DNA of 64,000 nucleotides. It comes from a virus. Position 1 is the first letter of the stretch. Every line of letters starts with the position of its first letter. The notes under the pieces were generated by a model that saw nothing but the letters and a program-made list of their open reading frames with translations, was not told the DNA's origin and did not search any database. The position numbers and the translations under genes are program-made. Location of the stretch: IMG/VR virus record IMGVR_UViG_3300025646_005482, positions 1-64,000 of that record; one strand, given 5' to 3'. Shown here piece by piece: positions 1 to 64,000 of the stretch.

Positions 1-10
1 AGAACAACAA

Positions 11-256
11 ATGCTTGAGTTTGCTAATGTCACCTCTGACATTGAGATGGTGAACAGGCATTTTACTGAAGATGAAAAATGGGAAAACATAAATGGTGAA
101 TTATGTGATGCCATTCTCAATAAGTACGGTGCAATACAGCAACTGTACGAAATAAAGTTTCAGAACATGTGGGACACATTTGAGATAGTGTGTAAAGAAT
201 ATCATGAAGCAAAGAAACAGCGGGAACGAGATACCTCTCTGGACGATATTGGATAA
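11..256 (+). CDS. Hypothetical protein, possibly 5'-truncated by the window edge
   Basis: An 81-residue acidic, soluble protein with no signal peptide or membrane segment. The frame stays open to base 2, so the real start may lie before the window and the ATG at 11 is only the first visible one. It ends 2 nt before the next gene, which suggests it belongs to the same operon as the DNA-modification-like genes downstream. I do not recognise the family. Confidence 0.55.
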   Translation: MLEFANVTSDIEMVNRHFTEDEKWENINGELCDAILNKYGAIQQLYEIKFQNMWDTFEIVCKEYHEAKKQRERDTSLDDIG

Positions 257-258
257 AA

Positions 259-1425
259 ATGATTGAACCAACCCGATATTATGATGAGTTCCTCAAGTAC
301 TTTGATCTAGCACTCAGTCAGCAGAAAAAATGTAACGTATCAGAAGGTGCACCTTATGGTATGATCAAGCATGCTGAGAGTGACATGGGCGACGACCTCA
401 TGGAACACGTTGAACTATACGATGTAGTTGAACGTAAGTATGCAGGCTTCTCTCAGATCGTCAATGATGTGTTCTATGGTTGGACTGATAAGCATCCATA
501 TTGGAAGAAGATGGAAGCTGGTATGGTGACACGTCAGCGTGAGCAGGTCGCGAAAGACTGGACAGGCAAACATGCTGACTTCGGTTTACCTGAATGGCTC
601 TATGTGTTCATCCTGCATCGTGTGACAGGCTCTGCGATCAACTACGCAACCAAACCTTCAGGTTATCACAACACTATTCTCTTTAATCTTCATCAGTCGA
701 AAAACATCGAAGAGATGGTCGGACTGATGCGTCATTATCCTGCACCATTCTATACATCGGTTGGTTATCAGTTCCCTGCATTTCCTAAACCTCAAAAAGG
801 TTACAAGAAAGGTGGTGACTATTTTCTCGGTGAGTATGCACCTCGTTTAGCAAGAGAAATGGCAGAATGGTTGGAATCTGGTGGTAAGCGAGATCTACGA
901 GAGATTGGTGAGTTTATGCTCGAGTGGAACGTGAAGAACGGATTGCGTAAGTACCAATTTCAATATGCGGCTGTCGTGGCTGACATTGCAGATTGGTACC
1001 CACAGTATGTCAATTTAGAAAGCATGTTCTATTACGGTACAAATGCTGTAGAATGTATCTCATATCTTGCAAAGCCGACACAGAAGATGAGCAAAGAAAC
1101 ATTCCTTGATGCGGTGATGACAAAGATTTACGATGATACAGGAAGTGTACCATATAATGCTGAAGATGTATGTTGTGACTTCATTCGTTATGTTGAGAAC
1201 TATGTACGCCCAGGTCCGGACTACGATCATCTCGACTATGACAACTTATGGTCATCATGTGGTATCAAAGATCATCCGTACGGTAGACAAAAGTATATGC
1301 TTGAACTCGGTCTTGTCGACACATTCAATGGTATGAAGAATCATCCATCTGACGATGCTGTCCTCAAGGCAAATAATATGAACGTAACTGAATATCAAAA
1401 ACTATGTCGCTCACTCACTTCTTAG
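259..1425 (+). CDS. Putative amino-acid:DNA transferase-like protein (aGPT-PPlase-like)
   Basis: A 388-residue protein. The segment LHRVTGSAINYA (about residues 119-130) followed by SGYHNT (134-139) resembles the core HR-TGSGA...GYRNS motif I recall from alpha-glutamyl/putrescinyl-thymine pyrophosphorylases, now called amino-acid:DNA transferases. These phage enzymes replace a pyrophosphorylated 5-hydroxymethyl-uracil in DNA with an amino acid or amine. Its neighbours support this: a second related-looking protein overlaps its end and a PLP enzyme follows, the combination known from thymidine hypermodification pathways of phages ViI and M6. The assignment is by motif memory only. No hmU kinase or thymidylate-synthase-like hydroxymethylase is visible in this window, so those steps would have to be encoded elsewhere. 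Confidence 0.45.
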   Translation: MIEPTRYYDEFLKYFDLALSQQKKCNVSEGAPYGMIKHAESDMGDDLMEHVELYDVVERKYAGFSQIVNDVFYGWTDKHPYWKKMEAGMVTRQREQVAKDWTGKHADFGLPEWLYVFILHRVTGSAINYATKPSGYHNTILFNLHQSKNIEEMVGLMRHYPAPFYTSVGYQFPAFPKPQKGYKKGGDYFLGEYAPRLAREMAEWLESGGKRDLREIGEFMLEWNVKNGLRKYQFQYAAVVADIADWYPQYVNLESMFYYGTNAVECISYLAKPTQKMSKETFLDAVMTKIYDDTGSVPYNAEDVCCDFIRYVENYVRPGPDYDHLDYDNLWSSCGIKDHPYGRQKYMLELGLVDTFNGMKNHPSDDAVLKANNMNVTEYQKLCRSLTS

Positions 1426-2402
1426 GCGAACACGAACACGACATCCAGTATCAGAATATTGCCGACGTAGAACTGAAGAACGGTAAACCAACCGAAAGTT
1501 GGATGAAAGATTGGTGTCAAGAGGCTCGAACGAATAAGTTCTTCGAGTTTTGTCGTGCCTATGACGAACGTCAAGATTTCCTACTCAAGAACAACTATCA
1601 GCAGTTCTCACATCGTTTGCACTGGCATGAGTGTCCTTTTGTCGATGAGATGAAGAAAGAAACTGACAGACGCAAGTTGATCGAAGCTTGTGTCCTGTTC
1701 TCGTTCAGTAACGAGCATTGGCAGACGTTCAGGGCATGGCGAGATCATGGTTATGATGGCATGAAGGTACGGTTCTCGAACTATCGCCATGCACGTTCTG
1801 ATCTGTTTCAGATATACTATCCGAAGGACACGAAGGTCAAAGATTGGTTGATCGAAGCACCACGCCGTATTGCTCTTGATATTGATTCGATGTTTGTTGA
1901 ACGACAAACTATGCGACCGTTCACAATGATGGAGTTTGCCAAGAAGATGAACATCATCATGGTCCGTGACTACGGTTTTCGTAATGCCATGTATCCATCG
2001 AAAAATGTTGCTCGTCATATTGCAATGTCACATCCTGAACTAGTAGATCCCGACTCGTTCCTACATGGTGGTACAGGTTATTTCGACGGGCTTTCACAAG
2101 TGTTTGACTGTCCTCACCTCATGAGTAAGTCGAAGTATGAGATCGACGAGTATGGTGATTATGTGCCTATGAATAAGTGGGCAGAGATGCAAGTAGAACA
2201 CATGAACTACTTAAAGAATCATCCGAATAATCCAATCCATACTCATCAGTATCTCAACTTAGAAGACAAACTGTGCATGCATTATAAGTTCATGTCGATG
2301 AAACTTGGAGAGAAGAAACAAACAAAGATGATCCCATATGATTGGGTTTATCCACAAAATTGGTCACTGAAGACAAACAAATATGACAGAACGTTATCGT
2401 AG
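1404..2402 (+). CDS. Second putative amino-acid:DNA transferase-like protein
   Basis: A 332-residue protein overlapping the previous gene by 22 nt. It carries FRNAMYPSKN (about residues 192-201) and PDSFLHGGTGYFDG (216-229), a pattern I associate with the aGPT-PPlase/amino-acid:DNA transferase clade (FRNP...KNxARY...HPGTGxFDGL). The tight overlap with the upstream gene suggests the two are co-translated and may form a complex, or act on successive steps of base modification. An N-terminal helical region rich in Trp and His has no clear match. The ATG at 1404 was chosen because it gives the full conserved length. Confidence 0.45.
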   Translation: MSLTHFLGEHEHDIQYQNIADVELKNGKPTESWMKDWCQEARTNKFFEFCRAYDERQDFLLKNNYQQFSHRLHWHECPFVDEMKKETDRRKLIEACVLFSFSNEHWQTFRAWRDHGYDGMKVRFSNYRHARSDLFQIYYPKDTKVKDWLIEAPRRIALDIDSMFVERQTMRPFTMMEFAKKMNIIMVRDYGFRNAMYPSKNVARHIAMSHPELVDPDSFLHGGTGYFDGLSQVFDCPHLMSKSKYEIDEYGDYVPMNKWAEMQVEHMNYLKNHPNNPIHTHQYLNLEDKLCMHYKFMSMKLGEKKQTKMIPYDWVYPQNWSLKTNKYDRTLS

Positions 2403-2607
2403 AGCAGTAGTCGAAGCAGTGACTGATACCTTACTTGCTACACCACTCAATATGTTGATTAGTTGGGTGTTGTTATGGTTTGCATTTCAATATATGTGGG
2501 GACCTACGGTTACAATGTTTGTACAAACTGGTATAATGTTTATCTTTGCAGTGAGTCGTAAGGTGTATCTGCGTTTATATTTTCAGAGGCGCTATGAGTC
2601 ACGATAA
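2383..2607 (+). CDS. Small two-helix membrane protein (DUF7220-like)
   Basis: A 74-residue protein with two hydrophobic stretches (about residues 22-38 and 42-58) and a basic C-terminus ending RLYFQRRYESR. The layout, with a helical polar N-terminus, two membrane spans and an R-x-Y-x-LR-x-xF tail, resembles the small phage family DUF7220. It overlaps both neighbours by 14-20 nt and is therefore translationally coupled inside the modification-gene operon. Role unknown. Confidence 0.55.
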   Translation: MTERYRRAVVEAVTDTLLATPLNMLISWVLLWFAFQYMWGPTVTMFVQTGIMFIFAVSRKVYLRLYFQRRYESR

Positions 2608-3478
2608 TCATATCATTGATGGGGTAAATAAGGACGTAGGTATATTTGGCTACGAAGCCGCTCGTGAATACTATTTGGAGATGTGTGAAGGATGGAAACC
2701 CTACAATCCAGATCCAATAGTAAAAGTACACGACGGTGTCAGAGTTGTCAGAGACGACCTCACAGTGGGAACGAAAACTCGAGCGGGAGATCTTTTGGCT
2801 GCTCGTTGCCCGACTGATACTATGGTTTATTGTCAGCCTCGGACTGGGCTTGCTGGTGTATCTCTTCTTGACGTAGCAAAACATCATGGTAAGAAGGTCA
2901 CACTGTTTATGCCTTCTTCGAAAAGAGTATCACTTCATCAGGCTTGTTGTATCGAGCGTGGTGCAGATGTACAGTTTCATCGCATCGCTGCGATGCCTAA
3001 CCTTAATAAAAAGGCGAAAGAATATGCGGAACAAAATGGACACTACTTCATACCACTTGGCCTTCGACACGAGCTCGCTACCGCCGGAATTGTTTACGCA
3101 GCTAGTAGAATACCTGAGCCCGAAGTCGTATACGTCGCTATCTCTACTGGTGTTCTTACAAGAGCTCTTCAGATTGCATGGCCCAATGCTACCTTCCGTT
3201 GCGTTGCTGTTGCTAGGAACCTTAAAGCAGGCGAGTTAGGTAGAGGCGAAGTCATATCAGAACCACTCGCTTTTACTCAAGCAGAGAAGAAAGAAAACCT
3301 ACCTCCGTTCCCCACCATCGACACATATGACGGCAAAGTGTGGAAATATATTCCTAAAAATACCAGTCAGGACATACTTTTCTGGAACGTAGGCACAGAT
3401 CCAGTTTTACAAGATGAGACGATTTATGATAGAATAGATTCATATCGTCAGTGGGAGAAAGATCAATGCGCGGCTTAG
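2594..3478 (+). CDS. PLP-dependent enzyme, fold type II (ACC deaminase/D-cysteine desulfhydrase-like)
   Basis: A 294-residue protein. VRDDLTVGTKTRAGD (about residues 52-66) matches the KRDD-x-GGNKxRK region of fold-type II PLP enzymes, with Lys61 the likely Schiff-base lysine. A following QPRTGLAGVSLLDVAKHHG stands where that family has its Q-S-N-H substrate segment, but here the residues differ, so the reaction is probably not ACC deamination. PLP enzymes are known partners in phage thymidine hypermodification, acting on amino acids attached to the base. Placement next to two transferase-like proteins makes that role the best inference; a free amino-acid metabolic role remains possible. Confidence 0.6.
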   Translation: MSHDNHIIDGVNKDVGIFGYEAAREYYLEMCEGWKPYNPDPIVKVHDGVRVVRDDLTVGTKTRAGDLLAARCPTDTMVYCQPRTGLAGVSLLDVAKHHGKKVTLFMPSSKRVSLHQACCIERGADVQFHRIAAMPNLNKKAKEYAEQNGHYFIPLGLRHELATAGIVYAASRIPEPEVVYVAISTGVLTRALQIAWPNATFRCVAVARNLKAGELGRGEVISEPLAFTQAEKKENLPPFPTIDTYDGKVWKYIPKNTSQDILFWNVGTDPVLQDETIYDRIDSYRQWEKDQCAA

Positions 3479-4569
3479 TTGCGTCACCGTTCAATGTAAT
3501 GTCAAAATCAATGGACAGCCATCGTGCTGCACAAGGTGTCATTTATGCAGATCAGCTTAAGCATGCTGGTAAAGACATCGATGTCTGTATGTCTGGGTTC
3601 CTCTACAAGGAAGATTGGAACCAGTACGATGAACTATACGTATATCATGGGAATGATTGGGGTGGCTCTCTGAATCTGTTTGGTGGACTGCAGAATTATA
3701 GTGGTATCTACAACTTCGTTAACTTCTCAAAATTCAAAGGCAAAGTGTACTCTCTCGTCATTGACATGGTCGACTACTATGCCATTATGAAAGAGAAACT
3801 CGATAAGGCCAAAGAGAAAGGTCAAGAGTATAATGCCGAGTGGAACGAAGTAGATTGGGATAATCTCAAGCGCATGTGTACAGAAGCCGAAACTCTCGAC
3901 CCGAATAATATTGCCGATCGTGAATATCGTAGGATCGCAATCGGTGATAGTCATGCCATCTGCATGTATCGTCCTTATTGGCGAAATATCTCGGTACCAT
4001 TCAAGACACTACATGGTGCATTGAAAGAAGGACTCGATAGTTTTATACCGACTGGTTCATACAGCGAAATTGAATTTTACTTTGGTAACATTGATATTCG
4101 TCATCATCTTTGTAGACAAGATAATCCAGAACAGGCAACTATAGAATTAGTGCGCAAATATATCGAGCAAGCAAGAGGCATCGCAGATTATTATAATGCA
4201 CATGTTCGCTTGTACGAACCTCTGCCTATTGAAAATCCTAGTCGTAAGATCCCAAAAACCGGTTGGCATAAAGGCGCACCTTTCTGTGGTGATTGGGCAT
4301 CGCGTAACTTTATTCGTAAACTTTTTCGAGAAGAGATTCGTAAACATCAAAGTGCCGAAGTTTCTTTGTACGAGTGGGTTGGAGAGATGATAAATAACAA
4401 AGGTGAGTTAGACTTTGAATACATGGAAAAACCTCAATCGGTACACCTCTCACGTCGCTGGTATCCTCATTGGCAAGGATACGAGTACAGCCACGCACCA
4501 TTCATCGATTACACTCCTATCCCAGAAGGATCCAAGAAGACGAATTCTTTGGAAGATTTCTTTGGGTAA
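3466..4569 (+). CDS. GDSH-motif protein (SGNH-like), last large gene of the modification cassette
   Basis: A 367-residue protein starting at ATG 3466, which has GGAG at 3453-3456; an in-frame GTG at 3451 is less likely. It contains IAIGDSHAI (about residues 157-165) and YFGNIDIRHH (205-214). A GDSH block followed by an FG-[EN]-ID-R-H block is a pattern seen in SGNH/GDSL-like hydrolases or transferases of polysaccharide clusters; Ser162 and the later His residues would be the catalytic candidates. It overlaps the PLP gene by 13 nt. It could add or remove an acyl group on the modified base, but that is inference. Confidence 0.5.
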   Translation: MRGLVASPFNVMSKSMDSHRAAQGVIYADQLKHAGKDIDVCMSGFLYKEDWNQYDELYVYHGNDWGGSLNLFGGLQNYSGIYNFVNFSKFKGKVYSLVIDMVDYYAIMKEKLDKAKEKGQEYNAEWNEVDWDNLKRMCTEAETLDPNNIADREYRRIAIGDSHAICMYRPYWRNISVPFKTLHGALKEGLDSFIPTGSYSEIEFYFGNIDIRHHLCRQDNPEQATIELVRKYIEQARGIADYYNAHVRLYEPLPIENPSRKIPKTGWHKGAPFCGDWASRNFIRKLFREEIRKHQSAEVSLYEWVGEMINNKGELDFEYMEKPQSVHLSRRWYPHWQGYEYSHAPFIDYTPIPEGSKKTNSLEDFFG

Positions 4570-4708
4570 AGTAACAGTCAATTGTGATGTGCATGTACCA
4601 GATAAAATAGTACATAAACACCTGCGGTACATGAAGAAAAATAACCTGAAGAGCACATCATTCTATTACCAAAAATTACCTGTTTACATTTATGTAGAAT
4701 CATGGTAG
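4562..4708 (+). CDS. Small basic hypothetical protein
   Basis: A 48-residue protein beginning at TTG 4562, 8 nt before the end of the preceding gene, with GGAAG about 7 nt upstream. It has several Lys, His and Tyr residues and no recognisable motif. The gene contains an inverted repeat (GATGTGC with GCACATC, and ATGTACC with GGTACAT), so the transcript may fold. Its 3' end overlaps the promoter of the next gene. Confidence 0.4.
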   Translation: MGKVTVNCDVHVPDKIVHKHLRYMKKNNLKSTSFYYQKLPVYIYVESW

Positions 4709-4711
4709 AAT
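4683..4711 (+). promoter_or_regulatory. Phage sigma70-like promoter for the glycosyltransferase gene
   Basis: TTTACA at 4683-4688, a 17-nt spacer ending in GG, and TAGAAT at 4706-4711, 25 nt upstream of the ATG at 4736. It belongs to the recurring promoter family of this window. Confidence 0.7.
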
Positions 4712-4735
4712 AATATTTCAAAGTGAGGATATATT

Positions 4736-5698
4736 ATGGAACTTAAGATCGAAGTTAGCGAACTTCAAAAATATAAATTATTCATTGCAACTCCGATGTA
4801 TGGCGCACAATGTTCTGGTATGTACACTCGTGGCATGTCTGATCTATCAGCTAAGATGGCTAAGTACGGCATACCAATGCAATTCTATTATCTGTTCAAC
4901 GAATCACTGATTACACGAGCTCGCAACTATTGTGTTGACGAGTTTATGAGATCTGATGCTACACATTTGATGTTCATCGACTCTGATATCGGATTTAAAT
5001 CAGACGATGTCATCGCGATGTTAGGTTTGATGGTACAAAATGCAGAAGATTATGATGTACTGTGTGGCCCATATCCTAAGAAAACTATTTCATGGGAAAA
5101 GATCGTACAAGCTGTAAACAAAGGTGTGGCTGACAGCGATCCAAATGTTTTGGAAAATTATGTTGGCGATTACGTATTCAATCCAGTGAAGCAATCAGCG
5201 ATCAAGATTAGTGAGCCAGCAGAAGTAGCAGAAGGTGGTACAGGATTTATGATGATTTCTAAGCGTACATTCGAAGAGTACGCTATGAACTATCCTCAGT
5301 TTTATTACAAGCCAGATCATGTACGTACTGCCAACTTTGATGGTAGTCGAGAGATCATGGCATATTTTGATGCACTCATCGATGATAAGTCACAGAACTT
5401 GCTCAACGAGATTCAAGCATTTTATGACAAAAACCCTGATGCTGTCAAAGAAGATGTGATTAAATTTTTGGCAGACAAGAAGACAGGCATTCATACAGAA
5501 ACATATTCGAATCGATACTTGTCCGAAGACTACATGTTTTGTTATAATGTAAGACGTATGGGAAGAAAAGTGTGGATGTGTCCATGGATTCAACTCAAAC
5601 ACATCGGTTCCTATACATTTGGTGGATCATTGTCACACATTGCACAAATTGGGGCTAGCGCTACTGCAGACCCATCAAAATTAGGTAAGAAAAAGTAG
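4736..5698 (+). CDS. GT-A fold glycosyltransferase
   Basis: A 320-residue protein with a family 2-like layout: FIATPMYG near the N-terminus, LITRARN (59-65), then THLMFIDSDIGF (76-87), in which D-S-D is the metal and nucleotide-sugar binding triad. This form is common in T4-like marine phages. The later GGTGFMMISK segment and a C-terminal TYSNRYLSEDYMFCYNVRR resemble the acceptor-side loop (the ED of the catalytic base). Monocistronic position behind its own promoter. Acceptor unknown: modified DNA, host LPS or a virion protein are all possible. Confidence 0.8.
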   Translation: MELKIEVSELQKYKLFIATPMYGAQCSGMYTRGMSDLSAKMAKYGIPMQFYYLFNESLITRARNYCVDEFMRSDATHLMFIDSDIGFKSDDVIAMLGLMVQNAEDYDVLCGPYPKKTISWEKIVQAVNKGVADSDPNVLENYVGDYVFNPVKQSAIKISEPAEVAEGGTGFMMISKRTFEEYAMNYPQFYYKPDHVRTANFDGSREIMAYFDALIDDKSQNLLNEIQAFYDKNPDAVKEDVIKFLADKKTGIHTETYSNRYLSEDYMFCYNVRRMGRKVWMCPWIQLKHIGSYTFGGSLSHIAQIGASATADPSKLGKKK

Positions 5699-5709
5699 GA
5701 AACTATATT

Positions 5710-6021
5710 ATGAGAAAAGACAATCAATTCTTTGGAGTAACAAAGAATGGTGAAAATCAACAGTTCAATTGCTATCATAGGAATAGCACCGGTAAATTTG
5801 TCGTACGTTTTAATGCCAATAATTATGTACCTGAAAAAAGCGGTAATAAGAAAAGCCAATGGACAGGTAAAAAATTATCTTCATTTAGTACGAAACAAGA
5901 AGCTATTAGAGCTGGTTATTTAATTTGTTCAGCTCTTAATCATCCAAGAGATGTACGTGAGATGAAACGTGTGGTACAATTAAGATCTGATTTCATTGAT
6001 TCATTTGGAGCTATAGTATGA
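5710..6021 (+). CDS. Small basic protein, possible AP2-like DNA-binding fold
   Basis: A 103-residue basic protein. The stretch from about residue 8 to 70, with TGKFVVRF, a G-K-x-LSSFST-K-x-EA turn and an A-G-Y helix, resembles the AP2/integrase-type three-strand-plus-helix DNA-binding domain (strand pattern followed by F-x-T-x-EEA). It starts 11 nt after the glycosyltransferase and overlaps the sliding clamp start by 4 nt, so it is translationally coupled to gp45. A DNA-binding role is inference. Confidence 0.5.
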   Translation: MRKDNQFFGVTKNGENQQFNCYHRNSTGKFVVRFNANNYVPEKSGNKKSQWTGKKLSSFSTKQEAIRAGYLICSALNHPRDVREMKRVVQLRSDFIDSFGAIV

Positions 6022-6671
6022 AACTCAATACACGTACTATTCAAGTACTCAAAAACTTTGCGTCTATCAACCCGTCCATTCAGTTCTCTGAAGGCACGAA
6101 TTTGAAGACCATCTCACCAAACAAGACGATGATGGCCAAAGCCAAACTCGAAGATGTAATTCCTTCGTCTTTTGCCATCTATGATCTGTCTCGTTTTCTC
6201 GGTGTTGTATCATTGTTCGAAGATCCGACATATAAGATCGAAGATCGTATGGTCAACATCTCCTCACCTGGTCGAAAGGTTAGCTATACGTTTGCTGATC
6301 CTTCCACCATCATCACACCTCCAGATCGTGAGATCGTATTGGAAGATCCTGATGTCGTGTTCGAACTCAAGCAAGAAAACTTTGCTGAGATCATGAAAGC
6401 ACTTGGCGTCATGTCATTCCCTGATCTGTGTGTAGTTGGCGAAGACGGTAAAGTTATTCTTCGTGCAACAGACACCAAAAATCCATCTTCTGATAAATAT
6501 GATATCGAAGTCGGATCTACCGATCGTACCTTTACCGCAGTTTTCAAAACTGAAAACGTTAAGATCCTGCCGTCCTCCTACACGGTAAGTCTTTCCTCGA
6601 AGGGCATTTCTCACTTTGTGTCCGACGATGTAGAGTATTGGATCAGCCTTGAAGCTAACTCGACCTTCTAA
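6018..6671 (+). CDS. 45: DNA polymerase sliding clamp (T4 gp45-like)
   Basis: A 217-residue protein, close to the 228 residues of T4 gp45. MKLNTRTIQVLKNFASIN matches the T4 N-terminus (MKLSKDTTALLKNFATIN), FAIYDLSRFLGVVSLF matches VAIYDLNGFLGILSLV, and the C-terminal YWISLEANSTF matches YVVALEADST. It forms the trimeric ring that tethers gp43 and, in T4, also activates late transcription. The presence of T4-type late promoter boxes in the window agrees with that second role. Confidence 0.95.
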   Translation: MKLNTRTIQVLKNFASINPSIQFSEGTNLKTISPNKTMMAKAKLEDVIPSSFAIYDLSRFLGVVSLFEDPTYKIEDRMVNISSPGRKVSYTFADPSTIITPPDREIVLEDPDVVFELKQENFAEIMKALGVMSFPDLCVVGEDGKVILRATDTKNPSSDKYDIEVGSTDRTFTAVFKTENVKILPSSYTVSLSSKGISHFVSDDVEYWISLEANSTF

Positions 6672-6763
6672 GGCGGCGATCAAAAGGGGGCACGGAACAG
6701 CTTGACGTGTCGGCTATGAGCGAAGGGATTGGGGCGACTAGCATTTTTTAAAGAGTAAGGATG
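6672..6763 (+). other. GC-rich, possibly structured intergenic segment after the clamp gene
   Basis: 92 bp with no convincing ORF and a richer G content than the flanks. GGCACG (6689-6694) can pair with CGTGTC (6706-6711) around an 11-nt loop. Alternatively GTCG (6709-6712) with CGAC (6735-6738) and GCTA (6713-6716) with TAGC (6739-6742) would make crossing helices, a pseudoknot. A run of six T follows at 6744-6749. It could be a weak terminator or a leader element for the next gene; I do not recognise a known RNA family. Confidence 0.35.
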
Positions 6764-6765
6764 AA

Positions 6766-7365
6766 TTGAGCAAGCACGTTGTTTATCACCACATACCGAA
6801 AACTGGTGGAACTTCCATCGTCGAACTATTTGAAAAAAGATTTGAACAAATGGAGAATCCCTTATCTCTCCTCAAATTCTTCGACAAGGATACCGATACT
6901 TATTATATCGTTAATCATCTTTTGTCTATATCTGAAGCCTGTGGAAATGCAGGAATTCCAAAAGAGGTTAAACATATCGTATCTGTAAGAGATCCGATTT
7001 ATAGATTTCTATCGTGTCTTAATCATAGATCAGTTCAAGCATTTGATCTAAAAAAGGAAGCTTACAGATTTGACAGCTCACAACAAGATTGGTTTGAGAA
7101 AAATAGAAAACATTTAGAAACACTAGATGTTACATTCATTAAATGTGAAAATTTGAATAGAGAATTTAAAGAGGCTTTCAATATACACAAGCAATTGGGT
7201 TTTTCAAAACGATCTATTGATAGATTTAAATCTCGAAATTTTAATATGGATGATTTCAATGAATGGTCGAAATTAGATGAGCAGACCAAACAAAAATTGA
7301 GAACATTATTTCAAGATGAATATTATGTGTTAAAATGTTTCGGTATAGAGTATAATATACCATGA
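6766..7365 (+). CDS. Sulfotransferase-like protein
   Basis: A 199-residue protein beginning at TTG 6766 with AGTAAGGA upstream; an ATG at 6761 is out of frame and stops after two codons. HHIPKTGGTSI (about residues 8-18) is the 5'-phosphosulfate-binding loop of the sulfotransferase fold, and VSVRDPIYRF (72-81) is the 3'-phosphate-binding R-x-x-x motif. Such proteins use PAPS to sulfate sugars or lipids. Codon use is more AT-rich than the clamp and clamp-loader genes beside it, which suggests a later insertion. A second, diverged family member lies at 37529. Confidence 0.75.
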   Translation: MSKHVVYHHIPKTGGTSIVELFEKRFEQMENPLSLLKFFDKDTDTYYIVNHLLSISEACGNAGIPKEVKHIVSVRDPIYRFLSCLNHRSVQAFDLKKEAYRFDSSQQDWFEKNRKHLETLDVTFIKCENLNREFKEAFNIHKQLGFSKRSIDRFKSRNFNMDDFNEWSKLDEQTKQKLRTLFQDEYYVLKCFGIEYNIP

Positions 7366-7384
7366 TGAACAAGGTGAAGTTTAT

Positions 7385-8323
7385 ATGCGTAATGATTTTT
7401 TATGGGTCGAGAAGTATCGTCCCAAGACTGTAAGTGATACTATTCTTCCAGTTGATCTGAAGAAAACGTTTCAACAATTTGTAGATCAACAAAATATCCC
7501 AAACCTCATCCTCACTGGCGGTCCCGGTGTAGGTAAGACGACCGTCGCTCGAGCAATGTTAGAACAACTCGAATGCGACTACATCGTCATCAATGGCTCG
7601 ATGAACGGCAACATCGATACACTTCGTGTAGAGATACAACAGTTTGCTTCATCGGTCTCACTCAGTGGTGGTCGTAAGTACGTCATTCTCGACGAAGCAG
7701 ACTACCTCAACCCTAACTCCACACAACCAGCACTTCGCAATTTTATGGAAGAATATTCCTCTAATTGTGGATTCATTCTGACTTGTAACTTCAAGAACAA
7801 GATCATCGATCCTCTGCACTCTCGATGCAGTGTGATCGAGTTTAAGATCGCCAAAGAAGACAAGCCAGACATGGCAGCTCAACTCTTCAAGCGAGTCATC
7901 AACATCCTCAAGTCAGAGAATGTAGACTTCGATCAGAAAGCTGTCGCCGAAGTGATCAATAAATATTTTCCAGATAATCGAAGGATTCTGAATGAACTAC
8001 AACGATACTCTGCTACTGGCAGGATTGACACTGGTGTACTTGCTAATCTCCACGAGACTACACTACAAAATCTTGTTGGAGCTTTACGAGACAAAGATTT
8101 TACCACCGTCCGAAAGTGGGTCGCAGACAACTCAGACGTAGAAGCAGCTACCATCTTCCGTCAGATCTACAACAAGTGTTCTGACTTCATGAAACCTGGC
8201 AGTGTGCCTCAGCTCGTTCTCATCCTCGCCGATTATCAATACAAGGATGCATTCGTTGCTGATCACGAGATCAACATGACTGCATGCCTCACCGAGATTA
8301 TGGTCAACTGTGAGTTCTCGTAA
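7385..8323 (+). CDS. 44: Clamp loader large subunit (T4 gp44-like)
   Basis: A 312-residue AAA+ ATPase, near the 319 residues of T4 gp44. LWVEKYRPKTV is the family N-terminus, GGPGVGKTT (about 45-53) is Walker A, VILDEAD (100-106) is Walker B, and SRCSVIEF (about 149-156) includes the arginine finger. With gp62 it opens the gp45 ring on primed DNA. The order gp45, gp44, two small genes, gp62, regA keeps the T4 arrangement with insertions. Confidence 0.95.
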   Translation: MRNDFLWVEKYRPKTVSDTILPVDLKKTFQQFVDQQNIPNLILTGGPGVGKTTVARAMLEQLECDYIVINGSMNGNIDTLRVEIQQFASSVSLSGGRKYVILDEADYLNPNSTQPALRNFMEEYSSNCGFILTCNFKNKIIDPLHSRCSVIEFKIAKEDKPDMAAQLFKRVINILKSENVDFDQKAVAEVINKYFPDNRRILNELQRYSATGRIDTGVLANLHETTLQNLVGALRDKDFTTVRKWVADNSDVEAATIFRQIYNKCSDFMKPGSVPQLVLILADYQYKDAFVADHEINMTACLTEIMVNCEFS

Positions 8324-8481
8324 TGTGGAGAATTTGGGCCAAATCACTCGGAGAAAAAGTAGGCGAAACAGATTCACAGGCAGATGCAGTAGCTATCATC
8401 AGGACGTTCTGGTGGCTCCTCCATGTGATTACTTGTTTCATGATAATCATACATAACGGTCATAATTTAGGATGGTGGTGA
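8323..8481 (+). CDS. Small membrane protein between gp44 and gp62
   Basis: A 52-residue protein starting at ATG 8323, overlapping the gp44 stop (TAATG). MWRIWAKSLGEKVGE is followed by one hydrophobic span (about residues 26-43) and the end HNGHNLGWW. I recall very similar short proteins next to clamp-loader genes in T4-like marine phages. Role unknown. Confidence 0.7.
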   Translation: MWRIWAKSLGEKVGETDSQADAVAIIRTFWWLLHVITCFMIIIHNGHNLGWW

Positions 8482-8684
8482 TGTTTCCAGGAATTGGTAA
8501 AGATCTATTTAAGAAAAAGCAAGCAAAACACTGTCAAACACCGAACTGTAGTAATGTACTGCCAGAACAACCAGCTGTAATATATGTAGGCGAGTATGCG
8601 TTCGATGTCTGTGAAGAATGCGAGAAGTTGATGGATATTATACAACAGAAAACGGAGGAGCACTATGGCGACGAGTCCCTTTGA
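8481..8684 (+). CDS. Small Cys-rich protein, possible zinc-binding
   Basis: A 67-residue protein; ATG 8481 overlaps the previous stop (TGATG), and an in-frame ATG at 8472 is an alternative. It has Cys pairs CQTPNC and CEEC, a CX4C...CX2C arrangement able to bind zinc. It overlaps gp62 by 20 nt. No family recognised. Confidence 0.6.
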   Translation: MFPGIGKDLFKKKQAKHCQTPNCSNVLPEQPAVIYVGEYAFDVCEECEKLMDIIQQKTEEHYGDESL

Positions 8685-9054
8685 TTATCTGAACTCCATC
8701 AATGTCACAAAGCAGAACATGATGCGTGATACAGACAACGACAAGCTAGCCGAGAAAGACTACAATGCCTTTATCGTCAATCGAGGTTTGTCATACTTTC
8801 AAGACACCGTTACTATCGCAAATGAAATGAATATCCACCACGAGCTCGATCACAAACTTCAATACGAGTTTCTTATAAATATCGTAAGGCCACGAAAAAG
8901 ATTCTCGAAGTGGTATAAGAAAGAGCAGGACAGTGATGTTGATGCGGTGTCAGAATACTATGGTTATAGTAATGAACGAGCCGCACAAGCTCTCACTATT
9001 TTGTCTAATGAAGAAATAAAAAAAATAAAAGAAAAATTAGAAAAAGGTGGATAA
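8665..9054 (+). CDS. 62: Clamp loader small subunit (T4 gp62-like)
   Basis: A 129-residue protein, shorter than T4 gp62 (187). DKLAEKDYNAFIVNRGLSYF and the following ANEMN, LDHKLQYEFLINIVRP, KRFSKW segments are the signature of the T4-like phage clamp loader small subunit. It binds gp44 to make the loader complex. GGAGG at 8655-8659 precedes the ATG. Confidence 0.9.
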   Translation: MATSPFDYLNSINVTKQNMMRDTDNDKLAEKDYNAFIVNRGLSYFQDTVTIANEMNIHHELDHKLQYEFLINIVRPRKRFSKWYKKEQDSDVDAVSEYYGYSNERAAQALTILSNEEIKKIKEKLEKGG

Positions 9055-9055
9055 T

Positions 9056-9454
9056 ATGAGTGCGGTAGAATCTCTAGTAGAGGTTACTCTCAAGAACCAA
9101 GACGATTTCCTCAAGGTACGTGAAACTCTTACACGTATCGGTATTGCATCTCCAAAAGAAAAGAAACTTTATCAATCATGTCACATTCTCCATAAGCGTG
9201 GCAAATACTACATCGTTCACTTCAAAGAATTGTTTGCTCTTGATGGCAAGCCTACAAATTTCTCTGAAGATGACCAAGGCAGACGCAATACAATTGCTAA
9301 ACTCCTTTCAGACTGGAATCTCATCTCAGTCGTAAACGAAGGGAAAATCATAGACCCATCAGCCCCCATGAACCAGATCAAGATCATTGCCCATAAGGAC
9401 AAGGACGACTGGGAGCTAGTGGCCAAGTACAATATAGGTAATAAAAAGAAGTAG
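9056..9454 (+). CDS. regA: RegA translational repressor
   Basis: A 132-residue protein matching T4 RegA (122): VEVTLKNQDDFLKVRETLTR, LYQSCHILHKRGKYYIVHFK and the end LVAKYNIGN align closely. RegA binds initiation regions of early phage mRNAs and blocks ribosome entry. The ATG at 9056 is chosen over an in-frame GTG at 9047 because AAAGGTGG lies just upstream and the N-terminus then matches T4. In T4 the same gene lies directly after gp62, as here. Confidence 0.95.
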   Translation: MSAVESLVEVTLKNQDDFLKVRETLTRIGIASPKEKKLYQSCHILHKRGKYYIVHFKELFALDGKPTNFSEDDQGRRNTIAKLLSDWNLISVVNEGKIIDPSAPMNQIKIIAHKDKDDWELVAKYNIGNKKK

Positions 9455-9504
9455 TGAGCGTAAGTTATTGATTTTCTTATGAAAAAAAATGTTACTAGTC
9501 GGCA

Positions 9505-9533
9505 TGTACAAACGAAGCCCCGTATAGTAGAAT
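9505..9533 (+). promoter_or_regulatory. Phage promoter upstream of the SprT-like gene
   Basis: TGTACA 9505-9510, 17-nt spacer, TAGAAT 9528-9533 followed by GGGC, 22 nt before the ATG at 9556. It re-starts transcription after regA; no clear terminator precedes it. Confidence 0.8.
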
Positions 9534-9555
9534 GGGCATGTAATTTGGAGATTGT

Positions 9556-10089
9556 ATGACTACAGTATATACTAAGAAGCTTGTCCCCGTTCAGCGTAAG
9601 TTGGTACGGGATCTGATTCCCTATTGTGTACAAAAACTCATGCCTCGTATCAAAGATATTACGATCACCGTTGAAGGTGTCCAAGATCTTGTTGATAACG
9701 AAGGCATACACGGCGACGTGTTGTATGATTATGTAGATCCGACAGCACGTCCCAAAGAATTTACTATTCGAGTGGATTTAACCGACGATCTGCAAGAATT
9801 CGTACGCGTCATCTGCCACGAAATGGTCCATGTAAAACAGTGGGCCAGAGGCGAGATGTACAGCTACGACCGATACCCCAACTTGACTCGTTGGCACAAG
9901 CAGAAGATTGACCACGACAAGATGGATTACTATGAACAGCCATGGGAAATCGAAGCTCACGGCCGAGAAGAAGGTTTGACTGTCGGTTTCCTTCACGAAC
10001 ATCAAAAGTGGGCAGGATTTGTCTATGGAATTATTGAAGATTATAAAATGCAGCGACCCCAGCAAATGGTACTCAACCCACGTTGGTGA
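9556..10089 (+). CDS. SprT-like zinc metallopeptidase
   Basis: A 177-residue protein with VRVICHEMVHVKQWARGEM (about residues 82-100), the HExxH zinc site, and a downstream EIEAHGREEG helix that supplies the third ligand as in the zincin/SprT family. No signal peptide, so it acts in the cytoplasm. In cellular SprT/Spartan proteins the domain clips DNA-protein crosslinks; a role in clearing proteins from phage or host DNA is an inference. First gene behind the promoter at 9505. Confidence 0.75.
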   Translation: MTTVYTKKLVPVQRKLVRDLIPYCVQKLMPRIKDITITVEGVQDLVDNEGIHGDVLYDYVDPTARPKEFTIRVDLTDDLQEFVRVICHEMVHVKQWARGEMYSYDRYPNLTRWHKQKIDHDKMDYYEQPWEIEAHGREEGLTVGFLHEHQKWAGFVYGIIEDYKMQRPQQMVLNPRW

Positions 10090-10219
10090 GACATTTCCTC
10101 TCTTAGAAGCATTTCCAACAGAATATCTTACACGTCAATCGCCTGATAACCTATATGGTATCAGGTTCTTGAACTATGTGTCAAAAGACGATGCGGTGGT
10201 AGTGAATGAAAAGGACTGA
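10025..10219 (+). CDS. Small conserved phage protein
   Basis: About 64 residues in a frame overlapping the 3' end of the SprT-like gene. The conserved part begins KCSDPSKWYSTHVGETFPLLE and continues with EYLTRQSPDN and a hydrophobic-acidic tail. The pattern P-S-x-WY-x-x-HVG-x-xF is one I recall from short T4-like marine phage proteins. The start is uncertain: ATG 10025 has GGCAGGA upstream, and TTG 10034 is the alternative. Confidence 0.5.
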   Translation: MELLKIIKCSDPSKWYSTHVGETFPLLEAFPTEYLTRQSPDNLYGIRFLNYVSKDDAVVVNEKD

Positions 10220-10475
10220 AGACGCAGAGTTGTATTTTGGCAGTGGAGTAATGTCAAAAACCACCGAAGAATGTGGTGAATTGATTCAAGCTATCTCTAA
10301 GTATGCCAATAAAGGTGGCAAACGCAATGAGAATTGTATTTTTGAAGAAGCAGCGGACGTTATTGTTATGATCACTGCTTTAGTTCAATATCTTGAGGTC
10401 GATGAAGATAAATTTATGAAGAGAATTGAAAAAAGCAAAAAGAAATTTAGCAGATACTATGAAGGAGAAACATAG
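10206..10475 (+). CDS. MazG-like nucleotide pyrophosphohydrolase
   Basis: An 89-residue single MazG domain. TTEECGELIQAISK and FEEAADVIVMITALVQYL hold the E-x-x-E and E-x-x-D metal-binding residues of all-alpha NTP pyrophosphatases. Single-domain phage MazG proteins hydrolyse dNTPs or other nucleotides to monophosphates and have been proposed to alter ppGpp-linked starvation signalling. It overlaps the upstream gene by 14 nt and the next by 1 nt (TAGTG). Confidence 0.85.
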   Translation: MKRTEDAELYFGSGVMSKTTEECGELIQAISKYANKGGKRNENCIFEEAADVIVMITALVQYLEVDEDKFMKRIEKSKKKFSRYYEGET

Positions 10476-10792
10476 TGAGTGATGAAGAAGCAGTAGTTGA
10501 AATTGAAGAAGATGATATGGATCCGACCGGTGTATTGTTTACACTCGTTACGGCCGGTGGAGAAATGGTGGGCAGGTTTATACATGAGGATGATGAGATC
10601 ATAGTATTAGAAAATCCTCGTGCATTTGTACAAACAGAAAAAGGTGTAGGTTTTGCGCCGAGTGTATGTTTGACTGGTCGACCAAAACCAGAATCTGTAG
10701 GCTTTTATAAAGCGGGTGTTATTCTTGCAACACCGACTAGTGCTGAAGTAGAAAAGCTATGGATCCAAGCAACAACAGGTTTAGTAGTATGA
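10475..10792 (+). CDS. Conserved phage protein, acidic N-terminus
   Basis: A 105-residue protein starting at GTG 10475. An acidic N-terminus (EEAVVEIEEDD) is followed by GVLFTLVTAGGEMVGRF, FVQTEKGVGFAPSVCLTG and a C-terminal IQATTGLVV. I recall this layout in several T4-like marine phages as an unnamed family; the beta-rich pattern could be an Sm-like barrel, but that is a guess. Confidence 0.6.
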   Translation: MSDEEAVVEIEEDDMDPTGVLFTLVTAGGEMVGRFIHEDDEIIVLENPRAFVQTEKGVGFAPSVCLTGRPKPESVGFYKAGVILATPTSAEVEKLWIQATTGLVV

Positions 10793-11106
10793 AGGATATT
10801 CCAGTTTTAGTTTGGGCACTTGCCATCGTATTGTTCTGTACTATCTTAGGCAGTACACAAGTAGTAGCGCTAGAAGCAGAAGGAAGTTCGAGTATTAAGG
10901 ATCAATCTCTGTTGAATGCGTATGTCTCTGCTCATTTCAAATGTAATCGTAAAGGGATATGGGCAGATCTTAATACGCTCAAAGTCAAGAACGAATACAC
11001 TAAGCAGTACACAATTCCTGGTGGTACCAAGAAGATTACCGAGTACAGAACGAAAGTAGATTTTAAATGTACAGAAAAATATAAGAGAGTGCCTGATGAA
11101 GGATAA
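10789..11106 (+). CDS. Small membrane-anchored or exported protein
   Basis: 105 residues from ATG 10789, which overlaps the previous stop (ATGA). Residues 6-24 form a hydrophobic span followed by VVALEAEG, either a cleavable signal or an N-terminal anchor, so the remainder with two Cys residues would be periplasmic. No family recognised. It overlaps the HAD gene by 11 nt. Confidence 0.6.
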   Translation: MKDIPVLVWALAIVLFCTILGSTQVVALEAEGSSSIKDQSLLNAYVSAHFKCNRKGIWADLNTLKVKNEYTKQYTIPGGTKKITEYRTKVDFKCTEKYKRVPDEG

Positions 11107-11668
11107 ACTAATCCTCACAGATTGTGATGGAGTCATGCTCGATTGGATGTATTCATTCGATCAGTGGATGAAGAGGCACGGTTATCGTATTCAACATCCG
11201 GGTGAGTATGACATTGGTAAGAAGTATGAAGTAGGTATGTGCGAGAAGAAGAGACTAACACGCATGTTCAACGAGTCTGCTTCTATCCGTAAGATTCCTC
11301 CTCTTCGAGACGCTATCAAATACATTCGTAAACTACACGAAGAACATGGCTATGTATTCCATGTGATCACATCGTTGAGTGATGACGAGTATGCCCAACA
11401 TCTCAGGACGAAAAATCTTTGTGAGACGTTTGGTCATACAGTCTTTGAGAAGTATGTGTACCTCGACTGCGGTGCAGATAAGGACGAGGCGCTTGCTAAA
11501 TATCAAAACAGTGGTTGTTACTGGATTGAAGACAAGCCAGAGAATGCACACGCAGGATTTGTTGCTGGTTTGAATAGTATACTGATGGCACACGGTCACA
11601 ATGCCAACGAAGAAACATTTACTCGTGTGCAAAATTGGAAAGAGATCTACGAGATTATTGTTGGATGA
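11096..11668 (+). CDS. HAD-family phosphatase (5'(3')-nucleotidase-like)
   Basis: A 190-residue protein with LTDCDGVMLDW (about residues 7-17; Asp9 nucleophile and Asp11), VITSLSDD (motif II Thr/Ser) and YWIEDKPENA (motif IV). The cap between motifs I and II is helical as in deoxyribonucleotidases. It probably dephosphorylates a nucleotide or sugar phosphate; substrate not inferable. Confidence 0.75.
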   Translation: MKDKLILTDCDGVMLDWMYSFDQWMKRHGYRIQHPGEYDIGKKYEVGMCEKKRLTRMFNESASIRKIPPLRDAIKYIRKLHEEHGYVFHVITSLSDDEYAQHLRTKNLCETFGHTVFEKYVYLDCGADKDEALAKYQNSGCYWIEDKPENAHAGFVAGLNSILMAHGHNANEETFTRVQNWKEIYEIIVG

Positions 11669-13188
11669 TAATTGATAATCCTATAATTGATGATTTTTAT
11701 CATGTTCTTTTTAGTGGTAAAAAGGAAGAGATCCGCGGTACACAAATTGAACGTTATTTCAATGATTTTAGGCATGTACGTATAGTTCCATATTATACTA
11801 TCAGAGAAAGGACAAACAATGAGCAAAAACCAATAAATCATTTTGCAACCGCGGTGCAATCATATCAATCGGCATTGCAAGATGGGATTGAGTTAAACAC
11901 TAAAACTTTTACTGATAGTCCCCAACGAGGCACGATAGAATTTTTCTATCGTTGGACCATCAAGATGAATTGGTTGATCAATGACATTCGAAAGAGAGGA
12001 TGTTGTGAACCAATATGGGGTGTAATTCGACCGAATCAAACAAAATTTAATGAAGTAGAATACAGCTATCACGTCCATCCTGGCACTTTTAGAATCAACG
12101 CCTTTGAATTGATGGATCTTAATCAAGATTGTGTAGTCTTCGACGCATTCGAAGTTTTTCATGATTTTCCAAAAGTTTCACTAGCAGATATTTTAAATCT
12201 ATATGATGATCCTGCTGGTACCACTGTCGAAGTCAGTATACTACAACAAGATACTAGCTACATGACTCCTCAAGTATTGAACATGAAATCTAAAGGAATC
12301 AATTGTAGTATGACACCTTCTCTCAAAAAGCATGAGAGGAAAGTACGACACATGTTCAAGCATCCTATTCAAATCTTTATTGGTTATGATAGTCGACATG
12401 GTGATGCTACCAATGTTTGTCACAACTCTATCATCGACAGATTGAATAGACAAACTAGTCTCGATCATGTCAAAATACATCATCTCGATACAAGTAAAAT
12501 TCCTGGTTGGACTAGAGAATATAAGAATCAATCTACTGAATTTTCATACTCTCGTTTTCTAGTACCATATTTGTCTGATTACAAAGGAATCAGTATATTC
12601 GTTGATGACGACTTTATCTTTAGACAAAATCCTCTTGCTCTTGCCTTATATTTGTCTGACGAGCATTCTGTTGCCTGCGTAAAACACAACTTTGAGCACA
12701 AATTTGATACCAAATTCAATAATGAAAAAGATGTATGGTATCCGAAGAAGTTATGGTCGAGTTTGATGGTGTTTAATAATGCCCATGAAGATTGTAAAAA
12801 ATTGACACTCGAAACTGTACAAGAACAAACAGGAAAATACTTGCATCAATTCGAATGGACTGATGAAGGCAAAATAGCAGATCTACCGAAGAAATGGAAT
12901 TGGTGTGAAGGCTATGATTATGTGATGGACGCGCATCAAAGCCACGCTTTGCATTGGACAAGAGGAGGACCGTGGGTAAAAGGTATGGATACCAGGCATA
13001 TTGCCTGTCTTGAACTCTATGACTATCATCGATATAGATCAGTACGTGGTACAGAAAAAGAGTTTACATATGAAGCAAAACAGGTTAGTATGTTAGATAT
13101 AAGAGAATATTATGACATCGAGAATCCAATCGATATTGCTGAAGACGGAACTCGAATATGTCAAGAAATAAATAGAGATGTTCGTTGA
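11665..13188 (+). CDS. Two-domain protein with C-terminal glycosyltransferase (GT8-like)
   Basis: 507 residues from ATG 11665, overlapping the HAD stop by 4 nt. The first ~220 residues are an unrecognised domain. The C-terminal ~270 begin IQIFIGYDSRHGDA and include SYSRFLVPYL and ISIFVDDDFIFR (D-D-D at about 313-316), a GT-A nucleotide-sugar site like that of GT8 enzymes; HWTRGGPWV near the end fits the family's HxxGxxKPW region. AT-rich compared with the core replication genes. Its stop lies just upstream of the tmRNA acceptor piece, so both may share a transcript. Confidence 0.7.
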   Translation: MIIDNPIIDDFYHVLFSGKKEEIRGTQIERYFNDFRHVRIVPYYTIRERTNNEQKPINHFATAVQSYQSALQDGIELNTKTFTDSPQRGTIEFFYRWTIKMNWLINDIRKRGCCEPIWGVIRPNQTKFNEVEYSYHVHPGTFRINAFELMDLNQDCVVFDAFEVFHDFPKVSLADILNLYDDPAGTTVEVSILQQDTSYMTPQVLNMKSKGINCSMTPSLKKHERKVRHMFKHPIQIFIGYDSRHGDATNVCHNSIIDRLNRQTSLDHVKIHHLDTSKIPGWTREYKNQSTEFSYSRFLVPYLSDYKGISIFVDDDFIFRQNPLALALYLSDEHSVACVKHNFEHKFDTKFNNEKDVWYPKKLWSSLMVFNNAHEDCKKLTLETVQEQTGKYLHQFEWTDEGKIADLPKKWNWCEGYDYVMDAHQSHALHWTRGGPWVKGMDTRHIACLELYDYHRYRSVRGTEKEFTYEAKQVSMLDIREYYDIENPIDIAEDGTRICQEINRDVR

Positions 13189-13189
13189 A

Positions 13190-13405
13190 GTTTGTATTAA
13201 GAAGTTTGGACGCGGGTTCGACTCCCGCCGCCTCCACCAATTTTGCGGTACCCAGTTTCGGGGGCGTTATGGATTCGACAGGCAACTGAAAGCAAATGGA
13301 GAACCGTCCATGAACGCTGACGTAAAACGGTGGTTCAAAACTATAACTGCCAATGATGACAGTTACTACGGTGATTACGCACTAGCTGCATGATCCCGCG
13401 GGGCG
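13190..13405 (+). ncRNA. ssrA: Circularly permuted two-piece tmRNA (ssrA), tag ANDDSYYGDYALAA
   Basis: The tRNA-like 3' part comes first: T arm GCGGG-TTCGACT-CCCGC (13212-13228), acceptor strand CGCCTCC (13229-13235), then encoded ACCA (13236-13239). After a 20-nt intervening stretch (13240-13259) comes the mature 5' end GGGGGCG (13260-13266), which pairs with the acceptor strand over all 7 bp including G3-U, the alanine identity pair. GGATTCGAC (13271-13279) is the tmRNA D-loop signature, and GGACGCGGGTTC is identical to E. coli. The tag frame starts after ATAACT at GCC 13349 and ends at TGA 13391-13393, encoding ANDDSYYGDYALAA, a ClpXP-type degron tail. GCAAAT and GTTTGT can form P2. Such RNAs rescue stalled ribosomes. 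The outer ends given here are approximate. Confidence 0.93.
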
Positions 13406-13441
13406 GCCACTGCCTTGTTATCCAAGTGTGGCATTTTTTTT
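13405..13441 (+). terminator. Rho-independent terminator after the tmRNA coding piece
   Basis: GCCAC (13406-13410) pairs with GTGGC (13428-13432), with a possible inner TTG/CAA stem, followed by a run of eight T at 13434-13441. It lies 12 nt after the tag stop codon and would end the tmRNA precursor. Confidence 0.75.
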
Positions 13442-13466
13442 GCTATGAAAAAGCAAGGAGGAGTTT

Positions 13467-13955
13467 ATGTATAAGCTATTACTTGTTGTAATGTGTATGA
13501 TATGGTCAGAAGCTGCTGCTTCCGACGAGTGGATGCAAGATGAAATCCAATGTCTTGCGAAGAACATCTACTTTGAGGCGAGAGGAGAATCTCTGACCGG
13601 TAAAATTGCGGTCGCCAATGTCACGATGAATCGTGTGAAACACCATAAGTATCCTAGTACGGTTTGTGGTGTAGTGACTCAAGCTAAATGGTATGTCAAT
13701 TGGAAAGGCAATCGTTTACCTAAACGAAATCAGTGTCAGTTCAGCTGGTTTTGTGATGGTAATCCTGACGAGCCGGTTGACATGCGAGCATATCGAGACA
13801 GTTTACGTGTAGCAGAAATTGTGTATAATGGGTATAAAGATCTGACAAATGGATCTTTGTTTTACCATAATACGAAAGTAGAACCATATTGGGTCGCTTC
13901 GATGGTTAGAACTAAGAGCATTGGTGCTCACGTATTTTATAGGTATGATAGATGA
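13467..13955 (+). CDS. SleB-like cell wall hydrolase with signal peptide
   Basis: A 162-residue protein. Residues 1-19 form a signal peptide (MYKLLLVVMCMIWSEAAAS). IYFEARGES (34-42; Glu37 candidate catalytic), AVANVTMNRVK, YPSTVCGVV and CQFSWFCDG are the hallmark blocks of the SleB/CwlJ hydrolase family. It would cut peptidoglycan from the periplasm, exported by the host Sec system. AAGGAGGAG lies 8-16 nt before the start. It overlaps the next gene by 4 nt. Confidence 0.9.
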   Translation: MYKLLLVVMCMIWSEAAASDEWMQDEIQCLAKNIYFEARGESLTGKIAVANVTMNRVKHHKYPSTVCGVVTQAKWYVNWKGNRLPKRNQCQFSWFCDGNPDEPVDMRAYRDSLRVAEIVYNGYKDLTNGSLFYHNTKVEPYWVASMVRTKSIGAHVFYRYDR

Positions 13956-15619
13956 AATTTTATAGCTGCTTTCCAACAAGAACTCTCATGTTGGCGATAG
14001 TAGTCGGTGCAATCTTATTACTCGCTGCCTGTGGTGGTGGCGGTGGTTCAGGTTCACCAGACATTCCCGCAAATCCAGCACAAGGCACAGTCCTTTCATC
14101 TACATGTAGCGGCTACACGCTGGTCGAACAAGTTGCAGACGGCAACGGTGGTCAGAACGAAAGACGTACAGAAAACTCATCTCAGTGTGGATATACCGGT
14201 CCACCTCCCGCAGGCACATTTCTCGATGAATATTGTGATGGTTATACTCTCGTCACTGTTACCGCAGATGGTAATGGAGGTGAAGAGTATGATTACGATG
14301 AAAACAACGAAGAGGTTTGTGGTTATATTCCTCCACAATTTACACCAGCTGGCACACCACTAGGCGATCCCTATTGCGCTAGATCTCTGGCCGAAGATAG
14401 GTTCAGACAACTATGGGATTCTATCAGACATTTTCTTGGTGATGATCTTCTGCAAGATTATGCAGACGGTGAAGGTGGACAATATACAGAACGTGTACAA
14501 CATATCGCCGAAGAATGTTGGGTTCAAATGGAACCACCTGAAGATTGTCCTACGGTCGCGTCATCTACAGGTGATTCTCGATACGAGTTTTACACATGTG
14601 ATGGTATCAAACAGCTGACCGATATCAGTTTTCCGTATGATCCCGATAATTGGGATCTTGCCATCGTAGACATGTTCATCATCTTCGATACTGCACTCGA
14701 TAACGAAGAAGATCTTGATGGTATGACCGTACAAGATTTTATTCTAAAACAATTATGGGAAGCAAATCATTACTTCGCAGCATCAGGTGTATCAGTCAGA
14801 GTTAGATTAGCAGGATATAAAGAAGTCGCCGTAGCATCAGGAGACTTGTATAGACAGTACAATGCATTCTTCAGAGACCGATATGAATTTCAAGGAGTCA
14901 CATCGGCGCAACGACAAGCTAATGCTGACCTGATGTTCTTGTTCAAGAAAAGACCAGATAATCCCATTGCGTGTGGTGTTGCACAGTTAGACGGTACTCG
15001 TGGCGTCACTTACACGAGAGGAATCATACAATGTTTCCATAACAGTGTGTTCCAAGAAAATGCACAAACACGTTACTATGAACGAGCACAAGAAACATTC
15101 GTTCATGAGATTGGCCACCTGTTTGGTTTACAACATGAATGGAAAGATGCATCAAGCACTGGATTATTCGAACACTCGTATGGTTATAACTTGCCCGGAT
15201 ATAACCCACGAAAAGACGATCCAGCATATGAGGGTGTATGGAGCGGATACGGTACCATCATGAGTTATGCTGATCTAGCGACTGGTCGTTTCTCTGATCC
15301 TGACGTCACGTGTTATTTTCCGGAAGAAGCAGGAGAATATGCAGGTCAAGCAGTTGTCATGGGAACAAATGGTGGATGTTTCTGCTTGGATCCAGTAGAA
15401 GAACAACCACCGCCCACAGATTCTCATCAGCACCTACAGAGAGTGAGATATATAATTAGTCAGCTGAGTGAATTAGAGCATGATGTTGGATCAGTTTACG
15501 GTACTGCACCAGCATTTTGGAATACACAGCCTATTTTTGAAGAGGATCTTGGTGATCTATCGAACATCGAGATGATTAAACGAGAAATGGACAGAAACCA
15601 AAACATCTGCTTATTTTGA
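13952..15619 (+). CDS. Lipoprotein zinc metalloprotease (metzincin type)
   Basis: A 555-residue protein with a lipoprotein signal ending LLLAAC (Cys27) followed by a Gly/Ser-rich linker. Residues ~45-150 hold tandem copies of a module of the form GT-x-L...C-x-GYTLV...ADGNGG...CGY. The catalytic domain has ETFVHEIGHLFGLQHEW (about 380-396), a full HExxHxxGxxH metzincin site, and GTIMSYAD (about 434) as the Met-turn. Together they identify a zinc endopeptidase probably anchored to a host membrane, or carried on the virion. Eukaryote-like matrix proteases share this fold. Targets are unknown; the start overlaps SleB, so the two are co-expressed. Confidence 0.85.
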   Translation: MKFYSCFPTRTLMLAIVVGAILLLAACGGGGGSGSPDIPANPAQGTVLSSTCSGYTLVEQVADGNGGQNERRTENSSQCGYTGPPPAGTFLDEYCDGYTLVTVTADGNGGEEYDYDENNEEVCGYIPPQFTPAGTPLGDPYCARSLAEDRFRQLWDSIRHFLGDDLLQDYADGEGGQYTERVQHIAEECWVQMEPPEDCPTVASSTGDSRYEFYTCDGIKQLTDISFPYDPDNWDLAIVDMFIIFDTALDNEEDLDGMTVQDFILKQLWEANHYFAASGVSVRVRLAGYKEVAVASGDLYRQYNAFFRDRYEFQGVTSAQRQANADLMFLFKKRPDNPIACGVAQLDGTRGVTYTRGIIQCFHNSVFQENAQTRYYERAQETFVHEIGHLFGLQHEWKDASSTGLFEHSYGYNLPGYNPRKDDPAYEGVWSGYGTIMSYADLATGRFSDPDVTCYFPEEAGEYAGQAVVMGTNGGCFCLDPVEEQPPPTDSHQHLQRVRYIISQLSELEHDVGSVYGTAPAFWNTQPIFEEDLGDLSNIEMIKREMDRNQNICLF

Positions 15620-15783
15620 AACACTTAGAAGAAAACGGGATGACGTACTTTGGCCACCTCAGACGAGCGTGGTCGTTGTCGTTCGTCTTATTCATACATG
15701 GATTGTTTCCTGAAATATGGAAAACAAAAGCGACGGATATATTATTAGATGAAAAAGAGAAACTACACAGCAGAGACAGTTAG
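15616..15783 (+). CDS. Small DUF6356-like protein
   Basis: A 55-residue protein starting at TTG 15616 (overlapping the previous stop) or ATG 15640. It reads [20 protein letters not shown], then a hydrophobic [13 protein letters not shown] and [12 protein letters not shown], the pattern of the DUF6356 capsule-related/phage family (H-x-x-x-x-x-TYF-x-HL ... HA-x-xP). It overlaps isocitrate lyase by 35 nt. Confidence 0.65.
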
Positions 15784-16990
15784 ATCTCTACAAGGTTCTG
15801 TACAAATTGAACACACGCTTGCAAAAATGGGGGCAAGCAAGCTGCGTAAACTCTTTGAAGAACACGATTACATTAACACGTTTGGAGCATACAACGGTCA
15901 ACAAGCTATTCAACATGTTAAAGCAGGGTTGCATGCGATTTATTTGTCTGGATGGCAAGTTGCAGCATCTCAGAACTCAGCTGGTGAGGTATACCCTGAT
16001 CAGAGCCTTTATCCTGTTAACAGTGTGCCTGATGTTGTTCGTAACATTAACAATGCCTTCAGACGACAAGATCAAATCGAATACGCCGAATCGGGAACCG
16101 GGTTTCCCTTCGCACCGATTATAGCAGACGCAGAAGCAGGATTTGGAGGAGTCTTAAATGCTTACGAATTGGCACGAAATCTTATTGAGGCAGGCGCAGC
16201 GGCCGTCCACTTCGAAGACCAACTCTCCTCAGCCAAAAAGTGTGGACACCTCGGAGGAAAAGTCCTCATCCCCACCGACCAAGCTATTCGTAACCTCAAC
16301 GCTGCTCGGCTTGCTGCTGATGTGGCTGATACTGATACTGTTATCATTGCGCGAACCGACGCAGAATCGGCTAAACTCATGGTCTCTGACCAACATGTCA
16401 TCGACAAAAAATACGTTAAGTATTACGGAGGTCAGGGAGGAGCCAAGATCAGAGGAAAAACATCAGACGGATTCTACGAAATCGAGGAAGGTCGAGGACT
16501 AGAATTTGGTTGTGAACGTGGCGCAGCGTATGCTGAATACGCCGACCTCGTATGGTGTGAAACTTCCAAACCATGTCTCAAAGAAGCAAAGCGATTCTCT
16601 GACGCTGTGAGAGGGTCAGTTCCTGATGCGATGCTTGCATACAACTGTTCACCATCTTTCAACTGGCGCAAGTCCATTCCTGGTGATGCAGAACTACGAG
16701 ACTTCCAATATGAACTCGGTAAGATGGGATTCAAATTCCAATTCATTACTCTTGCTGGTTTCCATGCAACGAATCATGCTATCTTCCAATTCGCAAGGTC
16801 TTATAAGAAAATGGGCATGTTGGCATATAGCTACTTGCAAGAAGAAGAGTTTGCAGCTGAAGAGTTTGGATACACAAGCACTAAACATCAACGCGAAGTT
16901 GGCGTAGGTTACTTCGATCGAATTGCAACAGCATTGGGTTCGTCATCTACAGCCGCTATGAAAGGATCAACCGAGGAGGAACAATTTTGA
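15749..16990 (+). CDS. aceA: Isocitrate lyase
   Basis: A 413-residue protein, slightly shorter than E. coli AceA (434). [20 protein letters not shown] (about 125-134, Mg-binding Asp), the catalytic loop [14 protein letters not shown] (163-176, Cys165) and [12 protein letters not shown] (about 300) are all intact, so the enzyme should be active. It splits isocitrate to glyoxylate and succinate, the first step of the glyoxylate shunt used on acetate or fatty acids. No malate synthase is visible in the window, so the product would feed host enzymes. The surrounding genes are phage-type and overlapping (35 nt upstream, 4 nt downstream), which argues against host contamination. Confidence 0.93.
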
Positions 16991-17112
16991 TTCGTATTGT
17001 ACTTTTATCTCTACTTTTGGTAGGATGTGAAACGATAGAAATTACTGACGTCGATTGCGATGTAAATCAGAATTGGCCTCGTTGCAGAGTGCAGGCTGAA
17101 AAGGTAGAATAA
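16987..17112 (+). CDS. Small lipoprotein
   Basis: A 41-residue protein starting at TTG 16987, overlapping the isocitrate lyase stop. A hydrophobic leader ends in the lipobox LLVGC, leaving a mature peptide of about 28 residues with two more Cys. Rz1-like small lipoproteins look similar, but no paired inner-membrane spanin is adjacent. GAGGAGG lies just upstream. Confidence 0.65.
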
Positions 17113-17897
17113 TGGCAGATATAAGTGAAAATTTTAGAGTATTGACTCCATTCCCTAAACTAGTGGGCGAATATAGATTAAAATTTTCTGATGAGGAAGA
17201 AAAGACTATTGCAAAATGGACAGATGATGACTTCATTAGAACTAATAGTCTGAAGGCAGATGGCGGCCAAAACCTGGCAATGGTAGCTGATCCATATTCG
17301 AATCCAGAAATCAGAAAAAATCATGAAGTTTTCGATGATGATTTCTTAATTTGTTATGTAGGCATGAATCTCTTACAACAAGAAGAATGGGCTAGTATTG
17401 GAAGGGCTGTTGAAGAAGTAGCTCGTCATCATGTAATAGACACTTTAGGGTATAGCATTCCACCAGATTGTCACATGGGTGTATGTGATTCGTGGATGAT
17501 TAGAACAATAAACACCAATTCATATCCACAGCCGCTTCATCGAAAACACAATCACTCCTTTGCTTGGTTAACTGGAGTTTTGTATCTAGACGACAGTGAA
17601 AATGGCACGGCATTGGTGCGGTCCGACGCATTTGGCACCGAATATTTGCCATTCACTTGGGTAACTACTGAAAATGAATACAACACAGATCAGTATCTCA
17701 TTAAAGCAGAGAAGGGTAAAATAGTAATTTTTCCAGCTGGTATGCATCATATGATAATGAATAATGCAGATGGTACTAAACGACACACCGTGCCATTTAA
17801 CATCTTTCCATTTGGCAATGTTAACAATACTAACGCAGCTAGACTACAATATGATGGTCCACTCAACTTAACAGTAGATAGTGTAACAAGACAATGA
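17112..17897 (+). CDS. Putative 2OG-Fe(II) oxygenase
   Basis: A 261-residue protein. PLHRKHNHSFAWLTGVLYLDD (about 139-159) and KIVIFPAGMHHMIMNN (about 204-219) followed by KRHTVPFNIFPFG reproduce the layout of phage 2OG-Fe(II) oxygenases: first His motif, jelly-roll strand GVLYL, second His in an FPAGMxH motif and the Arg for 2-oxoglutarate. Substrate unknown. It overlaps its neighbours by 1 and 4 nt. Confidence 0.7.
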   Translation: MADISENFRVLTPFPKLVGEYRLKFSDEEEKTIAKWTDDDFIRTNSLKADGGQNLAMVADPYSNPEIRKNHEVFDDDFLICYVGMNLLQQEEWASIGRAVEEVARHHVIDTLGYSIPPDCHMGVCDSWMIRTINTNSYPQPLHRKHNHSFAWLTGVLYLDDSENGTALVRSDAFGTEYLPFTWVTTENEYNTDQYLIKAEKGKIVIFPAGMHHMIMNNADGTKRHTVPFNIFPFGNVNNTNAARLQYDGPLNLTVDSVTRQ

Positions 17898-18106
17898 ATT
17901 GGTTTAATAGTATCATCAAACAACTCGAAAAACCAGTTGAACAAAATCCTGTTGATAAGGCTATCGTAGAAAAATTACCTCATGATGGTGAGGTAACAAA
18001 AGTATATGAAGCGAGATGGGTTTGGTATCACACTATTCTAGCTGCAGAAATATTTTTGACAAATATTTTACTGTTAGCTATTCTTGTTACGATAGCATTG
18101 AAGTAG
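17894..18106 (+). CDS. Small single-pass membrane protein
   Basis: A 70-residue protein with a soluble N-terminal half (EKPVEQNPVDKAIVEKLPHDG) and one C-terminal membrane span (about residues 46-69). GEVTKVYEARWVWYHTILA is reminiscent of short conserved proteins in T4-like marine phages. Role unknown. Confidence 0.65.
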   Translation: MNWFNSIIKQLEKPVEQNPVDKAIVEKLPHDGEVTKVYEARWVWYHTILAAEIFLTNILLLAILVTIALK

Positions 18107-18113
18107 GAATATT

Positions 18114-18296
18114 ATGAGTTCACAGTGGCATGGGGGCAAAGGGTCGGCTCGACGACCTGCATCAATTGATCGAGCAAAGTGGGAAGAAAACTATCATCGC
18201 ATCTTTGGTTATAAAGGCAAAAAGAAGTGCGAAGAATGTGGAGAAGTGCTTCCTCTACATACCAATCGTTGTCTAATCAAACCAAAGGAGATATGA
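18114..18296 (+). CDS. Small zinc-ribbon-like protein
   Basis: A 60-residue protein opening SSQWHGGKGSARRPASID, a recurrent phage start motif, and holding CEECGEVLPLHTNRC, a CX2C...C arrangement that may bind a metal. No known function. Confidence 0.65.
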   Translation: MSSQWHGGKGSARRPASIDRAKWEENYHRIFGYKGKKKCEECGEVLPLHTNRCLIKPKEI

Positions 18297-18297
18297 T

Positions 18298-18378
18298 ATG
18301 GAAGCTTTAGCTTTTTGGTTCCTGTTCCTGACCCTCGCAGGCATGGGCGTCGTACTATATGATAATTTTGTGAAATAA
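18298..18378 (+). CDS. 26-residue membrane peptide
   Basis: ATG 18298 with AAAGGAG 7 nt upstream encodes a 26-residue peptide that is essentially one membrane helix with FVK at its C-terminus. The strong ribosome site and 1-nt spacing from the previous stop support translation. Confidence 0.5.
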   Translation: MEALAFWFLFLTLAGMGVVLYDNFVK

Positions 18379-18389
18379 TTACATAAGCA

Positions 18390-18417
18390 TGTACATATCC
18401 GGCCCATTTGGTAGAAT
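18390..18417 (+). promoter_or_regulatory. Phage promoter
   Basis: TGTACA 18390-18395, 16-nt spacer ending TTTGG, TAGAAT 18412-18417 then GGGC. TATCCGGNCCAT in the spacer is shared with the promoter at 38806. Confidence 0.8.
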
Positions 18418-18442
18418 GGGCCTTTGTTATGGAGATATGCAC

Positions 18443-18763
18443 ATGGGTATGATGTTCACTAATAGTCTCAGATATGACATGCAAGGCCGTAAGCGCAAGG
18501 CTCGTAAGGCCCGAGGCGAAGTATTCAAGAAGTATACCCCACCAGCATTCCAACCTCTCCAATCATCCAGTGGTCCTGTCAGACGCGATGAAGGTATAGT
18601 TTACAAGTCTTTAGACGATCACGGTCCTATAGCCCACGCACGTCCTGAAGCTCCCAGATACACAGGCACACTGGTCAAAGGTATCGCTACGATGCACAAG
18701 TCCAATGCTGTCCCTGTCATCGACCAGGAGCAAGCTACCGACATCTCTAGTATGAGACGGTAA
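18443..18763 (+). CDS. Conserved basic phage protein
   Basis: 106 residues from ATG 18443, chosen because GGAG lies at 18431-18434 and the upstream in-frame ATGs fall inside or beside the promoter. The N-terminal half is rich in Arg/Lys (GRKRKARKARGE), and the C-terminal half PRYTGTLVKGIATMHKSNAV and INQEQA-like segment VIDQEQATDISSMRR are a pattern I recall from T4-like marine phages. Probably nucleic-acid or protein binding; function unknown. Confidence 0.7.
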   Translation: MGMMFTNSLRYDMQGRKRKARKARGEVFKKYTPPAFQPLQSSSGPVRRDEGIVYKSLDDHGPIAHARPEAPRYTGTLVKGIATMHKSNAVPVIDQEQATDISSMRR

Positions 18764-18770
18764 TAAGAAT

Positions 18771-18868
18771 TGTAAATATTAACACAAAAAAGTCTAAGAA
18801 AATCTCTTTCAAAATCAATAACTTGCAAGTGTCCAGAAACTCTAATAAAATCAATAACTTAGAGGTGT
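18771..18868 (+). repeat. Upstream module with two 36-bp direct repeats (copy A)
   Basis: AAATCAATAAC occurs at 18812 and 18848, exactly 36 bp apart. Each unit runs GAAA-(N)-CTCT-x-A...AAATCAATAACTT-x-x-A-x-GTG, and CTCTAA with TTAGAG gives a partial dyad in the second unit. TGTAAATATT and AGTCTAAGAAAATCTCT precede the repeats. The same module is found at 38711-38808, 20 kb away, also immediately upstream of a phage promoter; the end of the second unit supplies the -35 hexamer. Likely an operator or activator site. Confidence 0.85.
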
Positions 18869-18894
18869 ACAGGGGCCCCTCCATGGGGTATAAT
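18866..18894 (+). promoter_or_regulatory. Phage promoter behind the repeat module
   Basis: TGTACA 18866-18871, 17-nt spacer GGGGCCCCTCCATGGGG, TATAAT 18889-18894, 30 nt before the ATG at 18924. The spacer is itself G/C-palindromic. Confidence 0.85.
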
Positions 18895-18923
18895 CTATCT
18901 TGTAAATTAATGAAGGAAGCGAC

Positions 18924-19082
18924 ATGCGAGACGAAATTTTAGCCATCTACGAAAAGCACTCTTTCACTATCGGAGGCCAGTGGTTTTGTTCTTTCGATTC
19001 TGTGTACGATGATCTTCGTGATCTCTTTCCTCGTAAAAATCACGAGCAAGTCTGCGAACTGATGGAGCAATATCAACGATGA
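18924..19082 (+). CDS. Small protein, first gene of a small-ORF operon
   Basis: A 52-residue soluble protein starting at ATG 18924 (GAAGGAAG upstream), with an amphipathic start MRDEILAIYEKHSF and a C-terminal helix. First gene after the repeat-linked promoter. Overlaps the next gene by 4 nt. Not recognised. Confidence 0.6.
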   Translation: MRDEILAIYEKHSFTIGGQWFCSFDSVYDDLRDLFPRKNHEQVCELMEQYQR

Positions 19083-19420
19083 GTTATTGGAATTCTAACG
19101 GTACCTATCAATCACAGTACGAAGAGCTGTTCAAGCTTGTTCCTCGCGAAGGCGAAGTCAAGAAAGGTATGTGCAAGCATGTCTTCTCGCTCGAGCGTTT
19201 TCGTAAAGCATGCAACAGCTACTACGATGTGCACAATAACGGTGGTGGTAACCGCGATGCTGCAACCGCTCGCTTCTTTCCTGGTGCTCTCAGCGAGATT
19301 CGTAACTCGTGGAAGTATGGTGTGAGTATTAGATGGGACTACATTGATCGTATCTGTGAAGAGAAGATGGATGAGATCATTCGTGAAGCTTATATCAAAA
19401 ACATCGGAGACATTTCATAA
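19079..19420 (+). CDS. Hypothetical small early-type protein
   Basis: A 113-residue soluble protein, opening SYWNSNGTYQSQYEELFKLVP. I recall related short proteins opening with Y-W-N-x-x-G-x-Y-Q in phages, often near early promoters. A Gly/Asn run (HNNGGGNRDAA) sits in the middle. Function unknown. Overlaps both neighbours by 1-4 nt. Confidence 0.65.
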   Translation: MSYWNSNGTYQSQYEELFKLVPREGEVKKGMCKHVFSLERFRKACNSYYDVHNNGGGNRDAATARFFPGALSEIRNSWKYGVSIRWDYIDRICEEKMDEIIREAYIKNIGDIS

Positions 19421-19545
19421 TGTGGGGTTTTGTGGTATTATTAGCAGTATGGATGACATACGTTGAGACTGAGATGCCCAATCGAGTCTCCGAATGTCAA
19501 TTTGATAACTCTTGTGAAATTTTAGAGGAAGAAGATAATGCATGA
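19420..19545 (+). CDS. Small membrane-anchored peptide
   Basis: 41 residues from ATG 19420 (TAATG overlap). A short hydrophobic N-terminus (WGFVVLLAVWMTYV) is followed by a soluble tail with two Cys and an acidic end. May be an anchor or a secreted peptide. Confidence 0.5.
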   Translation: MWGFVVLLAVWMTYVETEMPNRVSECQFDNSCEILEEEDNA

Positions 19546-19714
19546 TGCGATCATTTGGATGGTGACTTACGAAGGCCAATGGGATGGCAAGAAAGGTGAG
19601 TCGCCATATAAGTGGACAGCTCCGTCTGCGGGTGCAGCGATGGAGTTAGTCGAAGAATTGGAACAGCAATATCCAGATCGCAAGTGGAGAATCGAGGAGA
19701 AAGACGTATCATGA
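19538..19714 (+). CDS. Hypothetical small protein
   Basis: 58 residues from ATG 19538, with GAGGAAGAAG upstream, overlapping the preceding gene by 8 nt and the next by 4 nt. Mixed alpha/beta composition with a Trp-rich first half (WMVTYEGQWDG). Not recognised. Confidence 0.6.
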   Translation: MHDAIIWMVTYEGQWDGKKGESPYKWTAPSAGAAMELVEELEQQYPDRKWRIEEKDVS

Positions 19715-19911
19715 ATACGAGTGATCTTATTCGACATATCTTGAGCAGTGTCGAACACATGTCTAAAGAAGCTGACGACCGTGCTGTCGATAACCCGTCT
19801 GCACACAACATTGGTGTGGCCGATGGTATCGATCAGGTACGCAATCTTCTTTTTGGTATTGATTATGAGTGGACAGAGATGATGTCCGCAAGGAGTGAAT
19901 ATGACTTATAG
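19711..19911 (+). CDS. Hypothetical small helical protein
   Basis: 66 residues from ATG 19711, which overlaps the previous stop (ATGA). Predominantly helical (LIRHILSSVEHMSKEADD). No known motif. Confidence 0.55.
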   Translation: MNTSDLIRHILSSVEHMSKEADDRAVDNPSAHNIGVADGIDQVRNLLFGIDYEWTEMMSARSEYDL

Positions 19912-20206
19912 AGTAACAGTACATCACGAAGGAGTCGACAAAACTGGTCGACCTCTATCATCTGGTGACATCAACTGTATTGGTGGTGATGATACTCGTG
20001 TTTTCTTTGATAGAGCAGAGGCAGAATCTGCATTCGAATCTTTTTGGGCTACTTTTCGTGGTGGCAATCCACGAGCTGACAGCTCACAGATGAATTTTAC
20101 TAAAGTCAGCTTGTACCGATATGATGGTTTGAATGCTGATCAAACTGCTGAGTATACACTCATCCGTTTTGCTCAATCACAGGAGAGAATCAGTGTTGAA
20201 GTATGA
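19901..20206 (+). CDS. Hypothetical small protein
   Basis: 101 residues. ATG 19901 has AAGGAG six nt upstream; an in-frame GTG at 19895 would overlap that site. The frame overlaps the preceding gene by 11 nt. Beta-rich N-terminus (TYRVTVHHEGVD) and an F-x-R-A-E-A-E-x-A-F segment. Not recognised. Confidence 0.6.
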   Translation: MTYRVTVHHEGVDKTGRPLSSGDINCIGGDDTRVFFDRAEAESAFESFWATFRGGNPRADSSQMNFTKVSLYRYDGLNADQTAEYTLIRFAQSQERISVEV

Positions 20207-20525
20207 TGTAATGCCAGATCTTGCTTGTATTCCTATTGGTGGTACGAGCCTTCAAGGTCGTATTGAAATCTCTTATTATGAGTTGGTTCAAATATTAGGT
20301 GAACCTACAAGCTGTGAACCATCTGCGGATGATAAGATTCGTGTAGAGTGGGTCATCGAGTTCTATGATGAGATCGCAGACGATTATGCTATCGCTACCA
20401 TCTACGATTGGAAAGAAGACAAGCCTATCGAGTGGGTAACTGATTGGCACATCGGTGGTTTCAAGCCGAATGCAAACAGTTTCGTATATGAAATGGTGAG
20501 GGAGTTTAATGCCAAAAGGACGTAA
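20193..20525 (+). CDS. Hypothetical acidic protein
   Basis: About 110 residues; GTG 20193 or TTG 20196 is the start, both served by AGGAGAG at 20181-20187. It holds ISYYELVQILGEPT and a C-terminal WHIGGFKPNANSFVYEMV. The pattern of a Y/F-L-x-x-x-LG-x-P motif followed by a W-x-I-x-F strand recurs in phage early proteins, but I cannot name the family. Confidence 0.6.
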   Translation: MLKYDVMPDLACIPIGGTSLQGRIEISYYELVQILGEPTSCEPSADDKIRVEWVIEFYDEIADDYAIATIYDWKEDKPIEWVTDWHIGGFKPNANSFVYEMVREFNAKRT

Positions 20526-20787
20526 AGCCGATCGAAAAATGGTCGAACCTACAAAGCCAAAGATGTTCGAACCTTCGGAACCCTATACTGTGCCTAAAAC
20601 CAAATTTAAAAAGGGAGGTGTGATTTACAAGGAGGGAGATAGGGTACATATATCAGATACTGATGGTGAATATGAAGGTAGGATAATGAATATTCTCTCA
20701 TCACAAATGGTAGTGAGACTCGATGAAGAAAATCCAAATAAAGATAGATTTTTCTTCACCACTGGAATGAAGATTAAAAAATGTTAG
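20509..20787 (+). CDS. Small basic protein with KOW/SH3-like C-terminus
   Basis: 92 residues with a Lys/Pro-rich N-terminal third and a beta-rich C-terminal part (YKEGDRVHISDTDGEYEGRI), which resembles a KOW/SH3-like barrel motif (E-G-D-x-V...G-x-x-G-x-I). Such folds bind RNA or ribosomal proteins. Weak evidence only. It overlaps the next gene by 7 nt. Confidence 0.5.
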   Translation: MPKGRKADRKMVEPTKPKMFEPSEPYTVPKTKFKKGGVIYKEGDRVHISDTDGEYEGRIMNILSSQMVVRLDEENPNKDRFFFTTGMKIKKC

Positions 20788-21332
20788 AGAAGCCACTCTT
20801 TCCCACAATGTTTTACGAAACACGGATCAATAAAGATCTGTGTTTCGCTATGCTTGATGAGATCAAATCAAAGCAACATATGATCGAGACTGTCAGTGAA
20901 GCAACACAAATTCAACCAATATCAGATTATTCCACTGACTTTAGTCATACTATTCGCATAGATCATTTTTGGGATCACGTAGTGCCACAACTACAAGATG
21001 AGTGGAAACAGTTGGGCAGAGAGATGATTAACATCCATCCATGGGTATCATGTTATACAGGTCCATCAGGTCATCATCCTTTACATAACCATTCTCAAGG
21101 CTATGACGCTAGATTGCATTATTCTGCAATCATCTATCTGACTGAAGTAGGCATGACTGACTTCTTTAGTACAGACGCCACGGCTCACACATCACAGCAC
21201 TGCGAGAAATCAGAAGTTGGTAAAGTAGTATACTTCCCTTCGATAGTGCCTCACCAGTATAGATCTGAACACTTTGATGGTAATGCACGATATACATTAC
21301 CTTTTAATTGTGAGCTTGTAAGTTTAACATAA
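20781..21332 (+). CDS. Putative 2OG-Fe(II) oxygenase
   Basis: A 183-residue protein. HHPLHNHSQGYD followed by SAIIYLTEVGMTDFFS, and VVYFPSIVPHQYRSEHFDGNA with ARYTLPFN, are the two-His jelly-roll pattern of 2OG-Fe(II) dioxygenases related to those at 17112, 28401 and 40705. Substrate unknown. Last gene of the 18.4-21.3 kb small-gene run. Confidence 0.65.
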   Translation: MLEKPLFPTMFYETRINKDLCFAMLDEIKSKQHMIETVSEATQIQPISDYSTDFSHTIRIDHFWDHVVPQLQDEWKQLGREMINIHPWVSCYTGPSGHHPLHNHSQGYDARLHYSAIIYLTEVGMTDFFSTDATAHTSQHCEKSEVGKVVYFPSIVPHQYRSEHFDGNARYTLPFNCELVSLT

Positions 21333-21358
21333 CTTTAATATTGGGCTTATTTTTCCCG

Positions 21359-21368
21359 CGTAAATAAT
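21359..21368 (+). promoter_or_regulatory. Possible T4-type late promoter box
   Basis: CGTAAATAAT lies 37 nt upstream of the TonB-receptor start and resembles the T4 late consensus TATAAATA. Suggests late expression of the receptor; weak on its own. Confidence 0.4.
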
Positions 21369-21404
21369 CCTGAGCAATACGCTCACAATCTCAGGAGATA
21401 ACTA

Positions 21405-24200
21405 ATGAAACATTTAGCATTAGTTCTTGCGTTTGTATTTTCGATGGGTGCCTTTGCGGATCATGTCGAATATGTCAGACAAGAACTACCACAATTAAAC
21501 GAAGAAATTTTAGCAGGTAGCGATTACCCCTACGAACTCAAAACAGTTCCCCTCTCTAACCTAATTCCCGTTCAGGTTGACCGAGTTCCTAATCTCAAGA
21601 AGCATGAGAAGAAACTCATCGAAGCACAACAAGATACCTATCGTCCATTAGTAGTGGATCACAGTTTTCACATTATCGATGGTCACCATCGGTATGATGC
21701 CCTCACTGAACTTGGTATCGAAAATGTAAGGGTATTCCACGTGCATGCAGATATTTCTGATGTTGTGGTTGCATTCGCCGATTATCAAGACGACACACCA
21801 ACCGTACCTGTTGGTTATCAAGAAGAAGTTGTCGTAGTTGGTACTTGGGCACAATTGAAAAATGCAGCAGATAGACAAGAGCAGTCAGATAATCTGATCA
21901 GCGTAGTTGATTCTGATGCGCTCGGTTCTTTTGCAGATACTACAGCAGCAGATGCAATCAGTCGTCTGAGTGGTATCAGCGTTGAGAATGATCAAGGTGA
22001 AGGTAGATATGTCACTATTCGCGGTCTCAGTTCTGATTTGAATAGTGTAGCAGTAAACGGTGCCTCTGTAGTTGCTCCTGAAAATGGACGCAGTGTCATC
22101 ATGGACGGACTCCCCACCGAGTTGCTTGATAGCATCGAAGTAGCAAAGACACTTACACCTGAGATGGATGCTGATAGCATCGGTGGGCGAGTCTCTTTTG
22201 AAACAAAGAAGCCCACCGACCTAGATGGTACATTCCTTAAAGTAAAAGTTTCAAGCAAGTTTGCTGACTATTCAGACTACAAGCAAGCACCAAACTTTTC
22301 AGTTACATACGGTGACAGGATAACAGATAACACTGCACATATTCTTGGTATCACATACTCAAATCGTTATATCAATTCATACAACAACGAGACTGGATTT
22401 GGTTGGGAAGATGGGTTGATGAATGATGATTGGGAAATGCGTTACTATGAAGTACAGCGTGAACGATATGGATTTAGTTACGATATCAACTCAGACATCA
22501 ATGATGACTTAATGGTCTATGCTGGTTTGTTCTATAACATGTACGATGAATCAGAAGTGCGATTGAAGAATGAATACGGCAAGATAAAAGAAGCAGGTGT
22601 GTTAGAGAATGGTATGATAACTTCTCGTATCAGACACGACGCTGAATCTCGAGTCAGATATGAAACGCGACATATCGGAGCATTCAACACTGGATTTGAA
22701 ACAATGGTTGGTGAATGGTTCATTGATGGTCAAATATCTTATTCATGGGCAGAGGAAGATGACAGTGACAATGCTGACATTACTTTCCGAAACTATGACA
22801 AAGATTTTGGTGGTGAGTTTAACTGGTCAAATCCACAGACTCCATACTTCACAGCATACGATGCTGGATTACGAGATCCTGCGAATCTAGAGTTTGATGC
22901 ATTTGAAATGTGGGAAAACGTCAGTAAAGATAACGAGATCAGCGTAGCATTTAATGCCGAAGCTCTCGTATTTGATAATGCATTGATGAAGACTGGTGTT
23001 AAATATCGTTCGCGAGAAAAACAAGTCGATGATTATATTATTGCATATCAGTGGGACAAAACTCTAGCAGACTTCAATTATTGGACTGCGCCTGGATGGA
23101 AGTTCGGTGATCAGACATTTGGTAATCATTTGACACCATCTGACACCTACGGTTTGCGCGATCTGGTTGATCAAATGGAAGTAGATTTTTCAGACGATCT
23201 TTCAAGAGACTTCACTACCAATGAAGATATCGCGGCTGCTTATGTCCAGTTTACCAACGAGTATGATTGGGGCGTGGTGATTATCGGCGCACGTTACGAA
23301 CACACTCAGTGGGACAGTCAAGCATATGACCAAGACGGCAATCGTGTCTACAGAGAAAAGTCATATGGATTCTTTGCTCCAAGTGCAACGATGAAATACT
23401 ACGTGACGAATGATATTCAGTTACGTGGTGCTATATGGACATCGCTGTCACGTCCTGGTTTCTCAGAGTCTGCTCCTAAAATGAATGTTGATTATGACTA
23501 CAGCGGTGACGTAAGTGGATCTGTCGGCAATCCTGAGTTAGACCCATACGAGGCAATCAACTTTGATCTCTCTCTTGAGTATTATTCTGATAACGCATAT
23601 GCCACTGTCGGAGTGTTTCGTAAAGAGATTTCTAATGCTATCTACCCTACGCTTCAAAAGACAGGCACTTTTAATGGTGTGACTTTTAACGATGGAGTGG
23701 AAACATATATCAATGCAGATGACTCTTGGATCAATGGACTTGAAGTTGCAGGTCAGTATGGTTGGGATAATGGTCTCTACGTTGCTGCTAATATTACCTT
23801 GACAGAAAGCGAGTCAAAGTTCAATTTCGACGGTGATGATGTGTTTACCACCGACTTTCGTAAACTTGCAGGAGAAGCAGCAAACCTGAGTGTTGGATAT
23901 AATAAGGCACCTTGGGATGTTCGCTTAGCAGTCAATCATCGTGGAGACTTTGTAGATTGGTTTGCTGATGAAGACGGAGATATTGGTTCATTGAATGAAA
24001 ACAATATTCGATATGTTGATGCACATACGCAGGTAGATCTAACAGTAAAGTATGATGTTACTGATAATCTTACATTGAGATTTAATGCAGTAAATCTAAA
24101 TGATGAGCCCGAATACTACTACTGGGGCAATTCTAACCAGTTATCACAGTATGATAAATTCGGTGTCTCTTACAATGTTGGATTTACTTATAGTTTGTAA
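21405..24200 (+). CDS. TonB-dependent receptor with N-terminal ParB-like domain
   Basis: A 931-residue protein. Residues 1-18 are a signal peptide (...FSMGAFA). Residues ~45-115 match a ParB/Srx-like domain: TVPLSNLIPVQVD, then YRPLVVDHSFHIIDGHHRYDA. EEVVVVGTW (about 144-152) looks like a TonB box, followed by a plug domain (AADAISRLSGISVEN, VTIRGLSSDLNSVAVNG, RSVIMDGLP, SIEVAKTLTPEMDADSIGG) and a ~660-residue beta-barrel ending FGVSYNVGFTYSL, typical of the TIGR01782-type receptors. All receptor parts appear intact. The ParB-like domain would sit in the periplasm. A phage could use it to change nutrient uptake or to mask a receptor against superinfection; neither is shown by the sequence. 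Confidence 0.9.
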   Translation: MKHLALVLAFVFSMGAFADHVEYVRQELPQLNEEILAGSDYPYELKTVPLSNLIPVQVDRVPNLKKHEKKLIEAQQDTYRPLVVDHSFHIIDGHHRYDALTELGIENVRVFHVHADISDVVVAFADYQDDTPTVPVGYQEEVVVVGTWAQLKNAADRQEQSDNLISVVDSDALGSFADTTAADAISRLSGISVENDQGEGRYVTIRGLSSDLNSVAVNGASVVAPENGRSVIMDGLPTELLDSIEVAKTLTPEMDADSIGGRVSFETKKPTDLDGTFLKVKVSSKFADYSDYKQAPNFSVTYGDRITDNTAHILGITYSNRYINSYNNETGFGWEDGLMNDDWEMRYYEVQRERYGFSYDINSDINDDLMVYAGLFYNMYDESEVRLKNEYGKIKEAGVLENGMITSRIRHDAESRVRYETRHIGAFNTGFETMVGEWFIDGQISYSWAEEDDSDNADITFRNYDKDFGGEFNWSNPQTPYFTAYDAGLRDPANLEFDAFEMWENVSKDNEISVAFNAEALVFDNALMKTGVKYRSREKQVDDYIIAYQWDKTLADFNYWTAPGWKFGDQTFGNHLTPSDTYGLRDLVDQMEVDFSDDLSRDFTTNEDIAAAYVQFTNEYDWGVVIIGARYEHTQWDSQAYDQDGNRVYREKSYGFFAPSATMKYYVTNDIQLRGAIWTSLSRPGFSESAPKMNVDYDYSGDVSGSVGNPELDPYEAINFDLSLEYYSDNAYATVGVFRKEISNAIYPTLQKTGTFNGVTFNDGVETYINADDSWINGLEVAGQYGWDNGLYVAANITLTESESKFNFDGDDVFTTDFRKLAGEAANLSVGYNKAPWDVRLAVNHRGDFVDWFADEDGDIGSLNENNIRYVDAHTQVDLTVKYDVTDNLTLRFNAVNLNDEPEYYYWGNSNQLSQYDKFGVSYNVGFTYSL

Positions 24201-24479
24201 CTATACTAACGCAACGCTTTGTACTTCACATACTAAATCTTTTGAGAGTCGTACGTGAGTACCTTTTTGTAATTTCCTACTGCGTACAGTAAATTCTGTC
24301 ACTTCGGCTGGCTGTATATTACAACTAGTAAGTACAGCCCAGTCGTTGCCTTTTTTGTCGGTCAGATGAATAGTATTGTCTGAAATACGAACAACTGGTT
24401 CGAGTGTTCTGGTAGGAATAATATCAGCATGTACAAATGCTGGTGAGAGTAGTAGAATGGCTACTAATAGATTTTTCAT
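24201..24479 (-). CDS. Small exported protein (minus strand)
   Basis: A 92-residue protein with an N-terminal signal peptide (KNLLVAILLLSPAFVHA). The mature part is beta-rich with two Cys (SCNIQ and VCEV), likely a disulfide in the periplasm. On the minus strand GGAAGGAG lies 8 nt before its ATG. Its stop codon directly abuts the receptor stop, so the two genes converge with no gap. One of only two convincing minus-strand genes here. Confidence 0.7.
   Translation of the reverse strand: MKNLLVAILLLSPAFVHADIIPTRTLEPVVRISDNTIHLTDKKGNDWAVLTSCNIQPAEVTEFTVRSRKLQKGTHVRLSKDLVCEVQSVALV
24430..24458 (+). promoter_or_regulatory. Phage promoter-like sequence antisense to the small exported gene
   Basis: TGTACA 24430-24435, 17-nt spacer ending GTAG, TAGAAT 24453-24458 then GG, an exact match to the family. 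It lies within the minus-strand gene's signal-peptide codons and faces hsp20. Transcripts would have a ~215-nt leader containing the thermometer-like hairpins, and would oppose the minus-strand gene. Confidence 0.5.
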
Positions 24480-24578
24480 GGATTGCTCCTTCCGTCGTCA
24501 CGACGAGTATTGTTACAGTTTTGTTACAGCTCTATTAGTATATATACAAAATTTACATTAGGGTCCGTGTAAAAATTT

Positions 24579-24586
24579 AATAAATA
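24579..24586 (+). promoter_or_regulatory. Possible T4-type late promoter box before hsp20
   Basis: AATAAATA, close to the late consensus TATAAATA, 93 nt before the hsp20 start. If used, the transcript would begin just before the first leader hairpin. Confidence 0.35.
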
Positions 24587-24592
24587 TTTGTT

Positions 24593-24679
24593 GTGATACC
24601 GGGGACACGGGTCACACGACCTCTACGCCGAAAATCGGGTAGAGTTTAACAACAACCTTGCTTTAAATAGGAGGCCGTT
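24593..24679 (+). promoter_or_regulatory. ROSE-like RNA thermometer candidate in the hsp20 leader
   Basis: Three successive hairpins can form: GTGA..CC with GG.TCAC (24593-24615), CTCTAC-CCGA with TCGG-GTAGAG (24621-24644), and CCTTGCT (24656-24662) with the Shine-Dalgarno AGGAGG (24669-24674) around a 6-nt loop. The last pairing leaves the G of TTGCT bulged, the defining feature of ROSE elements, where a U-U/C-G-C-U motif masks the ribosome site of small heat-shock genes. ATG follows 5 nt after the SD. Confidence 0.6.
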
Positions 24680-25129
24680 ATGGTTAGTAAAGCATTTTCT
24701 TTTCCACGTTCACACTTCATTGGTTTTGACCACATTTGGAATGATATCGCTCGTTTGTCAGAGATGTCCGACAACAAGCTGTATCCTCCTCACAACGTAG
24801 TCAAAAAGGATGATGTGCATTTTTCAGTAGAGCTGGCACTCGCTGGATATTCCAAAGAAGAACTCACTGTTGAGGTCAAAGACGGAATTCTAGTAGTGAC
24901 AGGTGCTAAAAATGAGGAGACTGAACGTGAGTATCTCCACCGTGGTATTTCTGCAAAGAAATTCACGCGTACTTTCAGACTGTCCGAACACGTTGTTGTA
25001 GACGGAGCAGACTTCAGAGATGGATTACTCGTTATCGATTTGAGAGTTGAAATCCCAGAAGAAAAGCGTCCTCGCATTGTCCAAATTGGTAAAACCAAAG
25101 GCAAAAAACAACTTTTAACTGAGGACTAA
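24680..25129 (+). CDS. hsp20: Small heat-shock protein (HSP20/IbpA family)
   Basis: A 149-residue alpha-crystallin-domain protein. VHFSVELALAGYSKEELTVEV, LVVTGAK and GISAKKFTRTFRLSEHVVV mark the core, and DGLLVIDLRVEIPEE the last strands with the C-terminal extension. N-terminal FPRSHFIGFDHIWNDI fits IbpA-type proteins. It prevents aggregation of unfolding proteins. Hsp20 genes are frequent in T4-like marine phages. Preceded by a thermometer-like leader. Confidence 0.93.
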   Translation: MVSKAFSFPRSHFIGFDHIWNDIARLSEMSDNKLYPPHNVVKKDDVHFSVELALAGYSKEELTVEVKDGILVVTGAKNEETEREYLHRGISAKKFTRTFRLSEHVVVDGADFRDGLLVIDLRVEIPEEKRPRIVQIGKTKGKKQLLTED

Positions 25130-25131
25130 AA

Positions 25132-25236
25132 ATGAAACACACTGAGGTATTTCGAAAGAGAAACACTTTCGGATATTACGTCATAGGCGCGTTAGTTTTG
25201 TCTTCTGTTGTTCATAGCGTAGCATTGCTCGTTTGA
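25132..25236 (+). CDS. 34-residue membrane peptide
   Basis: ATG 25132, two nt after hsp20, encodes a peptide with a basic N-terminus (FRKRN) and one membrane helix. TGAGGACT upstream could serve as ribosome site. Probably co-transcribed with hsp20. Confidence 0.45.
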   Translation: MKHTEVFRKRNTFGYYVIGALVLSSVVHSVALLV

Positions 25237-25382
25237 ACGATAGAGAACTTGAGGAATGGGTTGATGCCAATCCAGGCCTTGCAAACGCGGTGATACCAAC
25301 GTGTATAGTCTTAGGTGCTGTAACTTTGCAGGCCTGTATGATTGGACTTATATCATGGTTTTTGTATATACACTCGTTTTAG
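25233..25382 (+). CDS. 49-residue membrane peptide
   Basis: TTG 25233 overlaps the preceding stop by 4 nt. Acidic N-terminus (NDRELEEWVDANPGL) then one membrane span. Its stop overlaps the 3' end of the convergent lysozyme gene by 4 nt. Confidence 0.45.
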   Translation: MNDRELEEWVDANPGLANAVIPTCIVLGAVTLQACMIGLISWFLYIHSF

Positions 25383-25825
25383 ACATTTTCCATACGAGTC
25401 ATCAATCTCTCTGCACGGTTAGTCACTTGTCTATACCACAACGAATCGCGGCCCTCTGTGGCCGCGGTTTTCCAATCATGATCAAGGATTGCAGCATTGA
25501 AATTCTTAAACTTTGAGAGACGAGTTCGACCCATGTTGAACATCATATTAACCAAGATCTGCTGGACTTCGTCTGGTAGGTCGTTAAAGTTCCCTCTGCC
25601 GTATAGAGCGTCACATTCTCCAATGGCAAGGTCAAGGTCTGCTTCGAAACACTCCTTAACTCTTTGCTCCGTAACTGGAGTTCCGGTTGGTTGACCGGAT
25701 TCCGGGTCACTCTCGAGGACAAGGTGACCAACTCCAAACGTGGGGTAACCGAGGTGATCGTTGTAGATGACATATTCGACTCCTTCGTCGATCTTAAGTT
25801 GTTCGTAGACAGCTTCACGGTTCAT
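25379..25825 (-). CDS. T4-type lysozyme (GH24 endolysin)
   Basis: A 148-residue protein (T4 lysozyme is 164). LKIDEGVEYVIYNDHLGYPT followed by FGVGHL contains the catalytic triad Glu14, Asp23 region and Thr of GH24 muramidases; VNMMFNMGRTRLSKFKNF is the family's second conserved block, and the C-terminal SLWYRQVTNRAERL holds the usual RA-x-R-x. No signal peptide, so it needs a holin, which I cannot identify. On the minus strand AGGAAAAG precedes the ATG. Divergent from the DNA polymerase gene. Confidence 0.92.
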   Translation of the reverse strand: MNREAVYEQLKIDEGVEYVIYNDHLGYPTFGVGHLVLESDPESGQPTGTPVTEQRVKECFEADLDLAIGECDALYGRGNFNDLPDEVQQILVNMMFNMGRTRLSKFKNFNAAILDHDWKTAATEGRDSLWYRQVTNRAERLMTRMENV

Positions 25826-25853
25826 TTACTTTTCCTATATTTTGTGGTAGAAT
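25825..25853 (+). promoter_or_regulatory. Promoter for DNA polymerase
   Basis: TTTACT 25825-25830, 17-nt spacer ending TGTGG, TAGAAT 25848-25853. The expected start point falls at about 25860, next to the first usable ATG of gene 43. Confidence 0.7.
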
Positions 25854-25860
25854 GGTTTAC

Positions 25861-28404
25861 ATGATGACAGACTTTTACACCAATGTTTCTCAGTACGGTA
25901 ACTATCTGTATGTTCGTGGTTTCAACGAGGATGGCTCGCGAATGCAGCGTCGGTTCGTATATGAACCCTACCTCTTTGTTCCATCTAACGTAGAGACTGG
26001 TTACACAGACATTCACGGTAACCATGTGCAGAAGAAGATGTTCGATAACATCAGACATGCACGTGATTACATCAAGAGATACGAGGAGGTCGAAGGATTC
26101 AATGTCTACGGCCTCGATCGTTATCCTTATGTATTTATATACGACACCTTTCGAAACCAAGAAGTTGACACGAGCAAGATCAATGTAGTCAACATCGACA
26201 TCGAGGTGGCATCAGACGATGGTTTCCCCGAACCTGAAGACGCTGACAAAGAAATCACAGCTATCGCTCTTCGTCGTCGTAATATGACAGTCGTACTCGG
26301 TTGTGGTGACTTCAAGTCAAACGACAAGAATGTGTACTACATCAAGTGCAAGCACGAATATCATTTGCTACATAAGTTTCTCGATGTGTGGCAAAACATG
26401 GATCCAGATGTTATCACTGGTTGGAACACAGAGTTCTTCGATATTCCGTACCTCGTCAATCGTATCACTAAAATCCACAGCGAAGAGATGGCACAACGTC
26501 TCTCACCGTGGGGTATCATCAAAGAAAAGCGTGTGTTCCGTCAAGGCAGTGACAAGCAATCACAGACATTCCAAATCTTCGGTGTGTCAAGCCTCGACTA
26601 TCTCGCCATCTACAAGAAGTTTCGACTACAACCTCGCGAATCGTACAAACTCGACTTCATTGCCGAGACAGAACTCGGTACCAAGAAGTTGGACTACAGC
26701 GAGTACGGTAACTTGCACGAGTTGTACAAGAACAACTTCCAAAAGTTTATCGAATACAACATTCGTGACACAGACCTCATCTTCGACTTAGAAGAAAAAC
26801 TCGGCTTCATCGAACAGATCTATGCGATTGCTTATGATGCAAAGGTCAATTACAACGACACTCTCGCCACTGTTGGTATCTGGGATGTGATCATCCACAA
26901 CTATCTGATGGATCAGAACAAGGTCGTATCGATGAAACGTCCACCTAAGTCCGATCGTATGATCGAAGGTGGTTACGTCAAAGAACCTATCGTTGGCATG
27001 CACAAGTGGGTAATGTCATTCGACCTCAACTCTCTGTATCCACACCTCATTCAGCAATACAACATCTCGCCTGACACTGTGATCAGCAAGACAGATGACC
27101 TGTTCACTATCACGAAGGATGCGAGTGTTGATACGGTACTCAACGAAGAACTCGACCTGACTGCGCTGAAACATTACAATGTGACCATGACACCGAACGG
27201 TAAGATATACCGTAAGGATTATCAAGGCTTCTTGCCTACTCTCATGGCCAAGATGTACGATGATCGTGTGTTGTACAAGAAGAAGATGTTCGAAGCGAAG
27301 TTGGCCAATCAGAAGAATCCATCACGTGAACTACAGATTGACATCAGTCGATACCATAACCTACAACACGCCAAAAAGATTCAGCTGAACGCAGCTTATG
27401 GTGCACTCGCCAACAAATACTTCCGATGGTTCGACAACGAGAATGCCGAGGCCATCACCATGGCTGGTCAGTTGTCTATTCGATGGATCGAGAAGAAACT
27501 CAATGTATGGATGAACAAGATACTCGAGACAAAAGGTCGTGACTACGTAGTCGCAATCGATACCGATTCGGTGTATGTCTCATTCGACAAGATGGTCGAG
27601 ATGACTAAACCAAAAGATCCTGTAGAATTCCTTGACAAGGTTGCAAAGCAACAAGTCGAAACATTCATCGATCGATCGTATCAAGAACTTGCCGACTACA
27701 CGAATGCATATGCACAGAAGATGATCATGAAACGTGAGAACATCGCTGACAAGGCCATCTGGACGGCCAAGAAGCGATACATCATGAATGTGTATGACTC
27801 CGAAGGTGTACGTTACGACGAGCCTGATCTCAAGATGATGGGCATCGAAGCCATTCGATCGTCAACTCCTGCGGTATGTCGCGAGTACATTAAGAAAACA
27901 CTCGAACTCATCATGTCTACAGACGAAGCCACTGTGCAGAAATACATCGCAGACATTCGTAAAGAATTTAGAACACTCAGCTTCGAAGAGGTTGCATTCC
28001 CTCGTAGTGTTAACTTTGTCAAGTGGGAAACTAACCACAAAACTGGTCAACGATTTCCTGGTACGTACGCCGATAAGGATACTATTTACAAAAAGGCTTC
28101 ACCGATTCAGGTCAAAGGTGGTCTGATATACAACCACTATTTGCATAAATATAACCTAACTAAAAAATACGAGGAAGTCAAAAGCGGTGAGAAGATCAAG
28201 TTCAGTTACTTGGTCAAACCGAATCCATTCAGAGATACTGTGATCTCATGTCCTGATGTATTACCACCCGAATTTGGCCTAGAAAATTATATTGACTATG
28301 ATACACAATTTGTCAAAGGCTATCTCGATCCAATCGAAATCATCTTACATGCTATCGGTTGGAAGTCTGAGAAAGTTGCAACACTTGAGGATTTCTTTGC
28401 ATGA
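25861..28404 (+). CDS. 43: Family B DNA polymerase (T4 gp43-like)
   Basis: About 847 residues (T4 gp43 is 898). Exonuclease site NIDIEVASDDGFPEP (about residue 110), polymerase motif A SFDLNSLYPHLI (about 385), motif B region NAAYGALANKYFRW (about 510) and motif C AIDTDSVYV (about 565) are all intact, so both activities should be present. The C-terminal EKVATLEDFFA resembles the T4 clamp-binding tail. ATG 25861 (or 25864) is preferred over 25852 because the latter overlaps the -10 box. No ribosome site is visible between the promoter and the start. Confidence 0.95.
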   Translation: MMTDFYTNVSQYGNYLYVRGFNEDGSRMQRRFVYEPYLFVPSNVETGYTDIHGNHVQKKMFDNIRHARDYIKRYEEVEGFNVYGLDRYPYVFIYDTFRNQEVDTSKINVVNIDIEVASDDGFPEPEDADKEITAIALRRRNMTVVLGCGDFKSNDKNVYYIKCKHEYHLLHKFLDVWQNMDPDVITGWNTEFFDIPYLVNRITKIHSEEMAQRLSPWGIIKEKRVFRQGSDKQSQTFQIFGVSSLDYLAIYKKFRLQPRESYKLDFIAETELGTKKLDYSEYGNLHELYKNNFQKFIEYNIRDTDLIFDLEEKLGFIEQIYAIAYDAKVNYNDTLATVGIWDVIIHNYLMDQNKVVSMKRPPKSDRMIEGGYVKEPIVGMHKWVMSFDLNSLYPHLIQQYNISPDTVISKTDDLFTITKDASVDTVLNEELDLTALKHYNVTMTPNGKIYRKDYQGFLPTLMAKMYDDRVLYKKKMFEAKLANQKNPSRELQIDISRYHNLQHAKKIQLNAAYGALANKYFRWFDNENAEAITMAGQLSIRWIEKKLNVWMNKILETKGRDYVVAIDTDSVYVSFDKMVEMTKPKDPVEFLDKVAKQQVETFIDRSYQELADYTNAYAQKMIMKRENIADKAIWTAKKRYIMNVYDSEGVRYDEPDLKMMGIEAIRSSTPAVCREYIKKTLELIMSTDEATVQKYIADIRKEFRTLSFEEVAFPRSVNFVKWETNHKTGQRFPGTYADKDTIYKKASPIQVKGGLIYNHYLHKYNLTKKYEEVKSGEKIKFSYLVKPNPFRDTVISCPDVLPPEFGLENYIDYDTQFVKGYLDPIEIILHAIGWKSEKVATLEDFFA

Positions 28405-29006
28405 ATTTTCCACTTGAAATTGAAAATTTTATTACCGAAGAAGAATGTAAAATTTTATTAGAATTTTCTCAAAAGACCGATCGTTGGTGGGAAAATAATG
28501 ACGAACGATGGAATCTGAGAAATATTTACTTATTTCAAATGCACGATGAAGATGGTCAATTCTTTGATGAAGAATACCAAAATGCATATTGGACAAAAGT
28601 GAATGTATGGGGTAGAGTCGAAGATTGGATCAGATCTTTTGATGGTCACTGTCAATTAGAAGCACCACAATTTACCAGATGGTTTCCTGGTGATTCTATT
28701 GATCCACCTCATGCAGATAATTGTGAACCAGATGGAACAGCAAATTATTCACCACATAGAGACTATGGATTCGTAATATATCTAAACGATGATTTTGAAG
28801 GCGGTGAATTATTTTATGCTGATCCTAATAATGGAATAGTTAAACCGAAAGCGCGTAGTCTTTGTGCACACACCGCTGGAATGGAAAATCAACACGGAGT
28901 AAAAATTTTAAAAAGTGGTATGAGATATACTACTGTTTCATTTGGAACAAGAAACGAAGGTTGGATAAAAGAAAATTACGGGAGTTTACTTCATGGATAC
29001 AGATAA
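28401..29006 (+). CDS. 2OG-Fe(II) oxygenase (prolyl hydroxylase-like)
   Basis: A 201-residue protein overlapping gp43 by 4 nt. TRWFPGDSIDPPHADN gives the H-x-D iron ligands, DYGFVIYLNDDFEGGELFY is the core strand pair, and ENQHGVKILKSGMRYTTVSF supplies the distal His and the 2-oxoglutarate-binding Arg. This is the prolyl 4-hydroxylase-like form common in marine phages. Substrate unknown. Confidence 0.85.
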   Translation: MNFPLEIENFITEEECKILLEFSQKTDRWWENNDERWNLRNIYLFQMHDEDGQFFDEEYQNAYWTKVNVWGRVEDWIRSFDGHCQLEAPQFTRWFPGDSIDPPHADNCEPDGTANYSPHRDYGFVIYLNDDFEGGELFYADPNNGIVKPKARSLCAHTAGMENQHGVKILKSGMRYTTVSFGTRNEGWIKENYGSLLHGYR

Positions 29007-29304
29007 ACCTGCAATCAATTTAGAAGATTTTGATTTTGGTTTTAGTTTGGTCGATGCAGATCAACTCGATGCTGTACAGCAAGTAAGAACAGAATTGACT
29101 AGCACTGCCAGCGAAGTAGAAGCATGGCAAGCACAAGCGGAACAATGGAGACAAAAAGCACAGACCATATATGCTGCTGTGCAACCACTATTGACTAATC
29201 TCAGTAAAGAACCTGAGAAAGAATATATATTATGGCCAGGTACTGATCGTGTCACTAAGATCAATGCCTTTAAACTTAAATTAATGCAAATACTAGAGGA
29301 CTAG
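28993..29304 (+). CDS. Coiled-coil phage protein
   Basis: A 103-residue protein opening with an acidic INLEDFDFGFSLVDAD motif, then a coiled-coil stretch (about residues 25-60) and a conserved-looking NLSKEPEKEYILWPGTDRV segment. I recall similar proteins adjacent to polymerase genes in T4-like marine phages. Function unknown. Confidence 0.65.
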   Translation: MDTDKPAINLEDFDFGFSLVDADQLDAVQQVRTELTSTASEVEAWQAQAEQWRQKAQTIYAAVQPLLTNLSKEPEKEYILWPGTDRVTKINAFKLKLMQILED

Positions 29305-29306
29305 TT

Positions 29307-29705
29307 ATGAAATACTTAATGTTGCTACTTGTGGCCTTTACATCATTGGCTACCGCCCACACCATTACGTATGATAACGGAGATGTGTACACTGTCGCGG
29401 ACAATGAATATGTTTTTGTTTCTACTCAACCTAATCTGTGGTCTTATCATCCTTATTCTAAGTCGGTTCAATTCAAGAAAATTTGGCCTACTGAGAAAGT
29501 AGATCGACCAGAACCAACTCCTAACCCCAACCCTGTTGGTTCGCACGAGTGGTGTAAAGCACACGTGCCTTACGAGTTTGGTTACTCGTTTGCTGATCAG
29601 GCATGGGAACGTGCTTGTGACACGAACAACGACCGTACTTATGGTTGTGGTGACGAGAAGTTTGATGCATCTGACGACGCATCAGTATGTCCAGCTGGAT
29701 TCTAA
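29307..29705 (+). CDS. Exported Cys-rich small protein
   Basis: A 132-residue protein with a signal peptide (KYLMLLLVAFTSLATA). The mature part has a beta N-terminal half (TITYDNGDVYTV), a Pro-rich linker (PEPTPNPNPVG) and a C-terminal half with four Cys, consistent with disulfides in the periplasm. Not recognised. Confidence 0.7.
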   Translation: MKYLMLLLVAFTSLATAHTITYDNGDVYTVADNEYVFVSTQPNLWSYHPYSKSVQFKKIWPTEKVDRPEPTPNPNPVGSHEWCKAHVPYEFGYSFADQAWERACDTNNDRTYGCGDEKFDASDDASVCPAGF

Positions 29706-30095
29706 ATGGCATACTCTAAGGAAGTATTAGACCATTATGATAACCCAAGAAACGTTGGAAAGCTTGATGCAACGGATGAAACCGTGGGAACAGGTTTGGT
29801 TGGCGCTCCGGCTTGCGGAGATGTCATGCAATTGCAAATACAAGTATCGGCCGACGGAATTATTGAAGACGCTCGATTCAAAACTTTTGGATGCGGATCC
29901 GCAATTGCATCAAGCTCTCTTCTCACAGAATGGGTCAAAGGTAAAAGTCTTGAGGAAGCTAATCAGATCAAGAATACTGAAATCGCTCAAGAACTCTCCC
30001 TTCCACCAGTAAAAATCCACTGCTCTGTGTTAGCAGAAGATGCTATCAAAGCTGCAATCCTAGATTATAAGAGCAAACACAATTTAGGAGAATAA
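29706..30095 (+). CDS. iscU: IscU-type iron-sulfur cluster scaffold
   Basis: A 129-residue protein, the length of cellular IscU (128). The three cluster-binding cysteines are present: Cys37 in GAPACGDV (with Asp39), Cys63 in KTFGCGSAIASSS, and Cys106 in LPPVKIHCS. LPPVK (99-103) is the HscA chaperone recognition motif. The start YSKEVLDHYDNPRNVG is also canonical. It would assemble Fe-S clusters with host IscS and HscA/B; no other isc gene is in the window. It starts directly after the upstream stop and ends 1 nt before the next gene, inside a phage operon. Confidence 0.95.
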   Translation: MAYSKEVLDHYDNPRNVGKLDATDETVGTGLVGAPACGDVMQLQIQVSADGIIEDARFKTFGCGSAIASSSLLTEWVKGKSLEEANQIKNTEIAQELSLPPVKIHCSVLAEDAIKAAILDYKSKHNLGE

Positions 30096-30096
30096 C

Positions 30097-30948
30097 ATGC
30101 AGAGCTTTCCGATCAGTGTCATGGCACTGGCTATGGGTCTTATACTTTCTGCTGTTGCTGGCTACTTTTCGGTAGTCGGCATTGCTACTATCTTTGCGGG
30201 AGCTTTTTGGTCAGTCGTTATAATGGCCGGTGCCCTCGAAACCTCTAAACTTGTCGCAGCTTCATGGCTCTATCGAAATTGGTCGATAGCACCATGGTTG
30301 ATGCGCATATATATGTTTATAGCCGTTGTTGTTTTGATCGTCATTACTTCAATGGGTATTTTTGGTTATTTGTCCAAAGCTCATGTTGATCAGACGGTTT
30401 TGGAAGGAGGAAACAATGACATCAGAATTGAATCGTTACAACGCAGAATCGACCGCCAAAATAGTATCATCAGTGATTCGACAATTGTCTTGGGGCAACT
30501 TGACGAGGCGGTATCCATTCTACAGAAATACGATAGAATACGGGGACCTGAAGGTGCGATTGCAGTTAGGGCCTCTCAGTCCGAGGAAAGGGCGACGCTC
30601 AACGAAACAATCTCTGATGCGTACGATACTATCGACGAACTCACCGAAGAAATCCTCCCGCTCCGCAGACAATCTATTGAACTTGAGGCGGAAATTGGCC
30701 CACTCAAGTATATCGCTGAGCTAATTTATGGGGACACAGCTGCAGATCATTTCGACACAGCTGTTCGCTGGATTATTATCCTTCTTGTGGTGGTATTCGA
30801 TCCTCTCGCTATTTGTCTGTTACTTGCAGGCAACGCAGGGTTGATGCATCGCAAACAGATTAGTTATTTGACTGAGGAAGAAGTAATGAAAGATGTAGAG
30901 ATTATGGCAAATATCAATATCGATGGCCATGGCAGAGACGGCAACTGA
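30097..30948 (+). CDS. Multi-pass membrane protein with coiled coil
   Basis: A 283-residue protein with about three N-terminal membrane spans (residues 5-95), a long coiled-coil segment (~110-200, e.g. IESLQRRIDRQNSII) and a C-terminal span (about 224-245). I recall this layout in marine phages as a conserved unnamed membrane protein (DUF4407-like). A role in membrane sensing or superinfection control is only a guess. Confidence 0.65.
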   Translation: MQSFPISVMALAMGLILSAVAGYFSVVGIATIFAGAFWSVVIMAGALETSKLVAASWLYRNWSIAPWLMRIYMFIAVVVLIVITSMGIFGYLSKAHVDQTVLEGGNNDIRIESLQRRIDRQNSIISDSTIVLGQLDEAVSILQKYDRIRGPEGAIAVRASQSEERATLNETISDAYDTIDELTEEILPLRRQSIELEAEIGPLKYIAELIYGDTAADHFDTAVRWIIILLVVVFDPLAICLLLAGNAGLMHRKQISYLTEEEVMKDVEIMANINIDGHGRDGN

Positions 30949-31433
30949 TGCTTCTCATATCTCATCGCGGTAATATTTCAGGTTCTGATCCAGGATTAGA
31001 GAATAATCCTGACCATATCGATCGTATCATTGTCGGTATGGAAATGAATGTCGAAGTTGATCTATTTGTTTTTGATCAACAAGAGATGTATCTTGGTCAT
31101 GATAGTCCTCAATATGGCATCGATCTCAAGTGGTTGCATACAAGACGAAACAAGTTGTGGATACATTGTAAAAATATAGAAGCTCTCGTTTATATGCATA
31201 ATCTTCCTGTGATGCACGAATTCAATTATTTTTGGCATCAGACGGATAGCTATACACTCACGTCGAAAGGATATATTTGGGCATATCCAGGTTGTGAGGT
31301 ACACTTGCCAAGTAGAGCAATTGCTGTAATGCCAGAAGAAAGTAAAACAAACCTCAGACCATTTTATGGAATTTGTACTGATTACCCAGAAAGGTATCTC
31401 GTGAATGATAAAGCTCGTACTGTTCGATCTTGA
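30948..31433 (+). CDS. Glycerophosphodiester phosphodiesterase-like protein
   Basis: A 161-residue protein. LLISHRGNISG and ENNPDHI followed by EVDLFVFDQQEMYLGHD match the GDPD N-terminal core (H-R-G...E-N...E-x-D...L-x-H-D). It is shorter than cellular GDPDs (~240), so it is a minimal form. It overlaps the next gene by 29 nt and heads a sugar-related cluster, where it may act on polyol-phosphate polymers. Confidence 0.65.
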   Translation: MLLISHRGNISGSDPGLENNPDHIDRIIVGMEMNVEVDLFVFDQQEMYLGHDSPQYGIDLKWLHTRRNKLWIHCKNIEALVYMHNLPVMHEFNYFWHQTDSYTLTSKGYIWAYPGCEVHLPSRAIAVMPEESKTNLRPFYGICTDYPERYLVNDKARTVRS

Positions 31434-32754
31434 TGGCGTACTGATCAACGCTAAACAAATTCACTTCGAATGTCTTAACATGGCCCTCGCAGAATATGAC
31501 GAGGCCTTTGTCATATCTGAAGAAGATCATCTTAAAATATACGATGGTCATAAGACTCAACAAAAGCTTGAGATGTTGACAAATAACAAGGGCCTGCCTG
31601 CTTCAGCACATCAAAAAATATTCAAAGCTAAACAGGAATACACGTCAAAAAGGATAGGTCAATTAGGTGCATTGCAACACGTGTATGATCTCGTATCGCA
31701 TCTCAGATCATTAGGATATAAAACTGGTGTATGTACTAATTCTGTACGTACATCTATGCATGCAGCTTTAAGTGCTGCTGGATTATTTGGTAAGATGGAC
31801 GTGATGCTAGCAAATGAACACGTTGAGAATGCCAAACCTCACCCCGAATTGTACTGGCAAGCTATGTCTAGAATAGGTGTTTTGCCAGAAGAAACGATAA
31901 TTATCGAAGATTCTCCTCCTGGTTTATTAGCCGCTAAAAGATCGGGTGCAAATGTCATTCGCGTCAAAGATCCGAGTGAAGTCACTATCGATAACATCAT
32001 GCCTCAAATTAATTCTGAACCAATCAGATTGAAATGGAAAGATCCTAAATTGAATGTGTTAATTCCGATGGCAGGAGCTGGCACAAGATTTAAAGAAGCA
32101 GGTTATTCATTTCCTAAACCTTTGATAGATGTTGAAGGCAAACCAATGATTCAATTGGTTGTAGAAAATATTGGTATGGATGCAAACTACATCTATGTTT
32201 GTCAAGAAGAGCATCGAGAAAGATTCAATTTAGATACTATGATGAATATGATGACATCTAATAATGCCATCGTTAGTATCGATAGAATCACAGAGGGCGC
32301 TGCCTGCACAGCATTGCTAGCAGCTGACTATATAGATAATGATAATCCGTTATTTTTTGCCAACAGCGACCAATATGTAGAATGGGATCCAGTCGAATTC
32401 ATGTATATGATGCAAGAAAAGGACTGTGATGGTGGCATAGTTACGTTCAAGGCTACACATCCAAAATGGTCATTCGCAGACATAGATGAGAATGGATATG
32501 TACAACGCGTAGCAGAAAAAGATCCTATCAGTGATGACGCTACCGTCGGTTTTTATTATTGGAAAAAAGGCAGAGACTTTGTCAAGTACGCTAGACAAAT
32601 GATCGAAGCTAATTTCAGGACAAACGGTGAATTTTATGTGTGTCCTGTTTTTAATATGGCGATCAACGACGGTAAACGAATTAAGGCATATCACGTCGAT
32701 GAGATGTGGGGATTAGGTACACCAGAAGATTTAGAAAGATATTTAAACCGATGA
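31405..32754 (+). CDS. HAD phosphatase fused to sugar-phosphate nucleotidyltransferase
   Basis: A 449-residue bifunctional protein. Residues 1-~205 are a HAD domain (LVLFDLDGVLINA at 4-16, CTNSVR motif II, AKPHPELYWQA and IIIEDSPPGLLAAK motifs III-IV). From about 214 a nucleotidyltransferase begins with LIPMAGAGTRFKEAGYSFPK, continuing FFANSDQYVEWD and GFYYWKKG. The fusion suggests a sugar phosphate is processed and then activated to an NDP-sugar, supplying the glycosyltransferases nearby. The ATG at 31405 gives a complete HAD start. Confidence 0.85.
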   Translation: MIKLVLFDLDGVLINAKQIHFECLNMALAEYDEAFVISEEDHLKIYDGHKTQQKLEMLTNNKGLPASAHQKIFKAKQEYTSKRIGQLGALQHVYDLVSHLRSLGYKTGVCTNSVRTSMHAALSAAGLFGKMDVMLANEHVENAKPHPELYWQAMSRIGVLPEETIIIEDSPPGLLAAKRSGANVIRVKDPSEVTIDNIMPQINSEPIRLKWKDPKLNVLIPMAGAGTRFKEAGYSFPKPLIDVEGKPMIQLVVENIGMDANYIYVCQEEHRERFNLDTMMNMMTSNNAIVSIDRITEGAACTALLAADYIDNDNPLFFANSDQYVEWDPVEFMYMMQEKDCDGGIVTFKATHPKWSFADIDENGYVQRVAEKDPISDDATVGFYYWKKGRDFVKYARQMIEANFRTNGEFYVCPVFNMAINDGKRIKAYHVDEMWGLGTPEDLERYLNR

Positions 32755-33452
32755 AAGTAGCTGTGATATTTTCGGGTCTGATCAGATCTCATAAAAATTT
32801 ACATGAACATTCAATAGCAAAAATGAACGCGTTGTTTCCAAACGCAGACTTCTTCTATACAACATGGAAAGGTTACGAAGAATATGATTGGATGACTTCA
32901 TATTATGAAGAGCCGAAATTAATTTATAATGCTGACATCAAATTTATTAAACACAGTATAAAAGAATTTCGTAAAATTAGAGATCAGTTAGATCACCCTG
33001 ATTATGCAAAATATAAAAATCGTGTCAAATTCTGGAGAAAAGGTAGAAATCTCATCAAACAACATTTGGGGTATACACTAGCATTTGAAGAGCACGTGAC
33101 TAATCATGATATTGCTATCCGAGTTCGTTATGACTTGAAATGGTCAGATGATATTACTTTCGAAGATATGGATCAAGCATGTGAATTTGTTTATTTGTCA
33201 GAAAGACCATTGGGCATAGGAAACATTGAAACACCTCAGACAAAACCAGGACAAATTTGTTTGTGTGATACATCTAGTATACTCGGCGATTTTATGATTA
33301 TACACAGAGCCGATAAATTTAATCCGCAATATGTATGGGATTTATATAAAAACAAAAAATTAGGAACTGCTGAGCATGGATGGTGGCAGATTTTAGCAGA
33401 ACCATATTATAAAGAAGTGTATAATGGTGATCACATGTGGTGTACTATATGA
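32751..33452 (+). CDS. Putative glycosyltransferase, paralogue 1
   Basis: 233 residues from ATG 32751, overlapping the fusion gene by 4 nt. VAVIFSGLIRS opens the protein, and DIAIRVRYDLKW and DFMIIHRADKFNP are conserved with the next gene. The same core (FSG-x-R...VRYDL...D-x-FMI-x-RA) is found in putative capsule and LPS glycosyltransferases. AT-rich. Confidence 0.65.
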   Translation: MKVAVIFSGLIRSHKNLHEHSIAKMNALFPNADFFYTTWKGYEEYDWMTSYYEEPKLIYNADIKFIKHSIKEFRKIRDQLDHPDYAKYKNRVKFWRKGRNLIKQHLGYTLAFEEHVTNHDIAIRVRYDLKWSDDITFEDMDQACEFVYLSERPLGIGNIETPQTKPGQICLCDTSSILGDFMIIHRADKFNPQYVWDLYKNKKLGTAEHGWWQILAEPYYKEVYNGDHMWCTI

Positions 33453-34375
33453 AGATAGCAGTATGTTTTTCTGGACTGTTCAGAGACAATTATCAAGAGT
33501 GTATAGAAAAAATTAATTGGGTTTTTAGTGATCTCGATGCAGATTTTTTCTATGCTACATGGAAACAACAATACGGGCCAGATAGTACTGAATTATCTCC
33601 TGTAAGAAAAAGCTTTATCACTAAGTATTACGACTATCCTAAAAGACGATATCACTCTGCTATGGGTGATGTGAACCACCATATTAAAGCATGGAGATAC
33701 TACGAAAAAAATAACTGGGATCATTCATTATTGCCAACTCGTATGAAAAATAGATCTATCGAATCTATCAAAAAAGAGATGCTTATAAACATCACAACGA
33801 CAAGACGCAGAAGTTTACAAAACTTTCAACATTATGCTCATGCTTTAGTAGTCGATGATTTTGTCGATCCAAATAAATATGACCTCATCGTAAGAGTTCG
33901 TTATGATTTATTCGTTTATTCAGATCTTAAATACCACATCAAAGATTTTTGCGAACAGGTTTTAGAATACGGCGCGCCATACGGGTTTTATACATTCAAT
34001 GATTATAATACGATGGATGAGTTTTTAAATCCTACTAGAACAGTAACACAATGTATCTCACTTGATTGTCATGACTTCATGATTATTCATAGAGCCGATA
34101 TGTTTGATCCTAAACTCGTTTATAATTTTTATGATAGGAAAATATTACGGCCCGCCGAATCAGGTTGGTATCAGGTTCTCTGTGAACCATATAAAATATT
34201 CGCTGGTAAAGTAAACGGATTTGTTAGAATGTGTAGACAACACAGTGATCAAAACCAAGTCTTCAAAAAGTACGAAGAAGTGGCGAAGAAAGGTCTAGCA
34301 GCCGAAACTCGCTTCTTTAAGCATAATAACCCCGAAACAATGGGTGTAGTCGTTGACGATTTACGTACAGAATAG
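33449..34375 (+). CDS. Putative glycosyltransferase, paralogue 2
   Basis: 308 residues from ATG 33449. It shares IAVCFSGLFRD, DLIVRVRYDLF and DFMIIHRADMFDP with the upstream gene, so the pair looks like a tandem duplication with divergence. The C-terminus is longer by ~70 residues and basic. Last gene before the uvsX promoter. Confidence 0.65.
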   Translation: MKIAVCFSGLFRDNYQECIEKINWVFSDLDADFFYATWKQQYGPDSTELSPVRKSFITKYYDYPKRRYHSAMGDVNHHIKAWRYYEKNNWDHSLLPTRMKNRSIESIKKEMLINITTTRRRSLQNFQHYAHALVVDDFVDPNKYDLIVRVRYDLFVYSDLKYHIKDFCEQVLEYGAPYGFYTFNDYNTMDEFLNPTRTVTQCISLDCHDFMIIHRADMFDPKLVYNFYDRKILRPAESGWYQVLCEPYKIFAGKVNGFVRMCRQHSDQNQVFKKYEEVAKKGLAAETRFFKHNNPETMGVVVDDLRTE

Positions 34376-34377
34376 CA

Positions 34378-34406
34378 TTTACAAAATATCTTTTTTGCGG
34401 TAGAAT
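34378..34406 (+). promoter_or_regulatory. Promoter for uvsX
   Basis: TTTACA 34378-34383, 17-nt spacer ending TGCGG, TAGAAT 34401-34406, 28 nt before the uvsX ATG. Confidence 0.8.
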
Positions 34407-34433
34407 AGGACAGTGAAAAGTATAGGAGTTCAC

Positions 34434-35501
34434 ATGTCAATTTTATCTAAGTTACAAAAGAATTCAACCATCAAGGATACGGCTATCCTTTCTGAATCAA
34501 AGTTCTTCACGAAGAAGGACATGATTCCTACATCAATTCCTATCATCAACCTCGCCCTCAGTGGTCGGCTAGATGGTGGTCTCACACCTGGTCTCACGAT
34601 GTGGGCAGGTCCCAGCAAACACTTTAAAACTGCTTTCAGCCTTCTCATGGCAAAAGCATACTTGGAGAAATACGAAGAAGCCGCGCTTCTTTTTTATGAC
34701 TCAGAGTTTGGTACGCCGCAAAGTTATTTTACTGCTTTCGGTATTCCTATGGATCGTGTTCTGCATACTCCTGTTACAGATGTCGAGCAACTCAAGTTCG
34801 ATATCATGAAGCAACTCGATAACATTGATCGCGGCGATAAGGTCATCATCATTGTCGATTCTATCGGTAACCTCGCTTCGAAGAAAGAAGTTGAGGATGC
34901 ACTCAACGAGAAAGCTGTTGCAGACATGTCACGTGCTAAACAGATCAAGTCATTGTTCCGTATGGTCACACCACATCTCACCCTCAAAGATATTCCGATG
35001 GTCGTCGTGAACCATACTTACAAAGAAATGGCTCTGTTCCCGAAAGATATCGTTGGTGGTGGTACAGGTTCATACTACTCCGCTGACAACATCTACATCA
35101 TCGGTCGCCAACAAGAGAAAGAAGGCAAAGATGTGGTTGGTTATAACTTCATCATCAATGTGGAGAAATCACGCTATGTTAAAGAAAAGTCTAAGATACC
35201 TGTCACGGTTACTCATAGTGGGGGTATTAGTCGTTGGAGTGGTCTCTTGGACATTGCACTCACGGGAGGATTCGTTGTCAAACCAAGTAATGGCTGGTAC
35301 GCGAGGGTAGATCTTGAAACTGGTGCTGCCGAAGACAAGAAGTTCAGACTCAAAGAAACAGATAGCAAAGATTTTTGGTTGCCAATCGTGACGTCTGAGA
35401 AGTTCAATGAATATATAAAGCAGACATATCAGGTGGGTCACTCCGCTATTATCACAGAAGAAGAGATAGATGACTTCCTCGAAGATACAGTCACTGCATA
35501 A
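34434..35501 (+). CDS. uvsX: UvsX recombinase (RecA-like)
   Basis: 355 residues from ATG 34434 (AGGAG upstream). TMWAGPSKHFKTAFS contains the Walker A (about 59-66), VIIIVDSIGNLASKKE the Walker B region, and VVNHTYKEMALF and VGGGTGSYYSADN the L2-adjacent motifs of T4-like UvsX. It catalyses strand exchange for recombination-dependent replication and repair. Confidence 0.95.
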   Translation: MSILSKLQKNSTIKDTAILSESKFFTKKDMIPTSIPIINLALSGRLDGGLTPGLTMWAGPSKHFKTAFSLLMAKAYLEKYEEAALLFYDSEFGTPQSYFTAFGIPMDRVLHTPVTDVEQLKFDIMKQLDNIDRGDKVIIIVDSIGNLASKKEVEDALNEKAVADMSRAKQIKSLFRMVTPHLTLKDIPMVVVNHTYKEMALFPKDIVGGGTGSYYSADNIYIIGRQQEKEGKDVVGYNFIINVEKSRYVKEKSKIPVTVTHSGGISRWSGLLDIALTGGFVVKPSNGWYARVDLETGAAEDKKFRLKETDSKDFWLPIVTSEKFNEYIKQTYQVGHSAIITEEEIDDFLEDTVTA

Positions 35502-36126
35502 TGAAATAGACAATCTGTTACCTGCATGTAGGTCAGATTTTAAAGAATACAGACCGCATGAATTTATCGAGAATGATGGCGAAAATTGTATTTTACCAAA
35601 TGAATACATTCGTCTATGTCCATGGGAAGCTCGTTATTTGTCGACTGTTGCAAACAGTGCAAAACATGGTATAGTAGAGATAGGCAGATATTACGGTGGA
35701 AGCACGTTAGTTCTTGCTCAGTCAGCAAAAGAACATGTCATTATACATAGCTTTGATAATGAACCTCAAAATGATGATGAGCTAGCTAGTTTTATTGATA
35801 GACTAGGCTACAAAAATATCAATCTCTATGTACACGATTCAACTGATCCAGGTCCCAGTCGCTTTATAGATTATGATTTATTGTTTATTGACGGTGATCA
35901 TACATACGATGGTGTGTACAAAGATCTGGAAGCGTGGTATGATAACCTAATGATTGGTGGTCATGTACTATTTCATGATTGCTATGTTGGTTACTATATA
36001 CAAGAAGCGATAATGGACTTTACGCTCGGACGTAATGTACAATTCTATACATCACCATTCAAAAGTATACAATATTGGTCAAATGATAGTGGTAGTATTT
36101 GCCACTTCAGAAAGCTAGGAGACTAA
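35470..36126 (+). CDS. SAM-dependent methyltransferase (Methyltransf_24-like)
   Basis: A 218-residue protein overlapping uvsX by 32 nt, with AGAAGAGAT as ribosome site before ATG 35470. VEIGRYYGGSTLVLA is SAM motif I, LLFIDGDHTYDGVYKDLEAW the conserved H-x-Y-x-x-x-x-x-D-x-x-x-W block, and GGHVLFHDC motif IV. Such enzymes methylate sugars or small molecules; a role in glycan tailoring would fit the neighbouring transferases. Confidence 0.8.
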   Translation: MTSSKIQSLHNEIDNLLPACRSDFKEYRPHEFIENDGENCILPNEYIRLCPWEARYLSTVANSAKHGIVEIGRYYGGSTLVLAQSAKEHVIIHSFDNEPQNDDELASFIDRLGYKNINLYVHDSTDPGPSRFIDYDLLFIDGDHTYDGVYKDLEAWYDNLMIGGHVLFHDCYVGYYIQEAIMDFTLGRNVQFYTSPFKSIQYWSNDSGSICHFRKLGD

Positions 36127-37527
36127 ATGTCCGATATCTCTATTGAAAATTTGATTCTTAGTAATCTATTATATGATGAAAACTACATTCGTAGTGTTTT
36201 ACCATTTCTCAAAGAAGAATACTTTGTCAACCACGAACAACGTATCACATTCAATCTCGTAAACAAATACTTTACAAAGTACAATGCATGTCCATCTCGT
36301 GAAGCGCTGAAGATCGAGGTGGATGAGTTGTCTCTCAATACAGATACTCATGCAGCCTGTGTAAAATTTATCGCATCACTCAGTAAAGTGGAGGCTGATA
36401 ATGAGTGGCTGTTGAAGCAGACAGAGAAGTATTGTCAAGACAAAGCAATCTACAACGCCATTATGGAATCGATTCAGGTGATCGATGGGAAGACAGACAA
36501 AGACAAAGGTGCATTACCTCAGATCTTGTCTGATGCACTCGCTGTCTCTTTCGATACTCATATCGGCCACGATTTCCTCGAAGACTTCGAATCACGATAC
36601 GACTTCTATCACAAGAAAGTAGAACGTCAACCATTCGACCTCGATTACTTCAATCGTATTACTCGTGGTGGTATTCCTCGCAAAACACTCAACGTTATCC
36701 TCGCTGGTACTGGTGTAGGTAAGACACTGATGATGTGTCACTTCGCTGCATCGAATCTCATGCAAGGTAAGAACGTATTGTATGTCACCTTAGAAATGGC
36801 CGAAGAGAGGATCGCAGAACGTATCGATGCAAATCTGATGGGCGTACCACTCAATGATCTTGCTACGTATCCAAAAGAAACGTACGAGACCAAACTCAAT
36901 CGTGTCAAAGGCAAGACAGCAGGTAAACTGATCATCAAAGAATATCCTACTGCCTCTGTTGGTAGTGGTCACCTTCGACATCTACTCAATGAATTAAAGT
37001 TGAAGAAGAACTTTATACCTGACATCATATACATCGATTATCTCAATCTATGTGTGTCATCACGCATCCGAATGGGTGCCAATGTCAACACATACTCATA
37101 TGTCAAGGCAATTGCCGAAGAACTAAGAGGACTAGCAGTTGAATTCAACCTACCGATCTTCACAGCAACGCAGACTAATCGAACAGGGTTCACGTCGTCG
37201 GATGTGGGCCTCGAAGACACTAGCGAGTCCTTTGGATTGCCCGCTACTGCAGATTTTATGTTTGCCGCCATCTCTAACGAAGAGCTTGAGAGCCTCGGTC
37301 AACTCCTCATTAAACAGCTCAAGAATCGTTACAACGACCCCGGTCTCCATCGTCGATTTGTCGTCGGTGTCGATAGATCAAGAATGAAGTTGTACGATGT
37401 AGAACAGAAAGCACAAGCTAATGTTGGACCTGACATCGCTGACAAGCCAGTCATGGACAACACAGAGTTTGGTGAAGGTCTGCGCAGAGAACGCGTTGAC
37501 AAAACTATATTTGAAAGTTGGAAATAA
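36127..37527 (+). CDS. 41: Replicative DNA helicase (T4 gp41, DnaB-like)
   Basis: A 466-residue protein (T4 gp41 is 475). NVILAGTGVGKTLMMCHFA (about 188-206) is Walker A, VLYVTLEMAEERIAERIDAN the DnaB H1a block, IIYIDYLNLC Walker B, and FTATQTNRTGF the H3 sensor. Hexameric 5'-3' helicase that works with primase gp61, encoded at 56316. Confidence 0.95.
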   Translation: MSDISIENLILSNLLYDENYIRSVLPFLKEEYFVNHEQRITFNLVNKYFTKYNACPSREALKIEVDELSLNTDTHAACVKFIASLSKVEADNEWLLKQTEKYCQDKAIYNAIMESIQVIDGKTDKDKGALPQILSDALAVSFDTHIGHDFLEDFESRYDFYHKKVERQPFDLDYFNRITRGGIPRKTLNVILAGTGVGKTLMMCHFAASNLMQGKNVLYVTLEMAEERIAERIDANLMGVPLNDLATYPKETYETKLNRVKGKTAGKLIIKEYPTASVGSGHLRHLLNELKLKKNFIPDIIYIDYLNLCVSSRIRMGANVNTYSYVKAIAEELRGLAVEFNLPIFTATQTNRTGFTSSDVGLEDTSESFGLPATADFMFAAISNEELESLGQLLIKQLKNRYNDPGLHRRFVVGVDRSRMKLYDVEQKAQANVGPDIADKPVMDNTEFGEGLRRERVDKTIFESWK

Positions 37528-37528
37528 T

Positions 37529-38239
37529 ATGTACAATATGTTCATTCATCCATATAAGACAGGTGGCATCACTGTTTGGAGAAATATTATCGGTGAGAAG
37601 TTAACAGTAGAAAATGCATATCGTTCTGCTGGTCTCTGTGGAGAATGGCATCATTTTTATCTTACTCATCCTCAACAACAAAACTATAATAAATTCTATG
37701 AGTCAGACGGTAAATGTGTAGTTACAATTCGTGATCCAATCGAACAACTAATTTCTGCATACAATTATCAAAGATATAATATGGTTGTATTAGAAAAAAT
37801 AGGGTTTTCTGGACTTACAACTTATGGTATGCTCACTGAACGAATTGCTACTGATTCGATAAACAGTTTAAGACAAAATTTGACTGATCTTTATCCTGAT
37901 TTTAATCCAAAGGAAAATCAAATAGATGAACTTGCTAAGCGAGGTATTTTGGATTTTTATCCTAAACGGTATCAGTATCCAGAGTTATTAGCTAATTTAT
38001 TTGAGAATGTCGACATCAATGACATCGTTGTCTTAGAACAAGAAAAGCTGTTTGAAGACATGGAATTCAAATTAGGTATAGAATTACAGGAGAATGAAAA
38101 TATCATCAATTACTCTACTGCTGTTGAGATTGTGACTGAACTGTCAGATGAGTGTGAAGAGATGTTGCGTGATTATTTGAATATACACTATGAATGGTAC
38201 AATCAATTTAAATACGGCGACCTATATGAAGCGAGTTAA
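37529..38239 (+). CDS. Sulfotransferase-like protein, second copy
   Basis: 236 residues from ATG 37529. FIHPYKTGGITVWRN near the N-terminus corresponds to the PAPS loop (H-x-x-K-T-G-G), and VVTIRDPIEQLISAY to the 3'-phosphate motif. It is diverged from the 6766 protein and markedly AT-rich. Acceptor unknown. Confidence 0.65.
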   Translation: MYNMFIHPYKTGGITVWRNIIGEKLTVENAYRSAGLCGEWHHFYLTHPQQQNYNKFYESDGKCVVTIRDPIEQLISAYNYQRYNMVVLEKIGFSGLTTYGMLTERIATDSINSLRQNLTDLYPDFNPKENQIDELAKRGILDFYPKRYQYPELLANLFENVDINDIVVLEQEKLFEDMEFKLGIELQENENIINYSTAVEIVTELSDECEEMLRDYLNIHYEWYNQFKYGDLYEAS

Positions 38240-38399
38240 ATTTAAACATTGGAAAGATGACAGAGAACTAGTCGAAGTAGGCGAATTACCACCTGCTTTA
38301 AACAATCCGCAGTCTGAAAAGTACGTACTACAGACACCACGCGGTGAATTTGTTGATATTCGTAAAGAGACAGTTGTGGAGATAACAGATGTCGATTGA
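38226..38399 (+). CDS. Small hypothetical protein
   Basis: 57 residues from ATG 38226, overlapping its neighbours by 14 and 11 nt. Beta-rich and charged; contains VLQTPRGEFVDIRKETVVEI. Not recognised. Confidence 0.55.
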   Translation: MKRVKFKHWKDDRELVEVGELPPALNNPQSEKYVLQTPRGEFVDIRKETVVEITDVD

Positions 38400-38715
38400 T
38401 TACAAATTTAATGAAGAAGTATTGGTGAATGAGTTAGCTGATTACATCGACTCTACGTATGATCAGCACTATTCTAAGGGCAAGTTTCAAGCCACAGAGT
38501 TCATCATTGACGGTGGACACGGTGAAGGATTCTGCCTCGGAAACATCCTCAAGTACACACAGCGATACGGCCAGAAAGATGGCAAGAATCGTAAGGATCT
38601 ACTGAAGGTCCTACACTACGCTATCATAGCTCTCCATGTGCACGACCAGGAGCAGCAGGAATCTGCTGACTGGCGTACAAAGATGGTCATAGAATCAAAT
38701 GATCTAAAAATGTAA
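38389..38715 (+). CDS. DUF3310-like protein (SaV-like)
   Basis: A 108-residue protein. The segment from HYSKGKFQATEFI through GFCLGNILKYTQRYGQKDG and DLLKVLHYAIIAL matches the DUF3310 pattern (HY...E-x-I...F-x-x-G-N-x-x-KY-x-x-R...D-L-x-K-x-x-x-Y), widespread in phages and sometimes called nucleotide kinase SaV-like. Its stop lies inside the conserved module upstream of the next promoter. Confidence 0.75.
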   Translation: MSIDYKFNEEVLVNELADYIDSTYDQHYSKGKFQATEFIIDGGHGEGFCLGNILKYTQRYGQKDGKNRKDLLKVLHYAIIALHVHDQEQQESADWRTKMVIESNDLKM

Positions 38716-38808
38716 ATATTTTACAAAAATAGTCTAAGAAAATCTCTAATCAAATCAATAACTTAGAGATGCCCAGAAACTCCAATGAAATCAATAACCT
38801 AGAGATGT
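38711..38808 (+). repeat. Upstream module with two 36-bp direct repeats (copy B)
   Basis: AAATCAATAAC at 38752 and 38788, 36 bp apart. Each unit runs GAAA...CTC[TC]AAT-x-AAATCAATAAC[TC]TAGAGATG; CTCTAA and TTAGAG form a dyad around the AT-rich core. TGTAAATATT and AGTCTAAGAAAATCTCT precede the repeats as in copy A (18771-18868), so about 120 bp are shared between the two loci while the flanking genes are unrelated. Confidence 0.85.
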
Positions 38809-38833
38809 ACATATCCGGTCCATGCGGTATAAT
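38806..38833 (+). promoter_or_regulatory. Phage promoter behind the repeat module
   Basis: TGTACA 38806-38811, 16-nt spacer ending TGCGG, TATAAT 38828-38833 then GG, 30 nt before ATG 38864. The -35 hexamer overlaps the end of the second 36-bp repeat. Confidence 0.85.
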
Positions 38834-38863
38834 GGCTCCTGTAAATTGATAAAGGACGTAGAT

Positions 38864-39157
38864 ATGGCTAAGCAACTTTACATTCCAGAGTTTTTCGCAG
38901 ACGCTTACAGTGGTCGTAACACCATCCCATGGGACGTTGCAGCTAACCACTTTCGTAACGCTAACTTCGGTACGATGTATGCTGATGGTAGTGGTCTGCT
39001 GGAAAACCTGATTGGTTTCGAAAAGTTCTACGACGAGCGCCTCAACGAGGTTGAGTTTGAAGACGACTTCTTCGACGAGTGGAAGTGGGAAATCTGTGCC
39101 TTCAACTCTCTTTGTGAAGGTTTCAGCAAGCTGTTCGCTCCTGCGGAAGCTGCATAA
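38864..39157 (+). CDS. Acidic hypothetical protein
   Basis: 97 residues from ATG 38864 with AAAGGACG upstream; an in-frame ATG at 38822 lies within the promoter and is rejected. Soluble, acidic (VEFEDDFFDEWKWE), no motif. First gene of the second repeat-controlled operon. The codon choice (many C-ending codons) suggests strong expression. Confidence 0.65.
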   Translation: MAKQLYIPEFFADAYSGRNTIPWDVAANHFRNANFGTMYADGSGLLENLIGFEKFYDERLNEVEFEDDFFDEWKWEICAFNSLCEGFSKLFAPAEAA

Positions 39158-39160
39158 ATA
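39153..39160 (+). promoter_or_regulatory. Possible T4-type late promoter box
   Basis: CATAAATA overlapping the end of the previous gene, 17 nt before the next ATG, close to consensus TATAAATA. It may add late expression of the lipoprotein operon, though the leader would be very short. Confidence 0.35.
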
Positions 39161-39176
39161 ATAAGGGAGGAAACGT

Positions 39177-39608
39177 ATGAAAAAGTTTCTATTAGTGATT
39201 GCTTTGTTACCGATGTTTGGTTGTACGACCTATGCCAACTCTACTTACAAAGATAATTCAACTGCAGACAGACGAGACATCGAAGCAACTGGTGCGGCCG
39301 CTGTTGAAGCTGCTAAGTCTAATACCGATAAAAATATCGATATTAAAGGTTTGCAAGTAAGTCATAACACTCATCATCAAGCTGATGTGACTATGACTAC
39401 TGGTAATCATCGCTATGTTGTTTTTGGTCCAGACGGTAAGCGTGATCATCGTGCTGAGCTTCGTCTGATGCAACAATCAATGCACAATCGTAATGGTCGT
39501 CAAGGTGTTGGTGAATACACACGGAATCGATTTGATCGAGAGTGGGATCACCGCGTAAAGCGTAAGATTGATGCTGAGATCGATCGATTTATGGACAAGG
39601 TGTTCTAA
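39177..39608 (+). CDS. Lipoprotein
   Basis: A 143-residue protein with a lipobox PMFGC (Cys16) after a hydrophobic leader. The mature part is hydrophilic and Arg/Asp/His-rich, with a helical C-terminal region (FDREWDHRVKRKIDAEIDRF). GGGAGG ribosome site. Function unknown; first of a run of small envelope-directed genes. Confidence 0.7.
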   Translation: MKKFLLVIALLPMFGCTTYANSTYKDNSTADRRDIEATGAAAVEAAKSNTDKNIDIKGLQVSHNTHHQADVTMTTGNHRYVVFGPDGKRDHRAELRLMQQSMHNRNGRQGVGEYTRNRFDREWDHRVKRKIDAEIDRFMDKVF

Positions 39609-39772
39609 TGAATGAAACAGTGTTACGCTGGACAAAAGTAGTTTTACTTACTCCAGTTGTTGTTGTATGGGATGTGCTTTATTTTGTTATAAGTAAAGTG
39701 TACGAAGGTGCCACTTGGATTGACCAGAAGGGTGGCAATATTATTGACGATTTTATTGAAGGAAGGAGTTAA
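39608..39772 (+). CDS. Small membrane protein
   Basis: 54 residues from ATG 39608, overlapping the previous stop by 1 nt. One hydrophobic span (about residues 11-29) and an amphipathic C-terminus. Not recognised. Confidence 0.55.
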   Translation: MNETVLRWTKVVLLTPVVVVWDVLYFVISKVYEGATWIDQKGGNIIDDFIEGRS

Positions 39773-39773
39773 C

Positions 39774-39947
39774 ATGGCAGAAGTAGCCAAATTGCCGCTT
39801 GAAACGATGAACGAAGTGTTGAACGTTCTTGGTGGTTTACCCTATGCTCAAGTGGCAGACATCATTGCAAAGGTACGACGAGATACTACGGTTGAAACTG
39901 TACCTGAAGAAATTCCAGCAAACAAGTCGAAGGTAAAATCTGAGTGA
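39774..39947 (+). CDS. Small soluble helical protein
   Basis: 57 residues from ATG 39774 with GGAAGGAG upstream. LPLETMNEVLNVLGGLPYAQV followed by a charged tail; the L-P-x-E...LG-x-x-P-Y pattern is common in small phage ORFs. Function unknown. Confidence 0.6.
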   Translation: MAEVAKLPLETMNEVLNVLGGLPYAQVADIIAKVRRDTTVETVPEEIPANKSKVKSE

Positions 39948-40147
39948 CAGGAATTGAAGTAATATTAGCTACGGCTGGTTTTGCTATGCTAGCATTTAAA
40001 CTGTTGGTCTTTTTGTTAATCGCAGGCTTTGTTGTATGGGCTTTATTTCAAACAGCAGCTATTATCTTTAAGATTTTATTTTATGGTATCGTGACACTAG
40101 TGACTATAGCAGCACTATTCACGGTACCTATATGGTTGCTCGCTTAG
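39944..40147 (+). CDS. Two-span membrane protein
   Basis: 67 residues from GTG 39944, overlapping the preceding stop by 4 nt. Nearly the whole protein is hydrophobic, with two membrane helices and a single Lys between them. A holin role is possible from size and topology but nothing specific supports it. Confidence 0.55.
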   Translation: MTGIEVILATAGFAMLAFKLLVFLLIAGFVVWALFQTAAIIFKILFYGIVTLVTIAALFTVPIWLLA

Positions 40148-40323
40148 CTATATTACTTCTATTAAGTGGTTGTGCGCTCCGGCCGCCTGACGACTGGGGC
40201 ATTTCTATTGAGGATATGGAAGGAATGGGAAATCCTACTATCGATGAGTGTCAAATCACTTTCGGTGGTGAGGTTCCTATGGTTCCTTGTGTGATTGAGT
40301 TAGAATTGGAATGGGAAATTTAA
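40132..40323 (+). CDS. Small lipoprotein
   Basis: 63 residues with a lipobox LLSGC (Cys14). Mature part is acidic with two further Cys (ECQIT and PCVIE). It overlaps both neighbours (16 and 13 nt). Location after a two-span membrane protein would suit a lysis cassette, but no spanin signature is visible. Confidence 0.6.
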   Translation: MVARLAILLLLSGCALRPPDDWGISIEDMEGMGNPTIDECQITFGGEVPMVPCVIELELEWEI

Positions 40324-40718
40324 AGAATTTTATTGGCGACACAATAACACACGCCGAAAAAGGAATATTATTGTTTGTCGTATTCGGCACTATATGGGCT
40401 GCTGGTTTCGACATATTAGGTATGTTCCAACAACAAGGCAAGATGGCACTCGGTGATCTCTTCTTGCTATTCATCTACGCAGAGATTCTTGGCATGGTTG
40501 CGGCATTCTATAAGAGTGAGCGCATACCAGTATCACTGCCTCTCATCATTGCCATGACTGCGCTGACGCGTATGATCATACTACAGACGAAAGGCAATGA
40601 ACCACTCAACATCATCTATGAGTCTGCTGGCATTCTTATTCTTGCAGCTGCAGCGTATATCATGACGAAGAAAGATTACATCTCTTTGAAGAAAGGCGAT
40701 CTACGTGAGAGTCATTGA
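40311..40718 (+). CDS. psiE: PsiE-like membrane protein
   Basis: A 135-residue protein with four membrane spans. DLFLLFIYAEILGMVAAFYKSERIPVSLPL and following AMTALTRMII are the conserved core of PsiE (phosphate-starvation-inducible E): E-x-L-x-M-x-x-x-Y-x-x-S-x-R-x-P...TALTR. Its role in bacteria is unclear but it is under PhoB control there. A phage copy may relate to phosphate stress of the host. Confidence 0.8.
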   Translation: MGNLKNFIGDTITHAEKGILLFVVFGTIWAAGFDILGMFQQQGKMALGDLFLLFIYAEILGMVAAFYKSERIPVSLPLIIAMTALTRMIILQTKGNEPLNIIYESAGILILAAAAYIMTKKDYISLKKGDLRESH

Positions 40719-41190
40719 TAATATATTCAATGACCAAGAGCTTACGTTTTGTAAGCAACAATTTCAAGATGCCCTCAAAGGTGAGTGGCAAATTAACAAG
40801 TTTTTGTGGCAACCATACTTGACCGAAGGCTATGACGGGTATGTGTTGATGCAAAATGTTAGCGATAGAGTCCGTGACATTGTCTTAGAGAATGTGCAAA
40901 AACATGTACAATACAAGCAAGAACCGGGTATAATGTTCTATATGTGGAGCGAAGGTTCAGCAATCAATTGGCATCATGATGATCATGTTGATAAGGCTTG
41001 CACAATATATCTCAACAATTGGCCGATTGATCGAGGTGGTCAATTCGTTTATCGTGATGAACACAAACAAACTTTCGTTCCTATCATTGAGAATCGAATG
41101 GTTATCAATGACAATCATACCGAACACAAAGTGACACCGGTGAAAAAGAGTAAAGAGATAAGATATACACTTCAGGTATTTGGAACATGA
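40705..41190 (+). CDS. 2OG-Fe(II) oxygenase-like protein
   Basis: 161 residues from GTG 40705. SAINWHHDDHVDKACTIYLN contains the H-x-D pair, GGQFVYRDE the core turn, and HTEHKVTPVKKSKEIRYTLQ the distal His and Arg. Same superfamily as the genes at 17112, 20781 and 28401 but a separate lineage. Substrate unknown. Confidence 0.75.
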   Translation: MRVIDNIFNDQELTFCKQQFQDALKGEWQINKFLWQPYLTEGYDGYVLMQNVSDRVRDIVLENVQKHVQYKQEPGIMFYMWSEGSAINWHHDDHVDKACTIYLNNWPIDRGGQFVYRDEHKQTFVPIIENRMVINDNHTEHKVTPVKKSKEIRYTLQVFGT

Positions 41191-41744
41191 ACAGATTTAA
41201 GATTGAAAAAACACCACAGCAATGCGCTCAGTCACATTGCGACAAACACGTACCAAAGATGTACGTCGAGGAAGGACAGATGCTATCGACTGTGCATCGT
41301 CTTCTCGATGGTACTGAGGAGCGTCGACCTTCAAAGTCAGGTAAGACTATGCAACGATATTGGAAATTGCCTGACGAGCGCGAGGACGTTCTCTATGCGG
41401 CCGTACATGTAAAACATCCGTGTACACTATGGGCAATGGAAACGGCAGGTAACTATCAGTGGGCATATCAGATGTTCCTCTACCTCGGCATCGAGTACAA
41501 CTACCGCTACAACAAGTACCACAAGACAGACGAGCTTGATGGTTGGTTGTGTTATCCTCCCAGCAATATCAATCCTTCTCAAGAAGTGACTCCGATGCCA
41601 CTTGCAATGGGTGCCAATCCAGAGTGCATCAATCCTGACGACGTGATTGGTTCTTATCGTGCATTCTATCAGAAGAAGCAACATCGCTTCAATATGGTAT
41701 GGACAAAGCGGCCTGTACCTCACTGGTTCGAATACGCTGCATGA
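41187..41744 (+). CDS. Conserved phage protein (CDKHVxKM family)
   Basis: A 185-residue protein with QCAQSHCDKHVPKMYVEEGQ near the N-terminus, the signature of a widespread but uncharacterised phage family (A-x-x-H-C-D-KHV-x-KM-x-x-E-x-x-Q-x-LS). Conserved Cys/His residues hint at metal binding. GWLCYPP and PLAMGANPEC in the C-terminal half are also shared. Function unknown. Confidence 0.7.
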   Translation: MNRFKIEKTPQQCAQSHCDKHVPKMYVEEGQMLSTVHRLLDGTEERRPSKSGKTMQRYWKLPDEREDVLYAAVHVKHPCTLWAMETAGNYQWAYQMFLYLGIEYNYRYNKYHKTDELDGWLCYPPSNINPSQEVTPMPLAMGANPECINPDDVIGSYRAFYQKKQHRFNMVWTKRPVPHWFEYAA

Positions 41745-41765
41745 TAAATAGTCCTATCGATAGGA
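41743..41765 (+). promoter_or_regulatory. Late promoter box plus 14-bp palindrome over the ribosome site
   Basis: GATAAATA (41743-41750) resembles the T4 late consensus and is followed by TCCTATCGATAGGA (41752-41765), a perfect 14-bp palindrome whose right half contributes to the ribosome-binding region of the gene at 41776. The palindrome could act as an operator or hide the SD in RNA. Confidence 0.5.
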
Positions 41766-41775
41766 GATAGGATTC

Positions 41776-43119
41776 ATGGCTCTAGGCAAGCTTACACCAG
41801 CAGAACTCATCAAGAAAAATAGTAATACGGGCGAGCAGCGTATAGACATTCTCGAGAATGCTATCAAGAAAGGTGTCGCCCTTCCTCTCGTTGACGGTAG
41901 TGAAGTAGTACTCGAAAACTCTAAAGAAAACTTAGATGCGGTCGAAGGTTTCAAAACCGCTGGCAAAGCTTTCGATTTAAAAGTAAAAACTGGTCAAAGA
42001 GTTATCAAATCATCTGATATCGGCAAGTCACCTCTTTTTGGAGGAGGTATAGGCGGTGCAGGTGGTGGTACACAACAAACTGCGATCGTAGAATCAATGC
42101 AGTGTGTTTATCTGCAGGCGATGTTAGATAATCCAAATCAGAATATCGAGTTTTTCACACCGTCAGTGATGAAAAAAGCATATGCTAGGTGCGAAGTAGG
42201 TGGTACTACATTCGACGAGATTCGAGACTTTGATCCGAGTTGGCACGTATCAGCATTCTTATCTGCTGAGATCATTATCAAAAATGGTTATGTCAATAAG
42301 AATCAAGTCTTTCATCGCGATTCAAATACGATGAAGAAGATCTACGCTATGAAGAAAGAGGCATTCAAAAATTCTGGCCTTGACATTCTGACTGATGACA
42401 AGTGGAATCCCGGTGATATATGGGCAGTCGATAAAAACTTTGACGTCAGTAAGATGCGAACCCGCACTATACAAGAATACAACGAAGATATTCTAATGGC
42501 TTTTAAGAGCAGAAAATGTGTTGGTATATCATTGAAGCTAGTAAAAAGAAATGCACGTTTATCTGTATTGAACGACTCAAACGCGCGCCCATCTACACTC
42601 AAATACATAGAATCAAAGACACAAGGTCAACAACGCAATAATACTTTCTACTCTTCTAAAGGCGGTCAGATCATATATTCAGACGGCAAGATGGAGTGTA
42701 GACCAAATTCTCAGTTAGCTGTTATCAAAGCAGAGATTTTAGGCAAGACAGCGAGAGGTGGAGGTGCGAGTTGGGGCGTCATATCAGATATCGTCAAAGA
42801 TGTTGCTAATATAACATTGCCCAATAACTCTGCTATCGTTAACGCAGCAAAAGCAATGAAGCGCGGTGATAAGACAGCGATCAATAAGTTCTGGTTAGAT
42901 GCTAAATTAATTAACAGCAATATCAAAGAAGCAGAATTTAAAGATCAAGTCCCAAAATGTGAGTTAGATTGGATACACGGTAAATATGGTGTATGTACTT
43001 TGTTGAGTACTTTGCAAAGAACAAAAGGTGCTAAAGCAAACGAGATAGTTAACTCTATTCACAACTATGCTGGTAGTCAATCAAAATTATCCAGTGTATA
43101 TGTTAAGGTTTACGAATGA
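41776..43119 (+). CDS. Late-region protein of unknown function
   Basis: A 447-residue soluble protein with a Gly-rich linker (FGGGIGGAGGGTQQ, about residue 88). The rest is basic alpha/beta with YFESKTQGQQRN-like and GVSLKLVKR-like segments (ECVGISLKLVKRNARLS region near 250) reminiscent of nuclease or structural proteins, but I do not recognise the family. Placed behind a late promoter box and coupled (4-nt overlap) to the ligase-like gene, so it may be packaged or act with it. Confidence 0.6.
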   Translation: MALGKLTPAELIKKNSNTGEQRIDILENAIKKGVALPLVDGSEVVLENSKENLDAVEGFKTAGKAFDLKVKTGQRVIKSSDIGKSPLFGGGIGGAGGGTQQTAIVESMQCVYLQAMLDNPNQNIEFFTPSVMKKAYARCEVGGTTFDEIRDFDPSWHVSAFLSAEIIIKNGYVNKNQVFHRDSNTMKKIYAMKKEAFKNSGLDILTDDKWNPGDIWAVDKNFDVSKMRTRTIQEYNEDILMAFKSRKCVGISLKLVKRNARLSVLNDSNARPSTLKYIESKTQGQQRNNTFYSSKGGQIIYSDGKMECRPNSQLAVIKAEILGKTARGGGASWGVISDIVKDVANITLPNNSAIVNAAKAMKRGDKTAINKFWLDAKLINSNIKEAEFKDQVPKCELDWIHGKYGVCTLLSTLQRTKGAKANEIVNSIHNYAGSQSKLSSVYVKVYE

Positions 43120-44345
43120 AAAAGTTTGATAAGTATATAGTAGAAGCTAAAAATACACACATGGAACATGTGGAGGATCTGATATTCAATGAAGGCGTGG
43201 TTGGTACTAGAAAGGCTATTAATTTCTTACGTGATCTCAGAGATATGCTTGCTGGTAGCAGCAAAAGTAGAATCTCTCGCACCGTTAAATGGGACGGCGC
43301 TCCGGCTGTATTCGCGGGCATTGATCCATCAGACGGAAAGTTTTTCGTCGCTAAAAAGGGAGTATTCAATAAGAATCCTAAAGTCTATAAGACTCCCGCT
43401 GACGTTAAGGCTGATACTAGCGGGGATCTCCAGGCTAAACTACTTGTATCACTCGCCGAATTTAGTAAACTCGGAATCAAAAAAGGTGTATATCAAGGAG
43501 ACTTGATGTTCACAGGCAACGATGTGAAGAAAGAGGATATCGATGGTCAGTCTTATTATACTTTCCAACCTAATACTATTGTTTACGCTGTTCCTGTGGA
43601 CAGTAATCTTGGACGACAGATCGCTCGCGCGAAGATCGGCATCGTATGGCATACCACTTACACTGGTAATTCTTTTGAGTCTATGTCTGCTAGTTTTGGA
43701 AAAGACATCGCTTCTACCTTTAATAATGTAGCAAGCATTTGGCAGACAGACGCCACATATAGAGATGAATCAGGTCGTGCTACATTCACCGAGAAAGAAA
43801 CAGAACAAGTCACAAATTTACTTGCTTCTGTTGGTCGTGTATTCAATAGTACGCCAGCCGATCTCATTAACTATTGGCATGAAAATCCTAAGTTACTCGA
43901 GCTCGTGAAGATATTCAATAATAGTTACGTACGTCAAGGAAAGAGAATTAATCCTCGGACACATACACAAGCATTCATGAACTGGATGACAGATAGATAT
44001 AAGAAAGAAATGGATAAAGTGAAGACTCCTGCCGCGAAAGCAAAGAAGAAGGCAGAGATGAAAGAGACAATGAGAATATTCAGTAAGTTCAACAAAGGTC
44101 AGATTCAGAATGTGTGGACGCTGATGGTACTTCTGTCGGACGCCAAACAGATGATTATAAATAAAATGAATCAAGCTGGTTCACTACGTACATTCTTGCG
44201 AACACGCAACGGATTTAAAGTGACAGCACCAGAGGGTTTCTGCGCTATCGACCACCTCAGCAATGATGCAGTGAAGATAGTAGACAGAATGGAATTTAGT
44301 AAAGCAAACTTTAGTCCCGATATTATTAAGGGTTGGCAAAGATAA
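43116..44345 (+). CDS. Ligase/nucleotidyltransferase-like protein (DUF6267-like)
   Basis: A 409-residue protein. VKWDGAPAVFAGID (57-70) matches motif I K-x-DG of ATP-dependent nucleic-acid ligases, with Lys58 the candidate adenylation site, followed by GKFFVAKKGVFNKNPKV and GVYQGDLMFT (motif III/IV-like). The family is known to me as DUF6267 of T4-like marine phages. The N-terminus MKKFDKYIVEAK resembles the T4 capsid-targeting sequence MKTYQEFIAEA, so the protein may travel in the virion. Ligase chemistry is inferred from motif I only. Confidence 0.65.
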   Translation: MKKFDKYIVEAKNTHMEHVEDLIFNEGVVGTRKAINFLRDLRDMLAGSSKSRISRTVKWDGAPAVFAGIDPSDGKFFVAKKGVFNKNPKVYKTPADVKADTSGDLQAKLLVSLAEFSKLGIKKGVYQGDLMFTGNDVKKEDIDGQSYYTFQPNTIVYAVPVDSNLGRQIARAKIGIVWHTTYTGNSFESMSASFGKDIASTFNNVASIWQTDATYRDESGRATFTEKETEQVTNLLASVGRVFNSTPADLINYWHENPKLLELVKIFNNSYVRQGKRINPRTHTQAFMNWMTDRYKKEMDKVKTPAAKAKKKAEMKETMRIFSKFNKGQIQNVWTLMVLLSDAKQMIINKMNQAGSLRTFLRTRNGFKVTAPEGFCAIDHLSNDAVKIVDRMEFSKANFSPDIIKGWQR

Positions 44346-44349
44346 CAAA

Positions 44350-45051
44350 ATGATTGATATAGTATGTTTTAAGTGGGGTGACAAGTTCGGTCCAGCATAT
44401 GTAAATAGACTAGCTGCAGCGATTGAAAGACATGTGACTGTTCCGCATCGTTTTATTTGCTATACTGATAATCCTTATGGTGTGAAATGCGAAACACGCC
44501 CATTCATCACCAATCTCCCGTATTGGTGGTACATCATCGGTCTAACTAATCCAGACCACGATCATTCAGAAAAAACAATCTATATGGATCTCGATACTAT
44601 CATCACCAAAAACATTGATGATATCGTATCTCTTGACGTGCCATTTGCAACTATCAGTGATTTCTATGCCACTAGCGGATTACAAACTGCTTATATTATG
44701 TGGAATAAGGAAGTAGGTAAAAAGATCTGGGACTTTTTCACAAGCAAATATCAGCCAGAAGATTATGAAAAGCTATGTAGATCTGCAACAGGTGGCACTA
44801 ATAAATTCTTAGAGGAATGTATGGGTGTCAGACGACTAAATAAAAATCCAAATGCTGGTGTCCCAGGTGTGGTAGTCAACAGATTACAAGATCATTTTCC
44901 TGGTAGTTGCATCAGTTATAAAGTTCATGTAGTAAAACAAAACATGCAAACATTACCTGACAACACACGAATGGTATTTTTCCATGGTAAACCAATGCCT
45001 CATGAAGTAAAAGCAGATTGGATGAACGAACATTGGAGAGATTTACCTTGA
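44350..45051 (+). CDS. Glycosyltransferase
   Basis: A 233-residue protein with YMDLDTIITKNIDD (D-L-D, nucleotide-sugar site) after a Rossmann-like N-terminus (DIVCFKWGDKFGPAYVNRL), and MVFFHGKPMPHEV at the C-terminus. The HG-x-P-x-P motif is typical of this phage/host LPS-type group. First of six clustered sugar genes. Confidence 0.8.
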   Translation: MIDIVCFKWGDKFGPAYVNRLAAAIERHVTVPHRFICYTDNPYGVKCETRPFITNLPYWWYIIGLTNPDHDHSEKTIYMDLDTIITKNIDDIVSLDVPFATISDFYATSGLQTAYIMWNKEVGKKIWDFFTSKYQPEDYEKLCRSATGGTNKFLEECMGVRRLNKNPNAGVPGVVVNRLQDHFPGSCISYKVHVVKQNMQTLPDNTRMVFFHGKPMPHEVKADWMNEHWRDLP

Positions 45052-45971
45052 AAGTTATAACAAGCGCAACTCCTGAATTTTTGCCTGGTGTACAAGCACT
45101 CAGAAATAGTTTGAAGATTCATCATCCCGATGCAGAGTTATGGTGTTTTTACTATTCAAAAGGTCAAGATGTCGAATTACCGACTGATGTAAATTACATA
45201 CACGAAGCAAAGCACTTAGGTCCACTCATCGATGATGGTAAAACATTTAGACACGGTTTACCACTCGGACCTGACATGTACGCACGTATTTTAATACCCA
45301 ACTATTTTGATTCTGGTCGTGTATTCTATGTTGATGCTGATTGTCTGATACTCAACGATATATCAGAATTGTGGACGATGGATTTACAGGGTTATCCAAC
45401 TGCTTGCGTATATAGACCAGATATTGGATGGCATGCTGGTGGTAGAGAATGGACGATGGCGTCCGGTACTTTCCTTTGTGATGTAGAAGCCTGGAAACTT
45501 TTTAGGTTGATTACTGATAGAAAACACCATGAAGGTCTGACTGAATACATGTATGACGTGATGGAATATGATGCACAAGAACTAAAAAGATTCAATCTAA
45601 ATGTAGAGAGCGTAATGAGTTATGCTCATGATGGAAAATTTTTGCACCTCGATGCAGCATATCAAAATCTGACATATTATGGTTGTTTGGTCAAAGATGA
45701 TAAAGTAGCACATTATGCAGGTCCCAAACCATGGTTAATCGAAGATCATACTGATAAGAATCGTGATGTCAATTATAGAGAATTGTGGTTAGCATATTAT
45801 GATAAAGATTTAGAGATGATCAAGAAATTGACAGACGAGCTACCACAAGCTCGAGCTCAAAATGCTATGACAAAAGCAAATCGAAATCATAGACCATTTT
45901 TGTCGAACGAACAATTAGAAAAAGTCAACAACAGATTTTTAGAAATCTATAATAGAGTACAAGGAAAATAA
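45048..45971 (+). CDS. Glycosyltransferase family 8-like
   Basis: 307 residues from TTG 45048 (overlapping the previous stop, GGAG upstream). RILIPNYFDSGRVFYVDADCL carries the D-x-D motif of GT8, DLQGYPTACVYRPD the following loop, and HLDAAYQNLTYYG plus VAHYAGPKPWL the C-terminal H-x-x-G-x-x-KPW metal motif. A retaining galactosyl- or glucosyltransferase fold. Confidence 0.85.
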   Translation: MKVITSATPEFLPGVQALRNSLKIHHPDAELWCFYYSKGQDVELPTDVNYIHEAKHLGPLIDDGKTFRHGLPLGPDMYARILIPNYFDSGRVFYVDADCLILNDISELWTMDLQGYPTACVYRPDIGWHAGGREWTMASGTFLCDVEAWKLFRLITDRKHHEGLTEYMYDVMEYDAQELKRFNLNVESVMSYAHDGKFLHLDAAYQNLTYYGCLVKDDKVAHYAGPKPWLIEDHTDKNRDVNYRELWLAYYDKDLEMIKKLTDELPQARAQNAMTKANRNHRPFLSNEQLEKVNNRFLEIYNRVQGK

Positions 45972-45972
45972 T

Positions 45973-46887
45973 ATGAAAATTTTAGTTACAGGCGGTGCAG
46001 GCTTTATCGGTCAATACACCGTAGAAAAATGTATCGAAAGAGGTCATGAGCCATTTATCTTTGATCACTATGATCGCAAAGAAGAATATCCTTGTCCTGT
46101 TATTCTGGGAGATGTACGCGATGACGTAGCAGTCACAGAGGCGATGGCACATGCTGATGCTTGGATTCACCTCGCTGCCGTTCTCGGTACACAAGAAACA
46201 GTATTCAATCCACGACCTGCCGCACAGTCAAATCTGATGGGCGGTTTGAATATGCTCGAAGCTGCAGTTCAGTATGATTTGCCTGGTACCTACATCGGTG
46301 TAGGTAATCATTGGATGAACAACACATATTCTATCACGAAGACAATGATTGAACGATTCATTGATATGTACAATAAGAATCGTGGCACTCGTGTCAACAT
46401 CGTACGTGCAATGAATGCATACGGACCTCGCCAGCGACCCGTTGCTCCGTGGGGTTGTAGTAAAGTACGTAAGATTACACCATCATTTGCATGCCGCGCG
46501 CTGTCAGGTATGGACGTAGAGGTCTATGGTGACGGTCAGCAAGTATCTGATATGTGTTGGGTTGGTGATGTTGCACATGCTTTGGTTGTTGCGACCGAAA
46601 AAGCTGCAGCCGGTACTATTTTTCCTGAAGCTGTTGAAGTTGGACCTGAGATCAATAGCACTGTTCAAGAAGTTGCCGAATTGATCATTAGTCTAGCTGG
46701 CACTGACGCCAAATTGGTAAATCTACCAATGAGACCAGGCGAAATCGCTGGTTCCACTGTTGCTGCTGATGTTAACACTCTGCGATACGTGGATATGTCT
46801 GTCGATGATTTGATGCCTCTTGAAGAAGGTATGAAACAAACAGTTGAGTTTTTCAGAGAGTTAGTTGCGCAGACGAATGATTCCTAA
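45973..46887 (+). CDS. NAD(P)-dependent nucleotide-sugar epimerase/dehydratase
   Basis: A 304-residue extended-SDR protein. LVTGGAGFIGQYTVEKC is the NAD-binding loop, GDVRDD and HLAAVLGTQ follow, and YSITKT (about 119-124) is the catalytic Y-x-x-x-K. NAYGPRQRP and VGDVAHAL are typical of sugar epimerases. It interconverts or modifies an NDP-sugar for the adjacent transferases. Confidence 0.88.
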   Translation: MKILVTGGAGFIGQYTVEKCIERGHEPFIFDHYDRKEEYPCPVILGDVRDDVAVTEAMAHADAWIHLAAVLGTQETVFNPRPAAQSNLMGGLNMLEAAVQYDLPGTYIGVGNHWMNNTYSITKTMIERFIDMYNKNRGTRVNIVRAMNAYGPRQRPVAPWGCSKVRKITPSFACRALSGMDVEVYGDGQQVSDMCWVGDVAHALVVATEKAAAGTIFPEAVEVGPEINSTVQEVAELIISLAGTDAKLVNLPMRPGEIAGSTVAADVNTLRYVDMSVDDLMPLEEGMKQTVEFFRELVAQTNDS

Positions 46888-47425
46888 TGGTTCTATCAGT
46901 GTAGTAGGTAATTCGCAAAGTCTTTTTGGCAAGGGTTATGGACCTCAAATCGATCAACATACTACTATTCGTTTTAATCATATACCGTCTCTCGACCCTG
47001 TACATCAGGGAGTCAGATGGGATTACATGGCGACAAGTAATCCGAGAGAAATAAAGAAATGGAATAACCACGACGGTGAATTACCATTTAAAAATTTCTT
47101 TTTTACACCATGGGCAGCATCTGAAGAGAGACATCACAATGCTCGTAAATGGCAGACACCGATGTATGCTACACCGAGAGAGGTATGGGAAGAAGTTCAA
47201 CAAATAACTAAAGCTCGACCATCAACCGGCATTTTAGTACTTTATACGTTGTATAAATTGGGTTTAGAAGACGTTCATATATTTGGTTTTGATTGGAAAG
47301 CAACACCAACATATTATAATGATCCGATAAAAGAAAAAGGTGAAAGCAAAATGCATGATTATGTTGACGAACGTAAGATATGTATGGAGCTGATCAGTAA
47401 AAACAATTGGAAGTATCATGTGTGA
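46877..47425 (+). CDS. Sialyltransferase-like protein (GT29-like)
   Basis: 182 residues from ATG 46877. SISVVGNSQSLFGKGYGPQI with TTIRFNHI matches the L-sialylmotif pattern (VVGNS-x-x-L...G-x-x-ID...V-x-RFN), and TGILVLYTLYKLGLEDVHIFGF the S-motif region. GT29-type domains use CMP-sialic acid in animals; similar bacterial and phage domains may use other sugars. Confidence 0.7.
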   Translation: MIPNGSISVVGNSQSLFGKGYGPQIDQHTTIRFNHIPSLDPVHQGVRWDYMATSNPREIKKWNNHDGELPFKNFFFTPWAASEERHHNARKWQTPMYATPREVWEEVQQITKARPSTGILVLYTLYKLGLEDVHIFGFDWKATPTYYNDPIKEKGESKMHDYVDERKICMELISKNNWKYHV

Positions 47426-48105
47426 AAACCTATATACTCTATCACAATCATCCTAAATCTATCCAGTATTCGAAAGAAGCAGCCAAAAGTTGTGATGATT
47501 TAGGAATACCGTACGAATTGTTTGAGGGTTATGGTAATATCATGTCTGCAGACGCTGCAAGAGATTTAGGTGTAATATCTGATCCAAATATCAAAGACAA
47601 ATATGACATTAATCATACTAGAAATAAAGCATCGTTATGCAGTCTGAGTCATGCCGCAATATGGAAAAAAATGGCTGAAGAAGAGCATGATGCAATCATA
47701 CTTGAACACGATGCTATCATGCTGTATAAATTTGAATTGAATATACCAGAAGGAGAAATTGTACAGCTGGGATATAAGGTAAATAATATAAAATCGTATG
47801 ATCATTTAGCTGCAGGTAAACCAAAAAATTTAACAGCAATTACGACTCACTGTGGTTCACATGCATATGCGTTAACTCATGGTTCAGCTAAAATATTGTG
47901 GGAAGGTGTAAAACACAGAAAAGGAACAGGCTGCATAGATCAACATGTTATGCAAACTAAAAAGTATAGACAGAATTTAAGCATGAGTATTGCTGATCCT
48001 ATCTGTGCTTTAGGTTGGTTGAGAGAATCAACGATCTGGAATAAAGCTTCAAGGACAAATAAAACATTTATATCCAGTTTTGGAAATTATTATGAAAGCA
48101 AATAG
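47422..48105 (+). CDS. Glycosyltransferase family 25-like, paralogue 1
   Basis: 227 residues from GTG 47422. CSLSHAAIWKKMAEEEHDAIILEHDA is the GT25 core (S-H-x-x-x-W...ILEDDA), and CGSHAYALTHGSAK the acceptor-side motif. GT25 enzymes add galactose in LPS synthesis. Next gene is a clear paralogue. Confidence 0.8.
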   Translation: MKTYILYHNHPKSIQYSKEAAKSCDDLGIPYELFEGYGNIMSADAARDLGVISDPNIKDKYDINHTRNKASLCSLSHAAIWKKMAEEEHDAIILEHDAIMLYKFELNIPEGEIVQLGYKVNNIKSYDHLAAGKPKNLTAITTHCGSHAYALTHGSAKILWEGVKHRKGTGCIDQHVMQTKKYRQNLSMSIADPICALGWLRESTIWNKASRTNKTFISSFGNYYESK

Positions 48106-48847
48106 AGCATATATTTTAAAAACAAATCATGTCAAATCAACAGAGTATGCCGCTGATGTAGCGAGATCATGTGATGATATCGGATTGAAATATGAATATG
48201 TCAATTGGTATCAAGGTCTGCCTGACGAGGCGTGGGCAAATACAGGAGTGGCTAAACCTCCAAAAATAAGTGGTAGTCCTGCAGCTCAATGTTGTTTTAG
48301 TGGTCATTTGGCTATTTGGAAAAAGATTTTAGATAGTGGAGAAGCTGGCATCGTACTAGAACATGATGGTATGATGCTTCATTATCCTGATATCGACATA
48401 TTAGATGATTTCATCGTTCTGATGGGATATAAACTAAGAGATCCAAATCAATATGATCATAAGTTAGCAGGACCTCCTGTCGAGATTGTTGATGTGAAAG
48501 GTGCGGGTCATGAGGGTTCACACGCGTATGCGCTAACACCACACACAGCAGATCGACTTATCAATGAAGTATTAGAACAAGGCGCATCAGGCGCCATCGA
48601 TAATAGATACTTTTTAAAATCTAGAAAATCAAAGATAGGTTTGAAGATTATGTCGCCTACACCTGCTATCGGCTGGATTCGTGATTCTACTATTCAATCA
48701 AGAGGTCATTCAGCTGATCGTAATTACGAATTCATAGAAAGTTTTCAAAAATATTTTAATAAAGGTCAGAATCCACAACAGCCCAATCGTAAAAAAGTTC
48801 CTGATGGACATATGAATGCTATGGCTGGGAGTTCTTCACTTTCATAA
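48092..48847 (+). CDS. Glycosyltransferase family 25-like, paralogue 2
   Basis: 251 residues from ATG 48092. CCFSGHLAIWKKILDSGEAG followed by VLEHDGMML and EGSHAYALTPHTADRL line up with the upstream protein, including the ending SPTPAIGWIRDSTI versus DPICALGWLRESTI. A recent tandem duplication with divergence. Last gene before the late promoter at 48851. Confidence 0.8.
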   Translation: MKANRAYILKTNHVKSTEYAADVARSCDDIGLKYEYVNWYQGLPDEAWANTGVAKPPKISGSPAAQCCFSGHLAIWKKILDSGEAGIVLEHDGMMLHYPDIDILDDFIVLMGYKLRDPNQYDHKLAGPPVEIVDVKGAGHEGSHAYALTPHTADRLINEVLEQGASGAIDNRYFLKSRKSKIGLKIMSPTPAIGWIRDSTIQSRGHSADRNYEFIESFQKYFNKGQNPQQPNRKKVPDGHMNAMAGSSSLS

Positions 48848-48850
48848 TTG

Positions 48851-48858
48851 TATAAATA
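48851..48858 (+). promoter_or_regulatory. T4-type late promoter (TATAAATA)
   Basis: TATAAATA, the exact T4 late consensus, in the 70-bp gap before the gene at 48918. The best late promoter in the window, implying a gp55/gp33-type late transcription system. Confidence 0.75.
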
Positions 48859-48917
48859 CCAGTAGAAGTTAGGCTGCGGCAGACCTTCGTATAACGGATA
48901 AGGCTAAGGCAATCTCC

Positions 48918-50279
48918 ATGAAAACTGTAGTCATAGCGTTCGGTCGTATGAATCCTCCTACGATCGGCCACGAAAAATTAGTATCAAAAATACGGACTAC
49001 TGCACGTAAGTATCGTGCGAAGCCTATGCTCTTCTTGTCACATTCACAAGACAAGAAAAAAAATCCTCTCTCATACGAAGACAAAATCCGCTACAGTAAA
49101 AAAGCATTTGGTGCAATGGTAACTAAATCCAATGCACGTACTATTATAGATGTAGCAAAAGACCTTGAGAAACAGTTCGACGAATTAGTTGTTATTGGTG
49201 GTTCGGACCGAGTGTCAGAGTTTCAATCATTATTAGATAGGTATAATGGTAAAGACTATGCTTTCGAAAAGATCACTGTCGTCTCAGCTGGAGAACGTGA
49301 TCCAGACTCAGATGATGTGTCTGGTATGTCAGCATCGAAACTACGATCTCTAGCTCAAACTGGTAAGTTTACAGAGTTTAAGAATGGTCTACCTAAGAAT
49401 CTGCAAAGGGGCAGAGAGGCAAAAGAGATGTACGATACGATAAGAAATGCAGCAGGCATCACTGAAGATATGTCGCTGCAAGAAGTACTCAATATGCAAC
49501 AGCGACTGAAGAAAAAAGCTTTGATGCGTCGACTCAAAGGCAAAATCAAGTTAGGTCGTAGGCGTGCTAAGTTTAGGATTGCGAATCCCGAAAAATTAAG
49601 AAAGAGATCTGCTAAAAAGGCTCGCGAAATCATTCGAGCTCGTATTGCCGGATCTCAAGGCAAAAGTTACAAAGATTTGCCATATGCAGGTCGACAACAA
49701 GTCGATAAACGCGTAGAGAAGAAAAAAGATTTGATCGCACGTCTCGCTAAGCGCATGATGCCTAAAGTCAAGAAGGCAGAGATGGAGCGAGTAAAAAGAA
49801 ATCGTAGCTCGAAGAAAGAAGAGACAGAATTGAATTTGTATCAGATCATCGAACATCTGATCGAAAAGGTAAACATCGAACAAGTTACAGAGAAGGTTGA
49901 GCGTAACCTCCTGAAGAAGAGTGAGAAGCATGGTATCTCATTCGAAGAATTACGCCAGCGTTATATCGATGCCAAAGCAGAATGGGTAATCGAAGACACT
50001 GAGTTGACCGCTGATCAATATGCATTCGATAAGTTGAATCATGATCTCATCAATGAGAAAGGTGAGGATGCAAAAGGTCATAAGCGACCAACAGAAGACG
50101 GTGCAGGATTGACACGAAAAGGTGCAAAAGCACATGGTGTCAAAACTGCAGTCACAACGCCACCATCTAAACTCGACCCCGACGGTGAAGCAGCAGGCAG
50201 ACGAAAGTCTTTCTGTGCTCGCTCACGTAGTTGGACAGGCGAGAGAGGGAAAGCTGCACGACGAAGGTGGAATTGCTAA
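48918..50279 (+). CDS. Nucleotidyltransferase-like protein with C-terminal DUF6321-like domain
   Basis: A 453-residue multi-domain protein. VIAFGRMNPPTIGHEKLV (4-21) is the H-x-G-H-like N-terminus of NMN/cytidylyltransferase-fold enzymes, with SGMSASKLRSLA (about 137-148) the ISx[ST]xxR-like motif. A long basic helical middle (RLKKKALMRRLKGKIKLGRR) follows, and the C-terminus SKLDPDGEAAGRRKSFCARS then RRRWNC matches a phage domain I know as DUF6321. Behind the best late promoter, so probably a virion or packaging-linked protein. Confidence 0.7.
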   Translation: MKTVVIAFGRMNPPTIGHEKLVSKIRTTARKYRAKPMLFLSHSQDKKKNPLSYEDKIRYSKKAFGAMVTKSNARTIIDVAKDLEKQFDELVVIGGSDRVSEFQSLLDRYNGKDYAFEKITVVSAGERDPDSDDVSGMSASKLRSLAQTGKFTEFKNGLPKNLQRGREAKEMYDTIRNAAGITEDMSLQEVLNMQQRLKKKALMRRLKGKIKLGRRRAKFRIANPEKLRKRSAKKAREIIRARIAGSQGKSYKDLPYAGRQQVDKRVEKKKDLIARLAKRMMPKVKKAEMERVKRNRSSKKEETELNLYQIIEHLIEKVNIEQVTEKVERNLLKKSEKHGISFEELRQRYIDAKAEWVIEDTELTADQYAFDKLNHDLINEKGEDAKGHKRPTEDGAGLTRKGAKAHGVKTAVTTPPSKLDPDGEAAGRRKSFCARSRSWTGERGKAARRRWNC

Positions 50280-51082
50280 TGGCAATTTGGAATAAAGACT
50301 CACAAGCGTTTCTGAATAATAATAAGACATTATTCGAAGCTTTTTCAATTGCCGATAAAGACGGTAATATCATGAACACATTTGGTACATCAGCCAATAT
50401 TCCTATTGCTGATGGATCAGTTGCCGGTTATTCAGTAAGAAATATTTTTGGTACTACTGCTGGTGATGCTGACATTGTAACGTCTGAGTTTAGAACACCG
50501 TGGGAACGAGCAAGCAACTATGAGTTTCCATCAGCAGCAAATACGATGTCCTTAGTCAGTACAAGTGGATCTGATACAGCTGTAACAGTTTTGATTTCTG
50601 GACTTGATGAAAACTATCTACCAATTAGCGAAACGAAAACATTGACAGGTACAGCACCGATTACTACAGACAATAGTTATTTTAGAATTAATGACATGAT
50701 TTGTACTGTTGGAAATGCTGTTGGAACTATTACATTATCTATTGGCGCAGATGTTTATTCACAGATTGATCCAGGAAATGGAAGAGATCAAAAAGCAGTA
50801 TATACTGTACCTGCTGGATATTGTTTCTTCTTAACACGAATCGACGCATTTTGTACTGATGCAAATGGTGGTAAGGCAGCACGATTTAGAAACTATTTGC
50901 GCTCTTCAAATGGTAGAGTGTTGAGAGTTGCTGATACAACGTTTTTTGAAAATATGAATATTATGAGACAGGCGCCATTTAAGTACGACCAAAAAACGGA
51001 TATTGAAATGCAATTAAGGTCTTTGTCAGGTTCTACTTTCGGCTCAGTGTTTGCTGAAGGTATACTAGTACAACAAGTATAA
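50279..51082 (+). CDS. Putative virion structural protein
   Basis: 267 residues from ATG 50279, overlapping the previous stop by 1 nt. Beta-rich and Thr/Ser/Gly-rich throughout (LVSTSGSDTAVTVLISGLDE, TLTGTAPITTDNSYFRIND), with no catalytic motif, a composition typical of head-decoration or tail-fibre-associated proteins. Late region location agrees. Exact role unknown. Confidence 0.6.
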   Translation: MAIWNKDSQAFLNNNKTLFEAFSIADKDGNIMNTFGTSANIPIADGSVAGYSVRNIFGTTAGDADIVTSEFRTPWERASNYEFPSAANTMSLVSTSGSDTAVTVLISGLDENYLPISETKTLTGTAPITTDNSYFRINDMICTVGNAVGTITLSIGADVYSQIDPGNGRDQKAVYTVPAGYCFFLTRIDAFCTDANGGKAARFRNYLRSSNGRVLRVADTTFFENMNIMRQAPFKYDQKTDIEMQLRSLSGSTFGSVFAEGILVQQV

Positions 51083-51097
51083 CAAACGGACAGATAA

Positions 51098-52720
51098 ATG
51101 AATATCTTCAAAGAATACACAGAAAATCAGAAGCGCGCTAAAGATAAGATCAAGCGTGAGAAAGAAGCTGATAAGGCAAAACATGATCGTATGATGGATC
51201 AAGCTCGTAACCGTGATACTTCTCGAAAGAATACTATGTCTGAGTCAGAGATTCATGTACGTCTCGATCATCTCGATGGTGACTCTCGTCAGAAGAAAGC
51301 TGGTGCTGTCATGCGCAAGCATGAACGAGCAGGTCATATCGAGTATGTTGGCAATACTGATAAAGGTGTTGTATTCAAAGCGAAGAGCAAAGCACACGCT
51401 GACCGACTACACAGAGATCTGAAGCCTCATGCAACTGGTGTTGAGCACATGAGCGAAGCTACTAAGTCAGCACAAGATCCCGATATTAAAGATAGAGAGG
51501 GTACACAACCCGCTGCCTATCATAAAGGTTTAAAGAAAACAACAAAAGCAAAGCGAGATGCACACTTTAAGAAGCACGGTAAGAAAGCAGATGATGATGC
51601 TTCAGCATATAAAGATGCACCTGGCGATAAGAAAGCAAGGAAGGGAGACATGCCTAAGTCAAAGTATACTAAGTTCGTAGATAATATGATGAAGGAAGGT
51701 ACTGACTTCGCTGCTCATCGTGCCGCTAAAGCAACTGCACCTTCAGATTCTGATCGTAAAAAGATGGCGAAGGTAGCAGATCTGATGCGTAAAGAGCGTG
51801 AGAAGAAAGCTGCGATGAAAGAGGGTAAGGTTGATAATCACCCAGAAGTTAGAAAGCTATTTAAGGGTATAGGCAAAACCAAACCGGATAGTTTCGAAAG
51901 AAGGCGTGCGGTTCGTGCTTGGTCAAATAAGCGAAAGGAACTGCATAACGAAGAAGCACAAGTCGATGAAAGTGTATACAAAGGTAAAGATGCATTTGGT
52001 CGTGGTGTGATTGGTAGACTGCGTGGTGGTAAAGCTGGTGCTTATATGGCAAAGAAAGCCAAAGAACGTTCTGATATGAATAAGAAGAACGATCCAGGTT
52101 CAGCGAAGAAAGGTTATGCTCTCAGTGTAACAGACAAAGATAAAGCAATGGCGAAAGCACGAAAGAAAGGTTTGAGCCCTAAGCATCCTACTACTAACTA
52201 TAATAGGAAGCTGCCTGAAGAAGCACAGAAGAAAGATCATCAGACTATTAGCTACGTTACACATGGTGGTCAGAAGGGTAAAGTACAGGTACATAAAGAC
52301 AATGCCTTCAAAGCACTGAATCATTATCGTAAAAATAACAAGAGTGCACAGTTTGAAGCGATGTCACCTGAATCTCGGAAAGCACATGGTCGAATGTTTA
52401 AGGCCGCACAAAAGAAGAAGGATGATTCAGCTGCACAAGCCGACCGCGAAAAGCGATTGAAGGCAAAAGGATGGGTCAAGAACGATCGTGGCGGTATGTC
52501 GAAAGTAACCGAAGAGGGTGATAGTTCATTCGCTGCGAAGGCTGCTAAGTCAGGCATTTCGGTCGGTACCCTGAAGAAGGTATATAATAGAGGAGTTGCT
52601 GCGTGGAAGACAGGTCATCGACCAGGAACTACGCCATCTCAATGGGGTCATGCACGTGTAAATGCGTTCATTGCCAAGAAAAAGAAAGGTGGACTTAACC
52701 ACGACAAAGATCTAGCGTGA
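51098..52720 (+). CDS. Large basic modular protein with C-terminal DUF5824-like domain
   Basis: A 540-residue, extremely Lys/Arg/Ala-rich protein made of several modules. MNIFKEYTENQK resembles a T4-type capsid-targeting N-terminus. One module (DPDIKDREGTQPAAYHKGL ... MPKSKYTKFVDNMM) is a phage-specific domain with the 'KHGKK...ASAYK-x-APGD' pattern. The end, AKSGISVGTLKKVYNRGVAA then WKTGHRPGTTPSQWGHARVN, matches DUF5824. Likely DNA-binding inside the head; its function is not established. Confidence 0.65.
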   Translation: MNIFKEYTENQKRAKDKIKREKEADKAKHDRMMDQARNRDTSRKNTMSESEIHVRLDHLDGDSRQKKAGAVMRKHERAGHIEYVGNTDKGVVFKAKSKAHADRLHRDLKPHATGVEHMSEATKSAQDPDIKDREGTQPAAYHKGLKKTTKAKRDAHFKKHGKKADDDASAYKDAPGDKKARKGDMPKSKYTKFVDNMMKEGTDFAAHRAAKATAPSDSDRKKMAKVADLMRKEREKKAAMKEGKVDNHPEVRKLFKGIGKTKPDSFERRRAVRAWSNKRKELHNEEAQVDESVYKGKDAFGRGVIGRLRGGKAGAYMAKKAKERSDMNKKNDPGSAKKGYALSVTDKDKAMAKARKKGLSPKHPTTNYNRKLPEEAQKKDHQTISYVTHGGQKGKVQVHKDNAFKALNHYRKNNKSAQFEAMSPESRKAHGRMFKAAQKKKDDSAAQADREKRLKAKGWVKNDRGGMSKVTEEGDSSFAAKAAKSGISVGTLKKVYNRGVAAWKTGHRPGTTPSQWGHARVNAFIAKKKKGGLNHDKDLA

Positions 52721-52727
52721 GGAAATT

Positions 52728-53033
52728 ATGGCAGATTTGAAAGACACAGCTCAAATTCAAGGATTGATGAGCGCGGTGAAAGATATTATGGCAGGTAATC
52801 AAAACCTGTATCAACAAGATTTAGAACGACAATTTAATTTTCCTGGTGGTATGGCGCCAGTAGAGGAACCAGTAGATGTTAGCGGAAGCGATACAGAGAC
52901 AGAAGTTGCAGTCAGCGGCGAAGAGCCTATCGAAGCTAGCGCGGAGCTCGACGTCAGTGCGGAGAGTGATGCAGAAGATGCAGTCGGGGAAGTTGCCGAC
53001 GAAGCAGGATCTGAAATCGATCAAGGGCGCTGA
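52728..53033 (+). CDS. Acidic low-complexity late protein overlapping the next gene
   Basis: A 101-residue protein. The first ~45 residues (DTAQIQGLMSAVKDIMAGNQ ... YQQDLERQFNFPGGMAP) look like a conserved phage N-terminus; the rest is a Glu/Asp/Ser/Ala low-complexity tail. Its last 158 nt are also read in another frame by the gene starting at 52876. The acidic tail may be a consequence of overprinting, or the two may be joined by frameshift. Confidence 0.5.
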   Translation: MADLKDTAQIQGLMSAVKDIMAGNQNLYQQDLERQFNFPGGMAPVEEPVDVSGSDTETEVAVSGEEPIEASAELDVSAESDAEDAVGEVADEAGSEIDQGR

Positions 53034-54387
53034 GCAAGACGATGTAGTCATGGCTCTGACCAAGGCGATTGGTCCTGACGAAGCAATCAAATTGCTTGAG
53101 ATGTGTGATATGTCTAAACACGCTGAGAAACTTGTGTCTGCGAAAGGCAATCCTGATGGTCCGCTTCCAAAGTGGGGCGAGCCAGGTGGTGTAGAAGATG
53201 CATTGAAGAAAACACCTGGTCAAAAGAAAAAGAAAGTTGTGGAAGAAGTGAAGACAATCAAAGTTGGCGAGGATGCCGTAGGTGCAGATAACTGTCACTA
53301 TGCACTCGTCATGGATAGAAAAGTCACTGCAACCGGTACGAAAGACGAGATGCTGGCGAAGTGCAAAAAGGAGGGAGGCCGAGTTTGGGTGTCTACTAAA
53401 AACGTTGGAGATGTAGTAGAAGAAGCTGAATTGCGACACATACTACGATATATTCCTGATCCTGAAGCAATTCAAGAAGCAGAGTATCATGTCACACGTC
53501 CAGGCGGATCATTAAGTAAACCTGATAGTGTACATAAGAATAAGTCAGAAGCAATGAAAGCTGCGTACAGACTGTCTAAGAATAAGCACATGGGTGCTAA
53601 AGGTGGTCAAGTGTATCGAGTACATAATGGCGAAGTTACTCATGGTTTTGACACTGAAGGTCGTTCGCGGCACCTCGGTCTCGATCATGCTAAAGTAACC
53701 GGCAAGAAGCCTATCAAAGAGATGGGCCAAATGAGTCATGGTAATCCGCTTCATACTTCTAATGCTGGAAAAAACCGTACCGCTACATCTAAATCGATGG
53801 CAGCTGCTGGTAAAAAGAGAAAAACTTTAGACAAATTAGAAAAAAAGATGGTCGCACTCAAGAGAAAAAAGAGGGCATTCAGAAGAGATATGTATGAAGC
53901 AAAGTTTGCTGTTGACATTGAAGGCATGCCTCGTTTCTATATGGATTCGGATTCACCAGCAAAAGTCAAGATAGCGTTACGAAATATGCTGAAGAAAGCA
54001 TCGGCTGTCAAGAGTGTTACTCGTACATATGATACGAACATCAAGGCTGATCTGAGACAGCGTCTGAAAGATGCGAGTACAGATATGCATACTAATTACG
54101 TATCAGAGAAGTTAAAGCCGTCCGATGACATGGGTGATTGGGTCGACGACTTCAAAAAATCAGATGCACCACAATTTAAGGGTAAGTCAATGGAAAAGAG
54201 ACGACAAATGGCCATCGCTGCTAAACTGTCTGCGATGCGAGAAGGTTGGAAATCAGATTCAGGTTGGAAGAAAGTTTCTGGTCCTCGCAAAGACGAGTAC
54301 GGCAATACGGTTAAGAAACAAAACATTGCTAAGCACCTTGCTAAAAAAGCAATGAACAAGACGAAAGCAATGGGAGAAAAGAAATGA
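52876..54387 (+). CDS. Large basic late protein, overlapping start
   Basis: A 503-residue Lys-rich protein. The early segment KLARSSTSVRRVMQKMQSGK then LKSIKGAEQDDVVMALTKAI looks like a conserved phage domain, supporting translation of the overlap region in this frame. Further modules include CHYALVMDRKVTATGTKDEM and a C-terminal FKKSDAPQFKGKSMEKRRQM then AIAAKLSA, a domain I recall near phage structural genes (FKGKS-x-x-KRR-x-MAIAAK). Start is uncertain. Probably a head-internal or scaffold protein. Confidence 0.6.
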   Translation: MLAEAIQRQKLQSAAKSLSKLARSSTSVRRVMQKMQSGKLPTKQDLKSIKGAEQDDVVMALTKAIGPDEAIKLLEMCDMSKHAEKLVSAKGNPDGPLPKWGEPGGVEDALKKTPGQKKKKVVEEVKTIKVGEDAVGADNCHYALVMDRKVTATGTKDEMLAKCKKEGGRVWVSTKNVGDVVEEAELRHILRYIPDPEAIQEAEYHVTRPGGSLSKPDSVHKNKSEAMKAAYRLSKNKHMGAKGGQVYRVHNGEVTHGFDTEGRSRHLGLDHAKVTGKKPIKEMGQMSHGNPLHTSNAGKNRTATSKSMAAAGKKRKTLDKLEKKMVALKRKKRAFRRDMYEAKFAVDIEGMPRFYMDSDSPAKVKIALRNMLKKASAVKSVTRTYDTNIKADLRQRLKDASTDMHTNYVSEKLKPSDDMGDWVDDFKKSDAPQFKGKSMEKRRQMAIAAKLSAMREGWKSDSGWKKVSGPRKDEYGNTVKKQNIAKHLAKKAMNKTKAMGEKK

Positions 54388-54536
54388 AGAAGTTCAAGGA
54401 TTTTGTAACGGAGAAGAAAGAATTGTCTCCTGCACAGAAGAAGCATCTTGATGTAGATGATGATAACGACATTGACGCAGCAGATTTTAAGAAGCTGCGA
54501 GCGAAGAAAGAGAAAGCTGTCAAGGATGACGACTAA
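54384..54536 (+). CDS. 50-residue EF-hand/dockerin-like protein
   Basis: Starts at ATG 54384 overlapping the previous stop. Residues 23-35, DVDDDNDIDAADF, form a complete EF-hand loop with Asp at positions 1, 3, 5, 7, 9 and 12, so it should bind calcium. The N-terminus MKKFKDFVTEKK resembles the T4 capsid-targeting motif. A calcium-binding virion component is the likely role. Confidence 0.65.
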   Translation: MKKFKDFVTEKKELSPAQKKHLDVDDDNDIDAADFKKLRAKKEKAVKDDD

Positions 54537-54542
54537 TAAATA
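54535..54542 (+). promoter_or_regulatory. T4-type late promoter box
   Basis: AATAAATA, one mismatch to the late consensus, 30 nt before the ATG at 54573. Confidence 0.55.
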
Positions 54543-54572
54543 ACTGTTTAAACATAAGACGGAGAATAAGAA

Positions 54573-54917
54573 ATGTCTTTATTCGGAAAAAGAGACCAGT
54601 ACTCTGACGCACCTAAGTTTGTTGCGAAGGCAGAAACAGGTGAGACTGGACAAGCTTTGTTCGGCAATACTACTGATGGTGTTTTTGGTGTAGATCAAGC
54701 TGAATCAAAAGCTGCGCGCGGCGCTGGAAAGGGTAGTGTACCTCCAGGTTGGGTTCGTAAGTATACTCGAACTCGTGGCGGTGTAAGCCAGGATGTACAT
54801 GAGACACTAGCAACTCTTAAGATTAGTCTTGATGCTACTGATTTCGCTAATACTTCAACGCTTGATGTAGCTAACACTACTGGTACTGCTGACGATTCAG
54901 AATTCCCTGATTCCTAA
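54573..54917 (+). CDS. Putative virion protein
   Basis: A 114-residue protein with GVFGVDQAESKAARGAGKGS followed by PPGWVRKYTRTRGG and HETLATLKISLDATD. The F-G-V-D...GK-x-x-x-x-GWV-x-x-x...R-x-x-ETL pattern is one I associate with small T4-like phage head/neck-region proteins. Ser/Thr/Asp-rich C-terminus. Late promoter box upstream. Confidence 0.6.
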   Translation: MSLFGKRDQYSDAPKFVAKAETGETGQALFGNTTDGVFGVDQAESKAARGAGKGSVPPGWVRKYTRTRGGVSQDVHETLATLKISLDATDFANTSTLDVANTTGTADDSEFPDS

Positions 54918-54930
54918 TATTTAGATCATT

Positions 54931-55320
54931 ATGACACCATTGACTGAGTCAAACTTTTTGTTATATGCTGCGGCAAATTACACCAATACGGTGTACGATA
55001 CTGAAGAGTTTTATGATGACTTGAAAAGGTTCAAATATCTAAAGCGTCTCTTCTCAAGATATATTGAGAAGGGTGAGTTAAAGGAAAGATTGATACTGAA
55101 TCATGTCATTACATTATATAACGTATTTCGTCATGATGCAGCGACACGTATGTTATTTTTTAAGATCGATGAAGAACACTGGCATATTTTAAAAACATTT
55201 TTATTATTTTTACAATATATGCCAGATAGAATCACAGATCTAAATTTTGAAGGGTGTCATATTAGAACAGAAATGTTATCAGTAGATCTTAAAATTGCAG
55301 AGGTATTAAGGAACATATAG
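54931..55320 (+). CDS. Conserved phage protein (DUF7207-like)
   Basis: A 129-residue helical protein: YAAANYTNTVYDTEEFYDDL then KRFKYLKRLFSRYIEKGELK and ERLILNHVITLYNVF form the signature of a family conserved across T4-like phages. Function not known to me. Starts 13 nt after the previous gene and overlaps the next by 1 nt. Confidence 0.75.
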   Translation: MTPLTESNFLLYAAANYTNTVYDTEEFYDDLKRFKYLKRLFSRYIEKGELKERLILNHVITLYNVFRHDAATRMLFFKIDEEHWHILKTFLLFLQYMPDRITDLNFEGCHIRTEMLSVDLKIAEVLRNI

Positions 55321-55466
55321 TGGCTAAAGCAAAAGGAATGATGGGCATCAAGCTTACTATCGAACCTTCTAATAAGGGGACCAGTATTGGTCGCAACAAT
55401 ATTAAGATGGCTTCGATGAACAAAGCTAGAAAGAGATCATTTAAAAAGTATAGAGGTCAGGGCTAA
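55320..55466 (+). CDS. Small basic conserved phage protein
   Basis: 48 residues from GTG 55320 (TAGTG overlap). Very basic, with SIGRNNIKM and the end RKRSFKKYRGQG, a recurrent ending of small T4-like virion-region proteins. Overlaps the next gene by 1 nt. Confidence 0.65.
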   Translation: MAKAKGMMGIKLTIEPSNKGTSIGRNNIKMASMNKARKRSFKKYRGQG

Positions 55467-55969
55467 TGGCTAAAGGTGTAGTAGATCTAGCTGCGATTTA
55501 CATGTTTTTAAAGCGATTAGTAACACCTTTTGACCAATGGGATGCATATAAAACCGGTCTTATTGATAAGGACGGGAAAGTTATTGTGTCTAAAGCCGAT
55601 AGAACTCCTGAACAGAACAAATCGTTTGGGTATTTCGATCGCCTTGTAGCTAATCTGAAAAAACTGATGGGCAAAATACCCGGAGGTAAAACCCGTATCG
55701 CATCATTTGCTGCTGCGCTCTTGCTTTTGCGTGAAAAGAATCTAGATCCCGATGACATTGAATATCTAGAAGAGTGTTTGCATCACTACATGAAAGAAGC
55801 GGAAATGCTAGTTGAAGAAGGAGAAGGTGGTCCTACTAATTCTACATCGATGGGCCCTGGTATGGGCGATGATCCTCAAGTATTTCCTAAGAAGAAAAGA
55901 AAAACATCCTTCATCACGCGCAATTACATTGAGGTCAATGGCAAGCGCAAACGTATTTTTAAGGGCTGA
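55466..55969 (+). CDS. Conserved T4-like phage protein
   Basis: A 167-residue protein. DLAAIYMFLKRLVTPFDQWD followed by AYKTGLIDKDGKVI and FDRLVANLKKLMGKIPGGKT belongs to a family kept in many T4-like phages in the same order after the two preceding genes. The C-terminus is acidic then basic (MVEEGEGG-like, KKKRKTSFITRNYIEVNGKR). Function unknown. Confidence 0.7.
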   Translation: MAKGVVDLAAIYMFLKRLVTPFDQWDAYKTGLIDKDGKVIVSKADRTPEQNKSFGYFDRLVANLKKLMGKIPGGKTRIASFAAALLLLREKNLDPDDIEYLEECLHHYMKEAEMLVEEGEGGPTNSTSMGPGMGDDPQVFPKKKRKTSFITRNYIEVNGKRKRIFKG

Positions 55970-55971
55970 CC

Positions 55972-56256
55972 ATGGCTGAATCACAAGTAAAACGTTTAGA
56001 TCGTATTGAAGAGAAGATCGATAAGTTAGGCGATGCAATGATCTCTCTCGCGCGCGCTGAAGAAAAACTTATTGCTATTGAAAACAATAATCATGCTAAC
56101 TTTGACCGGCTCAATCGCTTCTCTTCTAAGCTGGATGATATAGAGAAGAAGGTTGATGACAATGCTCATACCGTTCAAATCATCAATCGTCTGTTCTGGA
56201 TTGTAGCCGTAGCAATCGCGTCTGTAGTGGTATCACAGCACTTCCCGTTTGTTTAA
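55972..56256 (+). CDS. Coiled-coil protein with C-terminal membrane anchor
   Basis: A 94-residue protein with long amphipathic helices (VKRLDRIEEKIDKLGDAMIS and FSSKLDDIEKKVDDNAHTVQ) and a C-terminal membrane span (about 71-88). The layout resembles XhlA/haemolysin-type small phage proteins often linked to lysis, or an i-spanin. It lies at the end of the late block, before the primase promoter. Confidence 0.6.
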   Translation: MAESQVKRLDRIEEKIDKLGDAMISLARAEEKLIAIENNNHANFDRLNRFSSKLDDIEKKVDDNAHTVQIINRLFWIVAVAIASVVVSQHFPFV

Positions 56257-56259
56257 ACA

Positions 56260-56287
56260 TGTACATTCCCTGACATAGCGGTATAAT
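56260..56287 (+). promoter_or_regulatory. Phage promoter for primase
   Basis: TGTACA 56260-56265, 16-nt spacer ending AGCGG, TATAAT 56282-56287, 28 nt before the ATG at 56316. Preceded by ACA as in the other strong copies. Confidence 0.85.
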
Positions 56288-56315
56288 AGCTCTATCGCTA
56301 TTCAGGTATTTTATT

Positions 56316-57329
56316 ATGTGGTTAGAACAAAAGTATATTGGTCTCATCTCCAACCGATTGGACCGATTTAAGCGAGTTAAGGCTCAACACTATAACTTCA
56401 GGTGCCCCGTTTGTGGAGACTCCAGAAAAAATAAGTACAAAGCACGTGGTTGGATATTTCCGAAAGACGATGGCGGATTTTTGTACCATTGTCATAATTG
56501 TAGTATCACTTTGGGTATCGATAAGTTACTTGAGTTCGTCGATCCAATAATATATCAGGAATTTATCCGCGAGAAAATATCGGATAATCTGACCCCGCAA
56601 GAGCGGAAGGTGACAGAGGCCGAAGTACTGGCTATCAAAATGAAACCCCCCAAGTTCGTTAAGTCTAGCGGACTAAAAAACCTCAAAAAAATCTCACAAT
56701 TATCTCACAGTCATCCCGCCAAGGTATATATAAACAAGAGACAGATTCCTACTCTGTATCATGCTAAGCTGTTCTATGCGCCACGCTTCAAGCAATTTGT
56801 CAATAGTGTGTTGCCTGGAAAGTTTGATACATTGGATCATGATGAACCACGTCTCATTATACCGTTTCTCGATGAGGATAAGAACCTCTTCGGATTTCAA
56901 GGACGATCGTTTCGTAAGGATGGCATACGGTATATAACAATAATGATCGACACGAAGAAGTCGAAAGTCTTCGGCTTAGATACCTGTGATCGTTCTAAAA
57001 CACACTACATTCTAGAAGGTCCTATCGACTCGATGTTTGTAGATAACTCTATCGCGATGGCAGGTGGTTCCATTGATTGGGATTTAGTGAATGAAAACAG
57101 CGTTTTTGTTTACGATAACGAACCACGATCTGCAGAAACATGTGCTAAGATTGAGAAGACGATAGATAAAGGATATAAGGTGGTCATATTCCCGGAGTCA
57201 ATCAAATCAAAGGACATCAATGATATGATTTTAAACTCAGAAACTATGTACATCGATGAAGTTTTAAGAGATAATATATCCTCCGGCCTTGAAGCAAAAA
57301 TACATTACACCGCATGGAAAAGAATATGA
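56316..57329 (+). CDS. 61: DNA primase (T4 gp61-like)
   Basis: A 337-residue protein (T4 gp61 is 342). FRCPVCGDSRKNKYKARGW and FLYHCHNCSITLG provide the zinc-binding Cys pairs (30/33 and 59/62). ILEGPIDSMFVDN (about 229) and VFVYDNEPRS are the TOPRIM acidic motifs. Works with helicase gp41 to make RNA primers. The order primase, small genes, nuclease, nrdA, nrdB is phage-typical. Confidence 0.93.
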   Translation: MWLEQKYIGLISNRLDRFKRVKAQHYNFRCPVCGDSRKNKYKARGWIFPKDDGGFLYHCHNCSITLGIDKLLEFVDPIIYQEFIREKISDNLTPQERKVTEAEVLAIKMKPPKFVKSSGLKNLKKISQLSHSHPAKVYINKRQIPTLYHAKLFYAPRFKQFVNSVLPGKFDTLDHDEPRLIIPFLDEDKNLFGFQGRSFRKDGIRYITIMIDTKKSKVFGLDTCDRSKTHYILEGPIDSMFVDNSIAMAGGSIDWDLVNENSVFVYDNEPRSAETCAKIEKTIDKGYKVVIFPESIKSKDINDMILNSETMYIDEVLRDNISSGLEAKIHYTAWKRI

Positions 57330-57541
57330 GTAGCAAAGAAATTCACCTCAGTACATTTATGAACCCTGAATTCAATCGCAAGGCAGAATTGTCTAAGGAT
57401 ACATATCATTATATCGTTCGTATGTTCGAAAACGGACAACTAATGAAAACAGAACTCCTTGAAAATCATTCTGTCTATTATGCTGAAGATTTGGCAGAAA
57501 ACTTCGTCCAAAAATGGGGTGCATTCAAAGATGGAAATTGA
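57326..57541 (+). CDS. Small conserved phage protein
   Basis: 71 residues from ATG 57326 (overlapping the primase stop by 4 nt). FNRKAELSKDTYHYIVRMFE followed by HSVYYAEDLAENFVQKWG, a short family I recall from T4-like phages near gp61. Function unknown. Confidence 0.65.
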   Translation: MSSKEIHLSTFMNPEFNRKAELSKDTYHYIVRMFENGQLMKTELLENHSVYYAEDLAENFVQKWGAFKDGN

Positions 57542-57755
57542 TCCTGTAGTTTTTATCACTGTTGCACTGATGTTTATCTGCTATCAAGTAGGTCGTGTAA
57601 TTGGTGGTGCCGAAGCTCATCATGCAGGATTTGTAGAAGGTGCAAGTGCAGGCATAGATAAGATTTTAAAGGTGCTAAGACAAGAGTATGGTATCATTGT
57701 AGGCTATGATGATATCGTTGTAAAACCAGAAGAAATAGAAGAAAAGGCAGACTAA
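57531..57755 (+). CDS. Small membrane-anchored protein
   Basis: 74 residues from ATG 57531, overlapping the upstream gene by 11 nt. One N-terminal membrane span (about residues 4-25) and an acidic cytoplasmic tail. No family recognised. Confidence 0.6.
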   Translation: MEIDPVVFITVALMFICYQVGRVIGGAEAHHAGFVEGASAGIDKILKVLRQEYGIIVGYDDIVVKPEEIEEKAD

Positions 57756-58192
57756 TGTTCAGATACAATTGTATAATTCGCAGGGTCGTCGACGGTGATA
57801 CTATCGATGTAGACATTGATCTCGGATTTGGGATCTGGCAGCATAACGAACGCGTCCGTATTCATGGTATCGACACGCCAGAATCACGCACTCGAGACAA
57901 AGTAGAAAAGCAGTTCGGTCTGCTAGCGAAAAAGTTTGTACAAAAACATTTGCCTGTTGGTTCAAAACAAACGCTAGTCACAGAAAAGGCTGGCGATGAG
58001 TCGAAAGGTAAATTCGGTCGTATTTTGGGCAAGTTTGAAGTATATGATGGAGTAACTGACAGCACCATGTTTTTAGGAGATATCATGATCCGCGAAGGAC
58101 ATGCAGTTCCTTATTTTGGTTTAAGTAAGGAAGACATTCAAGAGCAACATCTTGCTAATCGTCTAAAACTGCATGAGCGCGGAGTGATCTAA
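57755..58192 (+). CDS. Staphylococcal-nuclease-like endonuclease (SNase domain)
   Basis: A 145-residue protein. RVVDGDTIDVDIDLGF (about 10-25) and RVRIHGIDTPESRT (34-47) hold the Arg/Asp active-site residues of SNase, and GRILGKFEVYD the last strand. No signal peptide, so intracellular. SNase-like proteins next to nrd genes are frequent in T4-like phages and may supply nucleotides from host DNA. Overlaps neighbours by 1 nt each. Confidence 0.88.
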   Translation: MFRYNCIIRRVVDGDTIDVDIDLGFGIWQHNERVRIHGIDTPESRTRDKVEKQFGLLAKKFVQKHLPVGSKQTLVTEKAGDESKGKFGRILGKFEVYDGVTDSTMFLGDIMIREGHAVPYFGLSKEDIQEQHLANRLKLHERGVI

Positions 58193-60504
58193 TGATTGGC
58201 AATATCATCAGTGTAACTAAAAGAAACGGAGACAAAGAAGCTCTTGATTTGGAAAAATTTCATCGTGTTGCTAGTTTTGCTTGCGATGGCCTGAACGGTG
58301 TATCCGCTTCTGAATTAGAGATCAAAACACACATTCAGTTCTACAACAACATCAAGACTGTCGATGTACAGGAGATGTTGATCAAAGCAGCAGCTGATCT
58401 TATCACTGAAGAAACACCGAACTATCAGTATGTAGCAGGCCGTCTAATCAATTATGGGCTGCGCAAAGAGGTATATGGTCAGTTCAAACCTCCGTCTCTC
58501 ACAGAACATATTATTACACAAATAGCCGAATTTCGATACGATGAAGTGTTGATGAAAAAATACACTCGCGAAGAGATAGATTTTCTTAACAGTAAAATAG
58601 ATCATACTCGCGACTTCGCCTTGACTTATGCTGCGATGGAACAAATGCGCGGCAAGTATCTTTTAAAAGATCGTGTTACAGGCAAAATCTATGAAACACC
58701 TCAGATGGCGATGATGTGTATCGCTATGGTTCTGTTTCATGATTACGACAAAGACAGACTCGAATGGGTTGTAAAGTTATACAATGCTCTGAGCAACTTC
58801 GATATCAGTCTGCCTACACCAATTATGGCGGGAGTACGAACGCCTCAACGACAGTTCTCGTCTTGCGTACTTATCGAGACTGATGACTCACTGGATTCTA
58901 TCAATGCAACGGCTTCGTCAATTGTCAAATACGTTTCTCAAAAAGCTGGAATCGGCGTCGGTGCCGGTCGCATCCGTGCTTTGGGTTCTGCTGTGCGCAA
59001 CGGTGATACTAGTCATACTGGTATTATCCCCTTTCTTAAGTATTTTCAGAGTGCTGTTAAAAGTTGTTCGCAAGGCGGTGTTAGAGGCGGAGCGGCGACT
59101 ATCTACTATCCGATTTGGCACTACGAAGTAGAAGATCTACTTGTACTGAAGAACAATAAGGGTACGGAAGAAAATCGAGTCCGTAACATGGATTACGGCG
59201 TACAATTTAATCAAGTCATGTATGAACGTCTTGTGAAAGGACAAGATATTACTTTGTTCTCACCTCATGAATGTCCTGATATGTACGAAGCATTCTTTGT
59301 AGATACCGATAAGTTCCGCGAATTGTATGAGAAGTATGAGCGCAAGACTTCTATCATGAAGCGTTCAATTCCTGCTCGCGATCTCTTTGCTCATTTTATG
59401 CAGGAACGAAAGGATACTGGTCGTATCTATTTGATGAATGTTGATAACGCGAATGACCATGGTGCATTTAAGAAAGAGCTTGCGCCTATTCGCCAGTCTA
59501 ACCTCTGCTGTGAAATCAATCTGCCTACTACACCACTCAATGATCTACACGATGAGAAAGGAGAGATCAGTCTGTGCACTCTGGCAGCTATCAATTGGGG
59601 TAACATCAGAAAACCAGAAGATTTTGCTTTACCGTGTGAACTCTCGGTCAGAGCATTAGATGCATTGCTTGATTATCAAGACTATCCTGTGAATGCAGCG
59701 TTTCAAGGAACGATGGCACGTCGCCCGCTGGGAATAGGTATCATTAACTTTGCATATTGGCTTGCAAAGAATGACACAAATTATCAAGCACCTAATCTTA
59801 AATTAATTCATGAATACGCAGAAGCATGGTCATACTATCTGATTCAGGCATCCGCTGTTCTCGCTGCAGAAAAAGGGTCTTGTGGTAAATCGTATCAAAC
59901 AAAATATCATGATGGTGTATTGCCTATCGACACGTATAAGAAAACTGTCGATGAACTGACACCACCAGAATATAATATGCCATGGAATGAATTACGTGCT
60001 TTGCTCAAAGAAGTCGGCATTCGTAACTCAACACTGATGGCGCTGATGCCTGCTGAGACGTCTGCACAGATCAGCAATAGCACGAATGGTATTGAACCTC
60101 CTCGCTCGCTCATCTCTGTGAAGCAATCAAAAGACGGTGTGCTGAAGCAGGTTGTACCACAAATACATAAACTAAAGAACAAGTATGATTTGCTTTGGGA
60201 ACAAAAATCTCCCGAAGGCTATCTACAAATTATGGCGGTGTTGCAGAAATTTATCGATCAAGGTATTTCTGTCAATACGAGCTATAATCCATTGCATTAT
60301 GATGAAGAGAAGATTCCTCTCTCGACAATGATGCAACATATGTTGATGTTCTACAAGTATGGTGGCAAGCAACTCTATTACAATAACACTTATGACGGAG
60401 CTGGTGAAATCACCGACGAACGTGATCCACCAGTGGAAGAAGTCGAAGAAGGCGCGGCATGTGATTGGAGAAATCCAGAAGACTGCGACGCCTGTAAGAT
60501 CTAA
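58192..60504 (+). CDS. nrdA: Ribonucleoside-diphosphate reductase, large subunit
   Basis: A 770-residue class Ia NrdA. FSSCVLIETDDSL (Cys of the active pair), SNLCCEINLPTTPL (thiyl Cys and Glu), and the C-terminal CDWRNPEDCDACKI with reducing cysteines are present; an N-terminal ATP-cone-like segment (ISVTKRNGDKEALDLEKFHR) gives allosteric control. Makes dNDPs for phage replication. The nrdB partner lies one gene downstream. Confidence 0.95.
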   Translation: MIGNIISVTKRNGDKEALDLEKFHRVASFACDGLNGVSASELEIKTHIQFYNNIKTVDVQEMLIKAAADLITEETPNYQYVAGRLINYGLRKEVYGQFKPPSLTEHIITQIAEFRYDEVLMKKYTREEIDFLNSKIDHTRDFALTYAAMEQMRGKYLLKDRVTGKIYETPQMAMMCIAMVLFHDYDKDRLEWVVKLYNALSNFDISLPTPIMAGVRTPQRQFSSCVLIETDDSLDSINATASSIVKYVSQKAGIGVGAGRIRALGSAVRNGDTSHTGIIPFLKYFQSAVKSCSQGGVRGGAATIYYPIWHYEVEDLLVLKNNKGTEENRVRNMDYGVQFNQVMYERLVKGQDITLFSPHECPDMYEAFFVDTDKFRELYEKYERKTSIMKRSIPARDLFAHFMQERKDTGRIYLMNVDNANDHGAFKKELAPIRQSNLCCEINLPTTPLNDLHDEKGEISLCTLAAINWGNIRKPEDFALPCELSVRALDALLDYQDYPVNAAFQGTMARRPLGIGIINFAYWLAKNDTNYQAPNLKLIHEYAEAWSYYLIQASAVLAAEKGSCGKSYQTKYHDGVLPIDTYKKTVDELTPPEYNMPWNELRALLKEVGIRNSTLMALMPAETSAQISNSTNGIEPPRSLISVKQSKDGVLKQVVPQIHKLKNKYDLLWEQKSPEGYLQIMAVLQKFIDQGISVNTSYNPLHYDEEKIPLSTMMQHMLMFYKYGGKQLYYNNTYDGAGEITDERDPPVEEVEEGAACDWRNPEDCDACKI

Positions 60505-61310
60505 TGGCATTTTTAGTACATAATCTACCTCCAATCCCAGTCATGGTTCGTAAAGAGTATCTCTATGATCTCGAATACGGCCATGGCGAGTTCACACCTG
60601 GTATATGGACATCGGTCAAATCGGTGACAGGCAAAGCTTTGTACTTCGAAACATTATTGACTGACTATGGTGCATTGTTCGATAAGCTACCTATCTCTGC
60701 ATTTGTATGGAAGACAGACATTGATTACGATCTACCGCTCGATACTTTGCAATTATGGGACTGCTTCGACTATCATATAACCGTTATCCAGAAACCACTT
60801 CTGTCAAGTTGTAAGTTCTTCGGTAAAGATAAACAGTTTCATGAAGGCGAATATTTGTTTACAATAGATAATTGTCATGCAGATAATAATATCTTAGATG
60901 AGAACTTTAGTGAACATGATCCTGAGCATAAGTCATTCAACATCATTCAATTGCAGAATGGTCAGTTCGCCGCTCAGCCAAACAATCGAATCATTTGGCG
61001 TGACTCGAGTTTGACTGTTGACGAACCACTGAAACCTGACTTTAAAGTCTGTACACAAAACTATCATGTAGAGACAGAACCAAAATGGAGTGTAGGTCAT
61101 ACCGACGAGTGGAGCTATAAGACAAAAGAAGAAGCATTAGAAGAAGTCAATGAAAAATATCCAAAGACTCTCGATATCTTGAAAGAAGATTATATACAGT
61201 TTGAGAAAAGATACAAAGAAGCTTTGCATGACTACACAAGAGTTAGAGAAGATAATGAGAAATTTCGTCATCGCAAGAAGGTGGCCAGGAAAAGGAAGAA
61301 TACAGAATAA
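60504..61310 (+). CDS. Conserved protein between nrdA and nrdB
   Basis: A 268-residue protein that overlaps nrdA and nrdB by 1 nt each. FLVHNLPPIPVMVRKEYLYD and WTSVKSVTGKALYFETLL then LPISAFVWK are conserved-looking segments I recall from a T4-like phage family at the same site. Long helical C-terminus (YEALHDYTRVREDNEKF region), very basic at the end. Function unknown. Confidence 0.75.
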   Translation: MAFLVHNLPPIPVMVRKEYLYDLEYGHGEFTPGIWTSVKSVTGKALYFETLLTDYGALFDKLPISAFVWKTDIDYDLPLDTLQLWDCFDYHITVIQKPLLSSCKFFGKDKQFHEGEYLFTIDNCHADNNILDENFSEHDPEHKSFNIIQLQNGQFAAQPNNRIIWRDSSLTVDEPLKPDFKVCTQNYHVETEPKWSVGHTDEWSYKTKEEALEEVNEKYPKTLDILKEDYIQFEKRYKEALHDYTRVREDNEKFRHRKKVARKRKNTE

Positions 61311-62353
61311 TGTCAGTATTTCATACGAAGAAAATTGATTTTACTACACAGCCAGCATTCTTTGGTCCACGTGTAAATATTGCACGATACGATAAACAAC
61401 GATATCGTGTCTTTGAAACGCTCACTGATAAACAACTCGGTTTCTTTTGGCGTCCTGAAGAAGTGGACATCAGCCGTGATAGTAAAGACTTTAAGAATCT
61501 AACCGAACATGAGCAACATATTTTTACGAGCAATTTGAAGCGACAGATCTTGCTCGACTCAGTACAAGGGCGAGGTCCCGTTGAGACGTTCATGCCTTTG
61601 TGTTCGTTACCTGAACTTGAGAACTGGCTCGTAACATGGGCCTTCAGCGAGACCATTCATTCACGATCATATACACATATTATCCGTAATGTATATTCAG
61701 ATCCATCAAAAGTATTTGACGAGATGCTCGACATCAAAGAGATTGTTGATTGCGCAGAATCTATTTCGAAATACTATGATAATCTGGCAGAAAACCCAAC
61801 GAAAAAGAATCTGTGGTTGGCAGTGAATGCTGTGAATGCACTCGAAGGCATCCGCTTCTATGTGTCGTTCGCTTGCAGTTGGGCATTTGCCGAACTCAAA
61901 AAGATGGAAGGTAACGCAAAGATCATTAAGTTTATCGCACGTGATGAGAACGTGCACATGGCATCAACACAACAACTCATCAAGCTATTACCAAAAGAAG
62001 ACAAAGACTACGCCAAAATTGCTATAGATAGTAAGGAAGAAGTAAAACAAATTTTCCGTGATGTGCTCGACCAAGAAAAAGCATGGGCAAACTATTTGTT
62101 CAAACAAGGATCTATGATAGGTCTGAATGCTGAGCTCTTGAATGAGTATGTGGAGTGGCTAGGTAACAAGCGTATGTATGCCATTGGATTATCAAACGAG
62201 CGAGGCGGATCTGACCCGCTGCCTTGGACACAAAAGTGGATCAGTGGTGCAGAAGTACAGGTCGCCCCGCAAGAAACTGAAATCACATCATATATTGTTG
62301 GTGGTATCAAGAAAGATGTCGACGACGATACATTTAAGGACTTTTCATTCTAA
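61310..62353 (+). CDS. nrdB: Ribonucleoside-diphosphate reductase, small subunit
   Basis: A 347-residue class Ia NrdB. FFWRPEEVDISRD is the family opening, TWAFSETIHSRSYTHIIRN contains metal ligands Glu and His, and FIARDENVHMASTQQLI the later E-x-x-H pair, while the Tyr-radical region lies between. It houses the diiron-tyrosyl cofactor. Forms the holoenzyme with NrdA encoded upstream. Confidence 0.95.
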   Translation: MSVFHTKKIDFTTQPAFFGPRVNIARYDKQRYRVFETLTDKQLGFFWRPEEVDISRDSKDFKNLTEHEQHIFTSNLKRQILLDSVQGRGPVETFMPLCSLPELENWLVTWAFSETIHSRSYTHIIRNVYSDPSKVFDEMLDIKEIVDCAESISKYYDNLAENPTKKNLWLAVNAVNALEGIRFYVSFACSWAFAELKKMEGNAKIIKFIARDENVHMASTQQLIKLLPKEDKDYAKIAIDSKEEVKQIFRDVLDQEKAWANYLFKQGSMIGLNAELLNEYVEWLGNKRMYAIGLSNERGGSDPLPWTQKWISGAEVQVAPQETEITSYIVGGIKKDVDDDTFKDFSF

Positions 62354-63072
62354 TGAATAATTTTCAAACAAAAATTCTATCAGAGCTATTTGATATTATA
62401 GCTGGTGACGAACCATTAAAACCAAAAAGATTCGAACACATCGATATCTGTCATGCTGGTGAAAACCATATCAGTGACTATACTGATATGGAACCATTGA
62501 TGGACAGAATGGGCATTGCAGAATGTCCGAGAGATCTATACGAATTCTATGAATTAATAGGTGCTAATAAAACTATTATCATGCACGATGAATTTGGAGA
62601 TCTAGATTGGAACAAGCATTTTGAATGGCCACGAGAAAAGCCCTTCGACATCATCGTAAACTGCGGTAAGTCATCACACATTTTCAATCAATTTGCTTTC
62701 TTTGATAACATCCATCGTATGGCTGGTGAAGGCACGTTTATGGTACACGCTGTTCCGTTTTTCTCTACCGTAGAAGCATCAATTTATACATATTCTCCAA
62801 ACTTCTTTGCTAGATTATGTGCAGCGAATCAGTATGAAATGTGTGGGTCATTCATCGGCACTACTACGGGTGAAAGATTTTCTCGGATGAAAATATCCCT
62901 CGATTATGCGTTGAATAGATACAGCGATGAATTTAAATTTCAAATATGGTCCAACGGCGAAGATAAAGGGTATAAAAGACCCGCTCATGTAGGTGTGATA
63001 TTGCGAAAGAAGAATAACGACCAATTCAAAATACCAGACTACAGAGAACGAGATGATACAGACGCTGATTGA
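62353..63072 (+). CDS. Putative SAM-dependent methyltransferase
   Basis: A 239-residue protein. FDIIVNCGKSSHIFNQFAFF followed by DNIHRMAGEGTFMVHAVPFF has the motif IV-like acidic strand and the F-x-N-x-HRM-x-x-x-G-x-x-x-H-x-x-P of a class I methyltransferase fold (compare 'nvhRlLkPGG'). Motif I is degenerate (IDICHAGENHIS). Target unknown; phage relatives sit in sugar or nucleotide clusters. Confidence 0.6.
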   Translation: MNNFQTKILSELFDIIAGDEPLKPKRFEHIDICHAGENHISDYTDMEPLMDRMGIAECPRDLYEFYELIGANKTIIMHDEFGDLDWNKHFEWPREKPFDIIVNCGKSSHIFNQFAFFDNIHRMAGEGTFMVHAVPFFSTVEASIYTYSPNFFARLCAANQYEMCGSFIGTTTGERFSRMKISLDYALNRYSDEFKFQIWSNGEDKGYKRPAHVGVILRKKNNDQFKIPDYRERDDTDAD

Positions 63073-63247
63073 ACTAATCAAATCAAAATTTAAAATAGAA
63101 ACTCGTATTGTAGATACCGATACGGAATTGAGTTTGGTTGTTGTCAATATGTTTGGCAATGAGGTAATATATGAACACAAACAAGATTTGTTACCTCTGT
63201 TAGAAGCTTTTAAAAGCAGGATAAAAGATGTACAAGAAGACGATTAA
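63053..63247 (+). CDS. Small hypothetical protein
   Basis: 64 residues, overlapping its neighbours by 20 nt on both sides. Alternating charged and hydrophobic residues, no motif. Not recognised. Confidence 0.5.
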   Translation: MIQTLIELIKSKFKIETRIVDTDTELSLVVVNMFGNEVIYEHKQDLLPLLEAFKSRIKDVQEDD

Positions 63248-63398
63248 TTGTAAATCGTGCGAGGTCAAATGTGACGTAATTATTCGTCAGACTAATTTTG
63301 ATGATGAAGAGATGCCTATCGAGTTTTGTCCTATCTGTAGTGCATCTCTCGAAGATCAGCAGTTTGAATATGATGATGATATGGAGTTAGAGTGGTAA
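63228..63398 (+). CDS. Small zinc-ribbon protein
   Basis: 56 residues from ATG 63228. NCKSCEVKC and EFCPICSASL form two CX2C knuckles, a zinc ribbon. Acidic C-terminus. Typical of small phage zinc-binding ORFs; partner unknown. Overlaps the deaminase by 7 nt. Confidence 0.65.
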   Translation: MYKKTINCKSCEVKCDVIIRQTNFDDEEMPIEFCPICSASLEDQQFEYDDDMELEW

Positions 63399-63856
63399 AC
63401 TATCCTGGAATTAGTTCGGCGTGGGATCGTAAGTTCTTAGCGTTAGCACAACACATCTCATCGTGGTCGAAAGACCCGTCAAAAAAGATCGGCGCGGTAG
63501 CTGTTGGTCCTAATCGTAATATTCTCGCCACAGGATATAATGGATTCCCAAAGGGAATACAAGACACCGAAGAAAGACTGAACGATCGCGAGACAAAGTA
63601 TGAGCTCGTGGTACACGCTGAAATGAATTGTATATATAATGCTGTAGAGAATGGAGTTTCACTGAAGGGTGCACATCTCTACGTTTACGGATTACCTATC
63701 TGCCACGAATGTGCAAAAGGCGTAGTACAAGTTGGTATAGGTAGAGTAGTCATCGAAGATGCATTATGCGCCGAACAAAGGTGGTCAGACAGTTTTGCCA
63801 AATCAAAAAGAATCTTCCACGAAGGTAACGTCGTCGTTAACTACTGCAAGTTATGA
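63392..63856 (+). CDS. cd: dCMP deaminase
   Basis: 154 residues from GTG 63392. VVHAEMNCIYNAVENG is the H-A-E zinc/proton-shuttle motif and YGLPICHECAKGVVQVGI the C-x-x-C zinc motif. Converts dCMP to dUMP for thymidylate synthesis, complementing NrdA/B. T4 gene cd is 193 residues, so this form is somewhat short, as in many phages. Confidence 0.93.
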   Translation: MVNYPGISSAWDRKFLALAQHISSWSKDPSKKIGAVAVGPNRNILATGYNGFPKGIQDTEERLNDRETKYELVVHAEMNCIYNAVENGVSLKGAHLYVYGLPICHECAKGVVQVGIGRVVIEDALCAEQRWSDSFAKSKRIFHEGNVVVNYCKL

Positions 63857-64000
63857 AAACCCATGGATACACTTACTAGAAGGTTGGGCGCTCGAGTCTG
63901 AGCATGTACAAAATTTCTATGGTATGGTATATTTGTTAATTAATAAAGAAACTAAACGTAAGTATATCGGCAAGAAGTTTTTTTGGAGTAAGAAGACACT
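63795..64000 (+). CDS. Putative endonuclease-like protein, 3'-truncated by the window
   Basis: A frame open from TTG 63795 (start uncertain; the conserved part begins near 63852) to the window end. SYENPWIHLLEG and NFYGMVYLLINKETKRKYIG followed by KKFFWSKKT match a phage family with a GIY-YIG-like core (Y-G-x-VYL-x-N...R-K-YIGKK-x-FWS) usually annotated as putative endonuclease. The overlap with the deaminase would be 62 nt if TTG 63795 is used. Confidence 0.55.
   Translation, partial: MPNQKESSTKVTSSLTTASYENPWIHLLEGWALESEHVQNFYGMVYLLINKETKRKYIGKKFFWSKKT

Follow-up and report, generated by a model that had tools for sequence, protein, structure and literature searches.

A probable two-piece tmRNA gene in a T4-like phage and a tag variant kept across its phage family

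A survey of 18,146 phage genomes found tmRNA in 402, and 53 of the 133 unique phage tmRNA structures are two-piece, 50 of these 53 being from marine or aquatic samples; the two-piece tmRNA of the marine methylophage Melnitz was described there as well (PMC9004378). A 2025 tmRNA database of 97,179 sequences, the source of the merged RF04321 model, holds 79 unique phage sequences (PMC11915505). The locus presented here lies in a stretch of 64,000 nucleotides (the window) belonging to a virus record of 160,330 bp. Its initial annotation regarded a phage copy of a permuted tmRNA as unusual, a view that the 53 two-piece phage tmRNAs already reported do not sustain (PMC9004378). A phage-encoded permuted tmRNA is thus a known kind of gene, and what the locus adds to it is a phage-specific tag variant at the level of a family.

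Similar to the Methylophilales phage Melnitz and the Pelagibacter phage Mosig, the window has a permuted tmRNA in a large aquatic phage related to T4-like cyanophages (PMC9004378). The tmRNA of Melnitz was reported to be closer to alphaproteobacterial ssrA (PMC9004378), whereas that of the window falls on the beta-type side, and the Mosig tag, GEDNFALAA per ARAGORN, differs from the window's 14-residue tag with its YYGD. A further difference from these two phages is that cmscan against Rfam found no riboswitch in the window. The DNA polymerase of the window (25852-28404) is T4-like and about 48% identical to polymerases of cyanomyophages and marine single-cell viruses.

ARAGORN called a permuted tmRNA at 13147-13484, the sole RNA gene called in the window, with the tag ANDDSYYGDYALAA. 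The Rfam model RF04321 (tmRNA_permuted) matched 13180-13393 over its full length in cmscan, with 111 bits (gathering score 47) and an E-value of 8.5e-21. The model of the betaproteobacterial type, beta_tmRNA (RF01850), matched from end to end at a permissive threshold (78.6 bits, E 5.2e-24); this falls slightly short of the gathering score of 84, which the related phage loci L022 (181) and L023 (167) exceed. The one-piece model RF00023 was absent from the window's Rfam matches, including those at the permissive threshold, and by covariance models (alpha_tmRNA, RF01849) and trees the window does not group with alphaproteobacterial-type genes. The parts of the gene and its two neighbors, all on the plus strand, are as follows.

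11635..13188 (+): glycosyltransferase-like upstream gene, related to nucleotide-diphospho-sugar transferases of other phages
13190..13239 (+): 3' (acceptor) piece; ARAGORN 3' tRNA domain, RF04321 alignment from 13180; predicted ends
13190-13195 (+): P2 3' strand, from the sequence
13212-13228 (+): T arm (stem-loop), from the sequence; stem 100% paired, with compensatory changes in relatives
13229-13235 (+): acceptor 3' strand, from the sequence; 100% paired, with compensatory changes in relatives
13236 (+): discriminator A, from the sequence
13237-13239 (+): encoded CCA, from the sequence
13240..13259 (+): intervening transcribed segment of 20 nt, expected to be removed (predicted)
13260..13433 (+): 5' (coding) piece, by ARAGORN and Rfam models; predicted ends
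13260-13266 (+): acceptor 5' strand; 7 of 7 pairs, G3-U70
13267-13282 (+): D-arm region, by ARAGORN and Rfam models
13292-13297 (+): P2 5' strand, by ARAGORN and Rfam models
13305-13337 (+): pseudoknot PK1; two stems, covariation counts
13305-13308 with 13319-13322 (+): PK1 pairing CGUC/GACG; pair counts in relatives
13311-13315 with 13333-13337 (+): PK1 pairing UGAAC/GUUCA; pair counts in relatives
13349-13390 (+), stop TGA at 13391-13393: tag reading frame ANDDSYYGDYALAA, by ARAGORN and from the sequence
13406..13441 (+): hairpin GCCAC...GUGGC followed by eight T (terminator-like), from the sequence
13467..13955 (+): downstream gene, cell wall hydrolase (PF07486)

Among the sequence features of RF04321 members, the gene has an acceptor piece upstream of the coding piece, a resume codon, a tag frame ending in hydrophobic residues, and a stop; the gene order, the tRNA-like domain with its alanine identity pair, P2, PK1, the resume codon, and a tag ending in LAA are all kept in relatives. 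Reading the sequence gives the CCA end at 13239, the start of the acceptor 5' strand at 13260, and the 20-nt spacer just where the initial annotation had placed them, and its 7-bp acceptor pairing with a G3-U pair is borne out by the seven pairs, G3-U70, and the encoded CCA. G3-U70 is the alanine identity pair, and it is present in 96 of 97 phage loci. When the 27 pairs of the acceptor, T, P2, and both PK1 stems were followed through ten sequences of the window's clade, 92% of cells were paired and nine pairs had changed on both sides; none of 500 shuffles reached the covariation score, and slid versions of the pairing gave 40-55%. The P2 helix, which joins the two pieces, is 87% paired with changes on both sides, and the PK1 stems are 90% and 81% paired, the 81% of stem 2 coming from an alignment with two poorly aligned rows (L140 and L170). 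Chance is excluded, since the E-values of the model matches are joined by a covariation score that no shuffle attained. ARAGORN, RF04321, and the covariation agree on what the initial annotation had proposed and had suggested examining with ARAGORN and Rfam covariance models, a complete circularly permuted tmRNA in a phage genome, and the two programs, which are independent of each other, match it as permuted.

Comparison of the reading frame among 63 distinct members of the family shows that the D, G, [DE], and L-A-A positions of the tag hold while synonymous codons vary, and the codon table has the glycine and the Leu-Ala-Ala nearly invariant. By these comparisons, both the RNA structure and the reading frame are maintained. 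T loops other than UUCGANU were seen in three loci with a fully paired T stem (TGCAAAT in L026, GGCAGAG in L037, and TGCGAAT in L137).

The stop codon of the glycosyltransferase-like gene ends at 13188, one base before the P2 strand, and the tmRNA lies beside the same gene in close relatives, in which that gene is 47-61% identical. On the other side, the hairpin and T run at 13406-13441 make the 13441 end point of the initial annotation a reasonable one. The hairpin that ends the coding piece has counterparts with altered sequence in the relatives L034, L040, and L137, and the T run after it is absent in L035 and L038. A generic terminator scan missed the hairpin and T run, and the generic scan for promoters and terminators returned nothing above shuffles. 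A Shine-Dalgarno-like AAGGAGGAG lies between the eight T and the cell wall hydrolase gene. The second gene downstream of the tmRNA, at 13952-15619 (+), encodes a protein with a reprolysin-like (M12B) metallopeptidase domain. Further downstream, at 15749-16990 (+), is a gene for a member of the isocitrate lyase family (PF00463, E 8.6e-87), a kind of metabolic gene not usual in phages. Over its whole length the protein shares 77% identity with an unnamed protein of Phage C48C1 (OQ984149.1), a phage in which no permuted tmRNA was found.

The spacer between the two pieces varies among relatives, with a median of 67 nt in the phage family versus 31 in sampled bacteria. In the window and its closest relatives it is 20 nt long and without structure (z of +0.79 for the window), whereas the spacers of L035 and L040 form long stems that continue the acceptor stem (z of -3.2 and -4.7). 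With no extended stem like that of several relatives, the window's spacer may be processed differently. Two loci, L006 and L012, have a permuted tmRNA with a spacer of just 5 nt and the tag AANDDYFGDIALAA. The 150-nt spacer of L041 holds an ORF of 55 codons, MRIQMKGGDEYDALSRKSKGLHRWRSGERKALKRKYNKRVRKTSFVGGVLDSTGN (7410-7577, +; identical in L031), which is preceded by a Shine-Dalgarno-like AAAGGAG, has its stop inside the tmRNA coding piece, and shows weak similarity to Caulobacter phages only.

Compared with the betaproteobacterial RF01850 type, the window has the same gene order, an end-to-end model match, a tag of the same ANDE/ANDD...ALAA form, and a place in the same large tree group (96*), though the window itself falls in a phage-only clade of 16 rows (100/99*). 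It differs in scoring 78.6 bits against the 84 required and in its tag, the sampled bacterial beta tags having 10 residues, four fewer. The alphaproteobacterial RF01849 type is also permuted, and its tags, mostly of 11-14 residues, are partly similar in outline (ANDNFAEEVRLAA, ANDNYSEEFALAA), but its D arm reads GATCGAC (one example) rather than TTCGAC and it forms a separate tree group. The one-piece RF00023 type shares the tRNA-like domain, P2, PK1, resume codon, and tag; unlike it, the window has its acceptor half before its coding half.

The initial annotation had read the tag as a gamma-like frame with an inserted SYYGD. Rather than being a one-off of this kind, ANDDSYYGDYALAA belongs to a family of phage tags with the patterns ANDD[NS]YYG[DE][YF]ALAA and AND[AD][FY][FY]G[DE]x[AR]LAA. 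Pattern scans of IMG/VR that were blind to the tag gave 26 contigs with permuted tmRNAs, most of them of the alphaproteobacterial type (tags ADAELVAA, ANAFKPEVTVPMSVFADQELVAA, ANKKALGFADLTVGMSELRLAA). Seven of the 26 group with the beta type, and five of these seven (L002, L003, L006, L012, and L023) have [FY]G[DE] in the tag, the others being L022 (ANDEVYALAA) and L045 (ANDSQFALAA). Tag-directed scans gave 18 contigs with the 14-residue form and 81 with the 13-residue form; these scans demanded the motif, so that family size is a count and the fraction with the motif is known only from the 5 of 7 of the tag-blind scans. Among 79 loci examined from the 13-residue scan, ARAGORN called 67, all 67 as permuted and none as standard, and the tags were ANDAFYGEDRLAA (18), ANDAFYGEERLAA (13), ANDAFFGETRLAA (9), ANDAFYGEMRLAA (5), and others. 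The family thus comprises roughly 100 IMG/VR contigs with tags of 13-14 residues containing [FY]G[DE], every tmRNA that ARAGORN calls in it being permuted, and the phage group carrying these tags is large and apparently undescribed.

On inspection of their sequences, several family contigs carry ribonucleotide reductase, topoisomerase, or PhoH-like genes together with metabolic genes, as in large T4-like phages. Peroxiredoxin-like genes lie near the phage tmRNA in L113, L119, and L163, some of which also have TerC-like and AhpD-like genes (from the sequences). When the window tmRNA and five diverged relatives were compared by blastn to 50,697 phage records, only ordinary ssrA-like T-arm matches were returned, none at E 0.01. 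No isolate with this tmRNA family was thus identified, blastn being weak for RNAs of this kind.

Bacterial tags were then the comparison of interest for the motif. A permuted tmRNA was found in 137 of 399 Pseudomonadota genomes, and [FY]G[DE] occurred in none of the 130 bacterial permuted tags that ARAGORN gave for the sampled Pseudomonadota and beta-type genomes, most of which have 12 residues, with 10 in the beta types (ANDESYALAA). The pattern of the 14-residue tag combined with the D-arm TTCGAC had no match in 84,980 genomes, in a scan that had no built-in positive control and used exact patterns, which miss variants. A pattern for both tag lengths, likewise exact, matched none of 369 genomes from the class of Brackiella and none of 385 from the class of G502 (0 of 754 together); the tmRNA of G502 itself is of the alphaproteobacterial type. 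Six of the family tag strings had no occurrence in the papers searched. ANDDSYYGDYALAA aligns equally well with the beta-type ANDESYALAA plus four residues and with alphaproteobacterial tags, e.g., ANDNYSEEFALAA.

The ssrA tag of E. coli has distinct binding sites for SspB and ClpX, and with four residues between the two sites, as in the engineered DAS+4 tag, degradation driven by SspB is rapid (PMC8138137). Divided as ANDDSY + YGDY + ALAA, the phage tag is like DAS+4 in this spacing; unlike DAS+4 it is natural and keeps ALAA, and the resemblance is one of length only. Reading the tag as a short tag with a DAS+4-like spacer was kept only as this analogy of length, as alphaproteobacterial tags align as well, and the length of the phage tag also recalls theirs (ANDNFAEEFAVAA).

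Trees were built from the tRNA-like domain and the stretch up to the tag, with the tag excluded (about 156 columns); the tag-directed scans bias the choice of phage rows in them. In the first tree, the phage beta-type rows, the bacterial beta-type rows, and ten alpha-like phage rows make up one side of a starred branch (96*), and the alphaproteobacterial bacteria lie apart from that side. In the more careful tree, 25 phage rows and all 11 of the bacterial beta rows come under one starred fork (96/93), a phage-only clade of 16 rows (100/99*) includes the window, and the bacterial beta-type two-piece tmRNAs (among L046-L061) nest inside the phage sequences. Placing the phages in a single clade (p 0.126) or the bacteria in a single clade (p 0.27) is not rejected by an AU test. 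That some betaproteobacteria took their beta-type two-piece tmRNA from this phage family, the [FY]G[DE] tag being lost en route, is an idea we regard as rather doubtful.

No tRNA gene was found in the virus record. SmpB and SspB genes were likewise not found in its 160,330 bp, nor SmpB in 19 related records, by searches that detected SmpB in 10 and SspB in 2 of 14 reference genomes. The host must therefore supply SmpB. What can be read from the sequences is the structure of the gene, its conservation, and the absence of a phage SmpB, and we put the probability that the window gene is a functional phage-encoded, circularly permuted (two-piece) tmRNA at roughly 85%.

Its most likely function would be ribosome rescue and ClpXP tagging with host SmpB, and rescue or tagging during infection is plausible. 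Going by established tmRNA biology, the precursor would be cut by host tRNA-processing enzymes and charged by the host alanyl-tRNA synthetase. Host SmpB and EF-Tu would then deliver the tmRNA to ribosomes that stall on mRNAs broken in the course of infection, and the stalled product would receive alanine and ANDDSYYGDYALAA and pass to host ClpXP. In this way the phage would add rescue capacity of its own. The tag, being longer than most bacterial ones, would put more distance between ANDxxY (SspB-type) and ALAA (ClpX-type). Candidate reasons for the kept [FY]G[DE] are the fit to a host adaptor, a changed rate of degradation, and the efficiency of tag translation.

A tentative extension, to which we give well short of an even chance, is that the tag steers its products to another fate, through weaker or stronger proteolysis or a different protease or adaptor, so that the phage would edit the outcome of rescue. 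Distant phage tmRNAs have kept [FY][FY]G[DE], and the bacterial tags sampled lack it, which suggests selection on the peptide itself. The C-terminal LAA, an ordinary ClpX signal, is nevertheless kept, and no phage SspB was found in the record. An altered fate is compatible with rescue and tagging and refines that explanation.

We consider it improbable that the RNA instead acts on host trans-translation as a decoy or a modulator, e.g., through competition for SmpB, and that tagging is only a by-product. There is a precedent in the tmRNA of mycobacteriophage DS6A, which lacks a CDS and inhibits the endogenous tmRNA in E. coli (PMC11915505), and a phage without SmpB would compete for that of its host. 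However, the intact tag frame, conserved in amino acids with synonymous variation among the 63 family members, would be needless for a pure decoy. That the locus is a decaying remnant of a captured host ssrA with no present role, e.g., from imprecise prophage excision, is very improbable: integration often takes place at host ssrA, and ssrA fragments occur in phage records (PMC9004378), but this gene is full length with compensatory changes, keeps its genomic place in relatives whose neighbor gene is only 47-61% identical, belongs to a T4-like phage, and has a tag unlike any sampled bacterial tag, conserved with synonymous codon variation.

The usual view of phage tmRNAs is that they are captured host genes. 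Here, about 100 viral contigs keep a tag motif unseen in sampled bacteria, though their RNAs are otherwise quite diverged, and this is the pattern expected if the peptide does something for the phage. It raises the question of whether a phage tag changes the fate of rescued proteins during infection. The tree, in turn, makes it conceivable that one lineage of a bacterial housekeeping RNA derives from phages; if a phage origin were true, a phage gene would have become a housekeeping gene, and most of the radiation of permuted tmRNAs in this lineage would have taken place in phages.
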